Below, one piece after another: positions 1 to 64,000 of a stretch of 64,000 nt of DNA. Each line of letters starts with the position of its first letter. Position 1 is the first letter of the stretch. The position numbers and the translations under genes are program-made. Below the pieces are notes generated by a model. It did not search any database and was not told the DNA's origin. It saw only the letters and a list, made by a program, of their open reading frames with translations. Source of the stretch: Candidatus Kapaibacterium sp. (GTDB lineage Bacteria; Bacteroidota; Ignavibacteria; Kapaibacteriales; UBA2268); contig CP058732.1 of the NCBI GenBank assembly GCA_013414795.1, forward strand, positions 1,339,950 to 1,403,949, read 5' to 3'.

Positions 1-48
1 AATTTTCTTTAATTTTCATATTTTTGAATTTACTTTTTCTTAACTATT

Positions 49-867
49 GTGAAAGAGAAATCTAACAAAATTGGAATATTTGATTCAGGCGTTGGTGGAC
101 TTAGTGTATTGAAGCAATTCATTAAGTATCTTCCTTTCGAAAGTTATGTTTATCTTGGAGATACTGCACGTGTCCCTTATGGAAATAAATCTGCCGAGAC
201 AATCAAAAGGTATGCAAAAGAATGTACAAATTTTTTACTTGAAAAAGATGTAAAACTTGTGGTTGTTGCTTGCCATACTGTATCGTCTGTTGCATTGGAA
301 GAAGTTGAGAAAATTTCTACCGTGCCAGTAGTAGGGATGATAAAGCCTGCAACAAAATCTGCAATAATTTCAAGTAGGAACAAAAAAATTGGTGTCATCG
401 GAACCAGAGCAACTATTACAAGTGGTGCTTATCAAAACAGTTTGTCGCAAGGTTCGATTTCTACCAAAGTAGAAGTTTATTCAAAAGACTGTCCGCTTTT
501 TGTACCTCTTGTCGAGGAAGGATTTATTTCACATCCAGCAACCAGGATTATTGCTGAGGAATATCTTAAAGAGTTTAGAACACTTGAAATAGACACTCTA
601 ATTCTTGGATGTACTCATTACCCACTCCTTTCGAAAGTTTTTGCAGAAATTCTTCCAGAAGTAGAGTTGATTGATTCTGGGGAGCAAGCGGCGATTTTTT
701 CTTTGCGTCTTTTAGCAGAAAATAACATGCTAAACGAAGAGCGGGACGAATTTCCACAAATTCCAGACGTAGAGTTTTACTTAACAGATTTAACTTTGAA
801 TTTTCGTGAGATTGCAAAAACTTTTCTTGGCTTCGAAATCGAAAAATTAGAAATTGTGAAACTATAG
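49..867 (+). CDS. murI: Glutamate racemase
   Basis: Cytoplasmic enzyme that makes D-glutamate for peptidoglycan. The N-terminal FDSGVGGLSV segment (residues 11-20, Asp12 being the usual acid/base residue), the first catalytic cysteine Cys75 and the second in LGCTHYPLL (Cys188) give the cofactor-independent two-cysteine racemase pattern, and 272 residues is the usual length. The GTG at 49 is the only common start codon after an in-frame TGA at 25-27. The first cysteine motif reads ACHTVSS, where the family usually has ACNTxxA; the Asn to His change lies next to the catalytic Cys. The HD-GYP gene follows after 9 bases. Identity is clear; the effect of the motif change is unknown. Confidence 0.95.
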   Translation: MKEKSNKIGIFDSGVGGLSVLKQFIKYLPFESYVYLGDTARVPYGNKSAETIKRYAKECTNFLLEKDVKLVVVACHTVSSVALEEVEKISTVPVVGMIKPATKSAIISSRNKKIGVIGTRATITSGAYQNSLSQGSISTKVEVYSKDCPLFVPLVEEGFISHPATRIIAEEYLKEFRTLEIDTLILGCTHYPLLSKVFAEILPEVELIDSGEQAAIFSLRLLAENNMLNEERDEFPQIPDVEFYLTDLTLNFREIAKTFLGFEIEKLEIVKL

Positions 868-876
868 GTATTGTTA

Positions 877-1842
877 ATGGAAGAGGAAAAACAATTAGAA
901 TCGCAAAAAGATTTAGTTGAAATCACCCAAAATTTGAATTTGCAATTAAAAGAAAAGCAGGAAAAGATTCAAGAACTTGAAGAATTGATAGATTCTTTGT
1001 CCACGAAGTTTGCTAATAGTATTTTCCAATTTATCGACATACTTTCTGCAATTGTGTCATTTCAAGAAAAGTTCTATGAAAATTCCCACTCTCGTTTCGT
1101 TTCAAAGTATTCAGTTAAACTGGCTAAAGCATTAAAAATGAGTGATGAGGAAGTGTTTAATGTTCAAGTTGCGGGTTTGCTTCACGACATCGGAAAGGTT
1201 GGTTTCAAAGACAACATAATGATAAAATTTGTCCATGAATTGAGCGAAAAGGAAAGAGTTTATTATAACACGCATTGTGAACTTGGACGAGATATTTTGA
1301 AAAAATTTCCAGAATTTAACCTAATTGCCGAAATTGTTTATCAACATCACGAAAATATTGATGGTTCTGGTTTTCCACAAGGTTTGCGAGATAAGCAAAT
1401 TCACCCAGAAGCACAAGTTATCGCAATTGTTAATACTTTTCATAATCTTGTTTATAAAGTTCGTAATGAGAGCGACCCAAGAACCCTGGCGTTTGTAAAC
1501 CAAACAACACTTCCACCAAGCAAAGTCGATATTGGAGGCAACAGATATCTTTCTGCGATTAAATTTTTGCAAGAAAAATCTGGGATTTATTTTGAAAAGA
1601 GATTTGTCGAGGTTTTCATTCAAATAATGGAAGAAGAAAGGCTATCCCTAGGACAAAAAATTATTACCCGTGTACCAGTAAACAAGTTGGAGCCTGGGAT
1701 GATAATTTATCAAAATTATTACACACCTTCGGGGTTGCTGGTTGCAACGAGTGGCGATGTTATTGATGAGGACTCTAAACGGGCTTTGATTCGGCTTGCA
1801 GAATTTGGGGCTATTCCACCGAACATTTTAGTTTTGAAATAA
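877..1842 (+). CDS. HD-GYP-type cyclic di-GMP phosphodiesterase-like protein with N-terminal coiled coil
   Basis: Probably hydrolyses cyclic di-GMP or a related dinucleotide. Residues 1-45 are rich in Glu, Lys, Gln and Leu and look like a coiled coil. The HD domain follows, with LLHDIGKVGF (His103-Asp104), a later His in THCELG (133) and HHENIDGSGFP (157-167), which is the GYP motif in the GFP variant. The last 55 residues, containing LEPGMIIYQNYYTPSG, resemble the small C-terminal module often attached to HD-GYP regulators. There is no receiver domain in this protein, but the next gene encodes one alone. I chose ATG 877 over the in-frame TTG at 871. Confidence 0.85.
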   Translation: MEEEKQLESQKDLVEITQNLNLQLKEKQEKIQELEELIDSLSTKFANSIFQFIDILSAIVSFQEKFYENSHSRFVSKYSVKLAKALKMSDEEVFNVQVAGLLHDIGKVGFKDNIMIKFVHELSEKERVYYNTHCELGRDILKKFPEFNLIAEIVYQHHENIDGSGFPQGLRDKQIHPEAQVIAIVNTFHNLVYKVRNESDPRTLAFVNQTTLPPSKVDIGGNRYLSAIKFLQEKSGIYFEKRFVEVFIQIMEEERLSLGQKIITRVPVNKLEPGMIIYQNYYTPSGLLVATSGDVIDEDSKRALIRLAEFGAIPPNILVLK

Positions 1843-1856
1843 ATAAATTGTTTTAT

Positions 1857-2306
1857 ATGAACACAAATGAAAAATTTCTTACTTTGATTGTTGATGATGA
1901 TGATTTGTTTCGACAATTTGCAAAATTTATTCTCGAAAAGCATTTAGATATTGAAGTTGTAGGTTGTAAATCGCCAACAGAAGCATTTGATTTTCTTGAA
2001 AAAAGAATTCCAGATTTGATTTTGCTTGATATGGAAATGCCAGTAATGGATGGTTATTCTTTCTTGCGAAAATTGAGATTGGATAAAAGATTTGAAAACA
2101 TTCACGTAATTCCTTGCACTGCACTTGCTTCGAAAGATTTATTTGCTTCGCTTTTGAAACTTGGAATTGATGATTATATTTTGAAGCCACCTACTGATAA
2201 AATTTTAATATCAAAAGTAAAACGTGTTATTGATTTTTTACAAAGAAAAACATCGGACAAAGGTCAAAACCTTTCGGATTCAGACCAAAACGAACCAAGT
2301 CAATGA
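1857..2306 (+). CDS. Stand-alone response regulator receiver domain protein
   Basis: A 149-residue single-domain CheY-like receiver. The acidic pocket is IVDDDD (11-16), the phospho-acceptor is Asp58 in LILLDMEMPVMDGY, the switch Thr lies in IPCTAL and the conserved Lys in ILKPP. The last ~20 residues are polar and disordered-looking, with no output domain. ATG 1857 is used; the in-frame TTG at 1848 would add three residues. It lies directly downstream of the HD-GYP gene, so the two may form a split version of the REC-HD-GYP response regulator. The stop overlaps the holA start as ATGA. Confidence 0.9.
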   Translation: MNTNEKFLTLIVDDDDLFRQFAKFILEKHLDIEVVGCKSPTEAFDFLEKRIPDLILLDMEMPVMDGYSFLRKLRLDKRFENIHVIPCTALASKDLFASLLKLGIDDYILKPPTDKILISKVKRVIDFLQRKTSDKGQNLSDSDQNEPSQ

Positions 2307-3397
2307 GTGGAAATTTAAAAGAACTATTTGCAAAGAAAACACTTCCACAAGTCATAACTTTATTTGGTGAGGAAGATTTTTTTGTTTTCGAAGCGTATGG
2401 AAATATTGTTAAGAAGTTTACCAATGATTTCCCCGATGCCCTTGTTGAAGTATTTGATGTGGATGAAGTTAGAAGCAAGGAGGATTTTATAGATATTTTA
2501 GAAAAAACAATCCAGCCATCATTTTTTTCAAGCAATAAGTTGTTTGTATTTAAGAACATCGAGGCAATTTTTTCCAAAAAAAGTAAAAAAGACAAAGCAG
2601 AACCACACGAAGTTTTGTTTAGCAAAGTTATTTTGAATCCCCCAGAAGGAAATTTCTATATCTTTATAACTTTCGAAAGTTCTATGTTTGGAATTTCAAA
2701 AAAATGGCAAAAAGACAAAAAGGCTCTTGATTTAGTGAAGTTCCCCTTCGATTTGCTTTTGGGTAAACATTATTGGATTGAATTTCCCAAAGTCTACGAA
2801 AATCAAATTCGTGCTTGGGTGATTCAAAGAATTAAAGAAAAAAATTATTTAGCAGACCCCGAAGTAATCGATTTTTTTCTTGCAAATACCAATCCAAATT
2901 TATGGGAAATCAATACAGAATTGGAAAAAATATTCGCCTACCTTGGCGAAAGGAAGAAGTTAACCATTGATGATTTGCTAACTGTTTTAACTGGAAATCG
3001 TGATATAAATATTTTTGAAATTACTTCACTTGTTGCCCAAAGAAAAGTTGCTGAATCAATCGTTTTTATTAACAAAGTTTTGAATGTCTATCGCCAAGAA
3101 TTGTTGATTTTGAGCGTTCTGCTGAAATTTTTTAGAAATTTGTTGGTTCTTTCAGAACTATCGAAACAAAAACTCGATAATAGTCAACTTGCAAAAGCAA
3201 TCGGTGTAAGTCCATTTTTTATGAACGACTATCTTATTGGGCTGAAAAATTACACTAAATTCGAAATTGAAAATGCAATAAGGGAGATTGTAAAAGTCGA
3301 CCATCTTTTTAAGGCAAGTTCAAAAGATTCCAAGTATCTATTTTTTGTGCTTTTATCAAATATTATGAAAAAAGATGTTCCCAAGAAAAATCGTTAA
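2303..3397 (+). CDS. holA: DNA polymerase III delta subunit
   Basis: Clamp-loader subunit that opens the beta sliding clamp during chromosome replication. The 364-residue length and overall pattern fit HolA: an N-terminal AAA+-like region without Walker motifs, beginning with LPQVITLFGEEDFFVFEAY, a central region with NLWEINTELEKIFAYL and GNRDINIFEITSLVAQRK, and a helical C-terminal collar domain. The start overlaps the stop of the receiver gene by 4 bases (ATGA), suggesting translational coupling. The assignment rests on family pattern recognition; HolA sequences diverge strongly, but these motifs are characteristic. Confidence 0.85.
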   Translation: MSGNLKELFAKKTLPQVITLFGEEDFFVFEAYGNIVKKFTNDFPDALVEVFDVDEVRSKEDFIDILEKTIQPSFFSSNKLFVFKNIEAIFSKKSKKDKAEPHEVLFSKVILNPPEGNFYIFITFESSMFGISKKWQKDKKALDLVKFPFDLLLGKHYWIEFPKVYENQIRAWVIQRIKEKNYLADPEVIDFFLANTNPNLWEINTELEKIFAYLGERKKLTIDDLLTVLTGNRDINIFEITSLVAQRKVAESIVFINKVLNVYRQELLILSVLLKFFRNLLVLSELSKQKLDNSQLAKAIGVSPFFMNDYLIGLKNYTKFEIENAIREIVKVDHLFKASSKDSKYLFFVLLSNIMKKDVPKKNR

Positions 3398-3418
3398 TTT
3401 TGTGTTTTTTTATGTGTG

Positions 3419-5467
3419 ATGCGAGTGCGAACTATCTTTACTTTGATTTGTTTTTTGATTGTAATTGAATTTAAAATTTTTGCAAACGAAAATTTAAATT
3501 ATAATCTTGATAGTCTACTGGAGGTGTTTTCCACCAAACCAAAGATTGGCTTATTTGCTGGCTATGGGTTAAATCTTCATTTTACCGATTTTAGGCAAAT
3601 TCCCGATGTTCCTTGCTGTTCTCCTCAATTTAAATTTGGCTCGTCTTGGGGTTGGGAATTTGGTATTTTGGGCGACTATTTCATTTATGATGATTGGTTT
3701 CTATCTGGGCGTGTGTCGATTTTTCAAAATAATGCCTTTTTTAAAAAACAAGAACCGACGACTGTAATCATTGATGGAAACTCACAGAATGGTATTTTTG
3801 AACACCAAATGGATACCTGGTTTAAATACTTAAATCTGGAATTTAAAGCAAATCACAGTTGGGACTATTTTATCTGGTATTCTGCTGGACTTGGTTTTGC
3901 TGTTCCACTTTCAAACAAATTTTACCAAAAGGAAGTCATAGTTGAACCAGCAGATAGAGGAACTTTTAATAATGGTCTCCGTGTTAGGAATGAATATTCT
4001 GGCGATATAAAAAATGTTCGAAGTTTTGTTCCTTATCTTTCTCTTGGTGTAACTGCTGAATTTCCTGCACACAAAAGACATTTGTTCTTTCTTTATCCGG
4101 AATTTAATGTAAAGTACATCTTTGTGAACCCAATCGAGCGAACTTCTTGGAACAGTTTGGTGTTGCGGTTGGGAGTTGCTGTGAAGTTCCGTGAGCCGAT
4201 TCCTCCTCCGCCTCCACCGCCACCGCCGTTAGAACCCCCGCTTTACGATTTTCCATTGCCAAAAGAACCTCCGACTATTTCTGCTTCTATTAATTATCGA
4301 ATTTACGATTCCAGTGGTTACGAAAGGAAAAATATTCCAATCAAAATTGAAGATTTCGTTTCTTACAATATGAAACCACTTTTGAACTATATCTTCTTCG
4401 ACCATAATTCTGATAGGATTCCCGACAGATATATTAAACTAACGCCAGAACAGACAAAAACATTTAACCTTGATAAATTATCTTCATTAGATGTTCTGCA
4501 AACATATTATCATATCTTGAATATTTTTGGAAAGAAACTAAAAGAGACACCCACAACTAAAGTGCTTATTGTCGGAACAAATTCGGGAAAGGGCGAGGAG
4601 AAGAACAATTTAGATTTGTCCCTTCGTCGGGCAAAGCAAGTTAAAGATTATCTTGTAAATGTTTGGGGTATCGAACCCGAAAGAATTGAAGTACAAGCCA
4701 GAAATTTACCCAAAGAACCGTCGAACCCCGAAGACCCGCAAGGCGACGAAGAAAATCGAAGAGTAGAGTTATACGCAGACGATTTGCGAATTACCGAACC
4801 AATTTTCTCAGTCGACACTTTGAGAAAAGTTGATAAATTGAGAATCACATTCTATCCGAAGTATCAAACTGGTGTGGATGTGCGTAAATGGTCGATTGTT
4901 GTAAAACAGAATGGTCAAGCTGTCAAAACATTTCAAGGGGAGGGGAAACCAGCGGACAGCCTTGTTTGGGAAGTAGACGATAAAGCATTCGACCAAATCG
5001 TTTTCGGCGGAAAATTGGATGTGGAATTTTATGTGTATGATTTCCTCGACCAAGTTGGGAAGGCAACTGCTACTCCAATTACAATAAACAAGATTACTGT
5101 TGACAAAAAGCGAATGGAAGGAGTAACCGACCGTGAGTTTGAATTTTATAGTTTAATTCTTTTTGACTTTGGAAAATCTAAATTAGGACAAGAACATAAA
5201 AATGTTCTTGAATTTATAAACAAGCGTGTTACATCTGAATCCCAAGTGACAATCGAAGGATTTACCGACAACATAGGTGACGAAAAAGTAAATAGAAAAA
5301 TATCGGAGAAGAGAGCGGTTGAAGTTGCTAAATGGCTTGGGTTAAAGAATGCGAAAACTGTTGGTGTTGGCGAAAGTTATTTATTGTATGACAATTCTCT
5401 ACCCGAGGGGAGATTCTATTGTCGAACGGTTAGAATAACAATAGAAACACCAATAATTACAAAATGA
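3419..5467 (+). CDS. Outer-membrane protein with two OmpA-like domains and a polyproline linker
   Basis: Predicted envelope protein that may anchor the outer membrane to peptidoglycan. A signal peptide (residues 1-21) is followed by a beta-rich region of about 240 residues that looks like a small outer-membrane barrel, then a proline run (about 261-272). Two OmpA-like segments follow, at about 324-454 and 571-678. The second has TDNIGD and a downstream ISEKRA, the usual peptidoglycan-binding Asp and Arg. The first keeps LSLRRA and ENRRVEL but has lost the TD pair. A linker of about 110 residues between them is beta-rich. ATG 3419 is preferred over the GTG at 3416. An inverted repeat begins right after the stop. 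Confidence 0.8.
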   Translation: MRVRTIFTLICFLIVIEFKIFANENLNYNLDSLLEVFSTKPKIGLFAGYGLNLHFTDFRQIPDVPCCSPQFKFGSSWGWEFGILGDYFIYDDWFLSGRVSIFQNNAFFKKQEPTTVIIDGNSQNGIFEHQMDTWFKYLNLEFKANHSWDYFIWYSAGLGFAVPLSNKFYQKEVIVEPADRGTFNNGLRVRNEYSGDIKNVRSFVPYLSLGVTAEFPAHKRHLFFLYPEFNVKYIFVNPIERTSWNSLVLRLGVAVKFREPIPPPPPPPPPLEPPLYDFPLPKEPPTISASINYRIYDSSGYERKNIPIKIEDFVSYNMKPLLNYIFFDHNSDRIPDRYIKLTPEQTKTFNLDKLSSLDVLQTYYHILNIFGKKLKETPTTKVLIVGTNSGKGEEKNNLDLSLRRAKQVKDYLVNVWGIEPERIEVQARNLPKEPSNPEDPQGDEENRRVELYADDLRITEPIFSVDTLRKVDKLRITFYPKYQTGVDVRKWSIVVKQNGQAVKTFQGEGKPADSLVWEVDDKAFDQIVFGGKLDVEFYVYDFLDQVGKATATPITINKITVDKKRMEGVTDREFEFYSLILFDFGKSKLGQEHKNVLEFINKRVTSESQVTIEGFTDNIGDEKVNRKISEKRAVEVAKWLGLKNAKTVGVGESYLLYDNSLPEGRFYCRTVRITIETPIITK

Positions 5468-5494
5468 AAATTCCGATTAAAATAATCGGAATTT
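5468..5494. repeat. Perfect 11-bp inverted repeat between the OmpA gene and the Rrf2/SUF operon
   Basis: The arms AAATTCCGATT (5468-5478) and AATCGGAATTT (5484-5494) are exact reverse complements around a 5-base AT spacer. The repeat starts one base after the OmpA-gene stop and ends 37 bases before the Rrf2-type regulator start. It could be an intrinsic terminator for the upstream gene, but no run of T follows the 3' arm. It could instead be an operator for the Rrf2 protein, which in this family often autoregulates through dyad sites. The sequence alone does not decide. Confidence 0.6.
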
Positions 5495-5531
5495 AACTTC
5501 GTTTACTTCTTTTGAGTTTTTAAAAAGTGTG

Positions 5532-5981
5532 ATGATAAAATTTTCCAAAAAAATAGAGTATGCACTTGGGACTTTGCAGTATTTGGGTTTGCACCCAAAG
5601 ACCAGTTTTTCTGCCAAGGAACTTGCCAATACTTTAAATATTCCCTATGAGTTTCTTTCGAAGACTCTTGCCCAGTTGGCAAAATCGAATATTTTAATTT
5701 CAAACCAAGGGATGAAGGGCGGGTATCAATTGGCAGTTTTACCAAAAGATTTAAAATTTTCTCAAATTCTTGAAGCCTTGAACGAACCAATTAATGTCGT
5801 TGAGTGTGCTTCTGGTGACGAAGAAATTTGCGAGAGAAGCAACATTTGCTTAATTAAATCGCCAATGTTTCAATTGCAAATGAAAATAAATGAATTAATA
5901 GGTTCAACAACATTAGAAGATTTGTTAAAATTAATTAAAGAAGATAGTCAAAATCAAAATGTTAAACAAGTAGTTGGGTAG
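5532..5981 (+). CDS. Rrf2/IscR-family transcriptional regulator of the SUF operon
   Basis: DNA-binding regulator likely to sense Fe-S status. The N-terminal winged helix includes FSKKIEYALGTL and LANTLNIPYEFLSKTLAQL, followed by the wing GMKGGYQLA (60-68). Three cysteines (Cys92, Cys100, Cys106; CX7CX5C) sit where IscR-type proteins bind a 2Fe-2S cluster (CX5CX5C in E. coli IscR). It is the first gene of the cluster, 3 bases before sufB. ATG 5532 is chosen over the GTG immediately upstream. Whether it acts like IscR, SufR or another Rrf2 member cannot be told from sequence. Confidence 0.9.
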   Translation: MIKFSKKIEYALGTLQYLGLHPKTSFSAKELANTLNIPYEFLSKTLAQLAKSNILISNQGMKGGYQLAVLPKDLKFSQILEALNEPINVVECASGDEEICERSNICLIKSPMFQLQMKINELIGSTTLEDLLKLIKEDSQNQNVKQVVG

Positions 5982-5984
5982 AAA

Positions 5985-7430
5985 ATGGCTGAAAATGATA
6001 TTTTAAAAGAAATAACAGAACAAGAGTATAAATATGGATTTGTATCGTTGATTGAACAAGAGTATGCCCCAAAAGGTTTGAATGAAGACATTATCCGTTT
6101 CATTTGGGAAAAGAAGCAAGAGCCACCGTTTATGTTGGAGTGGCGATTGAAAGCATATCGCTATTGGAAAACAATGAAAGAGCCTCGTTGGGCAAAAGTT
6201 CATTATCCTCCAATAGATTACCAAGATATTCATTATTATGCTGCACCCAAAAGTTTTAAGGAAAAGCCAAAGTCTCTTGACGAAGTCGACCCAGAAATTT
6301 TGCGGACATTCGAAAAGTTGGGCATTCCTTTGCGTGAAAGAGAGCGACTTGCTGGCGTTGCCGTAGATGCTGTGTTAGATAGCGTTTCTGTTGCTACGAC
6401 TTTTAAAGAAAAGTTGGAAGAGTTGGGAATCATCTTTTGTTCAATCAGCGAGGCAATACGAAATCATCCAGACCTTGTACAAAAATATTTGGGCAGCGTT
6501 GTTCCCTACACTGACAACTTCTTTGCAGCGTTGAATTCCGCAGTTTTTAGCGACGGCTCTTTTGTTTATGTTCCCAAGGGGGTTCGTTGTCCAATGGAAC
6601 TTTCCACGTATTTTAGAATAAATGCTTCCGAAACTGGACAATTTGAAAGAACATTGATAATTGCTGACGAGGGAAGTTATGTTAGTTATTTAGAAGGATG
6701 TACTGCACCAATTCGGGATGAAAACCAACTTCACGCTGCTGTTGTTGAACTAATTGCCTTGAAGGATGCGGAAATCAAATACTCGACTGTGCAAAACTGG
6801 TATCCTGGGGATAAAGAAGGCAAAGGCGGTATTTACAATTTTGTTACAAAGCGTGGAATTTGTTTGGGAGAGAATTCGAAAATTTCTTGGACACAAGTGG
6901 AAACTGGTTCAGCAATAACTTGGAAATATCCTTCTTGTATACTGAAAGGTGACAACTCAGTTGGTGAGTTTTATTCAATTGCTGTGACAAATAATTACCA
7001 ACAAGCAGATACTGGAACCAAGATGATTCATTTAGGAAAGAACACAAAAAGCAGAATCGTATCCAAAGGAATTGCTGCTGGACATAGCAATAACAGTTAT
7101 CGAGGGTTAGTACAAATATCACGCAAAGCAGAAGGAGCAAGAAACTTCTCGCAATGCGATTCATTGCTGTTGGGTGATAAATGTGGTGCACACACTTTTC
7201 CATACATTGAGGTGAATAACAACAACTCGATTGTTGAGCACGAAGCAACAACTTCAAAAATCAGCGACGAAATTCTTTTCTATTGCAATCAGAGAGGAAT
7301 ATCGAAAGAAGATGCAATAGGATTGATTGTTAACGGCTTCTCTCGGGAGGTTTTGAATCAACTTCCGATGGAATTTGCTGTCGAAGCACAAAAATTGCTT
7401 GCAGTTAGTCTTGAAGGTAGTGTTGGATAA
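5985..7430 (+). CDS. sufB: Fe-S cluster assembly scaffold SufB
   Basis: Core scaffold of the SufBC2D complex in the cytosol, where sulfide and iron are assembled into a cluster. At 481 residues it has typical SufB length and the family motifs [27 protein letters not shown] and the C-terminal core [12 protein letters not shown]. Cys400, together with Glu418-His419-Glu420 in [11 protein letters not shown], matches the positions implicated in cluster assembly in E. coli SufB (Cys405, Glu434 region). The start lies 3 bases after the regulator stop and sufC follows after 18 bases, so this is one operon. Confidence 0.98.
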
Positions 7431-7448
7431 TAATTCATAGGAGAAAAT

Positions 7449-8213
7449 ATGGAAATTTTAAGAATTGAAAATTTAAAAGTTGGAATTGATGGGAAGGAAA
7501 TAATAAAAGGATTGAACTTGACCATCAATGCTGGAGAAGTCCACGCAATTATGGGTCCGAATGGAACTGGAAAAAGCACTCTTGCAAATGTTCTGGCTGG
7601 AAAACCTGGCTACGAGGTACTGGAGGGTAAAATTCTTTTCTTAGGGAAAGATTTACTCGAGTTGGAACCCGAGGAAAGGGCTCGCCAAGGCTTATTCCTT
7701 GCATTTCAATATCCCGTTGAAATTCCTGGCGTAACAAATGCAAACTTTATGAAGACCGCTGTGAATGAAGTCAGAAAATATCGAAATTTGGAACCACTCG
7801 ATGCCTTTGATTTCCTTCAAATGATGAAAGAAAGGGCTTCGCTTGTTGGACTCGATGTTTCATACTTGAATCGCAATGTTAACGAAGGCTTTTCAGGTGG
7901 CGAAAAAAAACGGAACGAAATTTTCCAACTTGCAATGTTAGAACCAACATTGGCTATTCTCGATGAAACTGATTCGGGACTTGACATAGATGCTTTAAAA
8001 ATTGTTGCAAACGGAGTAAATTCGCTTCGTTCTTCCGACCGCTCGTTTTTGGTTATAACTCATTATCAAAGGCTTTTGAATTATCTAACCCCAGATTTTG
8101 TTCACGTTATGTACGATGGCAAAATTGTTCTTTCTGGCGGGAGTGAACTTGCCCACGAACTTGAATCCAAAGGATATGATTGGTTAAAGAATGGAAACAA
8201 TGGAAAGAAATAA
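7449..8213 (+). CDS. sufC: Fe-S cluster assembly ATPase SufC
   Basis: ABC-type ATPase that powers conformational change of the SufBC2D scaffold. It has Walker [10 protein letters not shown] (36-44), a Q-loop in [13 protein letters not shown], the signature [11 protein letters not shown] (from 148) and Walker [13 protein letters not shown] (Asp172, Glu173), where the DETDSGLD form is diagnostic for SufC. The 254-residue length is normal. It is preceded by a GGAG-type ribosome site (around 7440). Its TAA stop is embedded in the Shine-Dalgarno of sufD. Confidence 0.98.
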
Positions 8214-8218
8214 GGAGG
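8212..8218 (+). promoter_or_regulatory. Shine-Dalgarno of sufD (decides the start)
   Basis: AAGGAGG ends 5 bases before the ATG at 8224 and overlaps the sufC stop codon (8211-8213). This makes 8224 the start of sufD rather than the in-frame ATG at 8191, which lies inside sufC and has no such site. Confidence 0.85.
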
Positions 8219-8223
8219 TTTCT

Positions 8224-9561
8224 ATGAATTTCATAGAAAGAGTTAACAAGATATTTGATGATAGATTTCTAAATAATGGTAGTTCATATTTGCTTGACTT
8301 AAGAAAAAGAAATTTAGATAAATTTAACAAAATTGGTCTTCCCACATTAAAGCACGAAGAATGGAAATACACAAATTTGGCATTTCTAAATGATTTGGAT
8401 TTTAATTTACTTCCATTTATTTCTTCTACCGAGGCAGTAAATGCATTAAAAAATATCAATTTCTTGAATGAAACTGAATGCATAGTTATTCCAATTTTGA
8501 ATGGGGTTGTCGAGAAACATTTGGGTAATTTTGAGGATTTAATTACAATTGCCAAATTTCAGGAAAAAATTGATGAAGATGGTTCAAACCGACTCAATCT
8601 ATTTAATCATTTTTTTGAAGCCTCAAATCCATTTAGTTACTTAAATCTTGCACTTTTTAATGATGGTGTGTATTTGAGCGTAAAACCAAATGTGGAGTTA
8701 GAATTTCCAATTGTTTTGTTTTATTATTACGAGTCTGAATACACTGGACTTTCAAACACTTTAAATTTAATCGAAATTCCAGAAAATGTTAAAGCAGATA
8801 TTATTATTCTATTCGTAAATAACTCCCAAGAAAAAGTTATAGCGAACGAAATGACGAATTTGCATATAAGCAAACACGCCAATGTTGAGTTGAATTTTGT
8901 TCAAATCGATTTGAAAAATATGTTTTTGATTAATAACCTAAATGTTATCTCCGAAAGCGAATCGAACTTTAAAACAAATGTTTTTTCCTTTAATACCAAC
9001 TTTGTTCGAAACAACATAAATTACGACTTTAATGGGGAACATTCAACTACATTTTTAAACGGTATTTATTTCGTCGACGATGGTAATTTTGTGGATAACC
9101 ACACACTTGTTATGCATAGCAAACCGCATTGTATGAGCGACGAAAATTTCAAAGGTATTCTGGATGGAAATGGTAGAGCAGTGTTCAACGGGAAGATTTA
9201 TGTTGCACGAAATGCCCAGAAAACAAATGCATATCAATCGAACAAAAATCTTTTGCTTTCGAATTCAGCCCGAATAAATACAAAGCCCCAATTGGAAATT
9301 TACGCAGATGATGTAAAATGTACCCACGGTGCTACTGCTGGATTTCTTGACCAAGATATGTTGTTCTATATTATTTCACGGGGTATTAGTAAAGAAAAAG
9401 CAAAATCTTTGCTTCTCAATTCTTTTGTGTCGGAGAATCTAGAAAAGGTTGGATCGAATGAACTTCGGAACTATTTAAAAGAATTGGTTGCACGTAAGTT
9501 GCATCTTGAAGATATCTTCTTCTGTTCTTCAATCGAAGAGTTAACAAAAGTATCTTTATAA
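8224..9561 (+). CDS. sufD: Fe-S cluster assembly protein SufD
   Basis: Paralogue of SufB that completes the SufBC2D scaffold and is needed for iron acquisition by the complex. The C-terminal beta-helix is recognisable: GRAVFNGKIYVARNAQKTNAY, followed by KCTHGATAGFLDQDMLFYIISRGI, whose His368 matches the functionally important His360 of E. coli SufD. The N-terminal third, with GLPTLKHEEWKYTNL, is also typical. With ATG 8224 the protein is 445 residues. It is co-transcribed with sufC, and sufS starts at the very next base after the stop. Confidence 0.95.
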   Translation: MNFIERVNKIFDDRFLNNGSSYLLDLRKRNLDKFNKIGLPTLKHEEWKYTNLAFLNDLDFNLLPFISSTEAVNALKNINFLNETECIVIPILNGVVEKHLGNFEDLITIAKFQEKIDEDGSNRLNLFNHFFEASNPFSYLNLALFNDGVYLSVKPNVELEFPIVLFYYYESEYTGLSNTLNLIEIPENVKADIIILFVNNSQEKVIANEMTNLHISKHANVELNFVQIDLKNMFLINNLNVISESESNFKTNVFSFNTNFVRNNINYDFNGEHSTTFLNGIYFVDDGNFVDNHTLVMHSKPHCMSDENFKGILDGNGRAVFNGKIYVARNAQKTNAYQSNKNLLLSNSARINTKPQLEIYADDVKCTHGATAGFLDQDMLFYIISRGISKEKAKSLLLNSFVSENLEKVGSNELRNYLKELVARKLHLEDIFFCSSIEELTKVSL

Positions 9562-10827
9562 ATGGAAAAAGATTTAAAAGATTTAAAGTTTGCTGTAGAA
9601 AAGAAAAAAGAATTTGATGTGTACTTGATACGACAAGATTTCCCGATTTTGCAAAGAACCATTCGTGAAAAACCTTTGATTTACTTTGATAATGCTGCGA
9701 CAACACAAAAACCAAAACAAGTAATCGACGCAATTGTGCATTATTATTCACAATTGAATAGCAATATCCATCGAGGAGTTCATTACTTAAGTCAAGCAGC
9801 AACGACTGAATATGAGTGTGCTCGAAGAATAATCAAATCTTTTATCAATGCCCGTTTCGAAGAGGAAATTGTTTATACTCGTGGTGCCACAGAAGCGATA
9901 AACCTTGTTGCTTCTTCCTATGGGGAAACCTTTTTGAAAGAAGGCGATGAGATTCTCATTACATATATGGAACATCATTCAAACATTGTCCCCTGGCAAA
10001 TTGTTTCACAAAAAACTGGGGCAAAGTTAAAGGTTGTTCCAATCGATGATAATGGAGAATTGATTCTCGAAGAATTCGATAGACTCCTTAACGAACGAAC
10101 CAAAATTGTTTCTGTCGTTCATATTTCAAATTCACTTGGCACAATTAATCCCGTTGAGTATATCATTAAAAAAGCACACCAATTTGGTGCTGTCGTTCTT
10201 GTGGATGGCTCGCAATCTATCCAGCATATTCCAATTGATGTGCAAAAGTTGGATTGCGACTTTTTTGTCTTTTCGGGACACAAAATCTATGGTCCTACTG
10301 GAATTGGTGTACTATATGCCAAAAAGGGGTTGCTCGAAGCAATGCCACCATACCAAGGTGGTGGCGATATGATACTTTCCGTGACTTTTGAAAAGACTAT
10401 ATACAATGTGGTGCCACACAAATTTGAGGCTGGAACTCCAAACATCGAAGGAGCAATTGGTTTGGCTTCTGCAATTCGATATGTCCAGAACATTGGATTG
10501 GATGTGATTTTCTCATATGAAACAAAACTTTTGAACTATGCGACCGCAAGAATTTCTGAAATTCCCGAAGTAAAAATAATTGGAACAGCAAAAAACAAAG
10601 CCAGTTTGATTTCATTTGTTATAGATAATGTACATCCACACGACATAGGTACTTTGCTCGATAGAGACGGAATTGCAATTCGAACTGGACACCATTGTAC
10701 TGAACCAGTGATGAGAAGATATGGGGTCCCAGCAACTTCTCGTGCTTCTTTTGCATTCTACAATACAACCGAAGAGGTCGACGTTTTTGTTAATTCTTTG
10801 AAAAAGATTATTAGCAAGTTTAAATAA
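9562..10827 (+). CDS. sufS: Cysteine desulfurase SufS (type II)
   Basis: PLP enzyme that removes sulfur from cysteine and passes it to the U-type transfer protein. Lys241 in FSGHKIYGPTGIGVLY is the PLP lysine and Cys379 in RTGHHCTEPVMRRYG is the persulfide cysteine; the short loop around this Cys is typical of group II desulfurases. YFDNAATTQKP (around 41) opens the fold. A slightly longer N-terminus than usual (about 15 charged residues) may be real or reflect the start choice. It follows sufD with no intergenic base. Confidence 0.97.
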   Translation: MEKDLKDLKFAVEKKKEFDVYLIRQDFPILQRTIREKPLIYFDNAATTQKPKQVIDAIVHYYSQLNSNIHRGVHYLSQAATTEYECARRIIKSFINARFEEEIVYTRGATEAINLVASSYGETFLKEGDEILITYMEHHSNIVPWQIVSQKTGAKLKVVPIDDNGELILEEFDRLLNERTKIVSVVHISNSLGTINPVEYIIKKAHQFGAVVLVDGSQSIQHIPIDVQKLDCDFFVFSGHKIYGPTGIGVLYAKKGLLEAMPPYQGGGDMILSVTFEKTIYNVVPHKFEAGTPNIEGAIGLASAIRYVQNIGLDVIFSYETKLLNYATARISEIPEVKIIGTAKNKASLISFVIDNVHPHDIGTLLDRDGIAIRTGHHCTEPVMRRYGVPATSRASFAFYNTTEEVDVFVNSLKKIISKFK

Positions 10828-10832
10828 AGGAG
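10826..10832 (+). promoter_or_regulatory. Shine-Dalgarno supporting the TTG start of sufU
   Basis: AAAGGAG overlaps the end of the sufS stop and lies 5 bases before TTG 10838. No ATG is available nearby in frame, so the site supports a non-ATG start. Confidence 0.75.
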
Positions 10833-10837
10833 TAAAT

Positions 10838-11290
10838 TTGGACGAATTTGACTTATTATATCAGGAAGTAATACTTGACCACAATAAGAATCCGAGAAAT
10901 TTTGGCGTACTCGACCCAGCAACACACAAGGCAATTGGCCACAATCCATTGTGTGGAGACCACATCGAAATTTATCTTAATGTAGAAGATAATGTTATTA
11001 AAGATGTGCGGTTTAAAGGGGTTGGTTGTGCAATTTCGAAAGCCTCTGCTTCGATAATGACAACTGTTTTAAAAGGAAAAACATTGGACGAAGTCAAAGA
11101 ATTGTTTGAGAATTATCATAAAGTTTTAACATCGAAACCCGACGAACCCGTCGATACTGAAAAGTTAGGCAAACTTGCTGTTTTTGCTGGTGTTCGGGAA
11201 TTTCCCGTTCGAGTGAAGTGTGCAACACTTGCTTGGCATACACTTATGGAGGCTCTTGAAAAAAAGGATTCAGTTTTAAAGGTGGACTGA
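10838..11290 (+). CDS. sufU: Sulfur transfer/scaffold protein SufU
   Basis: Zinc-dependent sulfurtransferase that accepts persulfide sulfur from SufS and feeds SufBCD. The conserved residues are Cys39 and Asp41 in NPLCGD, Cys64 in GVGCAISKASAS and Cys128 in RVKCATLAW. The insert between the second and third Cys (about residues 83-112) separates SufU from IscU. The TTG start is supported by an AAAGGAG site. Only one base separates the TGA stop from the next ATG. Confidence 0.95.
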   Translation: MDEFDLLYQEVILDHNKNPRNFGVLDPATHKAIGHNPLCGDHIEIYLNVEDNVIKDVRFKGVGCAISKASASIMTTVLKGKTLDEVKELFENYHKVLTSKPDEPVDTEKLGKLAVFAGVREFPVRVKCATLAWHTLMEALEKKDSVLKVD

Positions 11291-11291
11291 T

Positions 11292-11645
11292 ATGGAACAA
11301 AATGAATTCAATCCGATTCAAAGCACTGTGCCAGAGGAGAAGAAAGAATTACTTGATAAAGTAATAAAAGCAATTAAAACCGTCTACGACCCAGAAATTC
11401 CCGTGGATATTTGGGAATTAGGTTTGATTTATGACATTCAAATTACCCAGGAAAATGAAGTAGTTGTGTTGATGACATTGACTGCACCAAATTGCCCCGA
11501 GGCTGGCGGTTTACCAATTGAAGTTGAAGAAGCAATCAAAAGCATTCCAGATGTAAAGGATGCTAAAGTACTTGTAACTTTCGACCCACCTTGGGACAGA
11601 AGTCGAATGAGCGATATTGCTCGATTTGAACTTGGTTTATTTTAA
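11292..11645 (+). CDS. sufT: SufT-type MIP18/DUF59 Fe-S maturation factor
   Basis: A 117-residue DUF59 protein. YDPEIPVDIWELGLIYDI (about 32-49) and LTAPNCPEAG with Cys68 are hallmarks of SufT/PaaD/MIP18 proteins, which help deliver Fe-S clusters to client proteins. The C-terminal VTFDPPWDRSRMSDIAR is also family-typical. Being in the SUF operon makes the SufT reading more likely than the phenylacetate-pathway PaaD reading. It lies one base after sufU. Confidence 0.9.
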   Translation: MEQNEFNPIQSTVPEEKKELLDKVIKAIKTVYDPEIPVDIWELGLIYDIQITQENEVVVLMTLTAPNCPEAGGLPIEVEEAIKSIPDVKDAKVLVTFDPPWDRSRMSDIARFELGLF

Positions 11646-11672
11646 TATTAATTCAAATTTTGGCTATTACCT

Positions 11673-11951
11673 ATGAGCAGATTGGTCAAGGTAAAATTAT
11701 ATGGTGAGAATTATACAATCGAAGTTGAATCTGATGAATCAATACTTCAAGCCGCTTTTCGTGCTGGATTGGACCCACCATTTAGTTGCCAAGTAGGAGT
11801 TTGTGGTAGTTGTATGGCAAAGCTTGAAAGTGGTCAAGTGGTTATGGATGAAAGAGATGCATTGACTGACGAAGAAATCGACAACGGTTTCATTCTAACT
11901 TGTCAATCCCATCCAATAACGGATGATTGTTATGTTAATTATGATTTTTAA
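11673..11951 (+). CDS. Plant-type 2Fe-2S ferredoxin
   Basis: A 92-residue electron carrier. Cys39, Cys44, Cys47 and Cys77 form the CX4CX2CX29C pattern of plant-type ferredoxins, with the loop SCQVGVCGSC. It lies inside the SUF operon between sufT and the A-type carrier, so it may supply electrons for cluster assembly or reductive sulfur release. That role is inferred from position; it could also be a client or serve a reductase elsewhere. Confidence 0.93.
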   Translation: MSRLVKVKLYGENYTIEVESDESILQAAFRAGLDPPFSCQVGVCGSCMAKLESGQVVMDERDALTDEEIDNGFILTCQSHPITDDCYVNYDF

Positions 11952-11963
11952 TTTTGTAATTTT

Positions 11964-11970
11964 AAGGAGG
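11964..11970 (+). promoter_or_regulatory. Strong Shine-Dalgarno before the SufA-type gene
   Basis: AAGGAGG with 4 bases to the ATG at 11975. It is a full consensus match to the bacterial anti-Shine-Dalgarno, which supports the start. Confidence 0.75.
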
Positions 11971-11974
11971 ACTT

Positions 11975-12370
11975 ATGGAAAATACAAATCAAGAAATTGA
12001 AATAACTGTTGAAAGAATTCCAACTGGAATAGAGGGCGCCACAGAAGCCGATGATATATTTATTTCGACTCGTGCGCTCGAAATGATAAGTGAAATCCGC
12101 CGACAAAACAGTGTTCCAGAGGAATATTTCTTGCGTATGGGAGTCCAGGGTGGTGGTTGCTCTGGTTTCAACTATGCCCTTGGATTTGACAATGAATACG
12201 ATGCATTAAATGACAGAGAATTTTTTGTTGGAGATTTACGATTGGTAATCGACAGAACAAGCCTTTTCTACTTGATGGGGGTTACACTTGATTTTGTCGA
12301 TGGACCACAAGGAAGAGGGTTTGTATTTTCGAACCCACATAATCTTCCAACTTGCGGATGCCAAGGTTAG
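11975..12370 (+). CDS. sufA: A-type Fe-S carrier (SufA/IscA/ErpA family)
   Basis: Carrier that receives clusters from the scaffold and passes them to apoproteins. Three invariant cysteines are present: Cys62 in QGGGCSGFNY and Cys127/Cys129 in the C-terminal PTCGCQG. About 25 acidic residues precede the HesB domain, which is longer than in most A-type proteins. Which subfamily (SufA, IscA or ErpA) cannot be fixed by eye; the operon context favours SufA. Confidence 0.93.
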   Translation: MENTNQEIEITVERIPTGIEGATEADDIFISTRALEMISEIRRQNSVPEEYFLRMGVQGGGCSGFNYALGFDNEYDALNDREFFVGDLRLVIDRTSLFYLMGVTLDFVDGPQGRGFVFSNPHNLPTCGCQG

Positions 12371-12400
12371 AGTATTTGTTTCATAAATCTTGGTGGTGCT

Positions 12401-12976
12401 ATGGCTTTCCAACTACCAGAACTACCTTTTCCAAAGGATGCTCTTAAGCCTTTTATGTCCGAAGAGACAATTGAATACCATTATGGTAAACATCATCAAG
12501 CGTACGTTAACAATTTGAACAATTTGATTGCTGGGACCGAATTTGAGAGTATGCCTTTGGAGGAGATAATTCTCAAATCTTCTGGTGGTGTTTTCAACAA
12601 CGCTGCACAAACCTGGAATCATACTTTCTTTTGGAATTGCCTTTCCCCAAATGGTGGCGGTAAACCAACTGGAAAATTGCTCGAAGAAATTGAAAGAATT
12701 TTTGGTTCTTTCGAAGAATTTAAAAAACAATTTTCGAATGCAGCAGTAACTCTTTTTGGTTCAGGTTGGGCTTGGCTGGTAAAAAATCCAAATGGAAATT
12801 TAGAAATTGTACAAACAAGCAATGCTGGAAACCCAATGACCGACGGGAAAACTCCATTGATGACAATTGATGTTTGGGAACACGCATATTACATCGACTA
12901 TCGAAATGCCCGACCCAAATTTGTCGATGCTTTTTGGGAAATTGTTAACTGGGATTTTGTCCAAAAGAATTTGTGA
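12401..12976 (+). CDS. sodB: Fe-type superoxide dismutase
   Basis: Cytosolic enzyme that dismutates superoxide. Metal ligands are His27 ([11 protein letters not shown]), His75 ([11 protein letters not shown]), Asp158 and His162 ([11 protein letters not shown]). Gln71 in the AAQ motif is the iron-type signature, and the sequence closely resembles the enterobacterial FeSOD as I remember it. It has no signal peptide. It begins 30 bases after the SufA-type gene on the same strand with no obvious terminator between, so it is probably part of, or read through from, the SUF operon. Confidence 0.97.
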
Positions 12977-12985
12977 TTGTAGTTT

Positions 12986-13867
12986 TTGCTTTTTAGCAAT
13001 TTCCAACAGAAGAATATCATATCCGTTAGCAGAAGGACAGACATTCCTGCTTTTTACTCAAATTGGTTTTTAAATGTTTTAAAGCAGGAATATGTTTTAG
13101 TCGAAAATCCATTTAATCACAAAATTAACAGAGTTTCTTTGTCCCCAGAAGATGTTCTGGGGATTGTTTTTTGGAGCAGATATCCAATTGGTTTAGTAAA
13201 TATTTTGGATTTCATTGATAGCAAATATGGTCACAACCATTACATCAATTTTACAATTAATGATTATCCATTTGAATTGGAACCGAACAAGCCAAAGTTG
13301 GTGAAAGTACTTAGATTAGTTGATTTACTGTTTGATAGGTATGGAGACAACTATATTCATTGGCGTTTCGACCCAATTGTTATTTCAGATTTAACTTCGA
13401 AAGAATATATTATCGATAAGTTTGGTGCTCTTTGTGCAACTCTAACTGGCAGAACGAAAGTTTGTATTACAAGTTTTGTGGATTTGTATTCCAAAGTCGA
13501 AAAAAGAATAAAGAAAGAAGGTGAATTCTCTCTTCAAATGTTTTCGTTTGATGAACAAATGGAATTAATCAATCAACTTCGTAGCATTGCAAATGAATTC
13601 AACATCGAATTGCGACTTTGTTGCGAAAGCGAACTTTCGAAAGCCTTAAAGATTAAAACTGCAACTTGTGTAAATCCAAACAATTTTAAAAACTATACAA
13701 TGGACACCATTAAACTTGCCCCAACAAGAAAAGGCTGTACTTGTTACAAAAGCATCGATATAGGTTTTTACAATTCTTGCTTGTTTCGATGTGTTTACTG
13801 TTACAGCAATGCAAGTTTCGACACATCTTTGAAAAACTACTTAAAGAAGATTAAGTCTGGGATTTGA
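12986..13867 (+). CDS. DUF1848 family protein with C-terminal CX3CX2C motif
   Basis: Function unknown. The N-terminus NIISVSRRTDIPAFYSNWF and the C-terminal cysteine block mark the DUF1848 family. Cys251 and Cys253 precede a second group, Cys265-X3-Cys269-X2-Cys272 (CLFRCVYC), which has radical-SAM spacing but sits at the C-terminus rather than the N-terminus. The middle has HWRFDPIV, reminiscent of a TIM-barrel strand in SPL-like radical SAM proteins. A 4Fe-4S cluster is therefore plausible (inference). TTG 12986 is the only common start between an in-frame TAG at 12980 and the conserved domain. It starts 9 bases after sodB. Confidence 0.8.
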   Translation: MLFSNFQQKNIISVSRRTDIPAFYSNWFLNVLKQEYVLVENPFNHKINRVSLSPEDVLGIVFWSRYPIGLVNILDFIDSKYGHNHYINFTINDYPFELEPNKPKLVKVLRLVDLLFDRYGDNYIHWRFDPIVISDLTSKEYIIDKFGALCATLTGRTKVCITSFVDLYSKVEKRIKKEGEFSLQMFSFDEQMELINQLRSIANEFNIELRLCCESELSKALKIKTATCVNPNNFKNYTMDTIKLAPTRKGCTCYKSIDIGFYNSCLFRCVYCYSNASFDTSLKNYLKKIKSGI

Positions 13868-13869
13868 TT

Positions 13870-15294
13870 TTATTCCATTCTGATTAATCTTGCAGCAAAA
13901 GCCCCATCGATGTAGTGTTTGAATGGGAGCGTCTTTAAAAAACCCTGCTCGCATAGTTTTTCTTGTATGTATTTCTCGGCTGGGTCTAATCTGAAATTTG
14001 GAAATTCATTTAGAAACCATTTGATATTTTGTTCATTTTCTTCGGGTTCAGTAGTGCAAGTAGAATAAACAATTACACCTCCGACTTTTACATTTTGGAC
14101 AGCGTTTGCGAGAATTTTTTTCTGAATTTCCGCAAGTTTGTAGATATCTTCCCGTTCACGTTTCCACTTAATATCTGGATTTTTTGCAATCGTTCCAAGT
14201 CCTGAACAAGGAACATCGAGAAAGACAATATCAGCAGGTTCATCGAACTTAATGTTCATTGCGTCACCACTTTGAATTTCTATATTTGAAAGTCCCAAGC
14301 GTTGAGCACCTTCCTCGATGAAACGAAGTTTCGAAGGGTATTTATCCACTGCAATGATTTTTCCAGTGTTTTGCATTAATTCGCTTAGTACGAAACTTTT
14401 GCCACCAGGTGCGGCACACAAATCGTAGACCAATTGACCTGGCTTGGGATTTGCAAGCAATACGGCAAGGGTAGCGCTTGTGTCTTGTATAGTAACGTAC
14501 CCTTGGGTGAATAAATCGCTTGCGGTTACATTAAATCGGGGATTTCGCAAAACAAGTGAATTGGAATAATATGGCGAAACAAAAAAAGGAACATTCAACT
14601 TTTTCAATTCATTCTCAACATATTCGGTAGTCGTTTTATATGTGTTTACTCGGAGCGTGATATAAGGTTTTCTATTACTTGTGAAAAGCATTTTCTCGGC
14701 ATTGGTTTCGCCAAAATATTCCAACCATCTCTTTACTATCCAGCGTGGATATGAATACATAACCGCAAGGTGATAAACAAGGTCCTCCTCTCGCTCGGGA
14801 TACCTGATGTTATCGATGTTTCTAGCAATATTACGAAGAACTGCGTTAACTATACCAGCAGTTTTTTCCCCTTGTATTCTTTTAACATATTCAACTGATT
14901 CGTTAACCGCTGCATATAAGGGGACTCTGTCGAGGAACATTATTTGATATAACGCTATTCGCATAGCATTTTTTACAACGTTTAAACATTTTAGATAGTC
15001 ACCAAAGTAGAAGCCGACGAGTACATAGTCCAATTTTGCTTTCCAACGTATCACACCATAGACAAGTTCTGTCAACAGTGCTTTGTCCATTTCGTTGAAA
15101 TTACCTTCCTTGATTGCTTTATCTATAAGTTTTTCGACATAGGAGTCACTCCGTTCAAAACGGTTTAGTATTTTGATTGCGGTCGGTCGGACTCCTTGCA
15201 TAAAATCTGAACCGATTTTGTTGTTTTCTGAATTATTATTACTTTTGTCATTTGACTCTGTAACTTTTTCTTCCAAATTATTGTTGTTGTCCAT
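13870..15294 (-). CDS. rsmB: 16S rRNA (cytosine-5) methyltransferase RsmB
   Basis: SAM-dependent methyltransferase, expected to act on C967 of 16S rRNA. After about 30 Asn/Ser-rich residues comes a NusB-like RNA-binding region (about 32-165), then the Rossmann domain with DLCAAPGGKS, DVPCSGLGTIAKNPDIKW (Pro-Cys motif IV) and YSTCTTEPEENE (motif VI Cys). That set is typical of RsmB/NSUN enzymes. I prefer ATG 15294 over the TTG at 15333, because the longer form would overlap the divergent gene starting at 15312. It ends 2 bases from the convergent DUF1848 gene. Confidence 0.95.
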   Translation of the reverse strand: MDNNNNLEEKVTESNDKSNNNSENNKIGSDFMQGVRPTAIKILNRFERSDSYVEKLIDKAIKEGNFNEMDKALLTELVYGVIRWKAKLDYVLVGFYFGDYLKCLNVVKNAMRIALYQIMFLDRVPLYAAVNESVEYVKRIQGEKTAGIVNAVLRNIARNIDNIRYPEREEDLVYHLAVMYSYPRWIVKRWLEYFGETNAEKMLFTSNRKPYITLRVNTYKTTTEYVENELKKLNVPFFVSPYYSNSLVLRNPRFNVTASDLFTQGYVTIQDTSATLAVLLANPKPGQLVYDLCAAPGGKSFVLSELMQNTGKIIAVDKYPSKLRFIEEGAQRLGLSNIEIQSGDAMNIKFDEPADIVFLDVPCSGLGTIAKNPDIKWKREREDIYKLAEIQKKILANAVQNVKVGGVIVYSTCTTEPEENEQNIKWFLNEFPNFRLDPAEKYIQEKLCEQGFLKTLPFKHYIDGAFAARLIRME

Positions 15295-15311
15295 TGTAAT
15301 ATTAGATAAAA

Positions 15312-16142
15312 ATGAAGATGTATAAAATTTCAAATTTAATCATTTTTTTGGGTTTGGTAATTCCATTTTTTAATCTTCTTTCTCAAATCGAAGAACAACC
15401 CTCACCGCTTGGACCTGGAAAAGGAAGGAAACAATCTGAAATCGGTTTGAGTATTGGTGTCGGACCCAATTGGCAATCTGGGGAGTTCTTTGCAACTTGC
15501 GATTGTCCTTCTTTCAAAGATGGTTCGGGATTTGTCTTTTCCCCAAATTTGTTCTACCAGCGTGATATTACTGATGTGTTTCAATGGGGTGCTATGTTGG
15601 GACTCACTTTTCAAAACACAACTTCATCGTACAAAGAAAGGGAGTTGTTAACATTTGAGAGCCAGACTGGTGAAAAATTTACAAATGTTCCCGTTCTTTT
15701 TCGTGAGCAAATGGATTTGAAATTCAATCAATTGAATTTTATGCCTTACATAACATTTTCCCCATTCGAGTTTGCCTTTCTTCGTCTTGGAGTTCAAACT
15801 GGTCTCCCATTAGTTGCAAGTTCAAAGCATACCAAGGAATTGCTTGAAAATAGGATACGACTGGATAATGGTGAAACTATTGCTTTAACTATTGGCAACG
15901 GTAATCAAGTTGTTTTGGAGGATGGAAAAATCGATAATGTCAGTTCATTGACATTTTCACTTGTTCCCGCATTAGGATTTAATTTTTCGATTTCTGGCAA
16001 TGTTTTTCTTGGGATTACCTATTCGTTTTACATACCATTGAACAACTATTCTGAAAGAGGTAAAGATTTTAAATTGAACTACTGGTTGATTTCGCTCGAT
16101 TTAAAATATGCTCTTGTTTTAAGGAAATGGATTAATTATTAA
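15312..16142 (+). CDS. Secreted outer-membrane beta-barrel-like protein
   Basis: Function unknown. It has a signal peptide (about residues 1-24, ending near NLLSQ) and then alternating hydrophobic/aromatic strands typical of porin-like or OmpW/OMP_b-brl proteins, for example GLSIGVGPNW, FQWGAMLGLTFQ, FAFLRLGVQTGLPL and LVPALGFNFSISGNVFLGITYSFYIPL. A short Pro/Gly/Lys segment follows the signal. It starts only 17 bases from the divergent rsmB start, so the two promoters must overlap the coding ends. Its TAA is overlapped by the stop of the convergent gene. Confidence 0.7.
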   Translation: MKMYKISNLIIFLGLVIPFFNLLSQIEEQPSPLGPGKGRKQSEIGLSIGVGPNWQSGEFFATCDCPSFKDGSGFVFSPNLFYQRDITDVFQWGAMLGLTFQNTTSSYKERELLTFESQTGEKFTNVPVLFREQMDLKFNQLNFMPYITFSPFEFAFLRLGVQTGLPLVASSKHTKELLENRIRLDNGETIALTIGNGNQVVLEDGKIDNVSSLTFSLVPALGFNFSISGNVFLGITYSFYIPLNNYSERGKDFKLNYWLISLDLKYALVLRKWINY

Positions 16143-17380
16143 GGCTCGCAAGTAAGCAAGTAAACTTTATTATTTATTTCTCCCAAGGTCTCATATCTTT
16201 TAGTTCTATGATTGTAAATCGGTTGGATAATTTTGTCGACCATCATACCAGAGAATTGAATGTTGAGAAAATAGTCTAACAAGACAAGAGAAGTATAGTT
16301 TGCAAAAGCAATTGTTGTGGTCTTGGGTTTTCGTGCAATTTGGTTGTTACAAGAAATGCCCCCAGGAAGTGTATATCGATTACCATCCACATAGAAGTAG
16401 CATTCGATATTGCAAAAGCAGTAGAAAATTTCAGAGCCGTCGAATGTGAATTGCGGAAATGCCTCGTAGTTACCGATTGGATATTCAACATTTCCGTAGA
16501 CAATGTATTTGTTTATGCCCTTGGTTGCAAGAAATGTAACAAGCGGTTCTGTAGGATGTAGTTGCAAGTTTGTAATGTAATCGTATGATTTCGAGGTTAA
16601 GGGCTCGCTGTAAATGTCAGAATAGAGCACAGCGACAAAGTCGTTTTCATTCCTTTTAATAATAAACACCGCACAATTCCCACGGTTGTTTATTTTCATA
16701 TCAATTAGTTGAACAAATTCTTCAGAAATAGGATTGTGATTTTTGTAAATTTGCCAAAAATTGCCTTTTCTTCCAGCAAAAATGAAATCATTGTCGTACC
16801 AAAAGCCAAGAGGTTTGACTTCGTCGAATTTTTCGCTTTCAAATTCGTTTGGAATTACAATGGAACTCATTTTTCCATATGATAGAACAAAAGCAATTCG
16901 AGTTCCGTCGTAATTAGTATAGACTTTTCCGTTGAAATTAGTTATCCTTATTTGTTTGCTCCCAAAAACAATTGTCGTTTCTGTCCCATTTTGATAAGCA
17001 AAGTAGTAATTTTCTGAATTTTGGCTGAAACCCAATGAAAGAACTGTTTCGGCGAAAAGCGAGATAGAGGTGTCAGGCAGAACAAAAAGCCAATTAGTTG
17101 CTGTTCTACCAAAGAAAGCCCAATTTGAACCATCGGGAGAAAAGGTTAAATTTTGTATTTCCTTGAAACTTTGGGTGCTTTCACCAGAGATTATCAACCT
17201 ATATTCATCAAAGAAAGGTTGGGTTAGTATCCACCAATTTCCAGTTGTATCAATACCAAAAGAGACAACTTTTTCGGAGCCGTCGAAAATTAGAAAATCT
17301 TTACATTTTTGTGTCCAGATGTGTTGTTGAACAAAAAATAAACTTCCAAATAATAAAATGTATAATTTGAAAAGATTCAT
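16139..17380 (-). CDS. Secreted propeller-like hypothetical protein
   Basis: Function unknown. A signal peptide (about 1-23, MNLFKLYILLFGSLFFVQQH...) precedes 390 residues of repeating short strands such as LTFSPDGSNWAFFG, TNYDGTRIAFVLSYG and QFTFDGSEIFYCFCN. This spacing is like TolB/PD40 or WD40 propeller blades, but no single motif is strong enough to name a family. Several cysteines cluster near the C-terminal third (FYCFCNIECYF). The stop codons of this gene and of the convergent gene overlap in a TTAA at 16139-16142. Confidence 0.65.
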   Translation of the reverse strand: MNLFKLYILLFGSLFFVQQHIWTQKCKDFLIFDGSEKVVSFGIDTTGNWWILTQPFFDEYRLIISGESTQSFKEIQNLTFSPDGSNWAFFGRTATNWLFVLPDTSISLFAETVLSLGFSQNSENYYFAYQNGTETTIVFGSKQIRITNFNGKVYTNYDGTRIAFVLSYGKMSSIVIPNEFESEKFDEVKPLGFWYDNDFIFAGRKGNFWQIYKNHNPISEEFVQLIDMKINNRGNCAVFIIKRNENDFVAVLYSDIYSEPLTSKSYDYITNLQLHPTEPLVTFLATKGINKYIVYGNVEYPIGNYEAFPQFTFDGSEIFYCFCNIECYFYVDGNRYTLPGGISCNNQIARKPKTTTIAFANYTSLVLLDYFLNIQFSGMMVDKIIQPIYNHRTKRYETLGEINNKVYLLTCEP

Positions 17381-17420
17381 TTTTGCTTTTGTAGTTATTA
17401 ATATTACAAATTAAGTTTTG

Positions 17421-17437
17421 TTTTGTTTACAACAAAA
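17421..17437. repeat. Short inverted repeat in the divergent promoter region
   Basis: TTTTGTT (17421-17427) and AACAAAA (17431-17437) are exact reverse complements with a 3-base spacer. They lie in the 170-base AT-rich gap between two divergent secreted-protein genes (starts at 17380 minus and 17551 plus). It could be an operator, but low-complexity AT sequence makes chance repeats common. Confidence 0.3.
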
Positions 17438-17550
17438 TCGTTTTAATAATTATTTTAAAAGACTAATAGTTAAATTAATTTTGAATTGGGTTGATTGTAA
17501 CTTTTTTACTAATGATATTGTTTATTTATGTTAAATAAATGGAGATTAAA

Positions 17551-20500
17551 ATGAAAAGAATGCTGGTTTTAATTGGATTTATATTTGTTAGCATTACTTA
17601 TTTTACTCACGCTCAATCTTTTAATCTGTATTCAATTGATACGACTAATTTTCCAAATATGAGGGCTCTTTTCTACGCAAGAACTCCTATGGGAGTTGAT
17701 TATCCAAACATTTTACCAACTGATTTTGATTTTTACGAAAATGGTGTTAATCTGAATGCAACCCTTGGTGTTGATTGTAAAAAGGTTGATTTCTTTCCAC
17801 AACTTGCCGTCGTGCTTGTATTGGATGTTTCAACATCGATGAACGAGGACGCTGGAAATGGAGAACGAAGAATAGACTGGGTTAAGCAAGGTGCTTTTGC
17901 ATTTCTAGATTCAATCAAACTCGATCCACCTTCTGTGATTGGCTTCGTTTTGTTTGCTGGTGATGTGTACAAAACCAGTCCATTGTATGATACAAAACAA
18001 CCTTTGTACGATTGGTTGAACATAAATCTTACTATTGCTGCTGGTTCGACTGATTTTTATCCAGCGTTCGTTAAAGGCTGGCCACCTCTGGGGGCTCTAC
18101 CTCTTATTGAAACTGCACCCAAAGACCTTCGACGTGTAGTGATATTCTTAACTGATGGTCAACCAGAACGTCCCTTCCCAGATTGGAAAAGAGACACAGT
18201 AATCAGTTACGCCAAGCGAATAAAAGCCCAAGTTTATTCGATATTTATAACAATGCCTCTGTATACTCAAGTTGATTTAATTTGCCAGGCTACAGGCGGG
18301 AAGAGTTTTTCTGTTTACACAAAGGCTGAACTTATTAATGCTTTTAAGAAAATCGTTGGCGATATCCAAAGCCGAAACGTTTGCTACTTGACCTGGGTTT
18401 CTCCCTTTGGTTGCGATGAACAAAGTAAAAATAGGAATATAAAGGCTATATTCAAGAGAATTCCAGATTCGGTTCAAACAAGTTATATTGCTCCAGATAA
18501 AAGTATTTCCAAGTTGAGCCTTTCAGATAATCTCTTACTTTTCGGTGCACCAGGAATTGGTACAACCAAAAGACAATTAACCTTGAAAGCAGTGAATTCA
18601 GACTTTACGGTGAATTCCTTTACCCTTTCAACTACAGGTAAGTTTACAATTGATTGGAAAGGGAAGACACCGCCTTTCGTTCTTGCAAAAGACCAATCCC
18701 ACACAATCGAAATAGATTATGTTGAAAGCCCAGTTGGAGCCTCGTCCGAAACAATTTTCCAAATAAATGCCACTCCTTGCCAACCAGAACAAGTCAAACT
18801 TGTCGCACCCTGCGGCGGGGATGTGGTTTCAAAATTAGATTTTAATAAAGTTGCCATATTAACAACTCAAAACAAAACCGAAAACTGCATTTTTAGGAAT
18901 ACTACTGCCATTCCGCTTGATGTAACTTTAACACTTGAAGGAGCAAACCCAACTGAATTTGCAATAATAAGTGGAACTGGACCCTTTACGGTTAATCCAG
19001 GAGAATGCTTAAATGTTACAATACAATTTAAACCTCAAACTGTTGGACAGAAATCTGCCCGTTTGAAATTTAATATACCCAGTTACTGCGGCGAGTTTTA
19101 CACTGAACTTGTTGGCGAAGGTATCCCATCAACTTTACCCGTTCCACCTATTGATTTTGGAGTTAAGCGATTATTAACCATTAACGATTCGACGGTTACA
19201 ATACGAAACACCACCCCGAGTACAATAATAATTCAAAAAGTAGAGTTAAGTAATAATAGTGATGTTAATTTCTTTTTAACACAGCCCTCAAATTTACCAC
19301 TTACAGTGGCTCCGAATGAAACATTTGACTTGACAATACGATTTTCACCTCAAACCGAAGGTTATTTGGAAAACCCAATTCTTCTTACTTTAAAAGATTT
19401 CCCCGAACCAGCTGAAATACAATTGTTTGGTATAGGTGGCTTGCCAAAAATCGATGCTCCCGATGTGAATTGTGGAAAAGCAAAAGTTGGAAATACGATA
19501 ACTACAAATATGGTGATTACCAATACAAGCCAGACGATGGATTTGTTCATCAGTGAAATTTTGCTTCCTCCTTCAACTGAATTCAAATTTGGAACTGGCG
19601 CTATTACAAAGAACATCAGAATATCAAAGAATAATGGCACTCACACTGTTCCAATTGACTTCACTCCATCGACTCCAGGCACGAGAAAGATAAATGCACT
19701 TATCAAAAGCGATGCAGCACCAGGTCCAAATAATAATCCTTTGGTTAATGACACCGTTGAAATTTTCGGAATTGGCGAGGGGTTGGTTGTCAATCCAGAC
19801 CCGCTGGATTTTGGAGAAATATCTGCTTGTGCAACTAAAGATTTGAATTTAGAGGTAGATAATACTCCATTTGATGCTGATTTAAATATACAAAATGTTA
19901 GTATTAGTGGGAAAGATTTAAATAATTTTACGGTAATAACATATCCAAATTCAATTAAAGCAAAAGAAAAAGGAGTTGTTATTGTACGATTTGTTCCAGA
20001 AACGGGCAAAACACATTATTCTGCCAATTTAGAAATACAAACAAATTTTGGTGGTAGAACAATTCCAATCATAGGCACTGTATTTACTGAAAATATAGGT
20101 GTCGACTTTAAATATGATAACAGCAAGTTGGAAGTTTCAAAGGACTTACAATTTCCGTTTGAGATACATATCACTCGGGACCACTCTATTTTAATTAGTA
20201 AATTAGATTTGGATGTCAAACTTTATCGCAAAAGTCTAGAAATTAAAGATTTTTCCTCAAAGTTGGTTGGTTGGAATTGGAATATTATACCAACGAATGA
20301 TGGTTACAGAATTAGTGGCACAGGAACTCCATTTCCAACGCCTGCTCAATTCCAAAGCACTATTATCTTTAATACCTATTTATCAGATATTGCACAACCA
20401 GAAATTAAAATAACTCCATTTTTCCCCGATGCTCAAAATTGCTTAATTCCAGTAGAAAAAAGTCAAAAAATAAATCTTGTTACCTGCTTTACCGAAGGTA

Positions 20501-20784
20501 GAGTTGTTGAAGTGTCGGACAAAAATTATCAACTATTTGATATCCAGCCAAATCCAGTAAATACCGATTTTGATGTTTCTTTCCAAATAGCATTTGACGA
20601 CGTTGTAAGTTTGTCGATTTATAATGCATTTGGGGAAAAGGTAAAAGATATAGTTAATTCAAATTTGAAAGCAGGCTCATATTCTTTCTACATTAATTCA
20701 AATGAATTAACAAATGGCGTTTACTTTGTAAGAATGCAAACTTCATCTTTTAATTTTACGAAGAGTTTTGTGGTGTTGAAGTAA
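17551..20784 (+). CDS. Secreted VWA-domain protein with choice-of-anchor-D-like repeats and T9SS sorting domain
   Basis: Predicted cell-surface or secreted protein. The signal peptide MKRMLVLIGFIFVSITYFTHAQ is followed by a von Willebrand A domain (about 82-285) with MIDAS motif DVSTSM and a later FLTDGQPE, so metal-dependent adhesion is plausible. Several Ig-like repeats of about 100 residues follow, each with IQFKPQTVGQ, IRFSPQTEGY or FTPSTPGT phrases, as in choice-of-anchor-D/ASPM-SPD-2-Hydin modules. The last 80 residues (FDIQPNPVNTDFDVSFQI ... GVYFVRM) form a type-A T9SS C-terminal domain. ATG 17551 has a GGAG 6 bases upstream; the ATG at 17539 is less likely. Ligand unknown. Confidence 0.85.
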   Translation: MKRMLVLIGFIFVSITYFTHAQSFNLYSIDTTNFPNMRALFYARTPMGVDYPNILPTDFDFYENGVNLNATLGVDCKKVDFFPQLAVVLVLDVSTSMNEDAGNGERRIDWVKQGAFAFLDSIKLDPPSVIGFVLFAGDVYKTSPLYDTKQPLYDWLNINLTIAAGSTDFYPAFVKGWPPLGALPLIETAPKDLRRVVIFLTDGQPERPFPDWKRDTVISYAKRIKAQVYSIFITMPLYTQVDLICQATGGKSFSVYTKAELINAFKKIVGDIQSRNVCYLTWVSPFGCDEQSKNRNIKAIFKRIPDSVQTSYIAPDKSISKLSLSDNLLLFGAPGIGTTKRQLTLKAVNSDFTVNSFTLSTTGKFTIDWKGKTPPFVLAKDQSHTIEIDYVESPVGASSETIFQINATPCQPEQVKLVAPCGGDVVSKLDFNKVAILTTQNKTENCIFRNTTAIPLDVTLTLEGANPTEFAIISGTGPFTVNPGECLNVTIQFKPQTVGQKSARLKFNIPSYCGEFYTELVGEGIPSTLPVPPIDFGVKRLLTINDSTVTIRNTTPSTIIIQKVELSNNSDVNFFLTQPSNLPLTVAPNETFDLTIRFSPQTEGYLENPILLTLKDFPEPAEIQLFGIGGLPKIDAPDVNCGKAKVGNTITTNMVITNTSQTMDLFISEILLPPSTEFKFGTGAITKNIRISKNNGTHTVPIDFTPSTPGTRKINALIKSDAAPGPNNNPLVNDTVEIFGIGEGLVVNPDPLDFGEISACATKDLNLEVDNTPFDADLNIQNVSISGKDLNNFTVITYPNSIKAKEKGVVIVRFVPETGKTHYSANLEIQTNFGGRTIPIIGTVFTENIGVDFKYDNSKLEVSKDLQFPFEIHITRDHSILISKLDLDVKLYRKSLEIKDFSSKLVGWNWNIIPTNDGYRISGTGTPFPTPAQFQSTIIFNTYLSDIAQPEIKITPFFPDAQNCLIPVEKSQKINLVTCFTEGRVVEVSDKNYQLFDIQPNPVNTDFDVSFQIAFDDVVSLSIYNAFGEKVKDIVNSNLKAGSYSFYINSNELTNGVYFVRMQTSSFNFTKSFVVLK

Positions 20785-20804
20785 AGCGTTAACTTTGCTT
20801 TTTT
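20783..20804 (+). terminator. Possible weak intrinsic terminator
   Basis: AAAGC (20783-20787) can pair with GCTTT (20797-20801) across a 9-base loop, with a T-run directly after. It overlaps the stop codon of the VWA gene. The stem is only five pairs, so termination would be partial at best. Confidence 0.3.
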
Positions 20805-20817
20805 GAATTTTTTAGGA

Positions 20818-22758
20818 ATGAGAAATTTATACATCTTTTTTGTTGTTTTAACTTTGCTAATTTCTTGTGCGGAGGAGGATCCAAATCTTGTGAATCCTCC
20901 TCCGCCGTATCAAAGCATACGAATACGGCTCTTAAATGCATTTAACGGAAGTGACAATATTGCTTGGGGCTTTGCTGGAAAGCCTCTTTCCAATGCAGTA
21001 GGATATCTTAACCTTTCTACCTCAATAATGCCACCTCCATACGATTCTATTACCGTTGACTTCTTCCAGAATAATAAACTCGTTTTTTCCACCCCGAGAA
21101 AAATTAGATTAGTCCGAGAAACACGTTATTTAATTATTGCTGGTAAAAGTTTCAAGGATGGCATTGATATAGACACATTTATGGTGCTGTCAACCACTTA
21201 TGGTTTGCCAAAGAAGTTGGGCAAATCATACTTTAAGTTCGTAAATTTAATCAGAGATTCAAATATAAAAGTCTCTTTGATAGAAGGTTGTCCAAATGGC
21301 AAGCCTTTGGTTTCCAATGTTTCCTACTTTTCTTTTCCTTTCCTACAAACAATACCTTATGGAAACCATACATTTTCATTGGTTATAAATAATGGCTCAC
21401 AACAAATCATATCGAATATCTACACATTAAATTTTTTAGAGGATAATGAGTACACTCTCTTCGTTGCTCAAAAAAGAGATGGGAATTATGCTTTGTTTTT
21501 GTATGATGATTATGACACAACTTTAACTAATCTTGTAGAACTAATTCCGATTCCAGAAAGAAATGCATTCATACGAGTTGCTAACTTTTCTTCTGAAGTA
21601 ATTACTGTTAAAAGATTGCCAAATCAAGAGTTGGCTGGTAATATTGAACCATTTAGTATCACAAAGTATTTGAATTTTGTAACTTGTGAAAGTGATCTGC
21701 CAGACAGTATTGAAGTTGGTTCATCCTCTGAAAGGCTGGTCTTTGGTTATTCTTATGAAGTACTTAAAAAGTATACATTACTGGTGTTTGATAGCACCCA
21801 GGGTAGCAAGAAATTAATAATGGTTCCACCGTTAAAAATAGACAAATCAACAGATGGCAAGGCAGTCGTTCGTGTAGTTAATGCTTTTGATACTTCATTT
21901 GCAATTACTCTTTCTTTGGGTACTCGACCTGCGAGTAATTCTTTGGGTTATACCTCGGGCGAGGTGTTAGCGGCAAATTTGAAAAGCGGGAAAATTAGCG
22001 ACCCAGTTGCTATTTCCCCTGGTTATTTGCCTTTGACTTTATTTTCATCGACAGAGCCTGCGTTTTTAATAAATTCAAGTTACACGAATGTCGAACCAAA
22101 CCGAGCCTATTTGATAGTTGTGACAAAATCCGTTAATGGAAATTTCGAACTTTCTATTATCGAGGATAATCAAGAAGATACCAAAATTGTTTCTATTGAA
22201 AAGGGCTATTTTGCCCAATTTGTAAATGCGTTTTCAGACACCCCAAACTTAATCTTTTCAATTTCTTCGATTCTTCCAAATGTGAAGTTGGGTTACAAAG
22301 AGACATTTGCAACTGTGCTTCCGCCAAATATTAATCAAATTTCAGTGGGGGGAAAAACCTTTTCTTTACAAATTGATTTGAATAATGTTGGACTTTTTAT
22401 TGCTGCTGGAAAGGATAACCTCGACTTGTTTGATATTTCTATACCATCAATGGGAAAAGAAAGAAGTTCATATAGAAGGAGATTTTTTAATGCTTCTCCC
22501 GATATAGAAAATGTTGGCATTTTCAACGATAGTGCGAGAAAGAACATTGTTGTAAGCGAATTAAGATATGGTAATTCAAGCAAGATTGAAACAGTACGCC
22601 TTGAGAGAAAATTTTCGCTTGTTTTCTTTAATAATAGCAATAACAAGATCGTTTCTCAATTTAACGATATATTTCTTTCATTTGGAAAGAATTACACGCT
22701 TGTTTTCACAGGAACTGAAAGCAAGGGGTTTTCTTTGATTGTTGTTCAAGAATATTAG
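20818..22758 (+). CDS. Lipoprotein with repeated DUF4397-like domains
   Basis: Predicted membrane-anchored lipoprotein of unknown function. MRNLYIFFVVLTLLISC ends in a canonical lipobox (LISC, Cys17), which supports ATG 20818 over the TTG at 20803. The mature part has recurring DUF4397-style openings: IRLLNAFNGSDNIAWGFAGKPL, VRVVNAFDTSFAITLSLGTRP, FVNAFSDTPNLIFSI and RRFFNASPDIENVGIF, each followed by a LGY/VGY turn. It sits between two T9SS-exported proteins on the same strand and may be expressed with them. The mature N-terminus is acidic and proline-rich (EEDPNLVNPPPP). Confidence 0.8.
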   Translation: MRNLYIFFVVLTLLISCAEEDPNLVNPPPPYQSIRIRLLNAFNGSDNIAWGFAGKPLSNAVGYLNLSTSIMPPPYDSITVDFFQNNKLVFSTPRKIRLVRETRYLIIAGKSFKDGIDIDTFMVLSTTYGLPKKLGKSYFKFVNLIRDSNIKVSLIEGCPNGKPLVSNVSYFSFPFLQTIPYGNHTFSLVINNGSQQIISNIYTLNFLEDNEYTLFVAQKRDGNYALFLYDDYDTTLTNLVELIPIPERNAFIRVANFSSEVITVKRLPNQELAGNIEPFSITKYLNFVTCESDLPDSIEVGSSSERLVFGYSYEVLKKYTLLVFDSTQGSKKLIMVPPLKIDKSTDGKAVVRVVNAFDTSFAITLSLGTRPASNSLGYTSGEVLAANLKSGKISDPVAISPGYLPLTLFSSTEPAFLINSSYTNVEPNRAYLIVVTKSVNGNFELSIIEDNQEDTKIVSIEKGYFAQFVNAFSDTPNLIFSISSILPNVKLGYKETFATVLPPNINQISVGGKTFSLQIDLNNVGLFIAAGKDNLDLFDISIPSMGKERSSYRRRFFNASPDIENVGIFNDSARKNIVVSELRYGNSSKIETVRLERKFSLVFFNNSNNKIVSQFNDIFLSFGKNYTLVFTGTESKGFSLIVVQEY

Positions 22759-22781
22759 TTTTAAAATAAAAAGGTGTATTT

Positions 22782-25700
22782 ATGAAAAGATTAATTTTAT
22801 ATGCTTTGTTTTTTACATTGGTATCTTTTCCACTTCTTTCTGCATATTTTGATAAAGTACCAAGTAATAATTCGAATTCAATTAAACCAGAGTATTTCAT
22901 CAAAATTGAGCCAGATAATAACAGTAAAGTTGCAAAGATAATTCCTATCTATAGAGTACCAGAGGAATATGTTGTCAAAAGAGCAATTCATTTAAAAACA
23001 AGAAGTTTGCCAGATTTTGATAAAACTTTTGCTCGGATACATAGTAGTAGTATTTCCGTTGTACTTTCGAAATACCAAGTTTCAAAAATTCGTGCTCCGT
23101 TTTTCGAAGCGAATTCTGTTTCACCTTTGAACAATAATTCAGTTGGAATTGAACGAATTCTTGAGATTTATTTCGATGAAGACATAGATCCATATGAAGT
23201 TTGCAAAGAATTGGTGCAATCACCAGATGTTGAATATGCAGTTCCAATTTATATTCGCAAATTGTTTGATTTCACTCCAAATGACCCTCGTATCAATTCA
23301 CAATGGTATCTCAATAATATACAATTGCCAAAAGCCTGGGACATAACAAAGGGGGACAAAAGTGTTGTTATTGCCATCGTCGATAGTGGCGTGGATTGGC
23401 AGCACCAGGATTTAAATGGAAACATATGGACGAATCCAAAGGAAATACCAAATAACAACATTGATGACGATGGAAATGGAAAAGTTGACGATGTGCGGGG
23501 TTGGGATTTCGTGGGAAATCCGACAACCCAAGAATTATACAATGGAATATACCGCGAGGATAATGACCCCACCAACATTCAAGGTTTCCACGGAACACAT
23601 GTGGCTGGTTTGGCTTCTGCTGTTACCAACAATGGAATTGGCATTGCCTCCCCAGGTTTTAGTTGTTCGATATTACCAATAAAGTGCTCTCCTGACCAAG
23701 GAGGAATGGGAATCTTTCGTGGCTACGAAGCAATTGTTTATGCTGCAAAGATGGGTGCAAAGGTAATAAATTGTAGTTGGGGTGGACCTGGTTATAGTCC
23801 GGCTGAACAAGATGTGATTAATTTTGCAATTAATAGCGGAAGTTTGGTTGTTGTAGCCTCTGGAAATGATGGGGCTTTTATTGATTATGGTGGACAATAT
23901 CCCGCTGGGTATGATAATGTTCTTTGTGTCGGATCCTCGAATAGTTCGAATAGCGTATCTAACTTTTCAAACTGGGGAATAAAGGTTACAGTTTATTCAC
24001 CTGGACAAAGTATCCATTCAACAATGCCAAATAATAGTTACCAAAACCAAGATGGAACCTCGATGGCTTGTCCGATTGTTTCTGGCGTTGCTGGTTTGGT
24101 TGCTTCTGTTCATAAAGAATGGAGTCCCAAGCAAATTCTTCACCAGATTCGTTCAACGAGTGACAATGTTCTTGTTTCTGATCCCAACCAAAGACCTTTT
24201 TACTACGGAAGAATTAATGCATATAAAGCAGTATTTTATAATTCTAGTGGCAATCCAAATGTTCCTGGCTTGGAAATTACCTCCTATAAATTTGCTCAAG
24301 GAACTGCGATAACAGATTATTCCCCAAAAGTTTTACAACTCACTGTTAAAAACTTTTTAGGTCCTGCTGGGAATGTAATTATGAAAGTAAGACCTTTGAA
24401 TAATTTCATAGCGTTAAGCCAAACACAATTTTCGCTTGGTAATATGAGTACAATGGGCGAAAAAGATGTAAATATGACTATTTCCCTTTTGGAAAACAAT
24501 CCTTGGTACTCTGGAAATGCTTATCTGTTGTTTACTTTTGAATCTGGAGATTATGTGGACTACCAGATTCTTTCTGTTCCGATAAGTTTGAATTCTAACA
24601 ATAGATTAACTAAGGTTTTTAATCTTCCGGATGCATACAAGCCGAAATGGTTCGGTGCCCATTCACCTCAATTTGATTGCATTTGGGCTGTTGGTCAAGG
24701 GGGAATGTATGGTTCCTATAGTGGTTTCTTATTGATTCGTTCGGGAACTACGTCGGCAAATTACATTTCCTCGCAACCAATTTATTGTATTTATGCGTTA
24801 AATTCTACAACTGCTTTCGCTGGAAGCGGCTCCCAAAACCAAACCACAGCATATATTTATAGGACTGGAAATGCTGGCCAAATGTGGACATCAACAAATG
24901 TTTCAAGCATAACTGGTTTTGTAAATGCTATTTATTTCTTCGACAATAATGAAGGTATTTTCTTAGGGGATCCAAAGAATGGCAATTGGGGAATTGGTAG
25001 AACCACGGATGGTGGTGGTACCTGGCAACCAGTTTTAGGTGTGCCTTTACCAAGTTCTAGCGAAACTGGTTTGGTAAACTCTACCGCCCGTTGGAATGAT
25101 TATCTTTGGTTTGGGACTAATGCTGGGCGTGTTTTTTATTCTTCCAATCGGGGTCGCAATTGGCAATATTCAAACATTCCCAACGCCGCTCTGGTTTCTT
25201 ATTTGACTTTTCGCGACAGTTTAGTCGGTATGGCTGTTTATCACGAGTCAACAAACGCTGGTGATCCGGCGTATCTTGCTACAACAACTGATGGTGGTAA
25301 AACCTGGAAGCCCCGACAGTATAATTTCACCCAGAATGGATATGTTCCTATCTATTTATTTACCCCAGAAAATTCTAAATATATGTATGTTCTGTGTGCT
25401 GGCGGTGAAATTTTTGGTACTTCAGATTTAGGTGATAATTGGATTCCTATACTCAATGAATTCACTGGGGCAATCGAGACTGGTGCGAACTTTGTCGTAC
25501 AACAGTCTTTTGTTCGTCTTTGGCAAATTGGGCTCGGGGTAAGTTATCTCGACTTTCCGTTCTCTCCGTTAAATGTAAAAAAGGAAATCCAACTTACTGG
25601 GGAGGCAAATTTGCAGTTTGATACTGTCAACATTGGCTCTAATAAATTAAAATATACTACTATAAAAAACACCGGAAATGTACCAATTCATATTTCCACC

Positions 25701-26177
25701 AGGTTCCAAATGATTAATGCAGAAAGTGACGAATTCAAATTGTTTGGAAGCATTGTCGACAGCCTTAATCCCGGCGAAGAAGTTCAAATTCGAATTCGCT
25801 TTGTTCCCAAAAATGAGGGTCTTCGGACTGCTAAGTTTATTATCGAAACAGATGGCGAGCCTTCGACAATTGAAGTTAATCTCACTGGAATAGGTCGCAA
25901 GACTGTTTCAAGCGTTGAAAATATTAATGATGAAGTCAAAATATATCCAAATCCAGTGTATGAGAATTTATACATAAGTGGTTTTAAACCCTCTCTCAAA
26001 ACAACTGTTAAAATTTTCAATACTCGTGGTGAAAAAGTCTTTGAGTTCGTTCCGAAAATATTAGACCAAAATCTTAATGCTGTTCAATTGAATGTTAATA
26101 TGTTACCACCGGGGATTTATTTCATTGAAATAGATTCTGGGCAACAAGCATTTTTTGGCGAATTCATCAAAATGTAA
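22782..26177 (+). CDS. Secreted subtilisin-like serine protease with Asp-box repeats and T9SS sorting domain
   Basis: Extracellular S8 peptidase. Signal peptide 1-21, a propeptide-like region to about 175, then the catalytic triad Asp201 (IVDSGVDW), His270 (HGTHVAGLAS) and Ser427 (GTSMACPIVSG). Residues about 690-885 hold five Asp-box-like motifs spaced about 46 residues apart (GNAGQMW, DGGGTW, NRGRNW, DGGKTW, DLGDNW), consistent with a BNR/Ycf48-like propeller. A choice-of-anchor-D-like domain (about 940-1035) and a type-A T9SS domain (VKIYPNPVYENLYISG ... PPGIYFIEI) complete it. The substrate is unknown. ATG 22782 begins a clear signal peptide. Confidence 0.93.
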   Translation: MKRLILYALFFTLVSFPLLSAYFDKVPSNNSNSIKPEYFIKIEPDNNSKVAKIIPIYRVPEEYVVKRAIHLKTRSLPDFDKTFARIHSSSISVVLSKYQVSKIRAPFFEANSVSPLNNNSVGIERILEIYFDEDIDPYEVCKELVQSPDVEYAVPIYIRKLFDFTPNDPRINSQWYLNNIQLPKAWDITKGDKSVVIAIVDSGVDWQHQDLNGNIWTNPKEIPNNNIDDDGNGKVDDVRGWDFVGNPTTQELYNGIYREDNDPTNIQGFHGTHVAGLASAVTNNGIGIASPGFSCSILPIKCSPDQGGMGIFRGYEAIVYAAKMGAKVINCSWGGPGYSPAEQDVINFAINSGSLVVVASGNDGAFIDYGGQYPAGYDNVLCVGSSNSSNSVSNFSNWGIKVTVYSPGQSIHSTMPNNSYQNQDGTSMACPIVSGVAGLVASVHKEWSPKQILHQIRSTSDNVLVSDPNQRPFYYGRINAYKAVFYNSSGNPNVPGLEITSYKFAQGTAITDYSPKVLQLTVKNFLGPAGNVIMKVRPLNNFIALSQTQFSLGNMSTMGEKDVNMTISLLENNPWYSGNAYLLFTFESGDYVDYQILSVPISLNSNNRLTKVFNLPDAYKPKWFGAHSPQFDCIWAVGQGGMYGSYSGFLLIRSGTTSANYISSQPIYCIYALNSTTAFAGSGSQNQTTAYIYRTGNAGQMWTSTNVSSITGFVNAIYFFDNNEGIFLGDPKNGNWGIGRTTDGGGTWQPVLGVPLPSSSETGLVNSTARWNDYLWFGTNAGRVFYSSNRGRNWQYSNIPNAALVSYLTFRDSLVGMAVYHESTNAGDPAYLATTTDGGKTWKPRQYNFTQNGYVPIYLFTPENSKYMYVLCAGGEIFGTSDLGDNWIPILNEFTGAIETGANFVVQQSFVRLWQIGLGVSYLDFPFSPLNVKKEIQLTGEANLQFDTVNIGSNKLKYTTIKNTGNVPIHISTRFQMINAESDEFKLFGSIVDSLNPGEEVQIRIRFVPKNEGLRTAKFIIETDGEPSTIEVNLTGIGRKTVSSVENINDEVKIYPNPVYENLYISGFKPSLKTTVKIFNTRGEKVFEFVPKILDQNLNAVQLNVNMLPPGIYFIEIDSGQQAFFGEFIKM

Positions 26178-26180
26178 ACT

Positions 26181-27167
26181 ATGAAAGTACTTGTAACTGG
26201 AGCTACTGGTTTCATTGGAAGTTTCGTCGCCGAATATTTTGCATCCCAAGGCTTTGAAGTTCGTTGCACAATACGAAAATCAAGCAATCTTCGTTGGGTT
26301 AAAGACCGTGGTTATGAATTAGTGGAGACGGATTTCAACTCCCCGCAAAATTTGAAATCTGCCGTCGTTGGCGTTGACTATATTGCCCATATAGCTGGGA
26401 CCATAGCAGCACCAGATTATAACGGCTATTTAAAAGGGAATAGGGACTCGACTTTTAATTTGTTGAAGGCATTAGAATTATACAATCCAAGCGTAAAAAA
26501 GTTTCTTTATTGTAGTAGTCAAACCGCTGTCGGTCCTGCCAAATCGCTTTCCGAGCCAGTAGACGAAACCACAGAGTGCCATCCGATTACAAGTTACGGA
26601 CAAAGTAAACTGGAGGCAGAAAAAGAAGTATTAAATTTCAAGGATATCTTTCCAGTTACCATTGTTCGACTGCCAGCAATTTACGGACCACGTGATACTG
26701 CTTTGGTAGATATGTTCCGAGTTGTCCATAAAGGAATTGCACCTTTGATTGGTTTCAAAGAGAGATATTTAAGTTTGTTGCATTGTGACGATGCAGTAGA
26801 AGGGCTGTTTTTGGCAACTGTTTCAGATAAATCTACAAATGAGATTTTTTTCCTCTCGTCCGAGGAGTTCTATTCTTGGTCATATTTAATCGATTGTATG
26901 ATAAAAGCGGTTGGGAGAAAAGCAGTAAAAATTAGAATTCCAAATTCTTTGGTTTATACTGCTGGCTTTTTATCCGAAAAGATTGGTAAATTGTTAGGTA
27001 AAACCCCCGTTTTCAATCTTGAAAAAGCAAGAGATTTCACCCAAGATTATTGGATTTGTTCATCGAAAAAAGCACAAGAACTCCTTGGATTCAAACAGAA
27101 AGTACATCCCGAGGAAGGGTTCGCATCAACTTATCGTTGGTATGTCCAAAATGGATGGATAGGTTAA
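26181..27167 (+). CDS. NAD(P)-dependent epimerase/dehydratase (extended SDR)
   Basis: Rossmann-fold oxidoreductase or epimerase acting probably on a nucleotide sugar or related substrate. It has TGATGFIGSF (6-15) for NAD(P) binding, a catalytic Ser around 112-113 (CSSQTAVG) and Tyr139/Lys143 in SYGQSKLEAEK. The 328-residue length fits extended SDRs. It begins 3 bases after the protease stop and is followed 7 bases later by the acylase-family gene, so it is likely operonic. The exact substrate cannot be predicted. Confidence 0.9.
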   Translation: MKVLVTGATGFIGSFVAEYFASQGFEVRCTIRKSSNLRWVKDRGYELVETDFNSPQNLKSAVVGVDYIAHIAGTIAAPDYNGYLKGNRDSTFNLLKALELYNPSVKKFLYCSSQTAVGPAKSLSEPVDETTECHPITSYGQSKLEAEKEVLNFKDIFPVTIVRLPAIYGPRDTALVDMFRVVHKGIAPLIGFKERYLSLLHCDDAVEGLFLATVSDKSTNEIFFLSSEEFYSWSYLIDCMIKAVGRKAVKIRIPNSLVYTAGFLSEKIGKLLGKTPVFNLEKARDFTQDYWICSSKKAQELLGFKQKVHPEEGFASTYRWYVQNGWIG

Positions 27168-27174
27168 TTTATTA

Positions 27175-29637
27175 ATGAAAATTGCATTTTTCAAAACAAA
27201 TGTATTGGTTCCTTTCATCATTATTTTAATTGCTGTTTTTTTGTTTTTGGTTTTTGCTTGGCAAATTTCGAAAATTTCTGTTATTGAAGACCCTTTTTTT
27301 GGTAAAAATCCAAGATTGAAATCCAAAGTTGAAATTTACAAGAACCCGAACGGGATTCCACACATTATTGCAGATGATGTTAACGATGCAATGTTTGCAG
27401 TTGGTTTTGCACAAGCCTCCGACCGTCTTTGGCAAATGGATTATATGAGACGTGTTGCAAAAGGTGAACTTGCGGAAATTCTTGGACCGCAAGCAATCAA
27501 ATTCGACCAATACTTCCGTGCATTAAGATTAACCCATTACTCGGAAATAGTTTTCAAAAACCTCGATTCATTGTCCTTACATCTTCTTAAAGCATATTCA
27601 GACGGTGTTAATTATTTCATCGAAACTCATAATCATCGACTACCAATTGAATTTCAAACTCTTGGCTATAAGCCCAAACCTTGGACACCACTCGATTGCA
27701 TATTGATTGGTAGGCTTATGGCTTTCACTATGAATTTTTCCTTTTGGATGGACTTAACCTATTTCGATATTTCAAACAAAATTGGACTGGATAAAACTTT
27801 GGAACTTGTACCTGTGAATGTCGAGTCGATGGATTTTTACCTTAAAGACACGAATTACATCAAACATCAGAAGTTAGACTCGGTTAGTAGCCTTTCGCAT
27901 AAAATTGAAACAAATTTTTCCTCTTTTGTCGACTATTTACAACAATTTTATCCAATTCTTTATTTGAATTTTGGGAGTAACACTTGGGCTGTTCGAAGTA
28001 GTTTTAATCAGAAAAATAAAGCAATATTGGCTTCGGACCCACATTTGAAATTGACTTTACCCCCGAATTGGTATCAAATTCACATTACAACCTCAAAATT
28101 CAATGTTGTTGGGCTTTGTTTGCCTGGTATTCCTTTACCTTTGATAGGGCGAAACGACTATATTGCCTGGGGCATTACCAATGGAATGATTGACGATTGC
28201 GATTTTTGGGTTCATAGAATAGACTCGACTGGTCGATTTGTTCTTGATTCAATAGTGAAAACAAAAATTTTGTTTAAGACAGATACGATAAAAGTCAAAA
28301 ATTCATCTGATTTTGTCTATTATCAAAGATACATTGGAAATGATATTATAATTTCCGACTTTTTGCTCTTAAAAGATAGTTCCATTTCCAATTCTTTCTA
28401 TGGAATTAGCAATTCTCCAAAAGTGCCCGAAACGATAGGATTGACTTTTAAGTGGACAGCAATGGCATTAAGCAACGAGGTACTTGCTTTGTACAAAATT
28501 TCTTCTGCAAAGAATTGGAACCAATTTTCAGATGGTTTAAAGCACTGGGGGGTGCCCGCTTTGAATTTTTCTTATGCGGATGTTAACGGCAATATTGGGC
28601 TTATTCTTGCTGGCAATGTTCCTATCAGAACTAATTTTCATCCAAATTTTCCAATTAATGCAAGTAATAAATCTTTTAATTGGGTCGGTTTTAAAAAGTT
28701 AAGTAGCGAATTTTTTATTTTCAATCCGCCAGAAGGATTTGTGTTGAATTGTAACAATAAAACATTCTCATCGAGTTACCATTTGAGCAATCTTTGGAGC
28801 GACCCATCCCGGGCGTTCCGTGTACACAATCTTTTGATGAAAAGTAAACCAGAAGTTGCTTTGAATATTGAAGTTATCCAAAATGATAGATACTCTGAAC
28901 AAGCAAATTTTGTGTTGAAAAAGATTTTGCCCGTTTTAGATGAAAATGCCTCATTGCTAAATAGTACAGAAAAGTTAGCATTGAATAAATTAAGGAATTG
29001 GAATTGCATTTTTAATGAAAATTTTGTTGCACCATCTATTTATCAATATTTCCTTGTGAAGTTTCTTGAAAATGTCTTGAAGGATGATTTAGGAGAGCCT
29101 TTGTTTAGGCAATATTTATATCTTGATTTTATGGCAAATAGAATGTTTTTGAACTTTTTAACTGATTCTACTTCGTACTTTTTTGGGAATTCTTCCAAAA
29201 AGGATTTAATTGTCAAAAGTTTTCGAGACGCTGTTTCATTTTTAAGAAAAAAATATACAGACAATGTCGAAAATTGGACATATGGTAGATGGCATAAATT
29301 GAAAATAGAACATCCGTTTTCGTTTGTGAAACTTCTCGACCCAAGTTTTTCCCTCGAAGAAACGCCAATTGGTGGGCATAACACAACTATTAATTATGCT
29401 GGCGGGAAATTGTTTATGCCCGAAAAAATAGAAGTAGGTCCTTCGGCTCGTTTTATTGCAGATATGAGCGATAGTGTTGTCCATTGGATTTTGCCAGGTG
29501 GGAACTCTGGGCAGAATTTAAGTAGGAATTATTCCGACCAGTTCCAACTGTGGTATAGCGGAAGTTATATTTCAACATCCATATCGAAAACACCCGACCA
29601 ACGTTTCAAACTTTTTGCCAGGATTGAGCCAAGATAG
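27175..29637 (+). CDS. Penicillin acylase family protein (N-terminal nucleophile hydrolase)
   Basis: Periplasmic amidohydrolase of the penicillin G/cephalosporin/AHL acylase family. A transmembrane anchor or signal (about 8-31) precedes the alpha region, with YKNPNGIPHIIADDVNDAMFA and FAQASDRLWQMDYMRR. Autocleavage would occur before Ser268 in NFGSNTWAV, creating the nucleophile. ASDPHLKLTLPPNWYQ and the downstream WGITNGMIDDCDFW are family-typical. At 820 residues it has normal precursor length. Natural substrates may be acyl-homoserine lactones, peptides or other amides, so "penicillin acylase" is only a family name. Confidence 0.9.
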   Translation: MKIAFFKTNVLVPFIIILIAVFLFLVFAWQISKISVIEDPFFGKNPRLKSKVEIYKNPNGIPHIIADDVNDAMFAVGFAQASDRLWQMDYMRRVAKGELAEILGPQAIKFDQYFRALRLTHYSEIVFKNLDSLSLHLLKAYSDGVNYFIETHNHRLPIEFQTLGYKPKPWTPLDCILIGRLMAFTMNFSFWMDLTYFDISNKIGLDKTLELVPVNVESMDFYLKDTNYIKHQKLDSVSSLSHKIETNFSSFVDYLQQFYPILYLNFGSNTWAVRSSFNQKNKAILASDPHLKLTLPPNWYQIHITTSKFNVVGLCLPGIPLPLIGRNDYIAWGITNGMIDDCDFWVHRIDSTGRFVLDSIVKTKILFKTDTIKVKNSSDFVYYQRYIGNDIIISDFLLLKDSSISNSFYGISNSPKVPETIGLTFKWTAMALSNEVLALYKISSAKNWNQFSDGLKHWGVPALNFSYADVNGNIGLILAGNVPIRTNFHPNFPINASNKSFNWVGFKKLSSEFFIFNPPEGFVLNCNNKTFSSSYHLSNLWSDPSRAFRVHNLLMKSKPEVALNIEVIQNDRYSEQANFVLKKILPVLDENASLLNSTEKLALNKLRNWNCIFNENFVAPSIYQYFLVKFLENVLKDDLGEPLFRQYLYLDFMANRMFLNFLTDSTSYFFGNSSKKDLIVKSFRDAVSFLRKKYTDNVENWTYGRWHKLKIEHPFSFVKLLDPSFSLEETPIGGHNTTINYAGGKLFMPEKIEVGPSARFIADMSDSVVHWILPGGNSGQNLSRNYSDQFQLWYSGSYISTSISKTPDQRFKLFARIEPR

Positions 29638-29645
29638 GGAAATGC

Positions 29646-31319
29646 TTAAAAGTCTGTTCTTTCGAAAAATATTTTGATTTTAACTTTTCGCAATAGCAGA
29701 TAATCTTCTTCTTCATCGATGGTTCCACCACCAACAATATCCCAAGCCACAGCGTTCTTCAAGAATTCGTTGTTGTCGTCAGTTGAAAGAATGTCAATGA
29801 TTTCCTTCGCTGTGAAATATGCTCTTAATTTCGATAGAGTTTGGTTTGTCATTGGGCTCCCTTTTGACAGATAAAAGTTTAGATAAGGGTCGCTTATTGT
29901 TTCTTCGAAAAATCGAGCATTGGGAGAAAGCGGACGTGGGTCGGCATAGCCAATAACTTCTATTTTTAATCTTTTATTCTTTGGCATACAACCCGTTTGA
30001 TACATTTTTGCGAAATAACTAATGAACTCCGATACGTCTTTCAAAGCATTTTCAATAGTATCCGATATATCGAAAAAAAATGGTTGCGGATATTCAATAT
30101 AATTGGTTGAATCATCGTTACCAATCAAATTGTAATCGAAAAGTTTTTTCAATTGGGTTAGATTTCGTTTGGTTATTGGACGATAATATCCCGTGAGGAA
30201 AAATCTAATGTTCTTTTCTTTTGTCAAATCGCCAGATATTTCCAAAGGAATAACATATTTAACGTAGATTGTATCCAAACACAAAGTTTTAATATTTTTG
30301 CTGAAATATTCCTGGTGTGTACATTCGTTCTTGATTTTTATTTGGTAGTTTTTATTCGGTTGAAGTGTGAAAGAAATTTGTGATTCGTCGCCAAGATACT
30401 TTTCATCAATGATTGTCCCATTATTTTCTGTTATTAATAGTTTATCGAATGATGAGAAAAGTGTTAAACTTTCTTTAAAGTTAACCTCCAGGATTACTGG
30501 AAGGCACAAATTGGAAACGAAGACATCGAAGTTATGATTTTCGTTTTCTCTGTCGCTTGCAAAGTAAAGTTTATTGTTGAATACTACTGGCGCAAGTTCA
30601 TTCGCTTCTGTGTTTATTGGATAGGGGAGTTTTCTCGGTTTGTCCCATATTAATTCGCCTTTCTTTTCAGCCTTGTAAATATTGTAATTTGTTGAATCGA
30701 AGCGAGCGAAATAAAGATTCCCATTTTCGTCGAGGAAAGGAGTGATTTCATTTGCATTTGTGTTAACAACGTCAATTGGTTTAGGCTCTTCAAAAGAACC
30801 GTTTTCAAATCTACTAACGAAGATGTCGGTATTATTCTGGTTTGGGTTTTCGGAGGAAAAAACTAAAAATTTGCCAGCGGGGTCGAATTGTGGATGTGAA
30901 TCGAAAAATTGGGAATTGAAAGGAAATGTTGTTAAAGAGTATTTGTTCGATTTTTTGTCTTGTTTAATAATAAACAAATGGTTTTCGAATTTCTTTTTTG
31001 CTCTTCCAGAAAAAATAATGAACTTTGAATCCATTGTTTCGAAGTAGGAAAAGTAACTTCCTTTGAATTCCTTATACTCTTTGGGTAAATTAAAAGGCGA
31101 TATCTCTTGGTAATTGCTGACGAGGGTCGATAAAGCAGAGAAGGTTGCTTGGTTGTTGTCTTTTCGAATAAACAAAAGTTTGTTGTCAAAAACTCCACAA
31201 GGGTATTCGTCTTGGTCGGTGTTTATGGCTTGTGGCAATTTGGTCAATTCCAAATCATTGGAAAATAAAGGAAAAGCAAATAACCAACTCAAAAGCAAAT
31301 CCAGTAAAATCCTTTTCAT
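29646..31319 (-). CDS. Secreted PD40-repeat protein with degenerate OmpA-like C-terminus
   Basis: Predicted periplasmic or outer-membrane-associated protein. The signal peptide is about 1-21. PD40/WD40-like blades follow (FDSHPQFDPAGKFLVFSSENP, ITPFLDENGNLYFARFDS, LAPVVFNNKLYFASDREN), typical of TolB-type propellers. The last ~170 residues include IEVIGYADPRP and NQTLSKLRAYFTAKEI, which resemble the OmpA peptidoglycan-binding core (GYAD.. / LSxxRA), though with a long insertion. PD40-OmpA proteins are common in T9SS-bearing bacteria, but this one is too divergent to assign a role. It is convergent with the acylase gene, 8 bases apart. Confidence 0.75.
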   Translation of the reverse strand: MKRILLDLLLSWLFAFPLFSNDLELTKLPQAINTDQDEYPCGVFDNKLLFIRKDNNQATFSALSTLVSNYQEISPFNLPKEYKEFKGSYFSYFETMDSKFIIFSGRAKKKFENHLFIIKQDKKSNKYSLTTFPFNSQFFDSHPQFDPAGKFLVFSSENPNQNNTDIFVSRFENGSFEEPKPIDVVNTNANEITPFLDENGNLYFARFDSTNYNIYKAEKKGELIWDKPRKLPYPINTEANELAPVVFNNKLYFASDRENENHNFDVFVSNLCLPVILEVNFKESLTLFSSFDKLLITENNGTIIDEKYLGDESQISFTLQPNKNYQIKIKNECTHQEYFSKNIKTLCLDTIYVKYVIPLEISGDLTKEKNIRFFLTGYYRPITKRNLTQLKKLFDYNLIGNDDSTNYIEYPQPFFFDISDTIENALKDVSEFISYFAKMYQTGCMPKNKRLKIEVIGYADPRPLSPNARFFEETISDPYLNFYLSKGSPMTNQTLSKLRAYFTAKEIIDILSTDDNNEFLKNAVAWDIVGGGTIDEEEDYLLLRKVKIKIFFERTDF

Positions 31320-31413
31320 AAAATTCTATTAATTAATTTTCAAAATTAACGATTTGAAAAAGGAAATTGCAAATTTTGTTAATTTAAAATTTGTGGTTTT
31401 TAGGAAATTGATT

Positions 31414-33501
31414 ATGGTAAGATTTTCAATATTATTTTCTTTTGCGATATTGTTCTTAACTTTTGTTTTTGCAAAAAATGAATTGAAACCCCCAGCCACA
31501 AAACAAGTACCAGTCGTTGATACAATTTTTGGTTATGCTATTACTGATTTGTATCGTTGGTTGGAAAATAAAGATGACCCAGAAGTGAAGGAATGGACTC
31601 GTTTGCAAAACGAATACGCTACTCGATGGATTGAAACGAATACGAAAAAAATTCCTGGATTAAGCGAAGAAATAAGAAATTACCTCGACAGGGATTATGT
31701 TTCTGCTCCAATTTTTAAAAACAATAGAGAATTCTTCTACGCAAGGAAAAAAGGGGAAAGACAGAACAAGTTTTTCACACGAATTAAGGGCAAGGAGAAA
31801 TTACTCTTCGACCCGACGACAATTGATAGTTCTGGAAAAACTGCTATTGTCGGTCACATTTTGAACAAAACAGCCGACAAGGTAGCGATTGGTGTTCAGA
31901 CAAAAGGAAACGAAATTACAAAGTACTATTTTTTGGATACGAAAACTGGGAAACAGATTGCTCCCCCGATTGAAAATGTATTTTCATTAAGTTGGTGTAG
32001 AAACAATGACTTTGTCTATGTAACCTACCGCTCGATTGAGGATATTAATTTGCAGAAGCCATTGAAGACCTTTAAACATAAATTAGGTGAAAGTTCTACC
32101 AAAGACATCTTCCTTTTCGATACAAAAGATGCGAAGAACTTTGCAAATATTTGGGATGATGAAAATTCTAACATAACCTTTATTTCCGAAGGGGACTTTT
32201 ATTCCAATTCCCTCAAAATTGTCAATCCAGAAAAGAAATTTGATACAATTTTAATTTTCGACAGTAAAGAATTTCAAGCCACACCAATTCTGGTAAGACA
32301 GGGCAAAATCTATTTTGAAACAAACGAAAAGGCACCTAACAAAAAGATAATGGTTGCCGATATTTCACAACCAAAGTATGAAAATTGGAAAACTTTCATC
32401 CCAGAAACAAAACATCCAAAAGAAGGATTTGTAATGACAAGCGATTTTGTAATTGTTAGGGAGAAGCGGGATGTTCTTTCCCGCTTGCTGTTGTATGATT
32501 TGAATGGGAATTACCTTCGAGAATTGGAACTGCCAGAATTTGCAAACGTTGGTGGAATGTATTATGACGAATCGACAAATTCGGTTTATGTTTCATTGAT
32601 GAGTTTTACGACGCCAAGTAAACTATATAGACTTGATGGTAAAACATTGAAATGGACTTTGGTTTTTGAAGATAAGCCACCAATTGATACCAAAAATATT
32701 GAAACGAAGCAAGTATTTTACAATTCAAAAGATGGTACTAAAGTACCAATGTTTATTTGTTACAAAAAGGGAATTAAACTTGACGGGAACAATCCAACGA
32801 TTTTGTATGGATATGGTGGTTTTAATGTAAGTATGCTCCCACATTATCTTGGTGTGAATGCCTCATTTATTAATCGTGGGGGCGTTTACGCTGTTGCCTG
32901 TTTGCGAGGTGGTAGTGAATATGGTGAAGAATGGCATCGTCAGGGAATGTTGCATAAAAAGCAGAATGTCTTCGACGATTTTATTTCTGCAGCTGAATAT
33001 TTGATTGCAGAAAAGTATACAAATCCAAATCGTTTGGCAATCAAAGGTGGCAGTAACGGTGGTTTGCTCGTTGGTGCCGTGGCAACGCAACGACCTGACC
33101 TTTTTAAAGCGGTTATTTGTGGCGTTCCTTTGCTTGATATGATTCGATATTCTAAATTCTTAATTGCACGGTATTGGATACCAGAATATGGAGACCCAGA
33201 AAAAGAAGAAGATTTCCGATATTTGCTAAAATATTCCCCTTATCACAATGTGAGAGTTGGAATTAGCCTTCCTGCGATGTTGATTCGTGCTGGAGAGAAC
33301 GATACCCGAGTCGACCCTCTTCACGCAAAAAAATTCGCTGCGTTGTTGCAAAATGCTCCTTGGCAAATAAATCCAGTTCTATTGTTAGTTGATTTCGACA
33401 GTGGACACGGTTCTGGTCAATCGATAGAGCAGCAAATTTATAACATAGAAATTGAAATGCAATGGCTAATGAATATTTTGGGTATGCAATCTAATAAATG
33501 A
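31414..33501 (+). CDS. Prolyl oligopeptidase family serine protease (S9A), secreted
   Basis: Cleaves short peptides after proline, probably in the periplasm. From ATG 31414 there is a signal peptide (MVRFSILFSFAILFLTFVFA) with an AGGA 8 bases upstream; the TTG at 31354 would add 20 residues and bury the signal. The N-terminal propeller opens with DTIFGYAITDLYRWLEN. The alpha/beta-hydrolase triad is Ser547 (KGGSNGGLLVG), Asp630 (AGENDTRVDPLHA) and His665 (DSGHGSGQS). The 695-residue length is typical. ligA starts 3 bases downstream. Confidence 0.95.
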   Translation: MVRFSILFSFAILFLTFVFAKNELKPPATKQVPVVDTIFGYAITDLYRWLENKDDPEVKEWTRLQNEYATRWIETNTKKIPGLSEEIRNYLDRDYVSAPIFKNNREFFYARKKGERQNKFFTRIKGKEKLLFDPTTIDSSGKTAIVGHILNKTADKVAIGVQTKGNEITKYYFLDTKTGKQIAPPIENVFSLSWCRNNDFVYVTYRSIEDINLQKPLKTFKHKLGESSTKDIFLFDTKDAKNFANIWDDENSNITFISEGDFYSNSLKIVNPEKKFDTILIFDSKEFQATPILVRQGKIYFETNEKAPNKKIMVADISQPKYENWKTFIPETKHPKEGFVMTSDFVIVREKRDVLSRLLLYDLNGNYLRELELPEFANVGGMYYDESTNSVYVSLMSFTTPSKLYRLDGKTLKWTLVFEDKPPIDTKNIETKQVFYNSKDGTKVPMFICYKKGIKLDGNNPTILYGYGGFNVSMLPHYLGVNASFINRGGVYAVACLRGGSEYGEEWHRQGMLHKKQNVFDDFISAAEYLIAEKYTNPNRLAIKGGSNGGLLVGAVATQRPDLFKAVICGVPLLDMIRYSKFLIARYWIPEYGDPEKEEDFRYLLKYSPYHNVRVGISLPAMLIRAGENDTRVDPLHAKKFAALLQNAPWQINPVLLLVDFDSGHGSGQSIEQQIYNIEIEMQWLMNILGMQSNK

Positions 33502-35613
<2,112 letters not shown>

Positions 35614-35624
35614 AAGGAAATTCT

Positions 35625-36149
35625 ATGGAGTTTAGCAAAACGCAAAAGTTGCTTTTATCAATTTTTATCATTGGGATTATGATATGGATTGGTGGCTCGA
35701 TTATTCGCTCTGCAATAGTTTACGACATTTTCGAGGCGGATTATCAACAGTTAAAATTTCGTTACTGGGTCGATGAGAAAATTGCTTTGATTACTGTTCG
35801 CAATTTTGCGGTTGGTTCGCTTTACACTGGAATTGGTTTTTTTCTCTCTCTTCTATCTTCGATTTTTCTATTCCCAGCAATGAAAAAGCATTTTAAAAGC
35901 GAAGGTTGGCTTTTTATGTCTTTTATACTCTTGGTTATTGCTTATGTTTTTGAAATAATACTTTTATACTTCGATATTCGTTTAGGTTTGTATTTGTTTT
36001 TTAACCCAAAAGTATCTTATTATTCAAATGAAGTTCAAACTTTTTTCTACGAAAGGTTTTCGAAATATAATTTTTTGATGGTTTACAATTGGTTTGCTGT
36101 AATTTCGATTATTCTTTTTTCCGTATTTAAGCCTTTAAGAAAAAAATGA
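35625..36149 (+). CDS. Small multi-pass membrane protein of unknown function
   Basis: I do not recognise the family. There are four hydrophobic segments: about residues 8-28, 62-82, 95-115 and 150-168. Between the first two is a charged loop, FEADYQQLKFRYWVDEK; the C-terminus is basic (KPLRKK). ATG 35625 has AAGGAA upstream. The stop overlaps the start of the next small gene as ATGA, so the two are likely translated together. Confidence 0.65.
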   Translation: MEFSKTQKLLLSIFIIGIMIWIGGSIIRSAIVYDIFEADYQQLKFRYWVDEKIALITVRNFAVGSLYTGIGFFLSLLSSIFLFPAMKKHFKSEGWLFMSFILLVIAYVFEIILLYFDIRLGLYLFFNPKVSYYSNEVQTFFYERFSKYNFLMVYNWFAVISIILFSVFKPLRKK

Positions 36150-36430
36150 AATCGAAAGCGTTGTTTGAAGAAATGGTGGAAATCTTAAAATCGATTGGTT
36201 ATACTGTTAGAAAAGATAATGGTAGTTTTACTGGTGGAGCCTGCATTGTCAAAGAACAAAAGTTGATTGTTTTGAACAAAAATTATCCAATCGAGGCTTA
36301 TTTAGATATTCTTGCAAGCATTCTTTACGATTATTTAGACAAAATTTACATAAAGCCAAAAGTTCGTGAATTCATTGAAAGCGAAGGCAAAAAAGTTTCG
36401 ACACCCATAGAGATTATTGTCAATAAATAG
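36146..36430 (+). CDS. Small conserved-looking protein of unknown function
   Basis: A 94-residue soluble protein with a basic N-terminal helix (FEEMVEILKSIGYTVRKDNG), then GGACIVKEQKLIVLNKNYPIEAYLDILASIL. It is translationally coupled to the membrane protein gene (ATGA overlap) and followed 8 bases later by the OsmC gene. It has no signal peptide or obvious catalytic motif. A role linked to its membrane partner is possible but only an inference. Confidence 0.65.
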   Translation: MKSKALFEEMVEILKSIGYTVRKDNGSFTGGACIVKEQKLIVLNKNYPIEAYLDILASILYDYLDKIYIKPKVREFIESEGKKVSTPIEIIVNK

Positions 36431-36438
36431 GAGTTGTA

Positions 36439-36864
36439 ATGGAAGTCAACTTGCGACTTGACAGAAATATGCGAATCATCGGAACAAATCGCTTGGGCTT
36501 GGAAACAGTTTTCGATACATCACCAGAAGTTGGAGGCGAACATACTGCACCTTCCCCAATGGAAACCCTTCTTATGGCAATGGGAGCCTGCACTTTTATG
36601 GATGTCATAAGTATTTTGAGAAAGAAAAGGAAGACAGTTACTGGTATGAATATTAAAATAACCGCCGAGCGAACTTCCGAGCATCCAAAAGTATACAAAA
36701 AAGCCCATTTGATATATGAACTAATCAGTCCCGACGCCCAAATGGAAGACCTCAATCGCTCGATTGAACTTTCGCAGACAAAATACTGTGGTGCATCTGC
36801 AATGTTCAAACTCGCTGGTTGCGAAGTAACCTGGGAAGCAGTACTGAAGCGACCCGAAGAGTAA
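36439..36864 (+). CDS. OsmC/Ohr family peroxiredoxin-like protein
   Basis: Thiol-dependent peroxidase family. The two conserved cysteines are in MGACTFMDVISIL and TKYCGASAM, at the usual spacing for OsmC-type proteins; the N-terminal strand region and APSPMETLLMAMGAC phrase match the YhfA-like branch. At 141 residues it is full length. A GGAG site precedes ATG 36439. It is the last gene of the operon that starts with the prolyl oligopeptidase. Substrate preference (organic hydroperoxide or other) is not evident. Confidence 0.88.
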   Translation: MEVNLRLDRNMRIIGTNRLGLETVFDTSPEVGGEHTAPSPMETLLMAMGACTFMDVISILRKKRKTVTGMNIKITAERTSEHPKVYKKAHLIYELISPDAQMEDLNRSIELSQTKYCGASAMFKLAGCEVTWEAVLKRPEE

Positions 36865-36895
36865 ATCATGAAAGCAACTTTGAGAACTAAACTAA

Positions 36896-37933
36896 CTATT
36901 TGAACATTTTTTGGAAAGAGAAAATCCTTTCGGGTGCCACTTTCCACAAATGTTCAAGTATTTGAATTGCATTAGTTGCTGCCCCTTTGCGAACGTTATC
37001 AGCAACTACCCAAAACATAAGTCCGTTCTTTTCCGCTGGGTTTCGACGAATTCGCCCAATATGGACAGAATCTGTTCCCTCGACCATTTTTGGGGTGGGG
37101 TATTCTTCATTTTGCGGGTCGTCGACAATAATTATACCTGGACTTTGTCGCCAAACTTCCTCGACTTCTTCAAGGGAGAATTCATTTTTCGTGATAACAG
37201 ATACTGCTTCGCTATGACCTACCAATACTGGTATTCTAACGCAAGTCGCAGAAATTTTTAAATTTTTGCGATGTAGGATTTTCCTGGTTTCGTTAATAAT
37301 CTTAATTTCTTCTTCTGAAAAGCCAAACTTGGATTGTATGGTGTGGAAGTTTATATTATAAGCAATTGGATGTTTCGATAGAGTGTCAACTGGAACGCCA
37401 GTTTCAATTTCCTTCAAAAGTTTATTTATACCTTTTTGACCTGCACCGCTAATTGCTTGATATGTAGAGACTTCGACTTTTCTGATTTTAAATTTATTTT
37501 CAATGGGTTTTAATGCTACGACCAATTGTATTGTAGAACAATTAGGATTTGCAATAATTCCTTTGTGTTTGAAGGCATCCTCGAAATTAACTTCTGGAAC
37601 AACAAGCGGAACTTGTGGGTGCATTCGCCAATAACTTCCGTTATCAATAACAAGAGTTCCATTCTTTACAGCAAGAGGTGCAAATTCTTTGCTTGCATCC
37701 TTGCCAGCAGAAAATAATGCAACATCATAATTTGCAAAATTTATGTTTTTTATGTCTTGAACAATTAATTCTTTATTCTTAAATACAATGCTCGTTCCAG
37801 CACTTCTGGATGTGGCAAATAAATCAAGTTTAGCAATCGGAATAAATGAATTTTCTAAAACTTTCAAAAAGGTTCTTCCAACAAGTCCAGTTGCTCCAAC
37901 GATTGCAATTCGAAGAGTTTCTGATTTTTTCAT
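36896..37933 (-). CDS. asd: Aspartate-semialdehyde dehydrogenase
   Basis: Second step of the aspartate pathway, reducing aspartyl phosphate to the semialdehyde that leads to lysine, diaminopimelate, methionine and threonine. The NADP fold starts with IAIVGATGLVGRTFLK (9-24). DNGSYWRMHPQVPLVVPEVN and the active-site Cys132 in ANPNCSTIQ are diagnostic; STYQAISGAGQKG follows. The 345-residue length is normal. Its ATG overlaps the stop of the upstream phosphoesterase gene (ATGA), suggesting coupled translation. Confidence 0.97.
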   Translation of the reverse strand: MKKSETLRIAIVGATGLVGRTFLKVLENSFIPIAKLDLFATSRSAGTSIVFKNKELIVQDIKNINFANYDVALFSAGKDASKEFAPLAVKNGTLVIDNGSYWRMHPQVPLVVPEVNFEDAFKHKGIIANPNCSTIQLVVALKPIENKFKIRKVEVSTYQAISGAGQKGINKLLKEIETGVPVDTLSKHPIAYNINFHTIQSKFGFSEEEIKIINETRKILHRKNLKISATCVRIPVLVGHSEAVSVITKNEFSLEEVEEVWRQSPGIIIVDDPQNEEYPTPKMVEGTDSVHIGRIRRNPAEKNGLMFWVVADNVRKGAATNAIQILEHLWKVAPERIFSFQKMFK

Positions 37934-38754
37934 AGTGTTTGGGTAATATTTTTAACAAAATCTGGATAGAAAAATCTTTCAATTTTTTTGCATTTCCCGT
38001 CAACAGGATTAATTTCTAAATAAACCCCTGCGATATGTTCGTCGCCGACTGCTTGTTCAAACTTATGCGGGGTTTGTAAAAGAAATCTTTTCACCGCAAT
38101 TTCTGTTTTTAAACCAACGACTGAATTATATGGTCCAGTCATACCGACGTCAGTGATGTAGCCAGTCCCATTGGGGAAAATTCTTTCGTCCGAAGTTTGA
38201 ATGTGTGTATGTGTGCCGATGATTGCACTAACTTTTCCGTCAAGGTAGTTTACAAGAGAAAGTTTTTCGGCTGTGGCTTCGGCGTGAAAATCGATAATGA
38301 CAATGTTCGTTTTGTTTTTAATATCATTTAAAGCACGTTCCGCAGTTCGAAAAGGGCAATCGATTGTATTCATAAATGTTCGCCCTTGTAGATTTAACAC
38401 ACCCACCGAGTAATTGGTGTTAGATATTCCATATATATAATATCCCAAGCCTGGATTACCGCTCGGGTAGTTTGCTGGTCGAAGAATTCTGTGTTCCTTT
38501 GCAAGAAGAGGGCGGGATTTCCAATTATCCCAGATATGGTTGCCAGTTGTAAGGACATCGAAACCACTTGAAAACAAGTATTCAGCAATTTCTTCTGTTA
38601 TACCTTTGCCGTCTACTGCATTTTCGGCATTGCCAATTACGAAATTGGGTTTATATTTTTCAAGAAAAATTGGAAAAAAGTTGGCAATTGCGTCCAAGCC
38701 AGATTTTCCAAAAATGTCCCCTATGAATAATATTTTTACGTTTTCGTTTTCCAA
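37930..38754 (-). CDS. YmdB-like metallophosphoesterase (TIGR00282 family)
   Basis: Binuclear metal phosphodiesterase; characterised YmdB members hydrolyse 2',3'-cyclic nucleotides. The metal-site motifs appear in order: ILFIGDIFGKSG, IGNAENAVDGKG, TTGNHIWDN, IIDFHAEATAEK and IGTHTHIQTSDERI. The 274-residue length is right. It is the first gene of a two-gene minus-strand operon with asd. In B. subtilis YmdB affects biofilm and motility decisions; whether this one does is unknown. Confidence 0.9.
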   Translation of the reverse strand: MENENVKILFIGDIFGKSGLDAIANFFPIFLEKYKPNFVIGNAENAVDGKGITEEIAEYLFSSGFDVLTTGNHIWDNWKSRPLLAKEHRILRPANYPSGNPGLGYYIYGISNTNYSVGVLNLQGRTFMNTIDCPFRTAERALNDIKNKTNIVIIDFHAEATAEKLSLVNYLDGKVSAIIGTHTHIQTSDERIFPNGTGYITDVGMTGPYNSVVGLKTEIAVKRFLLQTPHKFEQAVGDEHIAGVYLEINPVDGKCKKIERFFYPDFVKNITQTL

Positions 38755-38813
38755 GTTTTAATTTGTATTTTTAAAATTTTCAATTTAATAAAAATTAATT
38801 TCGTGAGAGGAAA

Positions 38814-39356
38814 ATGAAAATTTATACTAAAACTGGAGATAAAGGGCAAACTGGACTTTTCGATGGGACCCGAGTTTTGAAAAGCAATTTGCGTGTCGAA
38901 GCCTATGGTACTATCGATGAACTCAATTCTTACATTGGCACAATTGCTTCATTCGAAATTCCAGAAGCGGACAGATTGACTCTGCTTAAAATTTGCAAAC
39001 TTCTTTTTAATGCTGGGACTGACCTTGCAACGCCAAAGGAAAGCAAACTCCCAAAAGGTTTTCAACGAATATCCGACAATGAAGTCAAATTCCTTGAAGA
39101 ACAAATCGATAAATACACGAATGAACTGCCCGAATTAAAAAATTTCATTTTGCCTACGGGTTGCTTCGAATCTGGCTTTGTGCATATTGCGAGAACGGTA
39201 TGTAGGCGTGCAGAGAGATGCGTCGTTGAACTTGAACAAAGCGAAAAAGTTAATCATTCAGTTGTGGTTTTTTTAAATCGACTTTCAGATTTTCTCTTTG
39301 TATTCGCAAGATATGTAAATAAAATTAAGGGTGTCGAAGATATTGTTTGGAAGTAA
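38814..39356 (+). CDS. ATP:cob(I)alamin adenosyltransferase (PduO/MMAB type)
   Basis: Transfers the adenosyl group of ATP to cob(I)alamin, giving coenzyme B12. The N-terminal ATP loop is KIYTKTGDKGQTGLF, followed by VEAYGTIDELNSYIG, and the helical C-terminus has RRAERCVVELEQ and FLNRLSDFLFVFAR. The 180-residue length is usual. GAGAGGAAA precedes ATG 38814. No B12-dependent enzyme lies in this window, so the user of the cofactor must be elsewhere. Confidence 0.95.
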   Translation: MKIYTKTGDKGQTGLFDGTRVLKSNLRVEAYGTIDELNSYIGTIASFEIPEADRLTLLKICKLLFNAGTDLATPKESKLPKGFQRISDNEVKFLEEQIDKYTNELPELKNFILPTGCFESGFVHIARTVCRRAERCVVELEQSEKVNHSVVVFLNRLSDFLFVFARYVNKIKGVEDIVWK

Positions 39357-39398
39357 TGTATAAAAAGTGTTAATTTTGTTTTTTTAAAATGAGTTAAA

Positions 39399-39881
39399 AT
39401 GAAAACAGCAATAATTAATCTTGTGTTTTTGTGTCTTTTTGTTTTCTCTGCTTTGGCACAGGAAGGGAGATTACCACAGGGGGATGTAAACGAGAAGACC
39501 AAAAAGATTGGTGTTTTAGGTGTTCCCCAAGACGTTCTGGATAAGTGTCAAAATTTTTTCGATAAGATTATTGAAGGGAAAATCGAAAAGGCTTTCGACG
39601 ATTTCATTGGAAACAGTCCATTAAAGAAAAAAAATGAGGAAATTCAAAAGTTGATTTCTGAAACAAAGAGAGCAAATAATCTCTATGGAACGATTCGTTC
39701 ATATGAACCAATAAATGCAGAAATAGTAACTGAATCTTTTATACGTGTACGCTATTTAGCATATCATACAGATTTCCCAATGCGTTGGGTTTTCACCTTT
39801 TACAAATCACCAAAACTTGGGTGGATTGTTGTCAATATTCGCTTTGACGATTTAAGCGAATTTTTCTTCAAAGAGGATTAA
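39399..39881 (+). CDS. Secreted small protein of unknown function
   Basis: A signal peptide (MKTAIINLVFLCLFVFSALAQ) is followed by a 138-residue domain with helix FDKIIEGKIEKAFDDFI, a second helix NEEIQKLISETKRANNLYG and strands IRVRYLAYHTDFPMRWVFTFYKSP and GWIVVNIRFDDL. This helix-then-curved-sheet order resembles NTF2-like or DUF4019/DUF3887-type folds, but I cannot confirm it. It lies between the adenosyltransferase and the BatA-type gene. Confidence 0.65.
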   Translation: MKTAIINLVFLCLFVFSALAQEGRLPQGDVNEKTKKIGVLGVPQDVLDKCQNFFDKIIEGKIEKAFDDFIGNSPLKKKNEEIQKLISETKRANNLYGTIRSYEPINAEIVTESFIRVRYLAYHTDFPMRWVFTFYKSPKLGWIVVNIRFDDLSEFFFKED

Positions 39882-39935
39882 TTTAAATTTTATCTTCCCA
39901 AATTCGTTTAATTTTTTTTATCAAGTGAAGGTGAT

Positions 39936-42026
39936 ATGCATTTTCTTAATCCTTTATATTTATTTGGGCTTGCATTAGCGTCCATTCCTATTCTTATTCA
40001 TTTATTAATCATACGAAAGAACAAGACGATTGAATTTTCATCCCTTCGATTCTTAAAAGAATTGCAAAAAACACAAATAAGAAGGTTAAAACTTAAACAA
40101 TTGCTATTGTTAATACTTCGCACCCTAATAATTGTTTTTCTGATTCTTTCATTTTCCCGTCCAGTTGTTCGAAGCGATTTTCCTATCTTTCGCAACTATT
40201 CAAATATTTCAACAGTGATTATTCTCGATAATTCAATTTCAATGGATGTCTCCGATGAGTTTGGAAATCGTCTTCGTCAGGGGAAAGGCTTTGTAACATC
40301 GCTTTTGGATAATTTGCGTGAAGGCGACCAAGTGGCTTTAATTCACACGACTGATATTACATCGAACGGTGCTTTTACTTCCGATTTTCAATTTATCAAG
40401 GATGAACTTGCAAGAACAAATGTTTCTTTGGTAACTTCTTCGTACGAAAACTCATTGAGACTTGCCCAAAAAATTTTGAGCGAATCGAAAAATTTCTCGA
40501 AAGAAGTGTTTCTAATTTCTGACTTCCAGAAGTCTGCTTTACGAAATTTCACAGACTCTGTACGACTTTTCGATTCTCAAACTTCTTTGAATTTAGTTCA
40601 AGTTGGTGGAAAGTCTCGATTTCAAATTGAAAACGTTTCCATCGATTCTGTTGTTCCTTTAACTCGCATATTTGAACAAAACAAATTCGTCGAGTTTGAG
40701 GTTTACCTTTCGAATTCTTCAAATAAAAATTTAGATAATCTGGTTTTAAGTTTGTTTATGAATGGAGAACGTTCGGCACAGAGACTTTTCAATCTCCAAG
40801 CGAAAGGACATCAGAAAGTTGTTATTGGCGGTAATGTTAAAAGTAAGGGAATAGTGCGGTGTCTTTTTGAAATTGAATCTGATGCACTGGAATATGACAA
40901 CAAAAGATGGTTCGGTTTTATTGTCCCCGATATAATCACTGTTGGATTGGTTTCCGATAACGAAAGTGGCTATATCCATAAGTTTTTAAAATCTCTCGAG
41001 GGGGAGAATATTCAGTCGAAGTTAATACTTCCAAATCAAGTTGGGGTTTCCAATCTATCGGATGTAGCCGTACTAATTATTGAAAACCCGAACCTCGACA
41101 ATGGTTCTTATCAAAAAATTCGGGAATATTTAAAGTCTGGGAAAGGGCTTTTGCTCTTTCCACCAATTTCGGGTAATGATTTGCCATTGAAGAATTTCTT
41201 TGCTTCAATTGGCATTGGTTTAAACTTCGAATCAAAGAGTTTTGGTGCAAACAATTCTCCAACGTTTAATTTTATTGATTTAGAACATCAATTATTTTTA
41301 AATGTTTTTGCTCCAACAAGTGATAAAAGTATTGTTATTCCAGACCCGCCAAAAATAAGTAATCTATTGACAACTTCCTCTGGGCTTGCTTTAATTCAAA
41401 CAAGTGCTGGTCAATTTTTAACCGAATTCAACTTTGAAGGAAGCAAAATTCTATATTGCAGTGTTGCACCAGATTTGAAGTGGGGCAACTTTGTGCTTAC
41501 CTCGCTTTTTCCAGTTCTAATATATCGTTCGATATTTTACTTAAATAGTTTCAATGAATATAACTTTTCATTGGTTTGTGGCGAACCGTTAAGTTTAACT
41601 TTTCCCAAAGGAATAACGCCAACAAACCTTTTCCGTGTTGAAGATCCATTGGGAAACACAACTGAAATGCAAGCAGTTCAATTACCTTCGGGCAATCTTC
41701 TTGAGTTGAGAAATTTATTGGTAATTGGTACTTATGGGCTAAAAAATGGGGATGACGTTCCGATTGGAACTGTCTCCGTTAATGTCGATGCGAAGGAGTC
41801 ATTGCTGGATTTAGCAGAGAAGGAGCAAATTATTTCCTACATTAGAAAACATTTACATAAAGATGTAAAAGTAAATTTCATTGATGATTTAAAAAGTTTT
41901 CATAGTGCTGATTTCCGTGAATACGCTGGCACTGAACTTTGGAAATTATTCTTGATACTTGCAATTATTTCGGCAATTCTGGAAATGATTGTTGCAAGAA
42001 CTTCAAGAAGAGAAATGGAAAATTGA
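39936..42026 (+). CDS. BatA-type inner-membrane protein with VWA domain
   Basis: The N-terminus MHFLNPLYLFGLALASIPILIHLL with an adjacent second hydrophobic segment (about 55-73) is the double-transmembrane BatA domain. Next is a VWA domain with MIDAS DNSISM (98-103) and VFLISDFQKS, then an extended periplasmic region and a last transmembrane helix near residues 668-687. Such proteins often accompany MoxR ATPases and BatB/BatD; none are seen nearby. It might sense or organise envelope proteins, but the role is unproven. Confidence 0.85.
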   Translation: MHFLNPLYLFGLALASIPILIHLLIIRKNKTIEFSSLRFLKELQKTQIRRLKLKQLLLLILRTLIIVFLILSFSRPVVRSDFPIFRNYSNISTVIILDNSISMDVSDEFGNRLRQGKGFVTSLLDNLREGDQVALIHTTDITSNGAFTSDFQFIKDELARTNVSLVTSSYENSLRLAQKILSESKNFSKEVFLISDFQKSALRNFTDSVRLFDSQTSLNLVQVGGKSRFQIENVSIDSVVPLTRIFEQNKFVEFEVYLSNSSNKNLDNLVLSLFMNGERSAQRLFNLQAKGHQKVVIGGNVKSKGIVRCLFEIESDALEYDNKRWFGFIVPDIITVGLVSDNESGYIHKFLKSLEGENIQSKLILPNQVGVSNLSDVAVLIIENPNLDNGSYQKIREYLKSGKGLLLFPPISGNDLPLKNFFASIGIGLNFESKSFGANNSPTFNFIDLEHQLFLNVFAPTSDKSIVIPDPPKISNLLTTSSGLALIQTSAGQFLTEFNFEGSKILYCSVAPDLKWGNFVLTSLFPVLIYRSIFYLNSFNEYNFSLVCGEPLSLTFPKGITPTNLFRVEDPLGNTTEMQAVQLPSGNLLELRNLLVIGTYGLKNGDDVPIGTVSVNVDAKESLLDLAEKEQIISYIRKHLHKDVKVNFIDDLKSFHSADFREYAGTELWKLFLILAIISAILEMIVARTSRREMEN

Positions 42027-42073
42027 TAATTATGTATTATTTTTGAATGTGTGGTCAGTTTACAGTTTGATTA

Positions 42074-42883
42074 ATGGATAACTTAATCATAAATCGAAAA
42101 GTAAAAATTCTTCGGGAGCAAATCCAAGAGCAAAAGCAACAACTTCTTGAATTAATTGAAAAATGGTATTATCTTCGTTACGTTGTCCAACCCCGCATTC
42201 AATTCGAATATGAAAAGATATTTGGCGATTTGGAAAATGAATTGGAAGAGAAGGCTTCGATTTGCGATAGTATGGAAAGAAAAATCGAACTTTTCTTTGT
42301 CAAAATCAATCGAGGAATGAAGATAAACAGAAAAATATGGAATTTTGTAGAAAAGTCCGTCGAAGAGCAAAAATTGCAATCGACGAAAAGCAATTCTAAA
42401 TCCTCGAAATTCAGTCCACTTAATTTTGAACGAACCGAAAATGGCGACAATCTCAATAAAGAATTGACTAAAATGTATAAGGCATTGGTAAAGCAACTAC
42501 ATCCCGATTTATCGGGAGAAACTGAAATCTTCAGAAAGTTTTGGGTTCCTATCCAAGACGCTTACAAAGAAAGAAATTATTCCAAAATTCGAATTTTTTA
42601 TAAAATTTTGAATGAAAATTTTGATAATTTCGATTTTGAAGAAGATACAATTGTAAAATTGGAAGAGGAATTGAAGGAGTTGCGACTTATGGTTGCAATT
42701 GAAAAGCGAGTGTTGGAACGAATGGTAACACAAGAGCCTTTTGTCTATGAGAAAAATTTAAAAAACCCATATTGGATTGATGAGCATAGAAAAAAATTAA
42801 AAGAAAAGATTTCCTTTCTTGATAAGCAAATAGATTTCAACCGTCGTTTGTTGGAAAAAATCGAAGAGAATTTGGAGGATTGA
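42074..42883 (+). CDS. Coiled-coil protein with central J-domain-like segment
   Basis: A 269-residue cytoplasmic protein. Residues 1-105 and about 190-265 are long, charged coiled-coil-like helices. The middle has LTKMYKALVKQLHPDLSGE with His-Pro-Asp at 143-145, followed by a helix (FRKFWVPIQDAYKERNYSKI). This is the helix II-HPD-helix III layout of a J domain, which stimulates Hsp70 ATPase. There is no G/F-rich or zinc region, so it would be a class C type. It is a plausible specialised DnaK partner, but the rest is unrecognised. The start codon context is AT-rich without a clear ribosome site. Confidence 0.7.
   Translation: MDNLIINRKVKILREQIQEQKQQLLELIEKWYYLRYVVQPRIQFEYEKIFGDLENELEEKASICDSMERKIELFFVKINRGMKINRKIWNFVEKSVEEQKLQSTKSNSKSSKFSPLNFERTENGDNLNKELTKMYKALVKQLHPDLSGETEIFRKFWVPIQDAYKERNYSKIRIFYKILNENFDNFDFEEDTIVKLEEELKELRLMVAIEKRVLERMVTQEPFVYEKNLKNPYWIDEHRKKLKEKISFLDKQIDFNRRLLEKIEENLED
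42874..42878 (+). promoter_or_regulatory. Shine-Dalgarno of the cupin gene
   Basis: GGAGG lies 4 bases before ATG 42883 and inside the last codons of the upstream gene. It favours ATG 42883 over the TTG at 42880. Confidence 0.7.
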
Positions 42884-43203
42884 TGGATGCAATTTTAGCA
42901 AAAGTAAAGAAACTAAATGACTTGATTGATTACCAAGAAAATTCAATAGTGAGCAAGATTATAACTAAAAAGAAAACTGGCAATCTGACTTTGTTTGCTT
43001 TTTGGGCTGGACAGGAGTTGAGCGAACATACTTCACCTTTTGATGCTTTTGTATATTGTGTTGATGGCGAAGGAATAGTAACTATCGATGGATTTGAACA
43101 TCATTTAACAGTTGGGGACGTAATTTTAATGCCAGCAAATCATCCTCACGCAGTTAAAGCAAAAACCAAATTCAAAATGTTGCTTGTGATGATTAAAGAC
43201 TAA
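42883..43203 (+). CDS. Small cupin-domain protein
   Basis: A 106-residue single cupin. The beta-barrel motifs are ELSEHTSPFDAFVYCVDGEG (motif 1) and GDVILMPANHPHAV (motif 2). Motif 1 has only one His (49) instead of HxH, and motif 2 supplies His89, so metal binding may be reduced or changed. This matches a widespread group of short cupins of unknown function. It overlaps the upstream stop by one base (TGATG) and lies 21 bases before fbp, so it may be in the same transcript. Confidence 0.88.
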   Translation: MDAILAKVKKLNDLIDYQENSIVSKIITKKKTGNLTLFAFWAGQELSEHTSPFDAFVYCVDGEGIVTIDGFEHHLTVGDVILMPANHPHAVKAKTKFKMLLVMIKD

Positions 43204-43224
43204 TTCAATAAATCAAGGTTTACG

Positions 43225-44241
43225 ATGGAAAATTCAACCACACCAAAGTTAATTACTATTGATCGTCATATTAATGAGGAGCAGGATCTTCATCCAGAGG
43301 CAACTGGTGAATTTACTTTTCTGCTCCATGATTTTACTTTTGCAATAAGACTTATCGAGCGTGAAATTCGTCGGGCGGGTTTGAATGATATTTTAGGCTT
43401 AACTGAAAACATTAATATTCACGGTGAGACAGTCAAGAAACTCGACCAATTTGCGTTTGAGGTAATCTATCGAGCGATGGACCATAATGGTAATCTTTGT
43501 GTTATGGCTTGCGAAGAAGCAAATGGCTTAATGAAAATTCCAGAAAAGTATCCAAAAGGTAAATATGTTCTTGTTTTCGACCCACTCGATGGTTCTTCGA
43601 ATATCGATGTTAACATCACTTTGGGGACAATCTTTGGTTTTTACAAAAGGCTCGACCCAACTTTAAGAACTGATGGGACTATTGAAGATGTTCTTCAACC
43701 AGGAAGGAAATTGGTAGCCGCTGGATATGTCCTCTATGGAAGCAGTACTGTTATGGTCTATACGACTGGTCACGGTGTCAATGTGTTTACTTACGACCCC
43801 ACGGTTGGTGAGTTTTTACTTACAAAAAAAGGTTTAAAAATGCCTGAATGGAACAATCAATATTCTGTCAACGAAGGTTACTATCATAAGTGGGATGAGA
43901 AATTCAGAAAGTATATTGATTTTATAAAGACACCTTCGCCCGACAAAAAGAGACCTTATAGTTTAAGATATGTTGGAACAGCGGTTGCAGATGTCCACCG
44001 AGTGCTGAACTATGGCGGCATTTTTATGTATCCTGGCGACAAGTCCCATCCACAAGGGAAATTGCGATTGCTTTACGAAGCAAATCCGCTTTCTTTTGTG
44101 ATTGAACAAGCAGGTGGACGAGCAACAGATGGACAAACAGATATTCTCGACATTGTTCCCAGTTCAATTCATCAAAAGACACCTTTATTTATTGGAAGCA
44201 AGAGAAATGTAGATGAATTAATGGAATTTCTAAATAGTTAA
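43225..44241 (+). CDS. fbp: Class I fructose-1,6-bisphosphatase
   Basis: Gluconeogenic enzyme that hydrolyses fructose 1,6-bisphosphate to fructose 6-phosphate. Metal ligands lie in MACEEANG (Glu98) and VFDPLDGSSNIDVN (Asp119, Asp122). LRYVGTAVADVHRVLNYGGIFMYPGD and the C-terminal IEQAGGRATDG are also class I hallmarks. The 338 residues are complete. The following 156 bases are non-coding and T-rich. Confidence 0.97.
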   Translation: MENSTTPKLITIDRHINEEQDLHPEATGEFTFLLHDFTFAIRLIEREIRRAGLNDILGLTENINIHGETVKKLDQFAFEVIYRAMDHNGNLCVMACEEANGLMKIPEKYPKGKYVLVFDPLDGSSNIDVNITLGTIFGFYKRLDPTLRTDGTIEDVLQPGRKLVAAGYVLYGSSTVMVYTTGHGVNVFTYDPTVGEFLLTKKGLKMPEWNNQYSVNEGYYHKWDEKFRKYIDFIKTPSPDKKRPYSLRYVGTAVADVHRVLNYGGIFMYPGDKSHPQGKLRLLYEANPLSFVIEQAGGRATDGQTDILDIVPSSIHQKTPLFIGSKRNVDELMEFLNS

Positions 44242-44289
44242 TCTTTTATATTTTATATTTTTTACATTATTTTGACCCCCTCCATTAAA

Positions 44290-44304
44290 TGAACAAATTG
44301 TTCA
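44290..44304. repeat. Short perfect palindrome in the fbp-rlpA gap
   Basis: TGAACAA and TTGTTCA flank a single A. The 156-base gap (44242-44397) otherwise consists of T-rich sequence, with a run of eight T starting about 9 bases after the palindrome. It may be part of a weak terminator for fbp or an operator for the next gene. Evidence is thin. Confidence 0.3.
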
Positions 44305-44397
44305 GGACTCGATTTTTTTTATTACTTTTTTTTAATTTTTTTTTAATTGTGGTTATAGCCAAGTTCTTATATTTTTGTAGGTTATGTAAACCAAATT

Positions 44398-45180
44398 TTG
44401 AGAATAGTGAGAATAAACAAGAAGCATTTAATCATTTTGGGCTCTGTATTGTCGATATTTGTTGCCATTTTGCTTTTAGTTTTGGTGGGCAAGTTTTTTG
44501 TCTTTGCTGAAAACAGTGGGAACCCAACTGCTTCATCAAGTTCCGAAATTCAAAGTATTTCTGATTACGACATTTCGGAATTTTTCTATTTCAAACAGGA
44601 AGGCAAAGCCTCTTGGTATGGCAAAAGGTTTCACAAAAGAGGAACAGCAAGCGGGGAAAAATTTGATATGTATCGATTTACTGCTGCTCATAGATATTTA
44701 CCTTTTGGTACGATAGTCAGAATTAGAAATACCCAGAACGATAGCGTTTTACTCGTTAGAATTAACGACCGTGGTCCATTTGTTTTTTCAAAAATAATAG
44801 ATTTATCGTACAATTCTGCAAAGTACTTGGATGCATTTGGCAATCCATTTGTAGAAATTGAGGCATTAGTTCCAAAAAGTGATACGGAACTTGAAATTTC
44901 CGAGAAGTATTATTTTGGTTATTCATTCGAGTATCCGTTGGTTTGTTTACCCGAAAATAAAATTGTTTTTTTGAAAGAATTTGATGTTTTCGAAGATGCA
45001 TTGGATTTCTATAAAACTGCTCAAAGTGAATTTCCCGACCAATTTTTGTACCTTTTTGTTCCCTTCGACCAAGGGTATAAAAATATCAAATACTTAGAAG
45101 AGCAGAAATTTTATGTTGGTTATTATGCCTCCCCAAATAAAGAAAAACAAAACAAATATGTCCAGATTAATTCAGAATAA
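44398..45180 (+). CDS. RlpA-like lytic transglycosylase/septal-ring protein
   Basis: Membrane-anchored protein with one transmembrane segment (about 11-35). The double-psi barrel shows KASWYGKRFHKRGTASGEKFD, FTAAHRYLPFGT and VRINDRGPF, the substrate-contact motifs of RlpA, which cleaves glycan strands lacking stem peptides. The C-terminal ~85 residues are not an obvious SPOR domain, although DVFEDALDFYKTAQSEFPDQFLYLF has a SPOR-like length. The start is uncertain: TTG 44398 is the longest, and GTG 44407 is also possible. Confidence 0.8.
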   Translation: MRIVRINKKHLIILGSVLSIFVAILLLVLVGKFFVFAENSGNPTASSSSEIQSISDYDISEFFYFKQEGKASWYGKRFHKRGTASGEKFDMYRFTAAHRYLPFGTIVRIRNTQNDSVLLVRINDRGPFVFSKIIDLSYNSAKYLDAFGNPFVEIEALVPKSDTELEISEKYYFGYSFEYPLVCLPENKIVFLKEFDVFEDALDFYKTAQSEFPDQFLYLFVPFDQGYKNIKYLEEQKFYVGYYASPNKEKQNKYVQINSE

Positions 45181-45242
45181 GTTTCTTAAACTATTTCATT
45201 TTTAGTAACTTTGTATTTTGCAATTTTAACAAAGGTGTTGAA

Positions 45243-46736
45243 GTGAAAAAGAATTATTCTGTTTTTATTTTGTTTTTCATTTTCACAATCATTCTGCAAA
45301 GTTTTCAATGCGAATCTCCCGAATTTACAACCGCAAAACTCGCAATTCGCAACAAAGACCTCGACAAAGCAGAATTGAACCTGGAGAAAGAAATCAAAAA
45401 TAATCCAAATAATGGTCAAGCCTACATAATGTTGGCAGAAGTCCGACAAATGAAAAACGATTTTAAAGGTGCGGCTCTTACAATTAACAGTGCCGACTCA
45501 ATCATCAAAGATGCTTTGCTGAAAATCCAAGCCGAGCAGTTTAAAAGTAATCTTTGGCGAGTTGCCTACAATAATGGAATCGATTTGTTTAATAGGTATT
45601 TTGCTACAAAAAATGAGAAGTTTCTAGACTCTGCAATTGATGTATTTAATGCTGGTGTTCTGGTTCGTCCTCAAATTTATGATTTCTATCCGCTAATTGG
45701 TCAAGCCTACGAAGTAAAAGGTGATACTTCAAGTGCAATTAAATATTACAAACTTTATGCCGATGTTATCAAAGAAGAATTGAACTTTGCTAAAGACTAT
45801 GGTGTTTATTTAAATATGCCTCGTGAGGATTTTCTTGCAAAGGTTGGAAAACCCACATTTTCCAAAGGATTAAGGTTTAATCCCCAAAGCGATTCAATTT
45901 TAATTGACCGTTTTGATTTGAATGGTAAAGAAGTTTATCTTTACTCCCGCGATAAAATTGGTTTTTTCACAATTTTTGGTTGGCGAGTGAACCCGCCGAA
46001 GTTTTGGCCAACAAATGAAAAAGAACAGCCCACTGAACTGAACTCAACCCCTTTTGCGGGTCTTGCCCAAACTTATTTCAATCGAGGAGATTATGATAAT
46101 TCGGTAAAATATCTGAAACTGTTGTTATTGCTCGAACCAGACAATTCCGAAGCAAATGCATTTTTGGTCAATATTTACCAATTGGAAAGGAAGGAAGAAG
46201 AAGCCATAGAATTTGCAAAGTCTTTAATTGCAAAGGACCCAAAGAATAAACTTTATCACGCTATTTTGGCAGATATATTACTTCAACTTGGAAAGTATGA
46301 CGAGGCTATTGCGGAATACGAAAAAGCAATTCAAATCGACCCCAATTTTGATTTAGCGATAAGAAATTGTGCTGCTGCGTACAAAAATAAAGTTGCGTTA
46401 ATACAAAAGCGACAGATTGAGGAAAACAAAATAAATGAAAAAGAATACATTGATGATTTAAAAAAGTCTGCTGAACTTTTTGAAAAGGCGAAGAAAACTC
46501 CTCGCTTTACCAATGACTTCGAACTGTACAAGGACCTTGCAGAAATCTATTTTGTAATGAACGATCAAACTGCGTTAAAACAAACGGTTGCCGAAATGGA
46601 AGCACTTGAACAAATAATAAAAGAAGAGGATAAAGAGGCATACTATCTTGCACTATTAAAGATTTATAGTTCGTATTTGAAGGATGAAAAGAAAACTAAT
46701 GCTGTTCAAGAACGTCTTAACAATTTTAGAAAATAA
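45243..46736 (+). CDS. TPR-repeat membrane-associated protein
   Basis: An N-terminal hydrophobic signal or anchor (about 5-22) is followed by tetratricopeptide repeats: AKLAIRNKDLDKAELNLEKEIKNNPNN, and later AQTYFNRGDYDNSVKYLKLLLLLEPDNSEA and HAILADILLQLGKYDEAIAEYEKAIQIDPNFDLA. A Cys follows the hydrophobic stretch (SFQC), but Gln before it is a poor lipobox. The C-terminus has a further TPR-like unit. GTG 45243 is preceded by AAAGG 7 bases upstream. It probably works as a protein-interaction scaffold in the envelope; the partner is unknown. Confidence 0.8.
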   Translation: MKKNYSVFILFFIFTIILQSFQCESPEFTTAKLAIRNKDLDKAELNLEKEIKNNPNNGQAYIMLAEVRQMKNDFKGAALTINSADSIIKDALLKIQAEQFKSNLWRVAYNNGIDLFNRYFATKNEKFLDSAIDVFNAGVLVRPQIYDFYPLIGQAYEVKGDTSSAIKYYKLYADVIKEELNFAKDYGVYLNMPREDFLAKVGKPTFSKGLRFNPQSDSILIDRFDLNGKEVYLYSRDKIGFFTIFGWRVNPPKFWPTNEKEQPTELNSTPFAGLAQTYFNRGDYDNSVKYLKLLLLLEPDNSEANAFLVNIYQLERKEEEAIEFAKSLIAKDPKNKLYHAILADILLQLGKYDEAIAEYEKAIQIDPNFDLAIRNCAAAYKNKVALIQKRQIEENKINEKEYIDDLKKSAELFEKAKKTPRFTNDFELYKDLAEIYFVMNDQTALKQTVAEMEALEQIIKEEDKEAYYLALLKIYSSYLKDEKKTNAVQERLNNFRK

Positions 46737-46749
46737 TTGGAGGCTTGTT

Positions 46750-47073
46750 ATGAGTGAGAAAAAAGAACCACAGCAAATTCAGCAACAAATCAACATCGAG
46801 TTGGGTGAGAAAGAAGCCGAAGGTATTTATTCCAATTTGGTGATTCTATCACATAGCCCAGCAGAGTTTGTTTTCGATTTTACACGAATTCTTCCTGGTT
46901 TGCCAAAGGGTCGAGTACTTTCCAGAATTATTATGACCCCGCAACACGCAAAATTATTTATGCGTGCTTTAATTGAAAACATACAGAATTACGAGAATCA
47001 GTATGGAGAGATAAATATCGACCGAGGCGATAAGATTTATCCTGGAATGGGAAATATTCCGAAGATAAATTGA
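46750..47073 (+). CDS. DUF3467 family protein
   Basis: A 107-residue conserved protein of unknown function. YSNLVILSHSPAEFVFDFTRILPGLPKGRVLSRIIMTPQHAKLF is the signature of the family. A GGAGG (46739-46743) 6 bases upstream supports ATG 46750; an in-frame start at 46684 would lie inside the TPR gene and is unlikely. The last gene before a terminator hairpin. Confidence 0.88.
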   Translation: MSEKKEPQQIQQQINIELGEKEAEGIYSNLVILSHSPAEFVFDFTRILPGLPKGRVLSRIIMTPQHAKLFMRALIENIQNYENQYGEINIDRGDKIYPGMGNIPKIN

Positions 47074-47113
47074 GTTTGCAAAATTGGTTATAGGTTTTAA
47101 TATGTTAATCTTA

Positions 47114-47138
47114 AAGGGACATAGGTTGTCCCTTCTTT
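47114..47138 (+). terminator. Intrinsic terminator after the DUF3467 gene
   Basis: AAGGGACA (47114-47121) pairs perfectly with TGTCCCTT (47127-47134) over a 5-base loop, followed by CTTTGTT. It is the best terminator-like hairpin in the window and separates the fbp-to-DUF3467 run from the GH57 gene. Confidence 0.75.
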
Positions 47139-47155
47139 GTTAAATAGAGGTTGAA

Positions 47156-48871
47156 ATGCAGTCTGGTAGTTATGTTTTGATTTTGCATACCCATTTGCCG
47201 TGGGTCATTCATCACGGAACATATCCACACGGGGTCGATTGGTTGAACGAAGCAGTGGCTGAATGTTACATTCCTCTTTTAAACGTGTTTAACGATTTGC
47301 TGAACGAAGGTATTTTGCCAAAAGTTAGTATCGACATCTCACCAGTTTTGTGCGAACAATTGGAACATCCAGATTTCCCAGCGATTTTTGAAAATTACTG
47401 TAAAAGTAAAATTGAACTTGCTCAAAGAGATGAGAAGAACTTCACCGACTGGGGTTATCATCCACATCATATTTATTTAACAAAATACTGGCAAAATTGG
47501 TATTCTGAGAGGCTGAATGATTTCAACCATAAGTATTCCAAATCGATAATTAAGGCATTAAAGGCACTTCAAGATATTGGTGCAATAGAAGTTTTCACTT
47601 GTGCAGCAACCCATGGATATCTACCCCTTTTGGGAGACGACAAAAGTATTGAGTGCCAGATAAAACTTGCAGTCGAGAATTACAAAAAACATTTTGGGCG
47701 AGAACCTCGGGGGATTTGGCTACCTGAATGCGCATATAGACCATCGTACATTTGGAAAACTTTAATTCCAGTAAACCCTTATCATCAAGAAAGACTTCGC
47801 CCTGGTTTGGAACAATTCCTTGCCCGTTTCGGTTTAAATTATTTTATCACTGACCAAAATCTACTTGAAAGAAGTGTTCCGCTTGGAAAATTCGTTGATA
47901 AAGAAAAATATTTAGCCGACTTCTTCGAAAAACCCGAAGATTCTAACTTCGATTTTAATCCTTTGCGTTTGGTAAATGTCGCCTCTAGCGAAAAAGTTGA
48001 ATACGGAACTGCGGTTGCATTTACCCGACATCAAATGATGTCGATGCAAGTTTGGAGCGGTGATATTGGATATCCCGCTGAACCCGACTATTTGGATTTT
48101 CACAAAAGACACCTCGATTCAATGCTTCGTTATTGGCGTGTTACAGACCGCAAAGCGGATATGCTTTACAAAACCTTGTACTATCCCGAATGGACTGCGA
48201 AAAAGATTGATTTGCAAGCAAACCATTTTATTCATCATCTGGAAAATACTTTAAACTGGTACTTTAACCAAACGGGAATTCGAGGAACTCTATGCACTCC
48301 GTTTGACACTGAACTATTTGGTCATTGGTGGTTCGAAGGTCCAGAGTTTATCCGTGCTGTAATTAAAGGTTTGCACTTTTCTCCTTGGGTCAAAATGGCA
48401 ACTTGTAGCGAGGAAATTTTCCGAGTCGACCCAGATATAATTGTAAAACTGCCTGAAGGTTCTTGGGGAGTGAATAATAACCACGACGTTTGGAGCAATC
48501 CCGAGACGCTTTGGACTTGGGAGGCTATATACAATGATGAAAAGCGTTTTAATGAACTTATTGAGATTGTTAAAAATAGAAGAAATAATGAGTTAATTGT
48601 TCGAATTATGACACAAGCATTGCGAGAGTTGCTTTTGGTTCAATCTTCAGATTGGCAATTTTTGATTTACACAAAAAGTGCGAAAGATTATGCTGAACAA
48701 AGATTCTTTTTCCACCATTCAGATTTTAACCGCTTACTGGATTTGGTTGAAAAACTTTTGCAATCGAATAATTTGACGAAAGAAGATTTGTCTTTTCTTC
48801 AAGAATGCGAGAAGCGAAACTCTTTATTCCCTGAGTTACAATTAGATTGGTGGGACTTTACTCCTCGATAA
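47156..48871 (+). CDS. GH57 family 1,4-alpha-glucan branching enzyme
   Basis: Acts on alpha-glucans such as glycogen, adding alpha-1,6 branches. N-terminal motif LILHTHLPWVIHHG, then GIWLPECAYRP with the nucleophile Glu191 and TPFDTELFGHWWFEGPEF with Asp384 as general acid; the latter is typical of GH57 branching enzymes. The C-terminal helices with ELLLVQSSDWQFLI complete the fold. 571 residues. It is the first gene after a terminator and overlaps the flippase start by one base (TAATG), so its product and a polysaccharide exporter are likely co-expressed. Amylase activity is the main alternative. Confidence 0.92.
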   Translation: MQSGSYVLILHTHLPWVIHHGTYPHGVDWLNEAVAECYIPLLNVFNDLLNEGILPKVSIDISPVLCEQLEHPDFPAIFENYCKSKIELAQRDEKNFTDWGYHPHHIYLTKYWQNWYSERLNDFNHKYSKSIIKALKALQDIGAIEVFTCAATHGYLPLLGDDKSIECQIKLAVENYKKHFGREPRGIWLPECAYRPSYIWKTLIPVNPYHQERLRPGLEQFLARFGLNYFITDQNLLERSVPLGKFVDKEKYLADFFEKPEDSNFDFNPLRLVNVASSEKVEYGTAVAFTRHQMMSMQVWSGDIGYPAEPDYLDFHKRHLDSMLRYWRVTDRKADMLYKTLYYPEWTAKKIDLQANHFIHHLENTLNWYFNQTGIRGTLCTPFDTELFGHWWFEGPEFIRAVIKGLHFSPWVKMATCSEEIFRVDPDIIVKLPEGSWGVNNNHDVWSNPETLWTWEAIYNDEKRFNELIEIVKNRRNNELIVRIMTQALRELLLVQSSDWQFLIYTKSAKDYAEQRFFFHHSDFNRLLDLVEKLLQSNNLTKEDLSFLQECEKRNSLFPELQLDWWDFTPR

Positions 48872-50271
48872 TGGGCAATCTTGTTAAAAATACAATTCTT
48901 GTTGGAGTTTCAGAAATAGCGAGCAAAGGAATTATTGCACTCGCAATGATTCTTCTTGTTCGAACACTCTCCCCAGATTACTACGGTCTTTATTCGCTTG
49001 CTATTACCTTGACATATTTTTTTGTTGGGTTTCTCCATTCGGGTTTCTACACCATCGGAATGCGGGAAGTAGCCAAGTTCCCCGAACTTGCTACTAAATA
49101 TGTTAACAACATTACCACTTTAAAAATACTTATAAGCATTCTTTCATATGTAATTTTGTTTTTCATCATTCTTTTACTCGATAAGCCTACCGAGGCAAAG
49201 TATGTTTTTTTGACTGCTGGACTTTTCATTTTTATCCTTGTGTTCCACATAGATTGGCTTTTTCGTGGAATTGAAAGAATGGAGATTACCTCCATAGGTA
49301 GCATTTTACAAGGAGTTACCCTTCTTGCTTTAATTTTCCTTTTGGTTAAACAGCCACACCACATTTGGCGTGCAATATTTGTTTATCTTGCTTCTTGGTC
49401 TGTTTATATTTTGTTTGAACTTATAGTTTACTTTTTCATTAAAGGAAGAATAAGATTTGAGTTTGATAAACAGTTTAACAAAACTCTTCTTAAATCATCC
49501 TTGCCAATTTCTTTTTCATCATTGATAATTGCGTTGTATGCGAACATAAATGTGGTTATTTTAAATCTTTACCGTGGAGACTACGATACGGGGATTTATT
49601 CCGCAATGATTCGCTTAATGAATATTCTTCTGCTTCCAAACAGTATCCTTCAAATTGCTTTCTTTCCCGAATTGTCAAGGTCTGTTCTCAATGGTTCATT
49701 GATTAATTCACAAAAGAAATACTTAATTGTTCTTTTTACTATTGGCTTTTTTGCAATTTTTATGATGTTTGGTTATTCTACGGATATAATAAAATTTGTT
49801 TTTGGGGCAAAGTATCTTGTTGGCGACTTAATCTTCAAAGTTTCGCTTATCGCTTGCTTTTTCTCATATTTAAGTGCATCCGCTGTTATCATTTCTTATG
49901 CAATGGATAAACAAAAGAACTTCCTTTTTGCAACAATTGGTGGGGTTGGAGTATCGGTTTGTTTAAATTTGTTGCTTGTCCCTTTATACGGTGCGATGGG
50001 TGCTGTTGTTACTCTTGCAATAACTGAATTTTCTGTTTTTTTGCTATTAGTTATTTTGAACAAGGATTTGACTATTCTTGCTCCATATAAAGAAATTTTC
50101 AAACCCTCCTTGGTTGCGGTTTTTGCATTGATTTTCTCTAAATTTATTGAAACTTTAGCCAATACTTTATTGGCGATAATCGGTTATGTTGTGATTTTCT
50201 TGATTTTAGCCTTTTATTTGAAATTAATCTCCAAAGAACTGATTTTTAAATTAATACGATTTGGAAAGTAA
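48871..50271 (+). CDS. Polysaccharide flippase (Wzx/MATE-like MOP superfamily)
   Basis: Multi-pass inner-membrane transporter with about 12-14 hydrophobic segments. The N-terminal VGVSEIASKGIIALAMILLVRTLSPDYYGLYSLA is the classic opening of oligosaccharide flippases, with a repeat-like second half. It probably flips lipid-linked oligosaccharides. The start is ATG 48871, sharing a base with the GH57 stop; an earlier GTG would lie inside that gene. It abuts the convergent PEP-binding gene with zero intergenic bases. Confidence 0.9.
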   Translation: MGNLVKNTILVGVSEIASKGIIALAMILLVRTLSPDYYGLYSLAITLTYFFVGFLHSGFYTIGMREVAKFPELATKYVNNITTLKILISILSYVILFFIILLLDKPTEAKYVFLTAGLFIFILVFHIDWLFRGIERMEITSIGSILQGVTLLALIFLLVKQPHHIWRAIFVYLASWSVYILFELIVYFFIKGRIRFEFDKQFNKTLLKSSLPISFSSLIIALYANINVVILNLYRGDYDTGIYSAMIRLMNILLLPNSILQIAFFPELSRSVLNGSLINSQKKYLIVLFTIGFFAIFMMFGYSTDIIKFVFGAKYLVGDLIFKVSLIACFFSYLSASAVIISYAMDKQKNFLFATIGGVGVSVCLNLLLVPLYGAMGAVVTLAITEFSVFLLLVILNKDLTILAPYKEIFKPSLVAVFALIFSKFIETLANTLLAIIGYVVIFLILAFYLKLISKELIFKLIRFGK

Positions 50272-53082
50272 TCATAATAGTTTTTTGGATAAATTCTTCG
50301 TTGGATTCATTATTTCATTGAAATAGTAGTTTTCTTTCGTACATTCTTCTGGGGTGATGAATTTCACATCCAATGGTTTAGGATGGTTGAAACCAGTGTT
50401 AATGTAAATAATTTCTTTCAATAATGCCTCCCAGGGTTCAAGCCAAGATACCAAACGCATCAAGTTTTCTTTGTTGTTTTCCACGAGAAATAGCAAATCC
50501 AGGTCCGAAGTTTCGGAGGCAGTTTTATTATAAACTGTTCCAAAAAGGTAAACTCCTAGAACACCATATTTAACTGGTTTTAGTTTGCTTATCATTTTCT
50601 CAGCAAATTTCCAACGAAGTTCCCAAGGCTCCTCGAGTTGTGCTTTTGCCTCTTTGACTAGTTTCGGTTGGTAAACTTTGAAAATTGGGGAAATTGACGA
50701 CTCGGAGAAAAATCCTATTGAAGTGTTTGAACTTGCGCTACTTATTATTTTAAGTACCTTCCCACCCGTTTCTTTGGGTATCGATACAACTTTGAGAATT
50801 GGTGAAAGGTGGACGTATTCTGGAAGAAACTCGCCTAAAAAGTTAAAAGACCTATTGATAAAGAATTCATTAAATATTGTACCTTCTTCTTGGAGTACAA
50901 TTGGAATGTAGAGAATATTTGATTCAACCAAATCTTGAAAAAAGTGCGTTCCGAAAGAAACTTCTGGGGAATATACTCCGAGAGTATTTGCAATTTCAAT
51001 CAGACAGGCTGTATTGAAAATAGAAGAGTATGTGACTTTGACTCCAAGTCTGAAATCATCTCGTGTACCCCAGCGACCAGGACCAATAAGAACAAATTTT
51101 TTTGCGGGTAGGAGGGTGTTTAATTTTCCGATTGCTTCTGAAATTTCGATGTATTCCTCCTTCGTGGTTATTTTGGAGTAGTTGGTTGGGTCAACAAAAA
51201 CAATATATTCAAGGTCGTTAGTTTTCCCGTTGCTAACGAATTTATGGGATTTGAAAAGCAAATCTTCTTCGGCAATGTTATCGGGTATTTCATATTGAAG
51301 GGAGTCTTTGATTGTGCTTTGTGAACGACATTGCAAAATGTACAAACTTTCACCATTGAAAGCAAATTCAATATCTACTGGTGTTCCCAATTCACTTTCC
51401 AAAATGTTCAATATCTTTCTTATTGTTGAAAGAAAATCAGTGTTTGTGAATAGATTGTCGAAGGTTACCAACAGTTCTTGTTCTCGTGGATTAATTGAAA
51501 ATCCAACTGGGCGTCTTAAAGTTTTCTCTTCGAGTATTGAGAATACTAAATTTATTGCGGGAAAGTAGTCTCCGTATTTTTTCATTAATTCATTTATTGA
51601 AACAGTTTCAAATTTGTTGGTTTTCAGATTTATTGCATCGAGACGGTGGGGTGAATACTTGATGTAGTCGGATATTTCTGTATAGACTTTTAAACCAGGT
51701 TTACCAGGGGATATGAGTATAGGATAGTCGTCCCCAGTACGGTCGACAGCCCTTGTACCCAATCCCACGACGAGTCTTATTAAGCCGTCATTTCGTTCCA
51801 ATCGTGGCGACCAGCGAAAGTCGTTATAACTAAATGCAACACCAGAGAAAATTGGGAAGAAATAATCCCCAACTTTGGTTCCAACAACTTCTTGTATCAT
51901 AATACCCATCTCTTCGTTGTAGTCCAAAAGATTGTGTTCAATTCGATAGCCGATTGGGTCGGGACTAAAAGTGGAAGCGTAGACTTCTGCAATCGCATCC
52001 ATCAAAGCGAGAAGTTTTTCTTCTTTGGTTCCTTGGTTTGCCAGAAAAATGCTTTTATACTTTCCAGGGAAAGCAGTGCCAACTCTGTCTTCCAAAAGAC
52101 TTGAAGAGCGAACAATGATTGGGTTGTCACCGAAATCGTCAAGGGCACGGACAAGACCGTTTATCATTTCGGGTGGAAATTGGGAATTTTTAAATACTTG
52201 GATAATATTTGGATACTCAATTCGAATTTCGTCGATTGACTTGTATTTCTGTTCAATAATATCCTCTAAATTGTTGTAGGTGAGAAAATCGTAAAACGCA
52301 TCCGAGGGAATAAACCAAGTTTTAGGAGTTTTAATTTTATCTAACGAAAATTGAGATTCTTTTCTCAAAGAGTGGGGATTTTCTTTGGCATAGTTTTGTA
52401 TAATTTTCGAAGCCAGTATCAAGCCAGCTGCCTTGCCTCCAAATCTTCCAATACCTTCTGTGGTGATAATTGTTTTAAGTAGTAATTCGTAGAAGTCTGT
52501 GATGCTCAAAAAGTTTTTTGAGATTTTAACAAATTCTAATTGGTCGGACAATAGACGGCGAGAAAGTGCAACTCGAATTCCTTGCACTGCTGGTGATGAT
52601 TTATATTGTTCTTCCATTTCTGATAAATTGGGTGTTTGATAGATGTATTTTCGCAATGCTTCGGTTATTTCTTTTAAAGGTATCGATTGATTTGTCAAGA
52701 GGCGAAGCAATCCGCTGGCTTTTTCTTCGAAAAGCCATTTTTGTATCAGATAAAGCATTTGTTCGTTGGATAGGTGATTTGATGCGACATCGAAAATTTC
52801 TTTTGAATACTTTAACGAGTTCTGCAACGCATTTTTTTGGCTCGGTTGGCTGTTATCGGTTAAAAAGTTTTCTCTTATGCTATCAGAATTCCAGAGGAAA
52901 TTACTAATCTCTTTCGCTTCGGGATATCCACGGAATAGTAAGTAATTGAGCATTTTCCTTGAGATTACAGAAAACAAATATGGGTCGATTTGCACCAAAG
53001 TATTGATTAGTTTTTTTAGTTCCTCTTTGCTGATTATTTCATTTTGTAAATTTTCATTGGAATTTGAATTGCTTTGTTTCAT
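50272..53082 (-). CDS. PEP/pyruvate-binding (ATP-grasp) domain protein fused to a nucleotidyltransferase
   Basis: I recognise the domains but not the function. After a helical N-terminal region (1-205) comes a pyruvate phosphate dikinase-like nucleotide-binding domain (about 208-595) with GGKAAGL (215-221), IVRSSSLLED (323-332), AFPGKYKS and IEFAFNGESLYILQCR. No phosphohistidine swivelling domain is visible. Residues 660-735 hold a module with GPGRWGT and SFGTHFFQDL, seen in other uncharacterised PEP-binding proteins. The C-terminus is a pol-beta-type nucleotidyltransferase: LFGTVY (846-851), SDLDL (859-863) and the likely third acid Asp905. It may transfer a nucleotide or phosphate to an unknown target. 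Confidence 0.8.
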   Translation of the reverse strand: MKQSNSNSNENLQNEIISKEELKKLINTLVQIDPYLFSVISRKMLNYLLFRGYPEAKEISNFLWNSDSIRENFLTDNSQPSQKNALQNSLKYSKEIFDVASNHLSNEQMLYLIQKWLFEEKASGLLRLLTNQSIPLKEITEALRKYIYQTPNLSEMEEQYKSSPAVQGIRVALSRRLLSDQLEFVKISKNFLSITDFYELLLKTIITTEGIGRFGGKAAGLILASKIIQNYAKENPHSLRKESQFSLDKIKTPKTWFIPSDAFYDFLTYNNLEDIIEQKYKSIDEIRIEYPNIIQVFKNSQFPPEMINGLVRALDDFGDNPIIVRSSSLLEDRVGTAFPGKYKSIFLANQGTKEEKLLALMDAIAEVYASTFSPDPIGYRIEHNLLDYNEEMGIMIQEVVGTKVGDYFFPIFSGVAFSYNDFRWSPRLERNDGLIRLVVGLGTRAVDRTGDDYPILISPGKPGLKVYTEISDYIKYSPHRLDAINLKTNKFETVSINELMKKYGDYFPAINLVFSILEEKTLRRPVGFSINPREQELLVTFDNLFTNTDFLSTIRKILNILESELGTPVDIEFAFNGESLYILQCRSQSTIKDSLQYEIPDNIAEEDLLFKSHKFVSNGKTNDLEYIVFVDPTNYSKITTKEEYIEISEAIGKLNTLLPAKKFVLIGPGRWGTRDDFRLGVKVTYSSIFNTACLIEIANTLGVYSPEVSFGTHFFQDLVESNILYIPIVLQEEGTIFNEFFINRSFNFLGEFLPEYVHLSPILKVVSIPKETGGKVLKIISSASSNTSIGFFSESSISPIFKVYQPKLVKEAKAQLEEPWELRWKFAEKMISKLKPVKYGVLGVYLFGTVYNKTASETSDLDLLFLVENNKENLMRLVSWLEPWEALLKEIIYINTGFNHPKPLDVKFITPEECTKENYYFNEIMNPTKNLSKKLL

Positions 53083-53161
53083 AGCAAACTTTGCATTTTG
53101 ATTAAAATTAGTTTTATTTGGAAAATAAATTTGATTAAAATAACAAAAAAATATTGTTTAG

Positions 53162-54988
53162 TTAAGAAATTTGCAATGTATATAATTTGTGATAAATATT
53201 TTTGTTTGCAAGGAGTTGCGAGTGGGTGCCTCGTTCGACAATTTTACCATTTTCAAAAACAAGAATTTCGTCTGCATTTACAATAGTGGAGAGTCGGTGT
53301 GCCACAATGACTGCAGTTTTGTCCTTCAAAGATGCGTTTATTGCCTCTTGAACAACTTTTTCCGATTCTGAATCGAGTGAAGAAGTGGCTTCGTCGAAGA
53401 TTAGTATTTCTGGATTACGAACCAAAGCCCTTGCGATAGCAATTCTTTGTCGCTCCCCGCCAGACAGCATAACACCACGCTCGCCAATCACAGTGTCTAA
53501 TCCCTCGGGTAGTTTCATAATAAAATTCAATGAATTAGAAATTTGACAGGCTTTCAATATGTCTTCTTCGCTTGCTTTTGGGTTTCCAATCAAAATATTA
53601 TTTCGAATTGTGTCGTTAAACAAAATAATTTCTTGGGATACAATTCCAAAAAGATTTCGATATTTGTGAATGTCAAATTCTTTGATGTTTACTCTGTCGA
53701 GTTTAATTTCTCCTTCGATTGGGTCATAAAAACGCACAATAAGGTCTACAATTGTCGACTTCCCACTTCCACTTGCACCAACAAGAGCAACTTTCTTCCC
53801 CTTTTCAACTTTGAATGATACATTTTTTAACACCAAATCGGAATTGTAGGCAAAGGATACATTTTCAAACTCGATGCATTTTTCAAATTTGGGTTCTTTG
53901 TTTTTATTAGAAACAATTTTGACTTCCTGGTCGAGAATATCGAAAACTCTTTTAGTAGAAACAATTCCACGCTGGAATTGAGATATGTTGTGTACTATTG
54001 TTGCAACTGGGCTCATTATCGAAAATAGAGCAAAAAGGAAAAGCATAAGTTCGTCGCCACGCATTTTGCCTTCCAAAACGAACGAACCCCCAACAAGAAA
54101 AACAATTACGAGGGCAATTATAGCAAAAATTTCATTCAAAGAAGGAACAAGAGATATTACTGATTGAAACTTGATTGATGACTTGAAATATTTATTGGTT
54201 TTATCGAAGAATTTACTTTTGGTTTGCTCTTCGAAGTTATAGCCTTTAATAATGCGTATTCCAGACAAAGATTCTTGGAGAACAGTTGTAAAATCTGCCA
54301 TTGCTCCTTGCATTCGGTTTGCATACCGTCGTAGGTAATAGGTTGAAATTCGTAGTATACCAATTGTAGCAATGCTTGAACTAAAAGCGATTAAAGAAAG
54401 AAATGGAGAAATGGAAAGCAATAGGAAAAGAAATAGAACAACCTGGATAAATTCTCGCAGAAGACCGGTTAAAGCAGAAATAGTTGTAGAATTTACAATT
54501 GTAACATCGTTTGTCAATGTGGAAATAATCGAACCAGCCTGTGTTGTGTTAAAATAGTTTAAATCGAGGGTCATTAGTTTCGAAAAAAGATTATTTCGGA
54601 TGTATCTGATAATGCTCTCTTCGAGCCTTGCATTAACAATTGAACCAAGGTATTTGAATAAATTTTTAAATACAAATAAGATTATGATGAACACACTTAA
54701 ATTGATAAGAGTAGATTTTACATCGTTTGGGTTAACGACAAGATTTTTTAGAAAGTTGAAAAACTCGTTCTTAATGTTTGATAACAAGTTGTTAGATTGT
54801 GTGTTCTGTTCAATTGAAATATTTGAGTTAAAAATTAATTCGAAGATTGGCTTAATAGTTGCGACTGTTGTTGCAGTTAAGGTAGAAAAGACAGTGTTTA
54901 AAATAATAGTAGCAATTAGCAAACCAAGAAATGGCTTTACAAAAGTAAAACTACGAAAAAAGTAGGACCGCTTTGGCTTATCACTCAT
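53162..54988 (-). CDS. ABC transporter, MsbA-like exporter (fused TM and ATPase domains)
   Basis: Half-transporter of the type I ABC exporter family. Six transmembrane segments occupy about 1-325, and the ATPase domain has Walker A GASGSGKST, the Q-loop, signature LSGGERQRIAI, Walker B ILIFDEATSSLD and the switch His in VAHRLSTI. At 608 residues it has the length of MsbA or lipid/drug exporters. The substrate is not evident. It overlaps tlpA by 4 bases upstream (ATGA) and lies 79 bases before the PEP-binding gene. Confidence 0.93.
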   Translation of the reverse strand: MSDKPKRSYFFRSFTFVKPFLGLLIATIILNTVFSTLTATTVATIKPIFELIFNSNISIEQNTQSNNLLSNIKNEFFNFLKNLVVNPNDVKSTLINLSVFIIILFVFKNLFKYLGSIVNARLEESIIRYIRNNLFSKLMTLDLNYFNTTQAGSIISTLTNDVTIVNSTTISALTGLLREFIQVVLFLFLLLSISPFLSLIAFSSSIATIGILRISTYYLRRYANRMQGAMADFTTVLQESLSGIRIIKGYNFEEQTKSKFFDKTNKYFKSSIKFQSVISLVPSLNEIFAIIALVIVFLVGGSFVLEGKMRGDELMLFLFALFSIMSPVATIVHNISQFQRGIVSTKRVFDILDQEVKIVSNKNKEPKFEKCIEFENVSFAYNSDLVLKNVSFKVEKGKKVALVGASGSGKSTIVDLIVRFYDPIEGEIKLDRVNIKEFDIHKYRNLFGIVSQEIILFNDTIRNNILIGNPKASEEDILKACQISNSLNFIMKLPEGLDTVIGERGVMLSGGERQRIAIARALVRNPEILIFDEATSSLDSESEKVVQEAINASLKDKTAVIVAHRLSTIVNADEILVFENGKIVERGTHSQLLANKNIYHKLYTLQIS

Positions 54989-55518
54989 TTGTTGTGGATT
55001 TCGTTTTCTTTGTTTTGTTGTTCTTCTTGTTCGAGAAGTTTTTTAATCATATCATAAAGATAATTTTCATCGCCAGTGGCGTATCCGTTGTGTTCCCAAA
55101 CAATTTCCCCTTTGGAATTGACAAGGAATGAGTGGGGTGGGTTGTTAACATTCATAGCACGACGGAAATCACCATTTTCGTCAAGGTAGACCTCAAATTT
55201 CCAGTTTCTACCTTTGACGAAAGGGGCAACTTTTTTTGAATTCCTTACATCATCGATAGAAACTGCAATGATTTTCACCCCAGTCTCTTCTTGCCATTTA
55301 TCATACACTTCGTGGATGTTGTTCAATTCCATAATACAAGGTTTGCACCAAGTTGCCCAAAAGTTTATTACAAAAGGTTTCCCGCCATTGTTAAATGTTT
55401 TGGTTTCGATGGTTTCGCCTTTTAAGTTTTTCACTTTAGTGTTGGGTATAGTCTTTTTTTCTTGTGCATAGGCAAATGTGAAAAGCAAAGCGATTAACAA
55501 AATAAGATACTTTTTCAT
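54985..55518 (-). CDS. TlpA-like thiol-disulfide oxidoreductase
   Basis: Periplasmic thioredoxin-fold protein. Signal peptide MKKYLILLIALLFTFAYAQ, then FVINFWATWCKPC with Cys58 and Cys61 as the redox pair, and the cis-Pro segment NVNNPPHSFLV. The C-terminal tail is very rich in Glu, Gln and Asn. It is the first gene of a minus-strand run with the ABC exporter. It may help maturation of secreted or membrane proteins with cysteines. Confidence 0.92.
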   Translation of the reverse strand: MKKYLILLIALLFTFAYAQEKKTIPNTKVKNLKGETIETKTFNNGGKPFVINFWATWCKPCIMELNNIHEVYDKWQEETGVKIIAVSIDDVRNSKKVAPFVKGRNWKFEVYLDENGDFRRAMNVNNPPHSFLVNSKGEIVWEHNGYATGDENYLYDMIKKLLEQEEQQNKENEIHNK

Positions 55519-55588
55519 AATTGTTCCTACAAAAATTTGAAAAAATTATTTAAATTAAACTTTTTAAAGAACAAAATTAATAATAATT

Positions 55589-56266
55589 ATGAAAAGACTT
55601 TTTATTTTACTTTTGGCGATAAGTTTATTCACCTATCCGCTATTTTCAAAAAGCATTGAAATTGTAAACGGAGATTTCCTTGTAACTACTTCACCGAATA
55701 CTGATGAAATTAAAGCACATTGTGTATTTAAAAATGTTTCCGACCAAACGATTGATGTTAAATTGACCATCAATCTGCTTGAAGCAACCGAGGGCTTGGA
55801 CGTTGCTTTCTGTTGGGGTCCAATATGTTACCCACCATTAGTTGTCAATGTGCCAAGGAATCCAAACGATGTGATAACATTAGCGCCAGGTGCAATTTCA
55901 GGCGAAAATGAATTTTACCTAACATTCAGTCCCAATGGGTACGAAGGAACAGCCGTAGTTGAGGCAATTCTTTATGTTGCTTCCAATCCAGAGGATTCTC
56001 TCCACCTAACATTCAAATTGACAACTGTACTTGGAGTGGAAGAACCAAGTTTAAATCCCCCTTTTGAATGTATCATTGTAGACTCAAAAGTAGAATTAGA
56101 AAAATTTGGTTTAAATAACAAGACCGTAGAAATTTATTCTTTAAACGGTTCTTTAATATCTAAATTAGAATTCACTAATCTATTAGATGTTTCTTTCTTA
56201 CCTAAAGGGATATATCTGTTAGTCCAAAATGAAACAAGGAAAAGAATTATAATAATAAAATTATAA
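55589..56266 (+). CDS. Secreted protein with short T9SS-like C-terminal domain
   Basis: Signal peptide (MKRLFILLLAISLFTYPLFS) and a beta-rich body containing the pair DVAFCWGPICYPPLVV. The last ~65 residues (VELEKFGLNNKTVEIYSLNGSLISKLEF ... LPKGIYLLVQNE) match the pattern of type-A sorting domains, although the usual NP motif is missing. It probably is exported by the T9SS; function unknown. It is transcribed away from tlpA and toward the hybrid kinase. Confidence 0.75.
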   Translation: MKRLFILLLAISLFTYPLFSKSIEIVNGDFLVTTSPNTDEIKAHCVFKNVSDQTIDVKLTINLLEATEGLDVAFCWGPICYPPLVVNVPRNPNDVITLAPGAISGENEFYLTFSPNGYEGTAVVEAILYVASNPEDSLHLTFKLTTVLGVEEPSLNPPFECIIVDSKVELEKFGLNNKTVEIYSLNGSLISKLEFTNLLDVSFLPKGIYLLVQNETRKRIIIIKL

Positions 56267-56306
56267 TTAATTAAATTTTAACATAATTAATTTTGTTTTT
56301 TCTTAT

Positions 56307-56312
56307 AGGAGA
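56307..56312 (+). promoter_or_regulatory. Shine-Dalgarno of the hybrid kinase gene
   Basis: AGGAGA lies 6 bases before ATG 56319 and supports that start. Confidence 0.65.
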
Positions 56313-56318
56313 AATCAA

Positions 56319-59300
56319 ATGATAGCATTTGATTTGGTTTTAAGGTTATCTCTACTTGTTGCTTTGGCTGTTTTTTCTGGTTTCATCGATAAATATTGGA
56401 AAAGAGACACACTTCGTGGACAGATTGTTCAGGGCTTATTGTTCGGTGTAACTGCTTTGGTAGGAATGGCATTTCCTTTTGAACTCGAACCAGGTTTGAT
56501 TTTTGACGGTCGTACAATTGTTATTAGTCTTTGTACTTTGTTCTTCGGACCAATATCTGGACTAATTGCTGGGTCAATGGCTGGCGTCTATCGCGTCTAT
56601 ATTGGTGGCGTGGGCTTACCAATGGGAATATTAACTACTTTAGAATCCTTTTTGGTAGGATTATATTTTTTTCGTATAAAATCAAAAAGAGATATTTTTT
56701 GGTTAAATACATTTCGTTTGTTTTTGTTTGGTTTGATTGTCCATCTAATAATGGGGCTATTGATTTTAGTACTTCCTTCTCGCTACGCATTACATGTTTT
56801 TAATAAAGTTGCCTTAACCATAATTGGAGTGTATCCTATCGTTTCGCTTCTCATTGGTAAAATTTTGTATGACCAGGAGGTTTCGAGTAGGTATATCGAA
56901 GTTTTAAGTAAGAGTGAATCGCTCTATCGAACCACTCTTTATTCCATTGGAGATGCTGTAATTACAACTGATTTTGATGGCAATGTTGTTAATATGAATT
57001 TTGTTGCTGAAGAATTGACTGGTTGGAAAGAAAGCCAAGCACGTGGGCGAGGGATTGGCGAAGTGTTTAATATTCTCAATGAATTTTCTTTGCAAAAAGT
57101 CGAAAATCCAGTTCAAAGAGTGCTTCGTGAAGGGAAGGTTGTTGGATTGGCAAACCATACTCTTTTGGTTTCACGTGATGGAAGAAAAATACCAATCGCT
57201 GATAGTGGAGCACCGATTAAAGATTCTTTTGGAAATATTTTGGGGGTGGTTCTTGTTTTTCGGGACCAAACTAAAGAGAGAGAATATATTCGGAAAATTG
57301 AGGAGCAAGAAAAACGCTACCGACAATTTGTATATTTTAGTTCAGATGGAATTTGGAGATTTGATATTGAAAAGCCAATTAATACACAATTACCTATAGA
57401 AGAACAAATTCGCTTGATATTTGAAAGTGGATTTTTGGCTGAATGCAATGATGTCTATGCCCAAATGTATGGCTTTCAAAAATCTTACGAGATTGTAGGA
57501 ATTAAACTAAAAGAGGTCCTGGACCCAAACGACCCAAATAATTTCGATTATTTAGCAAACTTTATTAAAAATGGATATAAACTCACTGGGGGAATATCGA
57601 AAGAATTCGACCGAAATGGTAATGTTAAGTATTTTGAAAATAATTTAGTTGGAATAATCGAGGATGGATTTCTAATACGTGCTTGGGGCACTCAAAAGGA
57701 AATAACAGACAAATATCTACTTGAACAAAGCCTTCGCGAAAGCGAAGAAAAGTTTCGATTACTTGCCGAAGCCTCGCTTGTTGGTATTTACTTAATACAA
57801 GATTTAAAATTTGTATATGTAAATAAAGCACTTGCCGACGTTTTTGGGTACGAAATAGAAGAGGTCATTGGTAAACTGGGTCCATTAGATTTAACACATC
57901 CAGATTACCACTCACAAGTTATCGAAAATACCAGAAAACGAGTTAGTGGTGAAGTTGAAAGCGTAAATTATTCGTTTAAAGGAGTTAAAAAAGATGGAAG
58001 TTCAATTTGGGTAGAGGTTTTTGGAAGACGCATAGAATACCAAGGGAAAGTTGGCATCATAGGTACTTTGATGGATATAACAAAAAGAGTTGAACTCGAA
58101 GAATTAAATAGAATTCAAAAAGAACAGTTGGAGAATACTCTTGAATTCACCCCTAATTTAGCAATTAAATTTTACGACGAAGAAGGCAGAATTAAATACT
58201 GGAATAATGCTTCAACAAATATTTATGGATGGACAAAAGAAGAGGCTTTGGGGAAGACACTCGACCAACTTATTTGGACCAAAGAAGAGGCAGAAGAATA
58301 CAAGAAAATATTGAAACAAATTGCCGAAACTGGGAAACCATACGGTCCTTTTGAATCAAAATATAGAAAAAAAGATGGAAGCGAGGGATGGATTGTTAGC
58401 ACTACATTTCAAATTCCTTCTTATGAAAACGAAAGAACATTTGTATGTATGGATATTGACATTACAGATAGGAAAACAGCAGAACTTGAATTAGAAGAAC
58501 AAAAAGGATTATTTGAAACATTGGTTCAAACACTTGCTTCTGCTGTGATTATTTACCAAAATGAGAAAATACTTTTTGCAAATAATTCACTTTCGGAAAT
58601 TACTGGTTATTCAATTGAAGAACTTTATTCAATGTCAATATTTGATTTAGTTCATCCAGACCAAAGGGAAACCGTAAAAAATATAGTAATAGCAAGATTT
58701 CTTGGGAAAGAAGTTCCCGGTAGATATGAAATTAAACTTCTTCGAAAGGATGGAGAAGTTAGATGGGTAGATTATTCTGTAAGAGTATTTGAATGGAAAG
58801 GTAAGAAAACTGCTTTAGGTACTGCAATAGATATAACAGAGCGAAAACTTGAAGAAGAGATAATCAAAATTCAATTTAATGTTGCAGACGCACTTGTTAA
58901 AGAAAAATCGCTTTACAAGTTTTTCGAAGTTGTTCGGGATGAACTTTCCAGAGTAATCGATACAAAAAATTTGTTTGTTGCATTTTACGACGAAGAAAAT
59001 GACGAACTTTATTCCCCATTCGAATGGGACGAAAAAATGGATGCACCTGTTCGGTGGAGTGCAAAAAACTCCCTTACTGGGAAAGTTATTAGGGAATGTA
59101 GAACTCTATTTTTAAAGAGGGAAGATATTGATGAATTGATATCTCGGGGCGAAGTCGAACAGATTGGCTCACCAGCAAAATGTTGGCTTGGAACTCCTTT
59201 GATTGTTTCTGGTAAACCCTATGGCGCAATTGTAGTGCAAAGTTACAACAATCCGAATGCTTACGACCGACGAAGTGTCGAATTGTTAGAACTTGTCGCT

Positions 59301-60887
59301 TCGCAACTTTCGACTTATATTGTTCAGAAACTACAAACAGAGGAATTAACAAAGTTATCACGCGCAGTTGAAGAAAGCGAAGTTGGAATAGCTATCACAG
59401 ACATAAATGGTACGATAGAATATGTAAATCCAAAATTTGCAGAAGTGACCGGATATTCCCCAGAGGAATTAATTGGACGAAACCCGAGAATTCTAAAATC
59501 TGGCTACCATTCCAAAGAATTTTACAAGAACCTTTGGGATACGATTTTAAGTGGTAAGAGTTGGATTGGAGAATTTCGGAACCGAAGGAAGAATGGCGAA
59601 CTTTATTGGGAAGAGGGTAGAATTTCTCCAATCTTCAATGATGAAGGAAAGATTACCCATTTCGTTGCAATAAAAAAAGATATTACTGAACAGAAGAAAC
59701 TTATTGAAGAATTAATTCAAGCAAAGGAGAAAGCCCTTGAAAGCGAGCGTCTTAAAACTGCATTTTTAGGAAACATTAGCCACGAAGTAAGAACTCCACT
59801 AAATGGTCTTCTTGGTTTTGCCCAATTGCTTGAATCTCAATCGTTTCCACCCCAAGAAGTTAAAAGATTTGCAGGAATAATAGTTAAAAAAGCAAACGAG
59901 TTGCTTTCCCTTTTCAATGAAATTTTAGATTTGTCTTTGATTGAAGCAAACCAAATGAGGATTATTCCGAAGCAGGTAAACATAAACCAGATATTGTACG
60001 ATACCTATTCTACATTTCTTTTGGATGAAAAGGTACAAAGAAAAGAGGTTGAGTTGAAGATTGGCAAAACTCTTCCTGACGATTTTGAAATTTTTACCGA
60101 CCCAATTCGATTAAAAGAAGTTTTGTACAATTTGGTTGAAAATGGGTTGAAATTTACAAAAAGTGGTTATGTGGAATTTGGGGCAAATATACTTGAAAGC
60201 GGCGAAGTTGAGTTTTACGTTAAGGATACTGGAATTGGAATAACAAAGGGCCAATTAGATGTTATATTTGAAAGATTTCAACAGGTAGAAACGGACTTTA
60301 TCCGGCGTGAGTACGAAGGTGCCGGGATTGGTTTGCCATTATGCAAGGGATTAGTTAAATTACTTGGCGGAAGGATATGGGTGGAATCTGAATTGGGTCA
60401 AGGTTCTACCTTTTACTTTACGATTGCACCATTTAAAACAGAAATGATAGAAAAGGACATTAAATACGATGACTTTAGAAATTTAGATTATACAATCGAA
60501 GACAAGTTTGTTTTTCTTGTTGCCGAAGACGATTATATTAATTCCGTCGTATTGGAAAAATTTTTGCAAAAGAATTTCAATTGCGAGGTTTTAAATGCAA
60601 AAAATGGTAAAGAAGCAATTGAAATAGCACAGAATCGTAAAGATATCGATTTGATTCTTCTCGATATTCGAATGCCAATTGTCGATGGTTATACTGCTTT
60701 CAGCGAAATCCGAAAAATCAACCCAGATGTTCCAATTATCGCAGTTACCGCATATGCATATACCGAGGATAGGAAGAAGATTATTCAATTTGGTTTTGAT
60801 GATTACATTTCAAAGCCTTTCGATTTAAAGGAAGTAGGAGCAAAGATAAGCAATATAATTTACGAAAGGAAAAACCAGAAAAAATAA
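56319..60887 (+). CDS. Hybrid sensor histidine kinase with 5TMR-LYT, multiple PAS, GAF and receiver domains
   Basis: Inner-membrane sensor of 1522 residues. Domains in order: a 5TMR-LYT membrane sensor (about 1-185, with GLIFDGRTIVISLCTLFFGP); five PAS-like domains (about 195-845, e.g. LYRTTLYSIGDAVITTD, RLLAEASLVGIYLIQ); a GAF domain (about 850-1010); a sixth PAS (about 1015-1130); HisKA with His1155 in NISHEVRTPLNG; HATPase with NLVENGLKFT and VKDTGIGI; and a receiver with Asp1449 in LILLDIRMP. No DNA-binding output is attached, so a separate phosphotransfer protein and regulator are expected. The signal is unknown; LytS-type sensors respond to small metabolites or membrane state. Confidence 0.92.
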   Translation: MIAFDLVLRLSLLVALAVFSGFIDKYWKRDTLRGQIVQGLLFGVTALVGMAFPFELEPGLIFDGRTIVISLCTLFFGPISGLIAGSMAGVYRVYIGGVGLPMGILTTLESFLVGLYFFRIKSKRDIFWLNTFRLFLFGLIVHLIMGLLILVLPSRYALHVFNKVALTIIGVYPIVSLLIGKILYDQEVSSRYIEVLSKSESLYRTTLYSIGDAVITTDFDGNVVNMNFVAEELTGWKESQARGRGIGEVFNILNEFSLQKVENPVQRVLREGKVVGLANHTLLVSRDGRKIPIADSGAPIKDSFGNILGVVLVFRDQTKEREYIRKIEEQEKRYRQFVYFSSDGIWRFDIEKPINTQLPIEEQIRLIFESGFLAECNDVYAQMYGFQKSYEIVGIKLKEVLDPNDPNNFDYLANFIKNGYKLTGGISKEFDRNGNVKYFENNLVGIIEDGFLIRAWGTQKEITDKYLLEQSLRESEEKFRLLAEASLVGIYLIQDLKFVYVNKALADVFGYEIEEVIGKLGPLDLTHPDYHSQVIENTRKRVSGEVESVNYSFKGVKKDGSSIWVEVFGRRIEYQGKVGIIGTLMDITKRVELEELNRIQKEQLENTLEFTPNLAIKFYDEEGRIKYWNNASTNIYGWTKEEALGKTLDQLIWTKEEAEEYKKILKQIAETGKPYGPFESKYRKKDGSEGWIVSTTFQIPSYENERTFVCMDIDITDRKTAELELEEQKGLFETLVQTLASAVIIYQNEKILFANNSLSEITGYSIEELYSMSIFDLVHPDQRETVKNIVIARFLGKEVPGRYEIKLLRKDGEVRWVDYSVRVFEWKGKKTALGTAIDITERKLEEEIIKIQFNVADALVKEKSLYKFFEVVRDELSRVIDTKNLFVAFYDEENDELYSPFEWDEKMDAPVRWSAKNSLTGKVIRECRTLFLKREDIDELISRGEVEQIGSPAKCWLGTPLIVSGKPYGAIVVQSYNNPNAYDRRSVELLELVASQLSTYIVQKLQTEELTKLSRAVEESEVGIAITDINGTIEYVNPKFAEVTGYSPEELIGRNPRILKSGYHSKEFYKNLWDTILSGKSWIGEFRNRRKNGELYWEEGRISPIFNDEGKITHFVAIKKDITEQKKLIEELIQAKEKALESERLKTAFLGNISHEVRTPLNGLLGFAQLLESQSFPPQEVKRFAGIIVKKANELLSLFNEILDLSLIEANQMRIIPKQVNINQILYDTYSTFLLDEKVQRKEVELKIGKTLPDDFEIFTDPIRLKEVLYNLVENGLKFTKSGYVEFGANILESGEVEFYVKDTGIGITKGQLDVIFERFQQVETDFIRREYEGAGIGLPLCKGLVKLLGGRIWVESELGQGSTFYFTIAPFKTEMIEKDIKYDDFRNLDYTIEDKFVFLVAEDDYINSVVLEKFLQKNFNCEVLNAKNGKEAIEIAQNRKDIDLILLDIRMPIVDGYTAFSEIRKINPDVPIIAVTAYAYTEDRKKIIQFGFDDYISKPFDLKEVGAKISNIIYERKNQKK

Positions 60888-60894
60888 ATACAAA

Positions 60895-61575
60895 CTAGTT
60901 CGAAACGATATTTAAGTTTTCGTAAGAAAGTTTTCCGCCAAAACGAAAACGTTCAGAATAATAACTTTCGGAAATGTGAGTGATAATAACGCCTTTGCCC
61001 GTTGAGGAATGTGCGAAGATTCCATTGCCCAAATAAATTCCAACGTGACCAATTCGCTTTGATTTTTTATTTCTACCAGAAAAGAAAATTAAATCCCCAA
61101 AAGAAAGTTCGTCAATGTTTTTTATAGGAACAAACAATTTCGATTGCCTTTCAGCATTTGCTGGAAAGTTGATAGATAGGGTTTGTCGTATTATTTGTGC
61201 AACGAAGTTGGAACAGTCAACGCCAGATTTACTTGTTCCCCCCATTCGATATGGAGTTCCAAGCCAGACCAAAATGTTTGACAGGAGTTTTTCTTTAAGA
61301 AATTCATTTGAAAAGATGTTACTGGTCGTTTGAGTCGAAGCAAAAGTTGTATTTTTGGCACTGATTAAATCAAAAGAAATACCATCGAAACCCATAAGAT
61401 AAGTTTTCAACTTTTTCAATGATTCGTTGATTAGTTTTTGCTTTTTGGCAGTTACTTTGCTATTGTGTTTTTTGGTTTTGGGAACTTTCCCAAATGTTGT
61501 ATTAGAATTGAACAACAAACCCGCAACAATAATAAGAACGAAAATCGTACAAGTAATGTTAATCTTTGTTTTCAT
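60895..61575 (-). CDS. NlpC/P60 family cell-wall hydrolase
   Basis: Probably a periplasmic peptidoglycan endopeptidase. A hydrophobic signal or anchor (about 8-28) is followed by a basic linker and the catalytic domain: Cys121 in SGVDCSNFV, His177 in RIGHVGIYLG and His189 in GIFAHSSTGKGV. VWLGTPYRMGG precedes the Cys as in other family members. 226 residues. It is convergent with the hybrid kinase gene, 7 bases apart, and divergent from the dehydrogenase gene. Confidence 0.93.
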   Translation of the reverse strand: MKTKINITCTIFVLIIVAGLLFNSNTTFGKVPKTKKHNSKVTAKKQKLINESLKKLKTYLMGFDGISFDLISAKNTTFASTQTTSNIFSNEFLKEKLLSNILVWLGTPYRMGGTSKSGVDCSNFVAQIIRQTLSINFPANAERQSKLFVPIKNIDELSFGDLIFFSGRNKKSKRIGHVGIYLGNGIFAHSSTGKGVIITHISESYYSERFRFGGKLSYENLNIVSN

Positions 61576-61708
61576 TTTTTGTAAAAAATTTTAAACAAAG
61601 TGCAAAATATTTGTGACAAGGTAAATTGACAATTAAATTTTTCTTAAAATTTGTTAATAATTAAACAAGACAAAATCGTCTTTTATTCTTTCACAACTTT
61701 AATCATAT

Positions 61709-62971
61709 ATGAAAGTAATTATTGTAGGCGCTGGATTCGGTGGCTTGGCTGTGGCAAATACATTGAAAAATTCCAACTTGGACGTGTTGCTAATTGATAA
61801 AAACAATTACCACTTGTTTCAACCATTGTTGTATCAAGTTGCAGTTTCTGCTCTTTCGCCCGGAGACATAGCATATCCAATTAGAGGAATTTTTAAAAAC
61901 ACAAAGAACATCCGAGTTTTGATGGAAAAAGTTGTCATTGTTGACTTAAGAAGCCGTAGAGTTAGCGTTTCTGGGGGTGAAACATTTGACTATGATTACC
62001 TCGTCCTTGCTCCCGGAGCCGAAACGTCATATTTTGGGAATGTTGAATGGAAAGATTACGCAGTTGCATTGAAATCCCTTCCAGATGCTTTAGCGATACG
62101 AGAAAAGATTTTGTCTACATTCGAAGAAGCAGAGAAACTTGCTTATAAAAACCTGGACATTAGTAAGCATCTAACTTTTATCATAGTAGGAGGTGGACCC
62201 ACTGGAGTAGAACTTTCCGGTGCAATTGCTGAATTAATATACAAAACAATTCTGCCAGATTTTCCTCTTTTACGGCACAAGAAAATCAATGTAATATTGA
62301 TTGATGCGGGTAACCGGTTACTTTCGAGTTATCCAGAGGAACTTTCGGAATATACTTATAAGTCATTGACTTCCCTTGGTGTTAAAATTTATTTGAACAC
62401 ACGTGTAACTTCTATTGAAAAAAATGTTATTAGGACTACTCAAGGAACATTTAGTGCTTTCAATATTTTTTGGGCTGCTGGAAATATTGCCTCGCCTCTT
62501 CTAAAAAGTTTACCAGTCAAACTCGATAGGCAAGGAAGGGTTGTAGTTAATCCAGATTTGTCGATACCTGGATTTCCCGATGCTTTTGTTATCGGGGACT
62601 CTGCCAGTTTCACGGACAAAAATGGAGAAACTTTGCCCGCAATAGCACCAGTAGCAATGCAACAGGGAAAGCACGTTGGTAAAATCATTCTCGAGGGTTT
62701 GCCTTTTGGATTGCGTCCAAATTTCGTTTATAGAGATAAAGGTACTATGGCGACGATTGGAAAGGCCAGAGCAGTTGCTTATCTAAAAGGGCAGTCATTC
62801 AAAGGTTGGTTCGCATGGTTGCTATGGTCTTTGGTTCATATACTCTTTTTGATTGGCTTTAGGAATAAAATTCGAGTGATGCTCGAATGGATATGGTATT
62901 ACATAACGAATAAGTCTGGTGCAAGATTGATTGTTAATGCGTTTCGAAAGGATAATTCGAAAAATTGTTAG
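61709..62971 (+). CDS. ndh: Type II NADH dehydrogenase (NAD(P)/FAD oxidoreductase)
   Basis: Non-proton-pumping NADH:quinone oxidoreductase. FAD site [11 protein letters not shown] (6-16), NAD site [20 protein letters not shown], and FVIGDSASF with [15 protein letters not shown] are the family set. The C-terminal hydrophobic/amphipathic stretch ([17 protein letters not shown], then ML.WIWYY) probably binds the membrane surface. At 420 residues it is full length. A 133-base AT-rich region before it (61576-61708) must hold the two divergent promoters. Confidence 0.93.
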
Positions 62972-64000
62972 TTCAAAAGTTTCTTTTTACCTTTACCAAA
63001 GAAGTTGGTGTCCCCTTTCAATCGAGCAATCTCGTCGCGAATTTCCGCTGCCCGTTCGAAATCGAGATTCCTTGCTGCTTCCTTCATTTCTTTAAATAAC
63101 TGCTCAATCAATTCTTCTTTTTGTTTTTCATCAAGAAATTGAACAAGGGGTTCAACAAAGGAAGTCTGTTTGCTGACATATTTTTCTACTTTCTTGTAAT
63201 TTCTTGCCTGTTGAATATCAGCAATGGAAGTAGAACTTAGTATCTCCTCCAATGTTTTGTAAACTGTTTGGGGGTTAATATTGTGTTCTTTGTTGAATTC
63301 TATTTGAAGTTTCCTTCGCCGATTTGTTTCTTCGACGAAACTTTTGATAGAATTTGTGATTTTGTCCGCATAAAGTATGACCAAACCGTCTACATTTCTT
63401 GCAGTTCGACCAGCGATTTGAAGCAAGGAACGCTCGCTTCTCAAAAATCCTTCCTTGTCTGCGTCCAATATAGCAACAAGGGAAACTTCGGGTAAATCCA
63501 GTCCCTCGCGCAAAAGATTTACACCAACCAGGACATCGTAATTTCCAAGCCGTAAATCGCGAATGATTTCAACTCTTTCCAATGCATCTATATCAGAATG
63601 TATATAGGCTACTTTGATGTTCAATTGGTTCAAATATTCCGCTAAATCTTCTGCCATTCTCTTTGTTAATGTTGTAACCAAGGTCCTATGTCCTTTCTGG
63701 ACTCTTTTTCGGATTTCGTCTATTAAATCGTCAACTTGATTTTTGACTGGGCGAATAGATACTTCGGGGTCGACTAATCCCGTTGGGCGAATGATTTGTT
63801 CAACAACCACACCTCCAGTTTTTTCAAGTTCGTAGGGCCCTGGAGTTGCACTGACGTAGATGACTTGGTTTACAAGTTGTTCAAATTCTTCGAACTTCAG
63901 TGGTCTGTTTTCCAATGCTGATGGGAGACGAAACCCAAAGTCCACCAAAGTTTGTTTACGGGAGCGGTCGCCATTATACATACCTCTTAACTGTGGAATT
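62968..64000 (-). CDS. uvrB: Excinuclease ABC subunit B, C-terminal part (runs off the window)
   Basis: DNA helicase-like damage-recognition subunit of nucleotide excision repair. The frame is open to the window edge (bases upstream encode IPQLRG before [20 protein letters not shown]), so the start lies outside. Visible are [10 protein letters not shown], motif V in [15 protein letters not shown], motif VI in [11 protein letters not shown] and the C-terminal UVR motif ([23 protein letters not shown]). About 344 of the usual 650-680 residues are present. The stop overlaps that of the convergent ndh gene. Confidence 0.97.

Follow-up and report, generated by a model that had tools for sequence, protein, structure and literature searches.

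The question raised by this locus is what is done by a protein in which an ATP-grasp domain of the dikinase type is joined to a nucleotidyltransferase (NTase), and which cellular process it serves. The gene lies on the reverse strand of the window (by which we mean the whole stretch of 64,000 nucleotides analysed, from Candidatus Kapaibacterium sp.), and its features are collected in Table 1. The initial annotation had described the product as a PEP/pyruvate-binding ATP-grasp domain fused to an NTase and lacking a phosphohistidine domain. Both parts of this fusion were recovered in Pfam searches of the 936-aa protein: PPDK_N (PF01326) matched with an E-value of 4.6e-56 and 190.9 bits (cut-off 27), and NTP_transf_2 matched residues 838-914 with 23.1 bits (cut-off 21), the Polbeta match in the C-terminal domain being slightly below threshold (NTP_transf_2 and Polbeta together span residues 815-914). 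The motifs GPGRWGT (residues 667-673), GTHFFQDL (711-718) and SDLDL (in the NTase) were likewise found as annotated. The fusion is real, since it recurs over nearly the full length, with 42-71% identity, in Ignavibacteria/Kapabacteria, Calditrichota, Acidobacteria and other MAGs; this range of phyla is not claimed strictly, because MAG taxon labels, such as that of Desulfobulbaceae for contig L054 (nearly identical to L042), may reflect contamination.

Table 1. Features of the dikinase-like gene and its upstream neighbours (positions in the window).
Feature	Residues	Coordinates	Strand	Remarks
Whole gene	936 aa	50272..53082	-	ATG start; helical N-terminus + PPDK_N ATP-grasp + cryptic swivel-like module + pol-beta NTase
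All-helical N-terminal region	19-202	52477..53028	-	AF2 model and alignment
PPDK_N ATP-grasp domain	214-605	51268..52443	-	Conserved K217, R325, E572, Q584, R586
Cryptic swivelling beta/beta/alpha (phosphohistidine-like) module	607-793	50704..51264	-	AF2 of residues 586-800 and structural matches
GPGRWG motif	667-672	51067..51084	-	Homologue alignment
SFGTHFF motif	709-715	50938..50958	-	H713 codon 50944-50946
Pol-beta-type NTase domain	815-936	50275..50640	-	G848-T849, D860-x-D862, D905
ABC exporter, immediate upstream neighbour		53162..54988	-	Probable same transcription unit in genus
TlpA-like thioredoxin		54985..55518	-	Overlaps ABC gene by 4 bases

Comparison with models of named enzymes gave scores of 55.7 bits for PPDK / PEP synthase proper (TIGR01418; 739.75 needed), 34.1 bits for the rifampin phosphotransferase (RPH) equivalog RIF_Ptrans_rph (999 needed) and 19.7 bits for MntA (far under its cut-off of 60), the first two from NCBIfam; the GlnE/GlnD families were not matched in the Pfam and NCBIfam scans, and no Pfam domain for a PEP/pyruvate-binding barrel was present in the protein. 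PF00391 gave no match in it or in 19 homologues. Elsewhere in the genome PF00391 matched twice, in ORFs of 948 and 587 aa; the former is a PPDK-like protein and the one further PPDK_N protein encoded there. Residues 606-815 were left unnamed by Pfam, NCBIfam, PADLOC and PDB sequences; a profile of this module gave no match among PDB sequences, nor were relatives found with it in viral contigs. Membership of a defence system was also considered and rejected, since the matches were weak, were to small NTase models only (PDC-S09) and were judged to reflect generic NTase similarity.

The unnamed module was approached by structure prediction. It was poorly modelled by AF2 in the full-length protein (pLDDT <50 at residues 702-722), and this model was not used for it. 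Prediction of residues 586-800 alone, from 30 sequences, gave a pLDDT of 88.5 and a pTM of 0.88, the improvement being due to the addition of ~580-aa paralogues to the alignment. The best VIA-align rows for this isolated model were mostly phosphohistidine/PEP-utilizer domains, delimited at their exact domain ranges, with Z scores of 5.1-6.3, a range in which merely a common arrangement may be shared. They included the C-terminus of pyruvate kinase (3t05, 474-583; Z 6.3, 106 aligned, rmsd 3.1), RPH (5fbu, 756-867; Z 6.1), whose published swivel domain comprises residues 767-865 with His825 (PMC4844700), and the phosphoryl-carrier domain of PPDK (2fm4, 386-511; Z 5.8). The subsequent rows (1ggo, 5jvj, 2r82, 5jvl and 5fbs) had further PPDK and RPH entries among them. 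Lower rows contained RraA, the carbamoyl-phosphate synthetase small subunit and chaperonin apical domains, which we take to represent the swivelling beta/beta/alpha class.

At the sequence level, hhalign of the module against 27 PEP-utilizer sequences gave a probability of 0.1%, similar to the reversed controls, and a phosphohistidine domain of the GGxTSHxA / PF00391 type was unrecognisable in the protein. Foldseek, run on the module model, returned no significant match. Phosphohistidine domains of PEP-utilizers carry T-S-H at the place where, in the AF2 module model, H713 starts a helix after a G-[ST]-H turn. By the order of the elements and its relative position, H713 is proposed to correspond to the known phospho-His. 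The module is thus probably a disguised swivelling phosphohistidine domain, by fold and not by proven homology. The view that the protein has no such domain, which Pfam and hhalign favour, was set aside as probably wrong, given the match of the isolated model to swivel domains and the invariance of H713; a cryptic domain finds support at the level of fold, with weak Z scores, and none at that of sequence.

The flanking domains were more readily placed. In a comparison of models, the ATP-grasp domain aligned to RPH (5hv3) with a Z score of 22.8 over 321 residues (rmsd 3.5), and the NTase domain to the MNT of a HEPN-MNT complex (8xeh) with a Z score of 8.0 over 98 residues, its best structural relatives including both MNT and the spectinomycin adenylyltransferase AAD(9). 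Conservation was scored in an alignment of 159 proteins from three subfamilies and, for the NTase residues, in the 57 long forms. The catalytic residues have not been lost among the homologues: hardly any of the 159 departs from K217, R325, E572, Q584 and R586 in the ATP-grasp domain, and the NTase retains its D-x-D in 55 of 57 and D905 in 56. K217 and R325 occupy the positions of Lys22 and Arg117 in RPH; in RPH-Lm, mutation of either residue abolishes RIF resistance, while the Glu297Ala variant remains active (PMC4844700). In the module, G669, R670, S709, H713, F714 and F715 are invariant (G669, R670 and H713 in 159/159). With its PPDK_N domain and ATP-site residues the protein belongs to the PEP-utilising dikinase superfamily, and the C-terminal domain, with hG[ST]...DxD, a third Asp and the corresponding fold, to the pol-beta NTase superfamily.

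Four architectures share a common core. The long form with the NTase mostly carries an additional GAF-like N-terminal domain of ~120 aa; a ~780-aa form is the core without the NTase; a ~580-aa form consists of PPDK_N and the module and nothing else; and a ~1000-aa form has a receiver-like N-terminal domain and no NTase. Of 247 Bacteroidales genomes sampled, 213 encode this last relative, which in the curated libraries consulted is named for its PPDK_N part and receiver-like N-terminus only. The GAF-like domain is absent from the window protein and its nearest relative (L035:9956-12739); in the former it has truly been lost, since the start codon lies only 79 bases from the ABC gene. Two long members of the same genus (L036 and L037) retain it. 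In one locus (L106:9446-14417), whose fetched stretch contained no GDH, the gene for a ~780-aa form comes immediately after that for an 872-aa paralogue; such pairs of paralogues may assemble into heteromers. Both paralogue types were also present on contigs L053 and L056, labelled Chloroflexi, a MAG assignment that is a label only. This enzyme family is real and is undescribed in the libraries and literature searched; it is a variant of the dikinase superfamily and not a new class of chemistry.

The main discovery lay in the genomic neighbourhood. An ABC exporter and tlpA had been noted beside the gene, and both were confirmed, the exporter showing synteny in L035, L036 and L037. The order tlpA - ABC exporter - dikinase-like gene was kept in four species of the genus (window 50272-60887), and a gene for a 1522-aa multi-PAS hybrid histidine kinase lies beyond it. 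Since this order is conserved within the genus only, TlpA/ABC export was rejected as the functional context: the gene has moved to the tlpA-ABC operon in the genus of the window, and the association that proved widespread in the neighbourhood survey was with glutamate dehydrogenase (GDH).

Pfam assigned the neighbouring genes of the homologues to GDH (ELFV_dehydrog, with E-values as low as 7.5e-84). GDH lay within 3 kb of 67 of 86 module proteins, typically ~100 bp away and on the same strand, and was present in 50 of 65 loci drawn from the phylum; in a wider set of loci it occurred in 59 of 83, the next commonest neighbour family reaching 17. The genomes are related and the counts hence not independent, and the linkage is nonetheless overwhelming against a chance rate near 1%. 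Six NTase-type genes from the family of the window stand divergently beside GDH (G009, G013, G020, G024, G028 and G034), and among further Bacteroidales loci chosen regardless of GDH about half had it close by. The linkage is strong and not universal: in the window genome itself the two genes are unlinked, with GDH 175 kb from the dikinase-like gene. A GDH-family protein was found in 60 of 60 relatives searched, including every module-bearing genome. The module occurs only where a close GDH (>=68% identity) occurs, and there are genomes that have this GDH and no module, which fits an accessory role. Since 8 of 36 genomes of the window's family had GDH and no detected module protein, GDH does not need the module everywhere. 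The adjacency in relatives suggests that the protein controls GDH, a key enzyme of nitrogen metabolism.

Some loci showed further peculiarities of arrangement. The GDH gene and the module gene share a few bases in two of them (L051:6297-10429 and L096:5843-10011), which suggests translational coupling. Between two pairs of GDH and ~1000-aa genes, a PAS histidine kinase and a response regulator are encoded in L090, and a response regulator again, with another gene, in L093. Members of this regulator's family turned up in 10 loci, and it is possibly a transcriptional partner of the GDH/module system.

The linkage extends to all three subfamilies (long NTase, ~580 aa and ~1000 aa) and follows the type of GDH. 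The NTase form was paired with the 428-aa GDH type in 26 of 26 cases and the ~580-aa form in 15 of 17, while the partner of the ~1000-aa form was mostly of the gdhA type. This pattern bears on two other readings. It is very unlikely that the NTase is the working enzyme, AMPylating or UMPylating GDH or a small molecule, with the ATP-grasp/swivel part as its regulator; such a role would agree with its conserved D-x-D and third Asp (55-56 of 57) and with structural relatives such as MNT and AAD(9), but the ~780-, ~580- and ~1000-aa relatives keep the core and have no NTase, and since the ~580- and ~1000-aa forms remain linked to GDH without it, the core function does not reside in this domain. 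A dikinase acting on a small molecule of glutamate/2-oxoglutarate metabolism, in the manner of RPH and the phenol kinases, would be linked to GDH through a shared pathway, and known enzymes with PPDK_N and a swivel domain and without the barrel do mostly target small molecules (PMC4844700, PMC12167813). We consider this unlikely, however, because the linkage is to GDH itself, is specific to GDH subfamilies and is not pathway-wide, other pathway genes recurring far less often, and because the ~580- and ~780-aa forms comprise only helical, ATP-grasp and swivel parts and have no extra substrate domain.

On balance, and with moderate confidence, we favour a divergent dikinase-type phosphotransferase devoted to GDH, in which phosphate would pass from ATP to His713 and on to an acceptor that controls GDH, the NTase forming a second layer. 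The proposal starts from the computed domains, invariant residues, swivel-like modelled fold, GDH linkage and subfamily pairing; from these we infer a chemistry by way of phosphohistidine, the formation of AMP, GDH as the enzyme targeted and the role of the NTase. The ATP-grasp domain would bind ATP and pass a phosphoryl group to His713 on the swivelling module, with release of AMP and Pi as in PPDK, PEP synthase and RPH. The phosphorylated module would then swing to a second site and phosphorylate the GDH-controlling acceptor, GDH itself being the likeliest candidate. The C-terminal NTase of the long form may supply the second layer, for instance by nucleotidylation of the same target or by its reversal, and metabolic state might be fed in through the sensor-like domain found at the N-terminus in most long relatives. 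We also infer that the function persists in the window's genus, where this gene and GDH lie apart. Much of this would look the same if the protein were a GDH partner and not a phosphotransferase, namely an ATP/AMP-sensing assembly factor or allosteric subunit in which adenylate charge is read out by the ATP-grasp domain and H713 has a structural role or binds a metal: the GDH linkage would be identical, and the module has no sequence link to phosphohistidine domains. Such a role is unlikely, as the catalytic ATP-grasp residues and H713 are invariant, whereas pure sensors usually relax their catalytic residues, and as the modelled fold of the module resembles phosphohistidine domains. The phosphotransferase reading leaves the first interpretation of the gene partly standing: the protein departs from canonical dikinases and could plausibly act as a regulator or a modifier of proteins, while the phosphohistidine domain is probably not missing.

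The distribution of the ~1000-aa form connects the family with an old genetic observation. Trans-acting gene(s) downstream of gdhA were reported in Bacteroides by Baggio & Morrison (1996), whose title, as cited in PMC4539542, concerns NAD(P)H-utilizing GDH activity in a B. species. The ~1000-aa gene is 3 kb long. In that 1996 work a downstream segment of ~3 kb reportedly restored GDH activity in E. coli. Two Bacteroidales genomes near Bacteroides by 16S (L098 and L150) have the ~1000-aa gene within ~300 bases of GDH; this placement used an approximate B. thetaiotaomicron 16S segment as the query. Genomes 91-93% identical to that approximate query, taken as the same family/genus level, carry the ~1000-aa gene. 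GDH is close to it in G285, G277, G690 and G481 and ~1.9 kb away in G843, and was not found in the fetched surroundings of the gene in G829. Tentatively, and as a possibility we would hold below an even chance, the family may form a widespread system of post-translational GDH control in Bacteroidota and neighbouring phyla, in which dikinase-type enzymes with a swivelling phosphohistidine domain of a new class, marked by GxGRWG...SxG[ST]HFF, would phosphorylate or activate the paired GDH and the NTase of the long form would add a second, possibly opposing, modification. If true, such a system would account for the trans-acting gene(s) of the 1996 report. A functional GDH link would point to the likely control gene, open that genetic observation to direct test, and bring into the dikinase superfamily a class of phosphohistidine domain that has gone unrecognised. 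GDH joins carbon and nitrogen metabolism, and little is known of its control in Bacteroidota, gut Bacteroidales included. The family is more interesting for this link than for a supposedly missing domain.

Among known systems, PPDK and PEP synthase share with the window protein a PPDK_N domain with conserved ATP-site residues, directly after which, in the same order, the window protein has its swivel-like module; unlike them, it has no PEP/pyruvate-binding barrel, and the canonical PPDK-like ORF of its genome (948 aa) is a separate protein. GlnE and GlnD are pol-beta NTases that act in ammonia assimilation by nucleotidylation of proteins, their targets being glutamine synthetase and PII. The likeness to them lies in the pol-beta NTase and is an analogy only, the ATP-grasp/swivel core having no counterpart there. 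The C-terminal domain resembles the MNT/MntA adenylyltransferases of HEPN-MNT pairs (8xeh) in fold (Z 8.0) and D-x-D, but a HEPN partner was not seen for the window protein. RPH (5hv3/5fbu; PMC4844700) is alike in its PPDK_N fold (Z 22.8), the equivalents of Lys22 and Arg117, the swivel match (Z 6.1) and the absence of the pyruvate barrel from both; it differs in that the window protein has no rifampin-binding domain, has a module without detectable sequence similarity to PF00391, and carries a helical N-terminus and a C-terminal NTase, with GDH linkage in its relatives. The two-component dikinase HpeHI, which converts ATP to AMP with a swivel domain and phosphorylates phenols, offers in HpeI a homologue of the ATP-grasp domain (9goj, Z 16.6), and differs from the window protein in being split over two chains and in acting on phenols (PMC12167813). 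Finally, VadK (Rv1127c) is described as a regulatory histidine kinase of PPDK descent, which phosphorylates itself, interacts with enzymes of metabolism and adjusts the flux through a pathway (PMC13400623). Its target there is the methylcitrate cycle, unlike that proposed for the window family, and the likeness is conceptual: VadK provides a precedent for a PPDK derivative turned into a regulatory kinase of metabolic enzymes.
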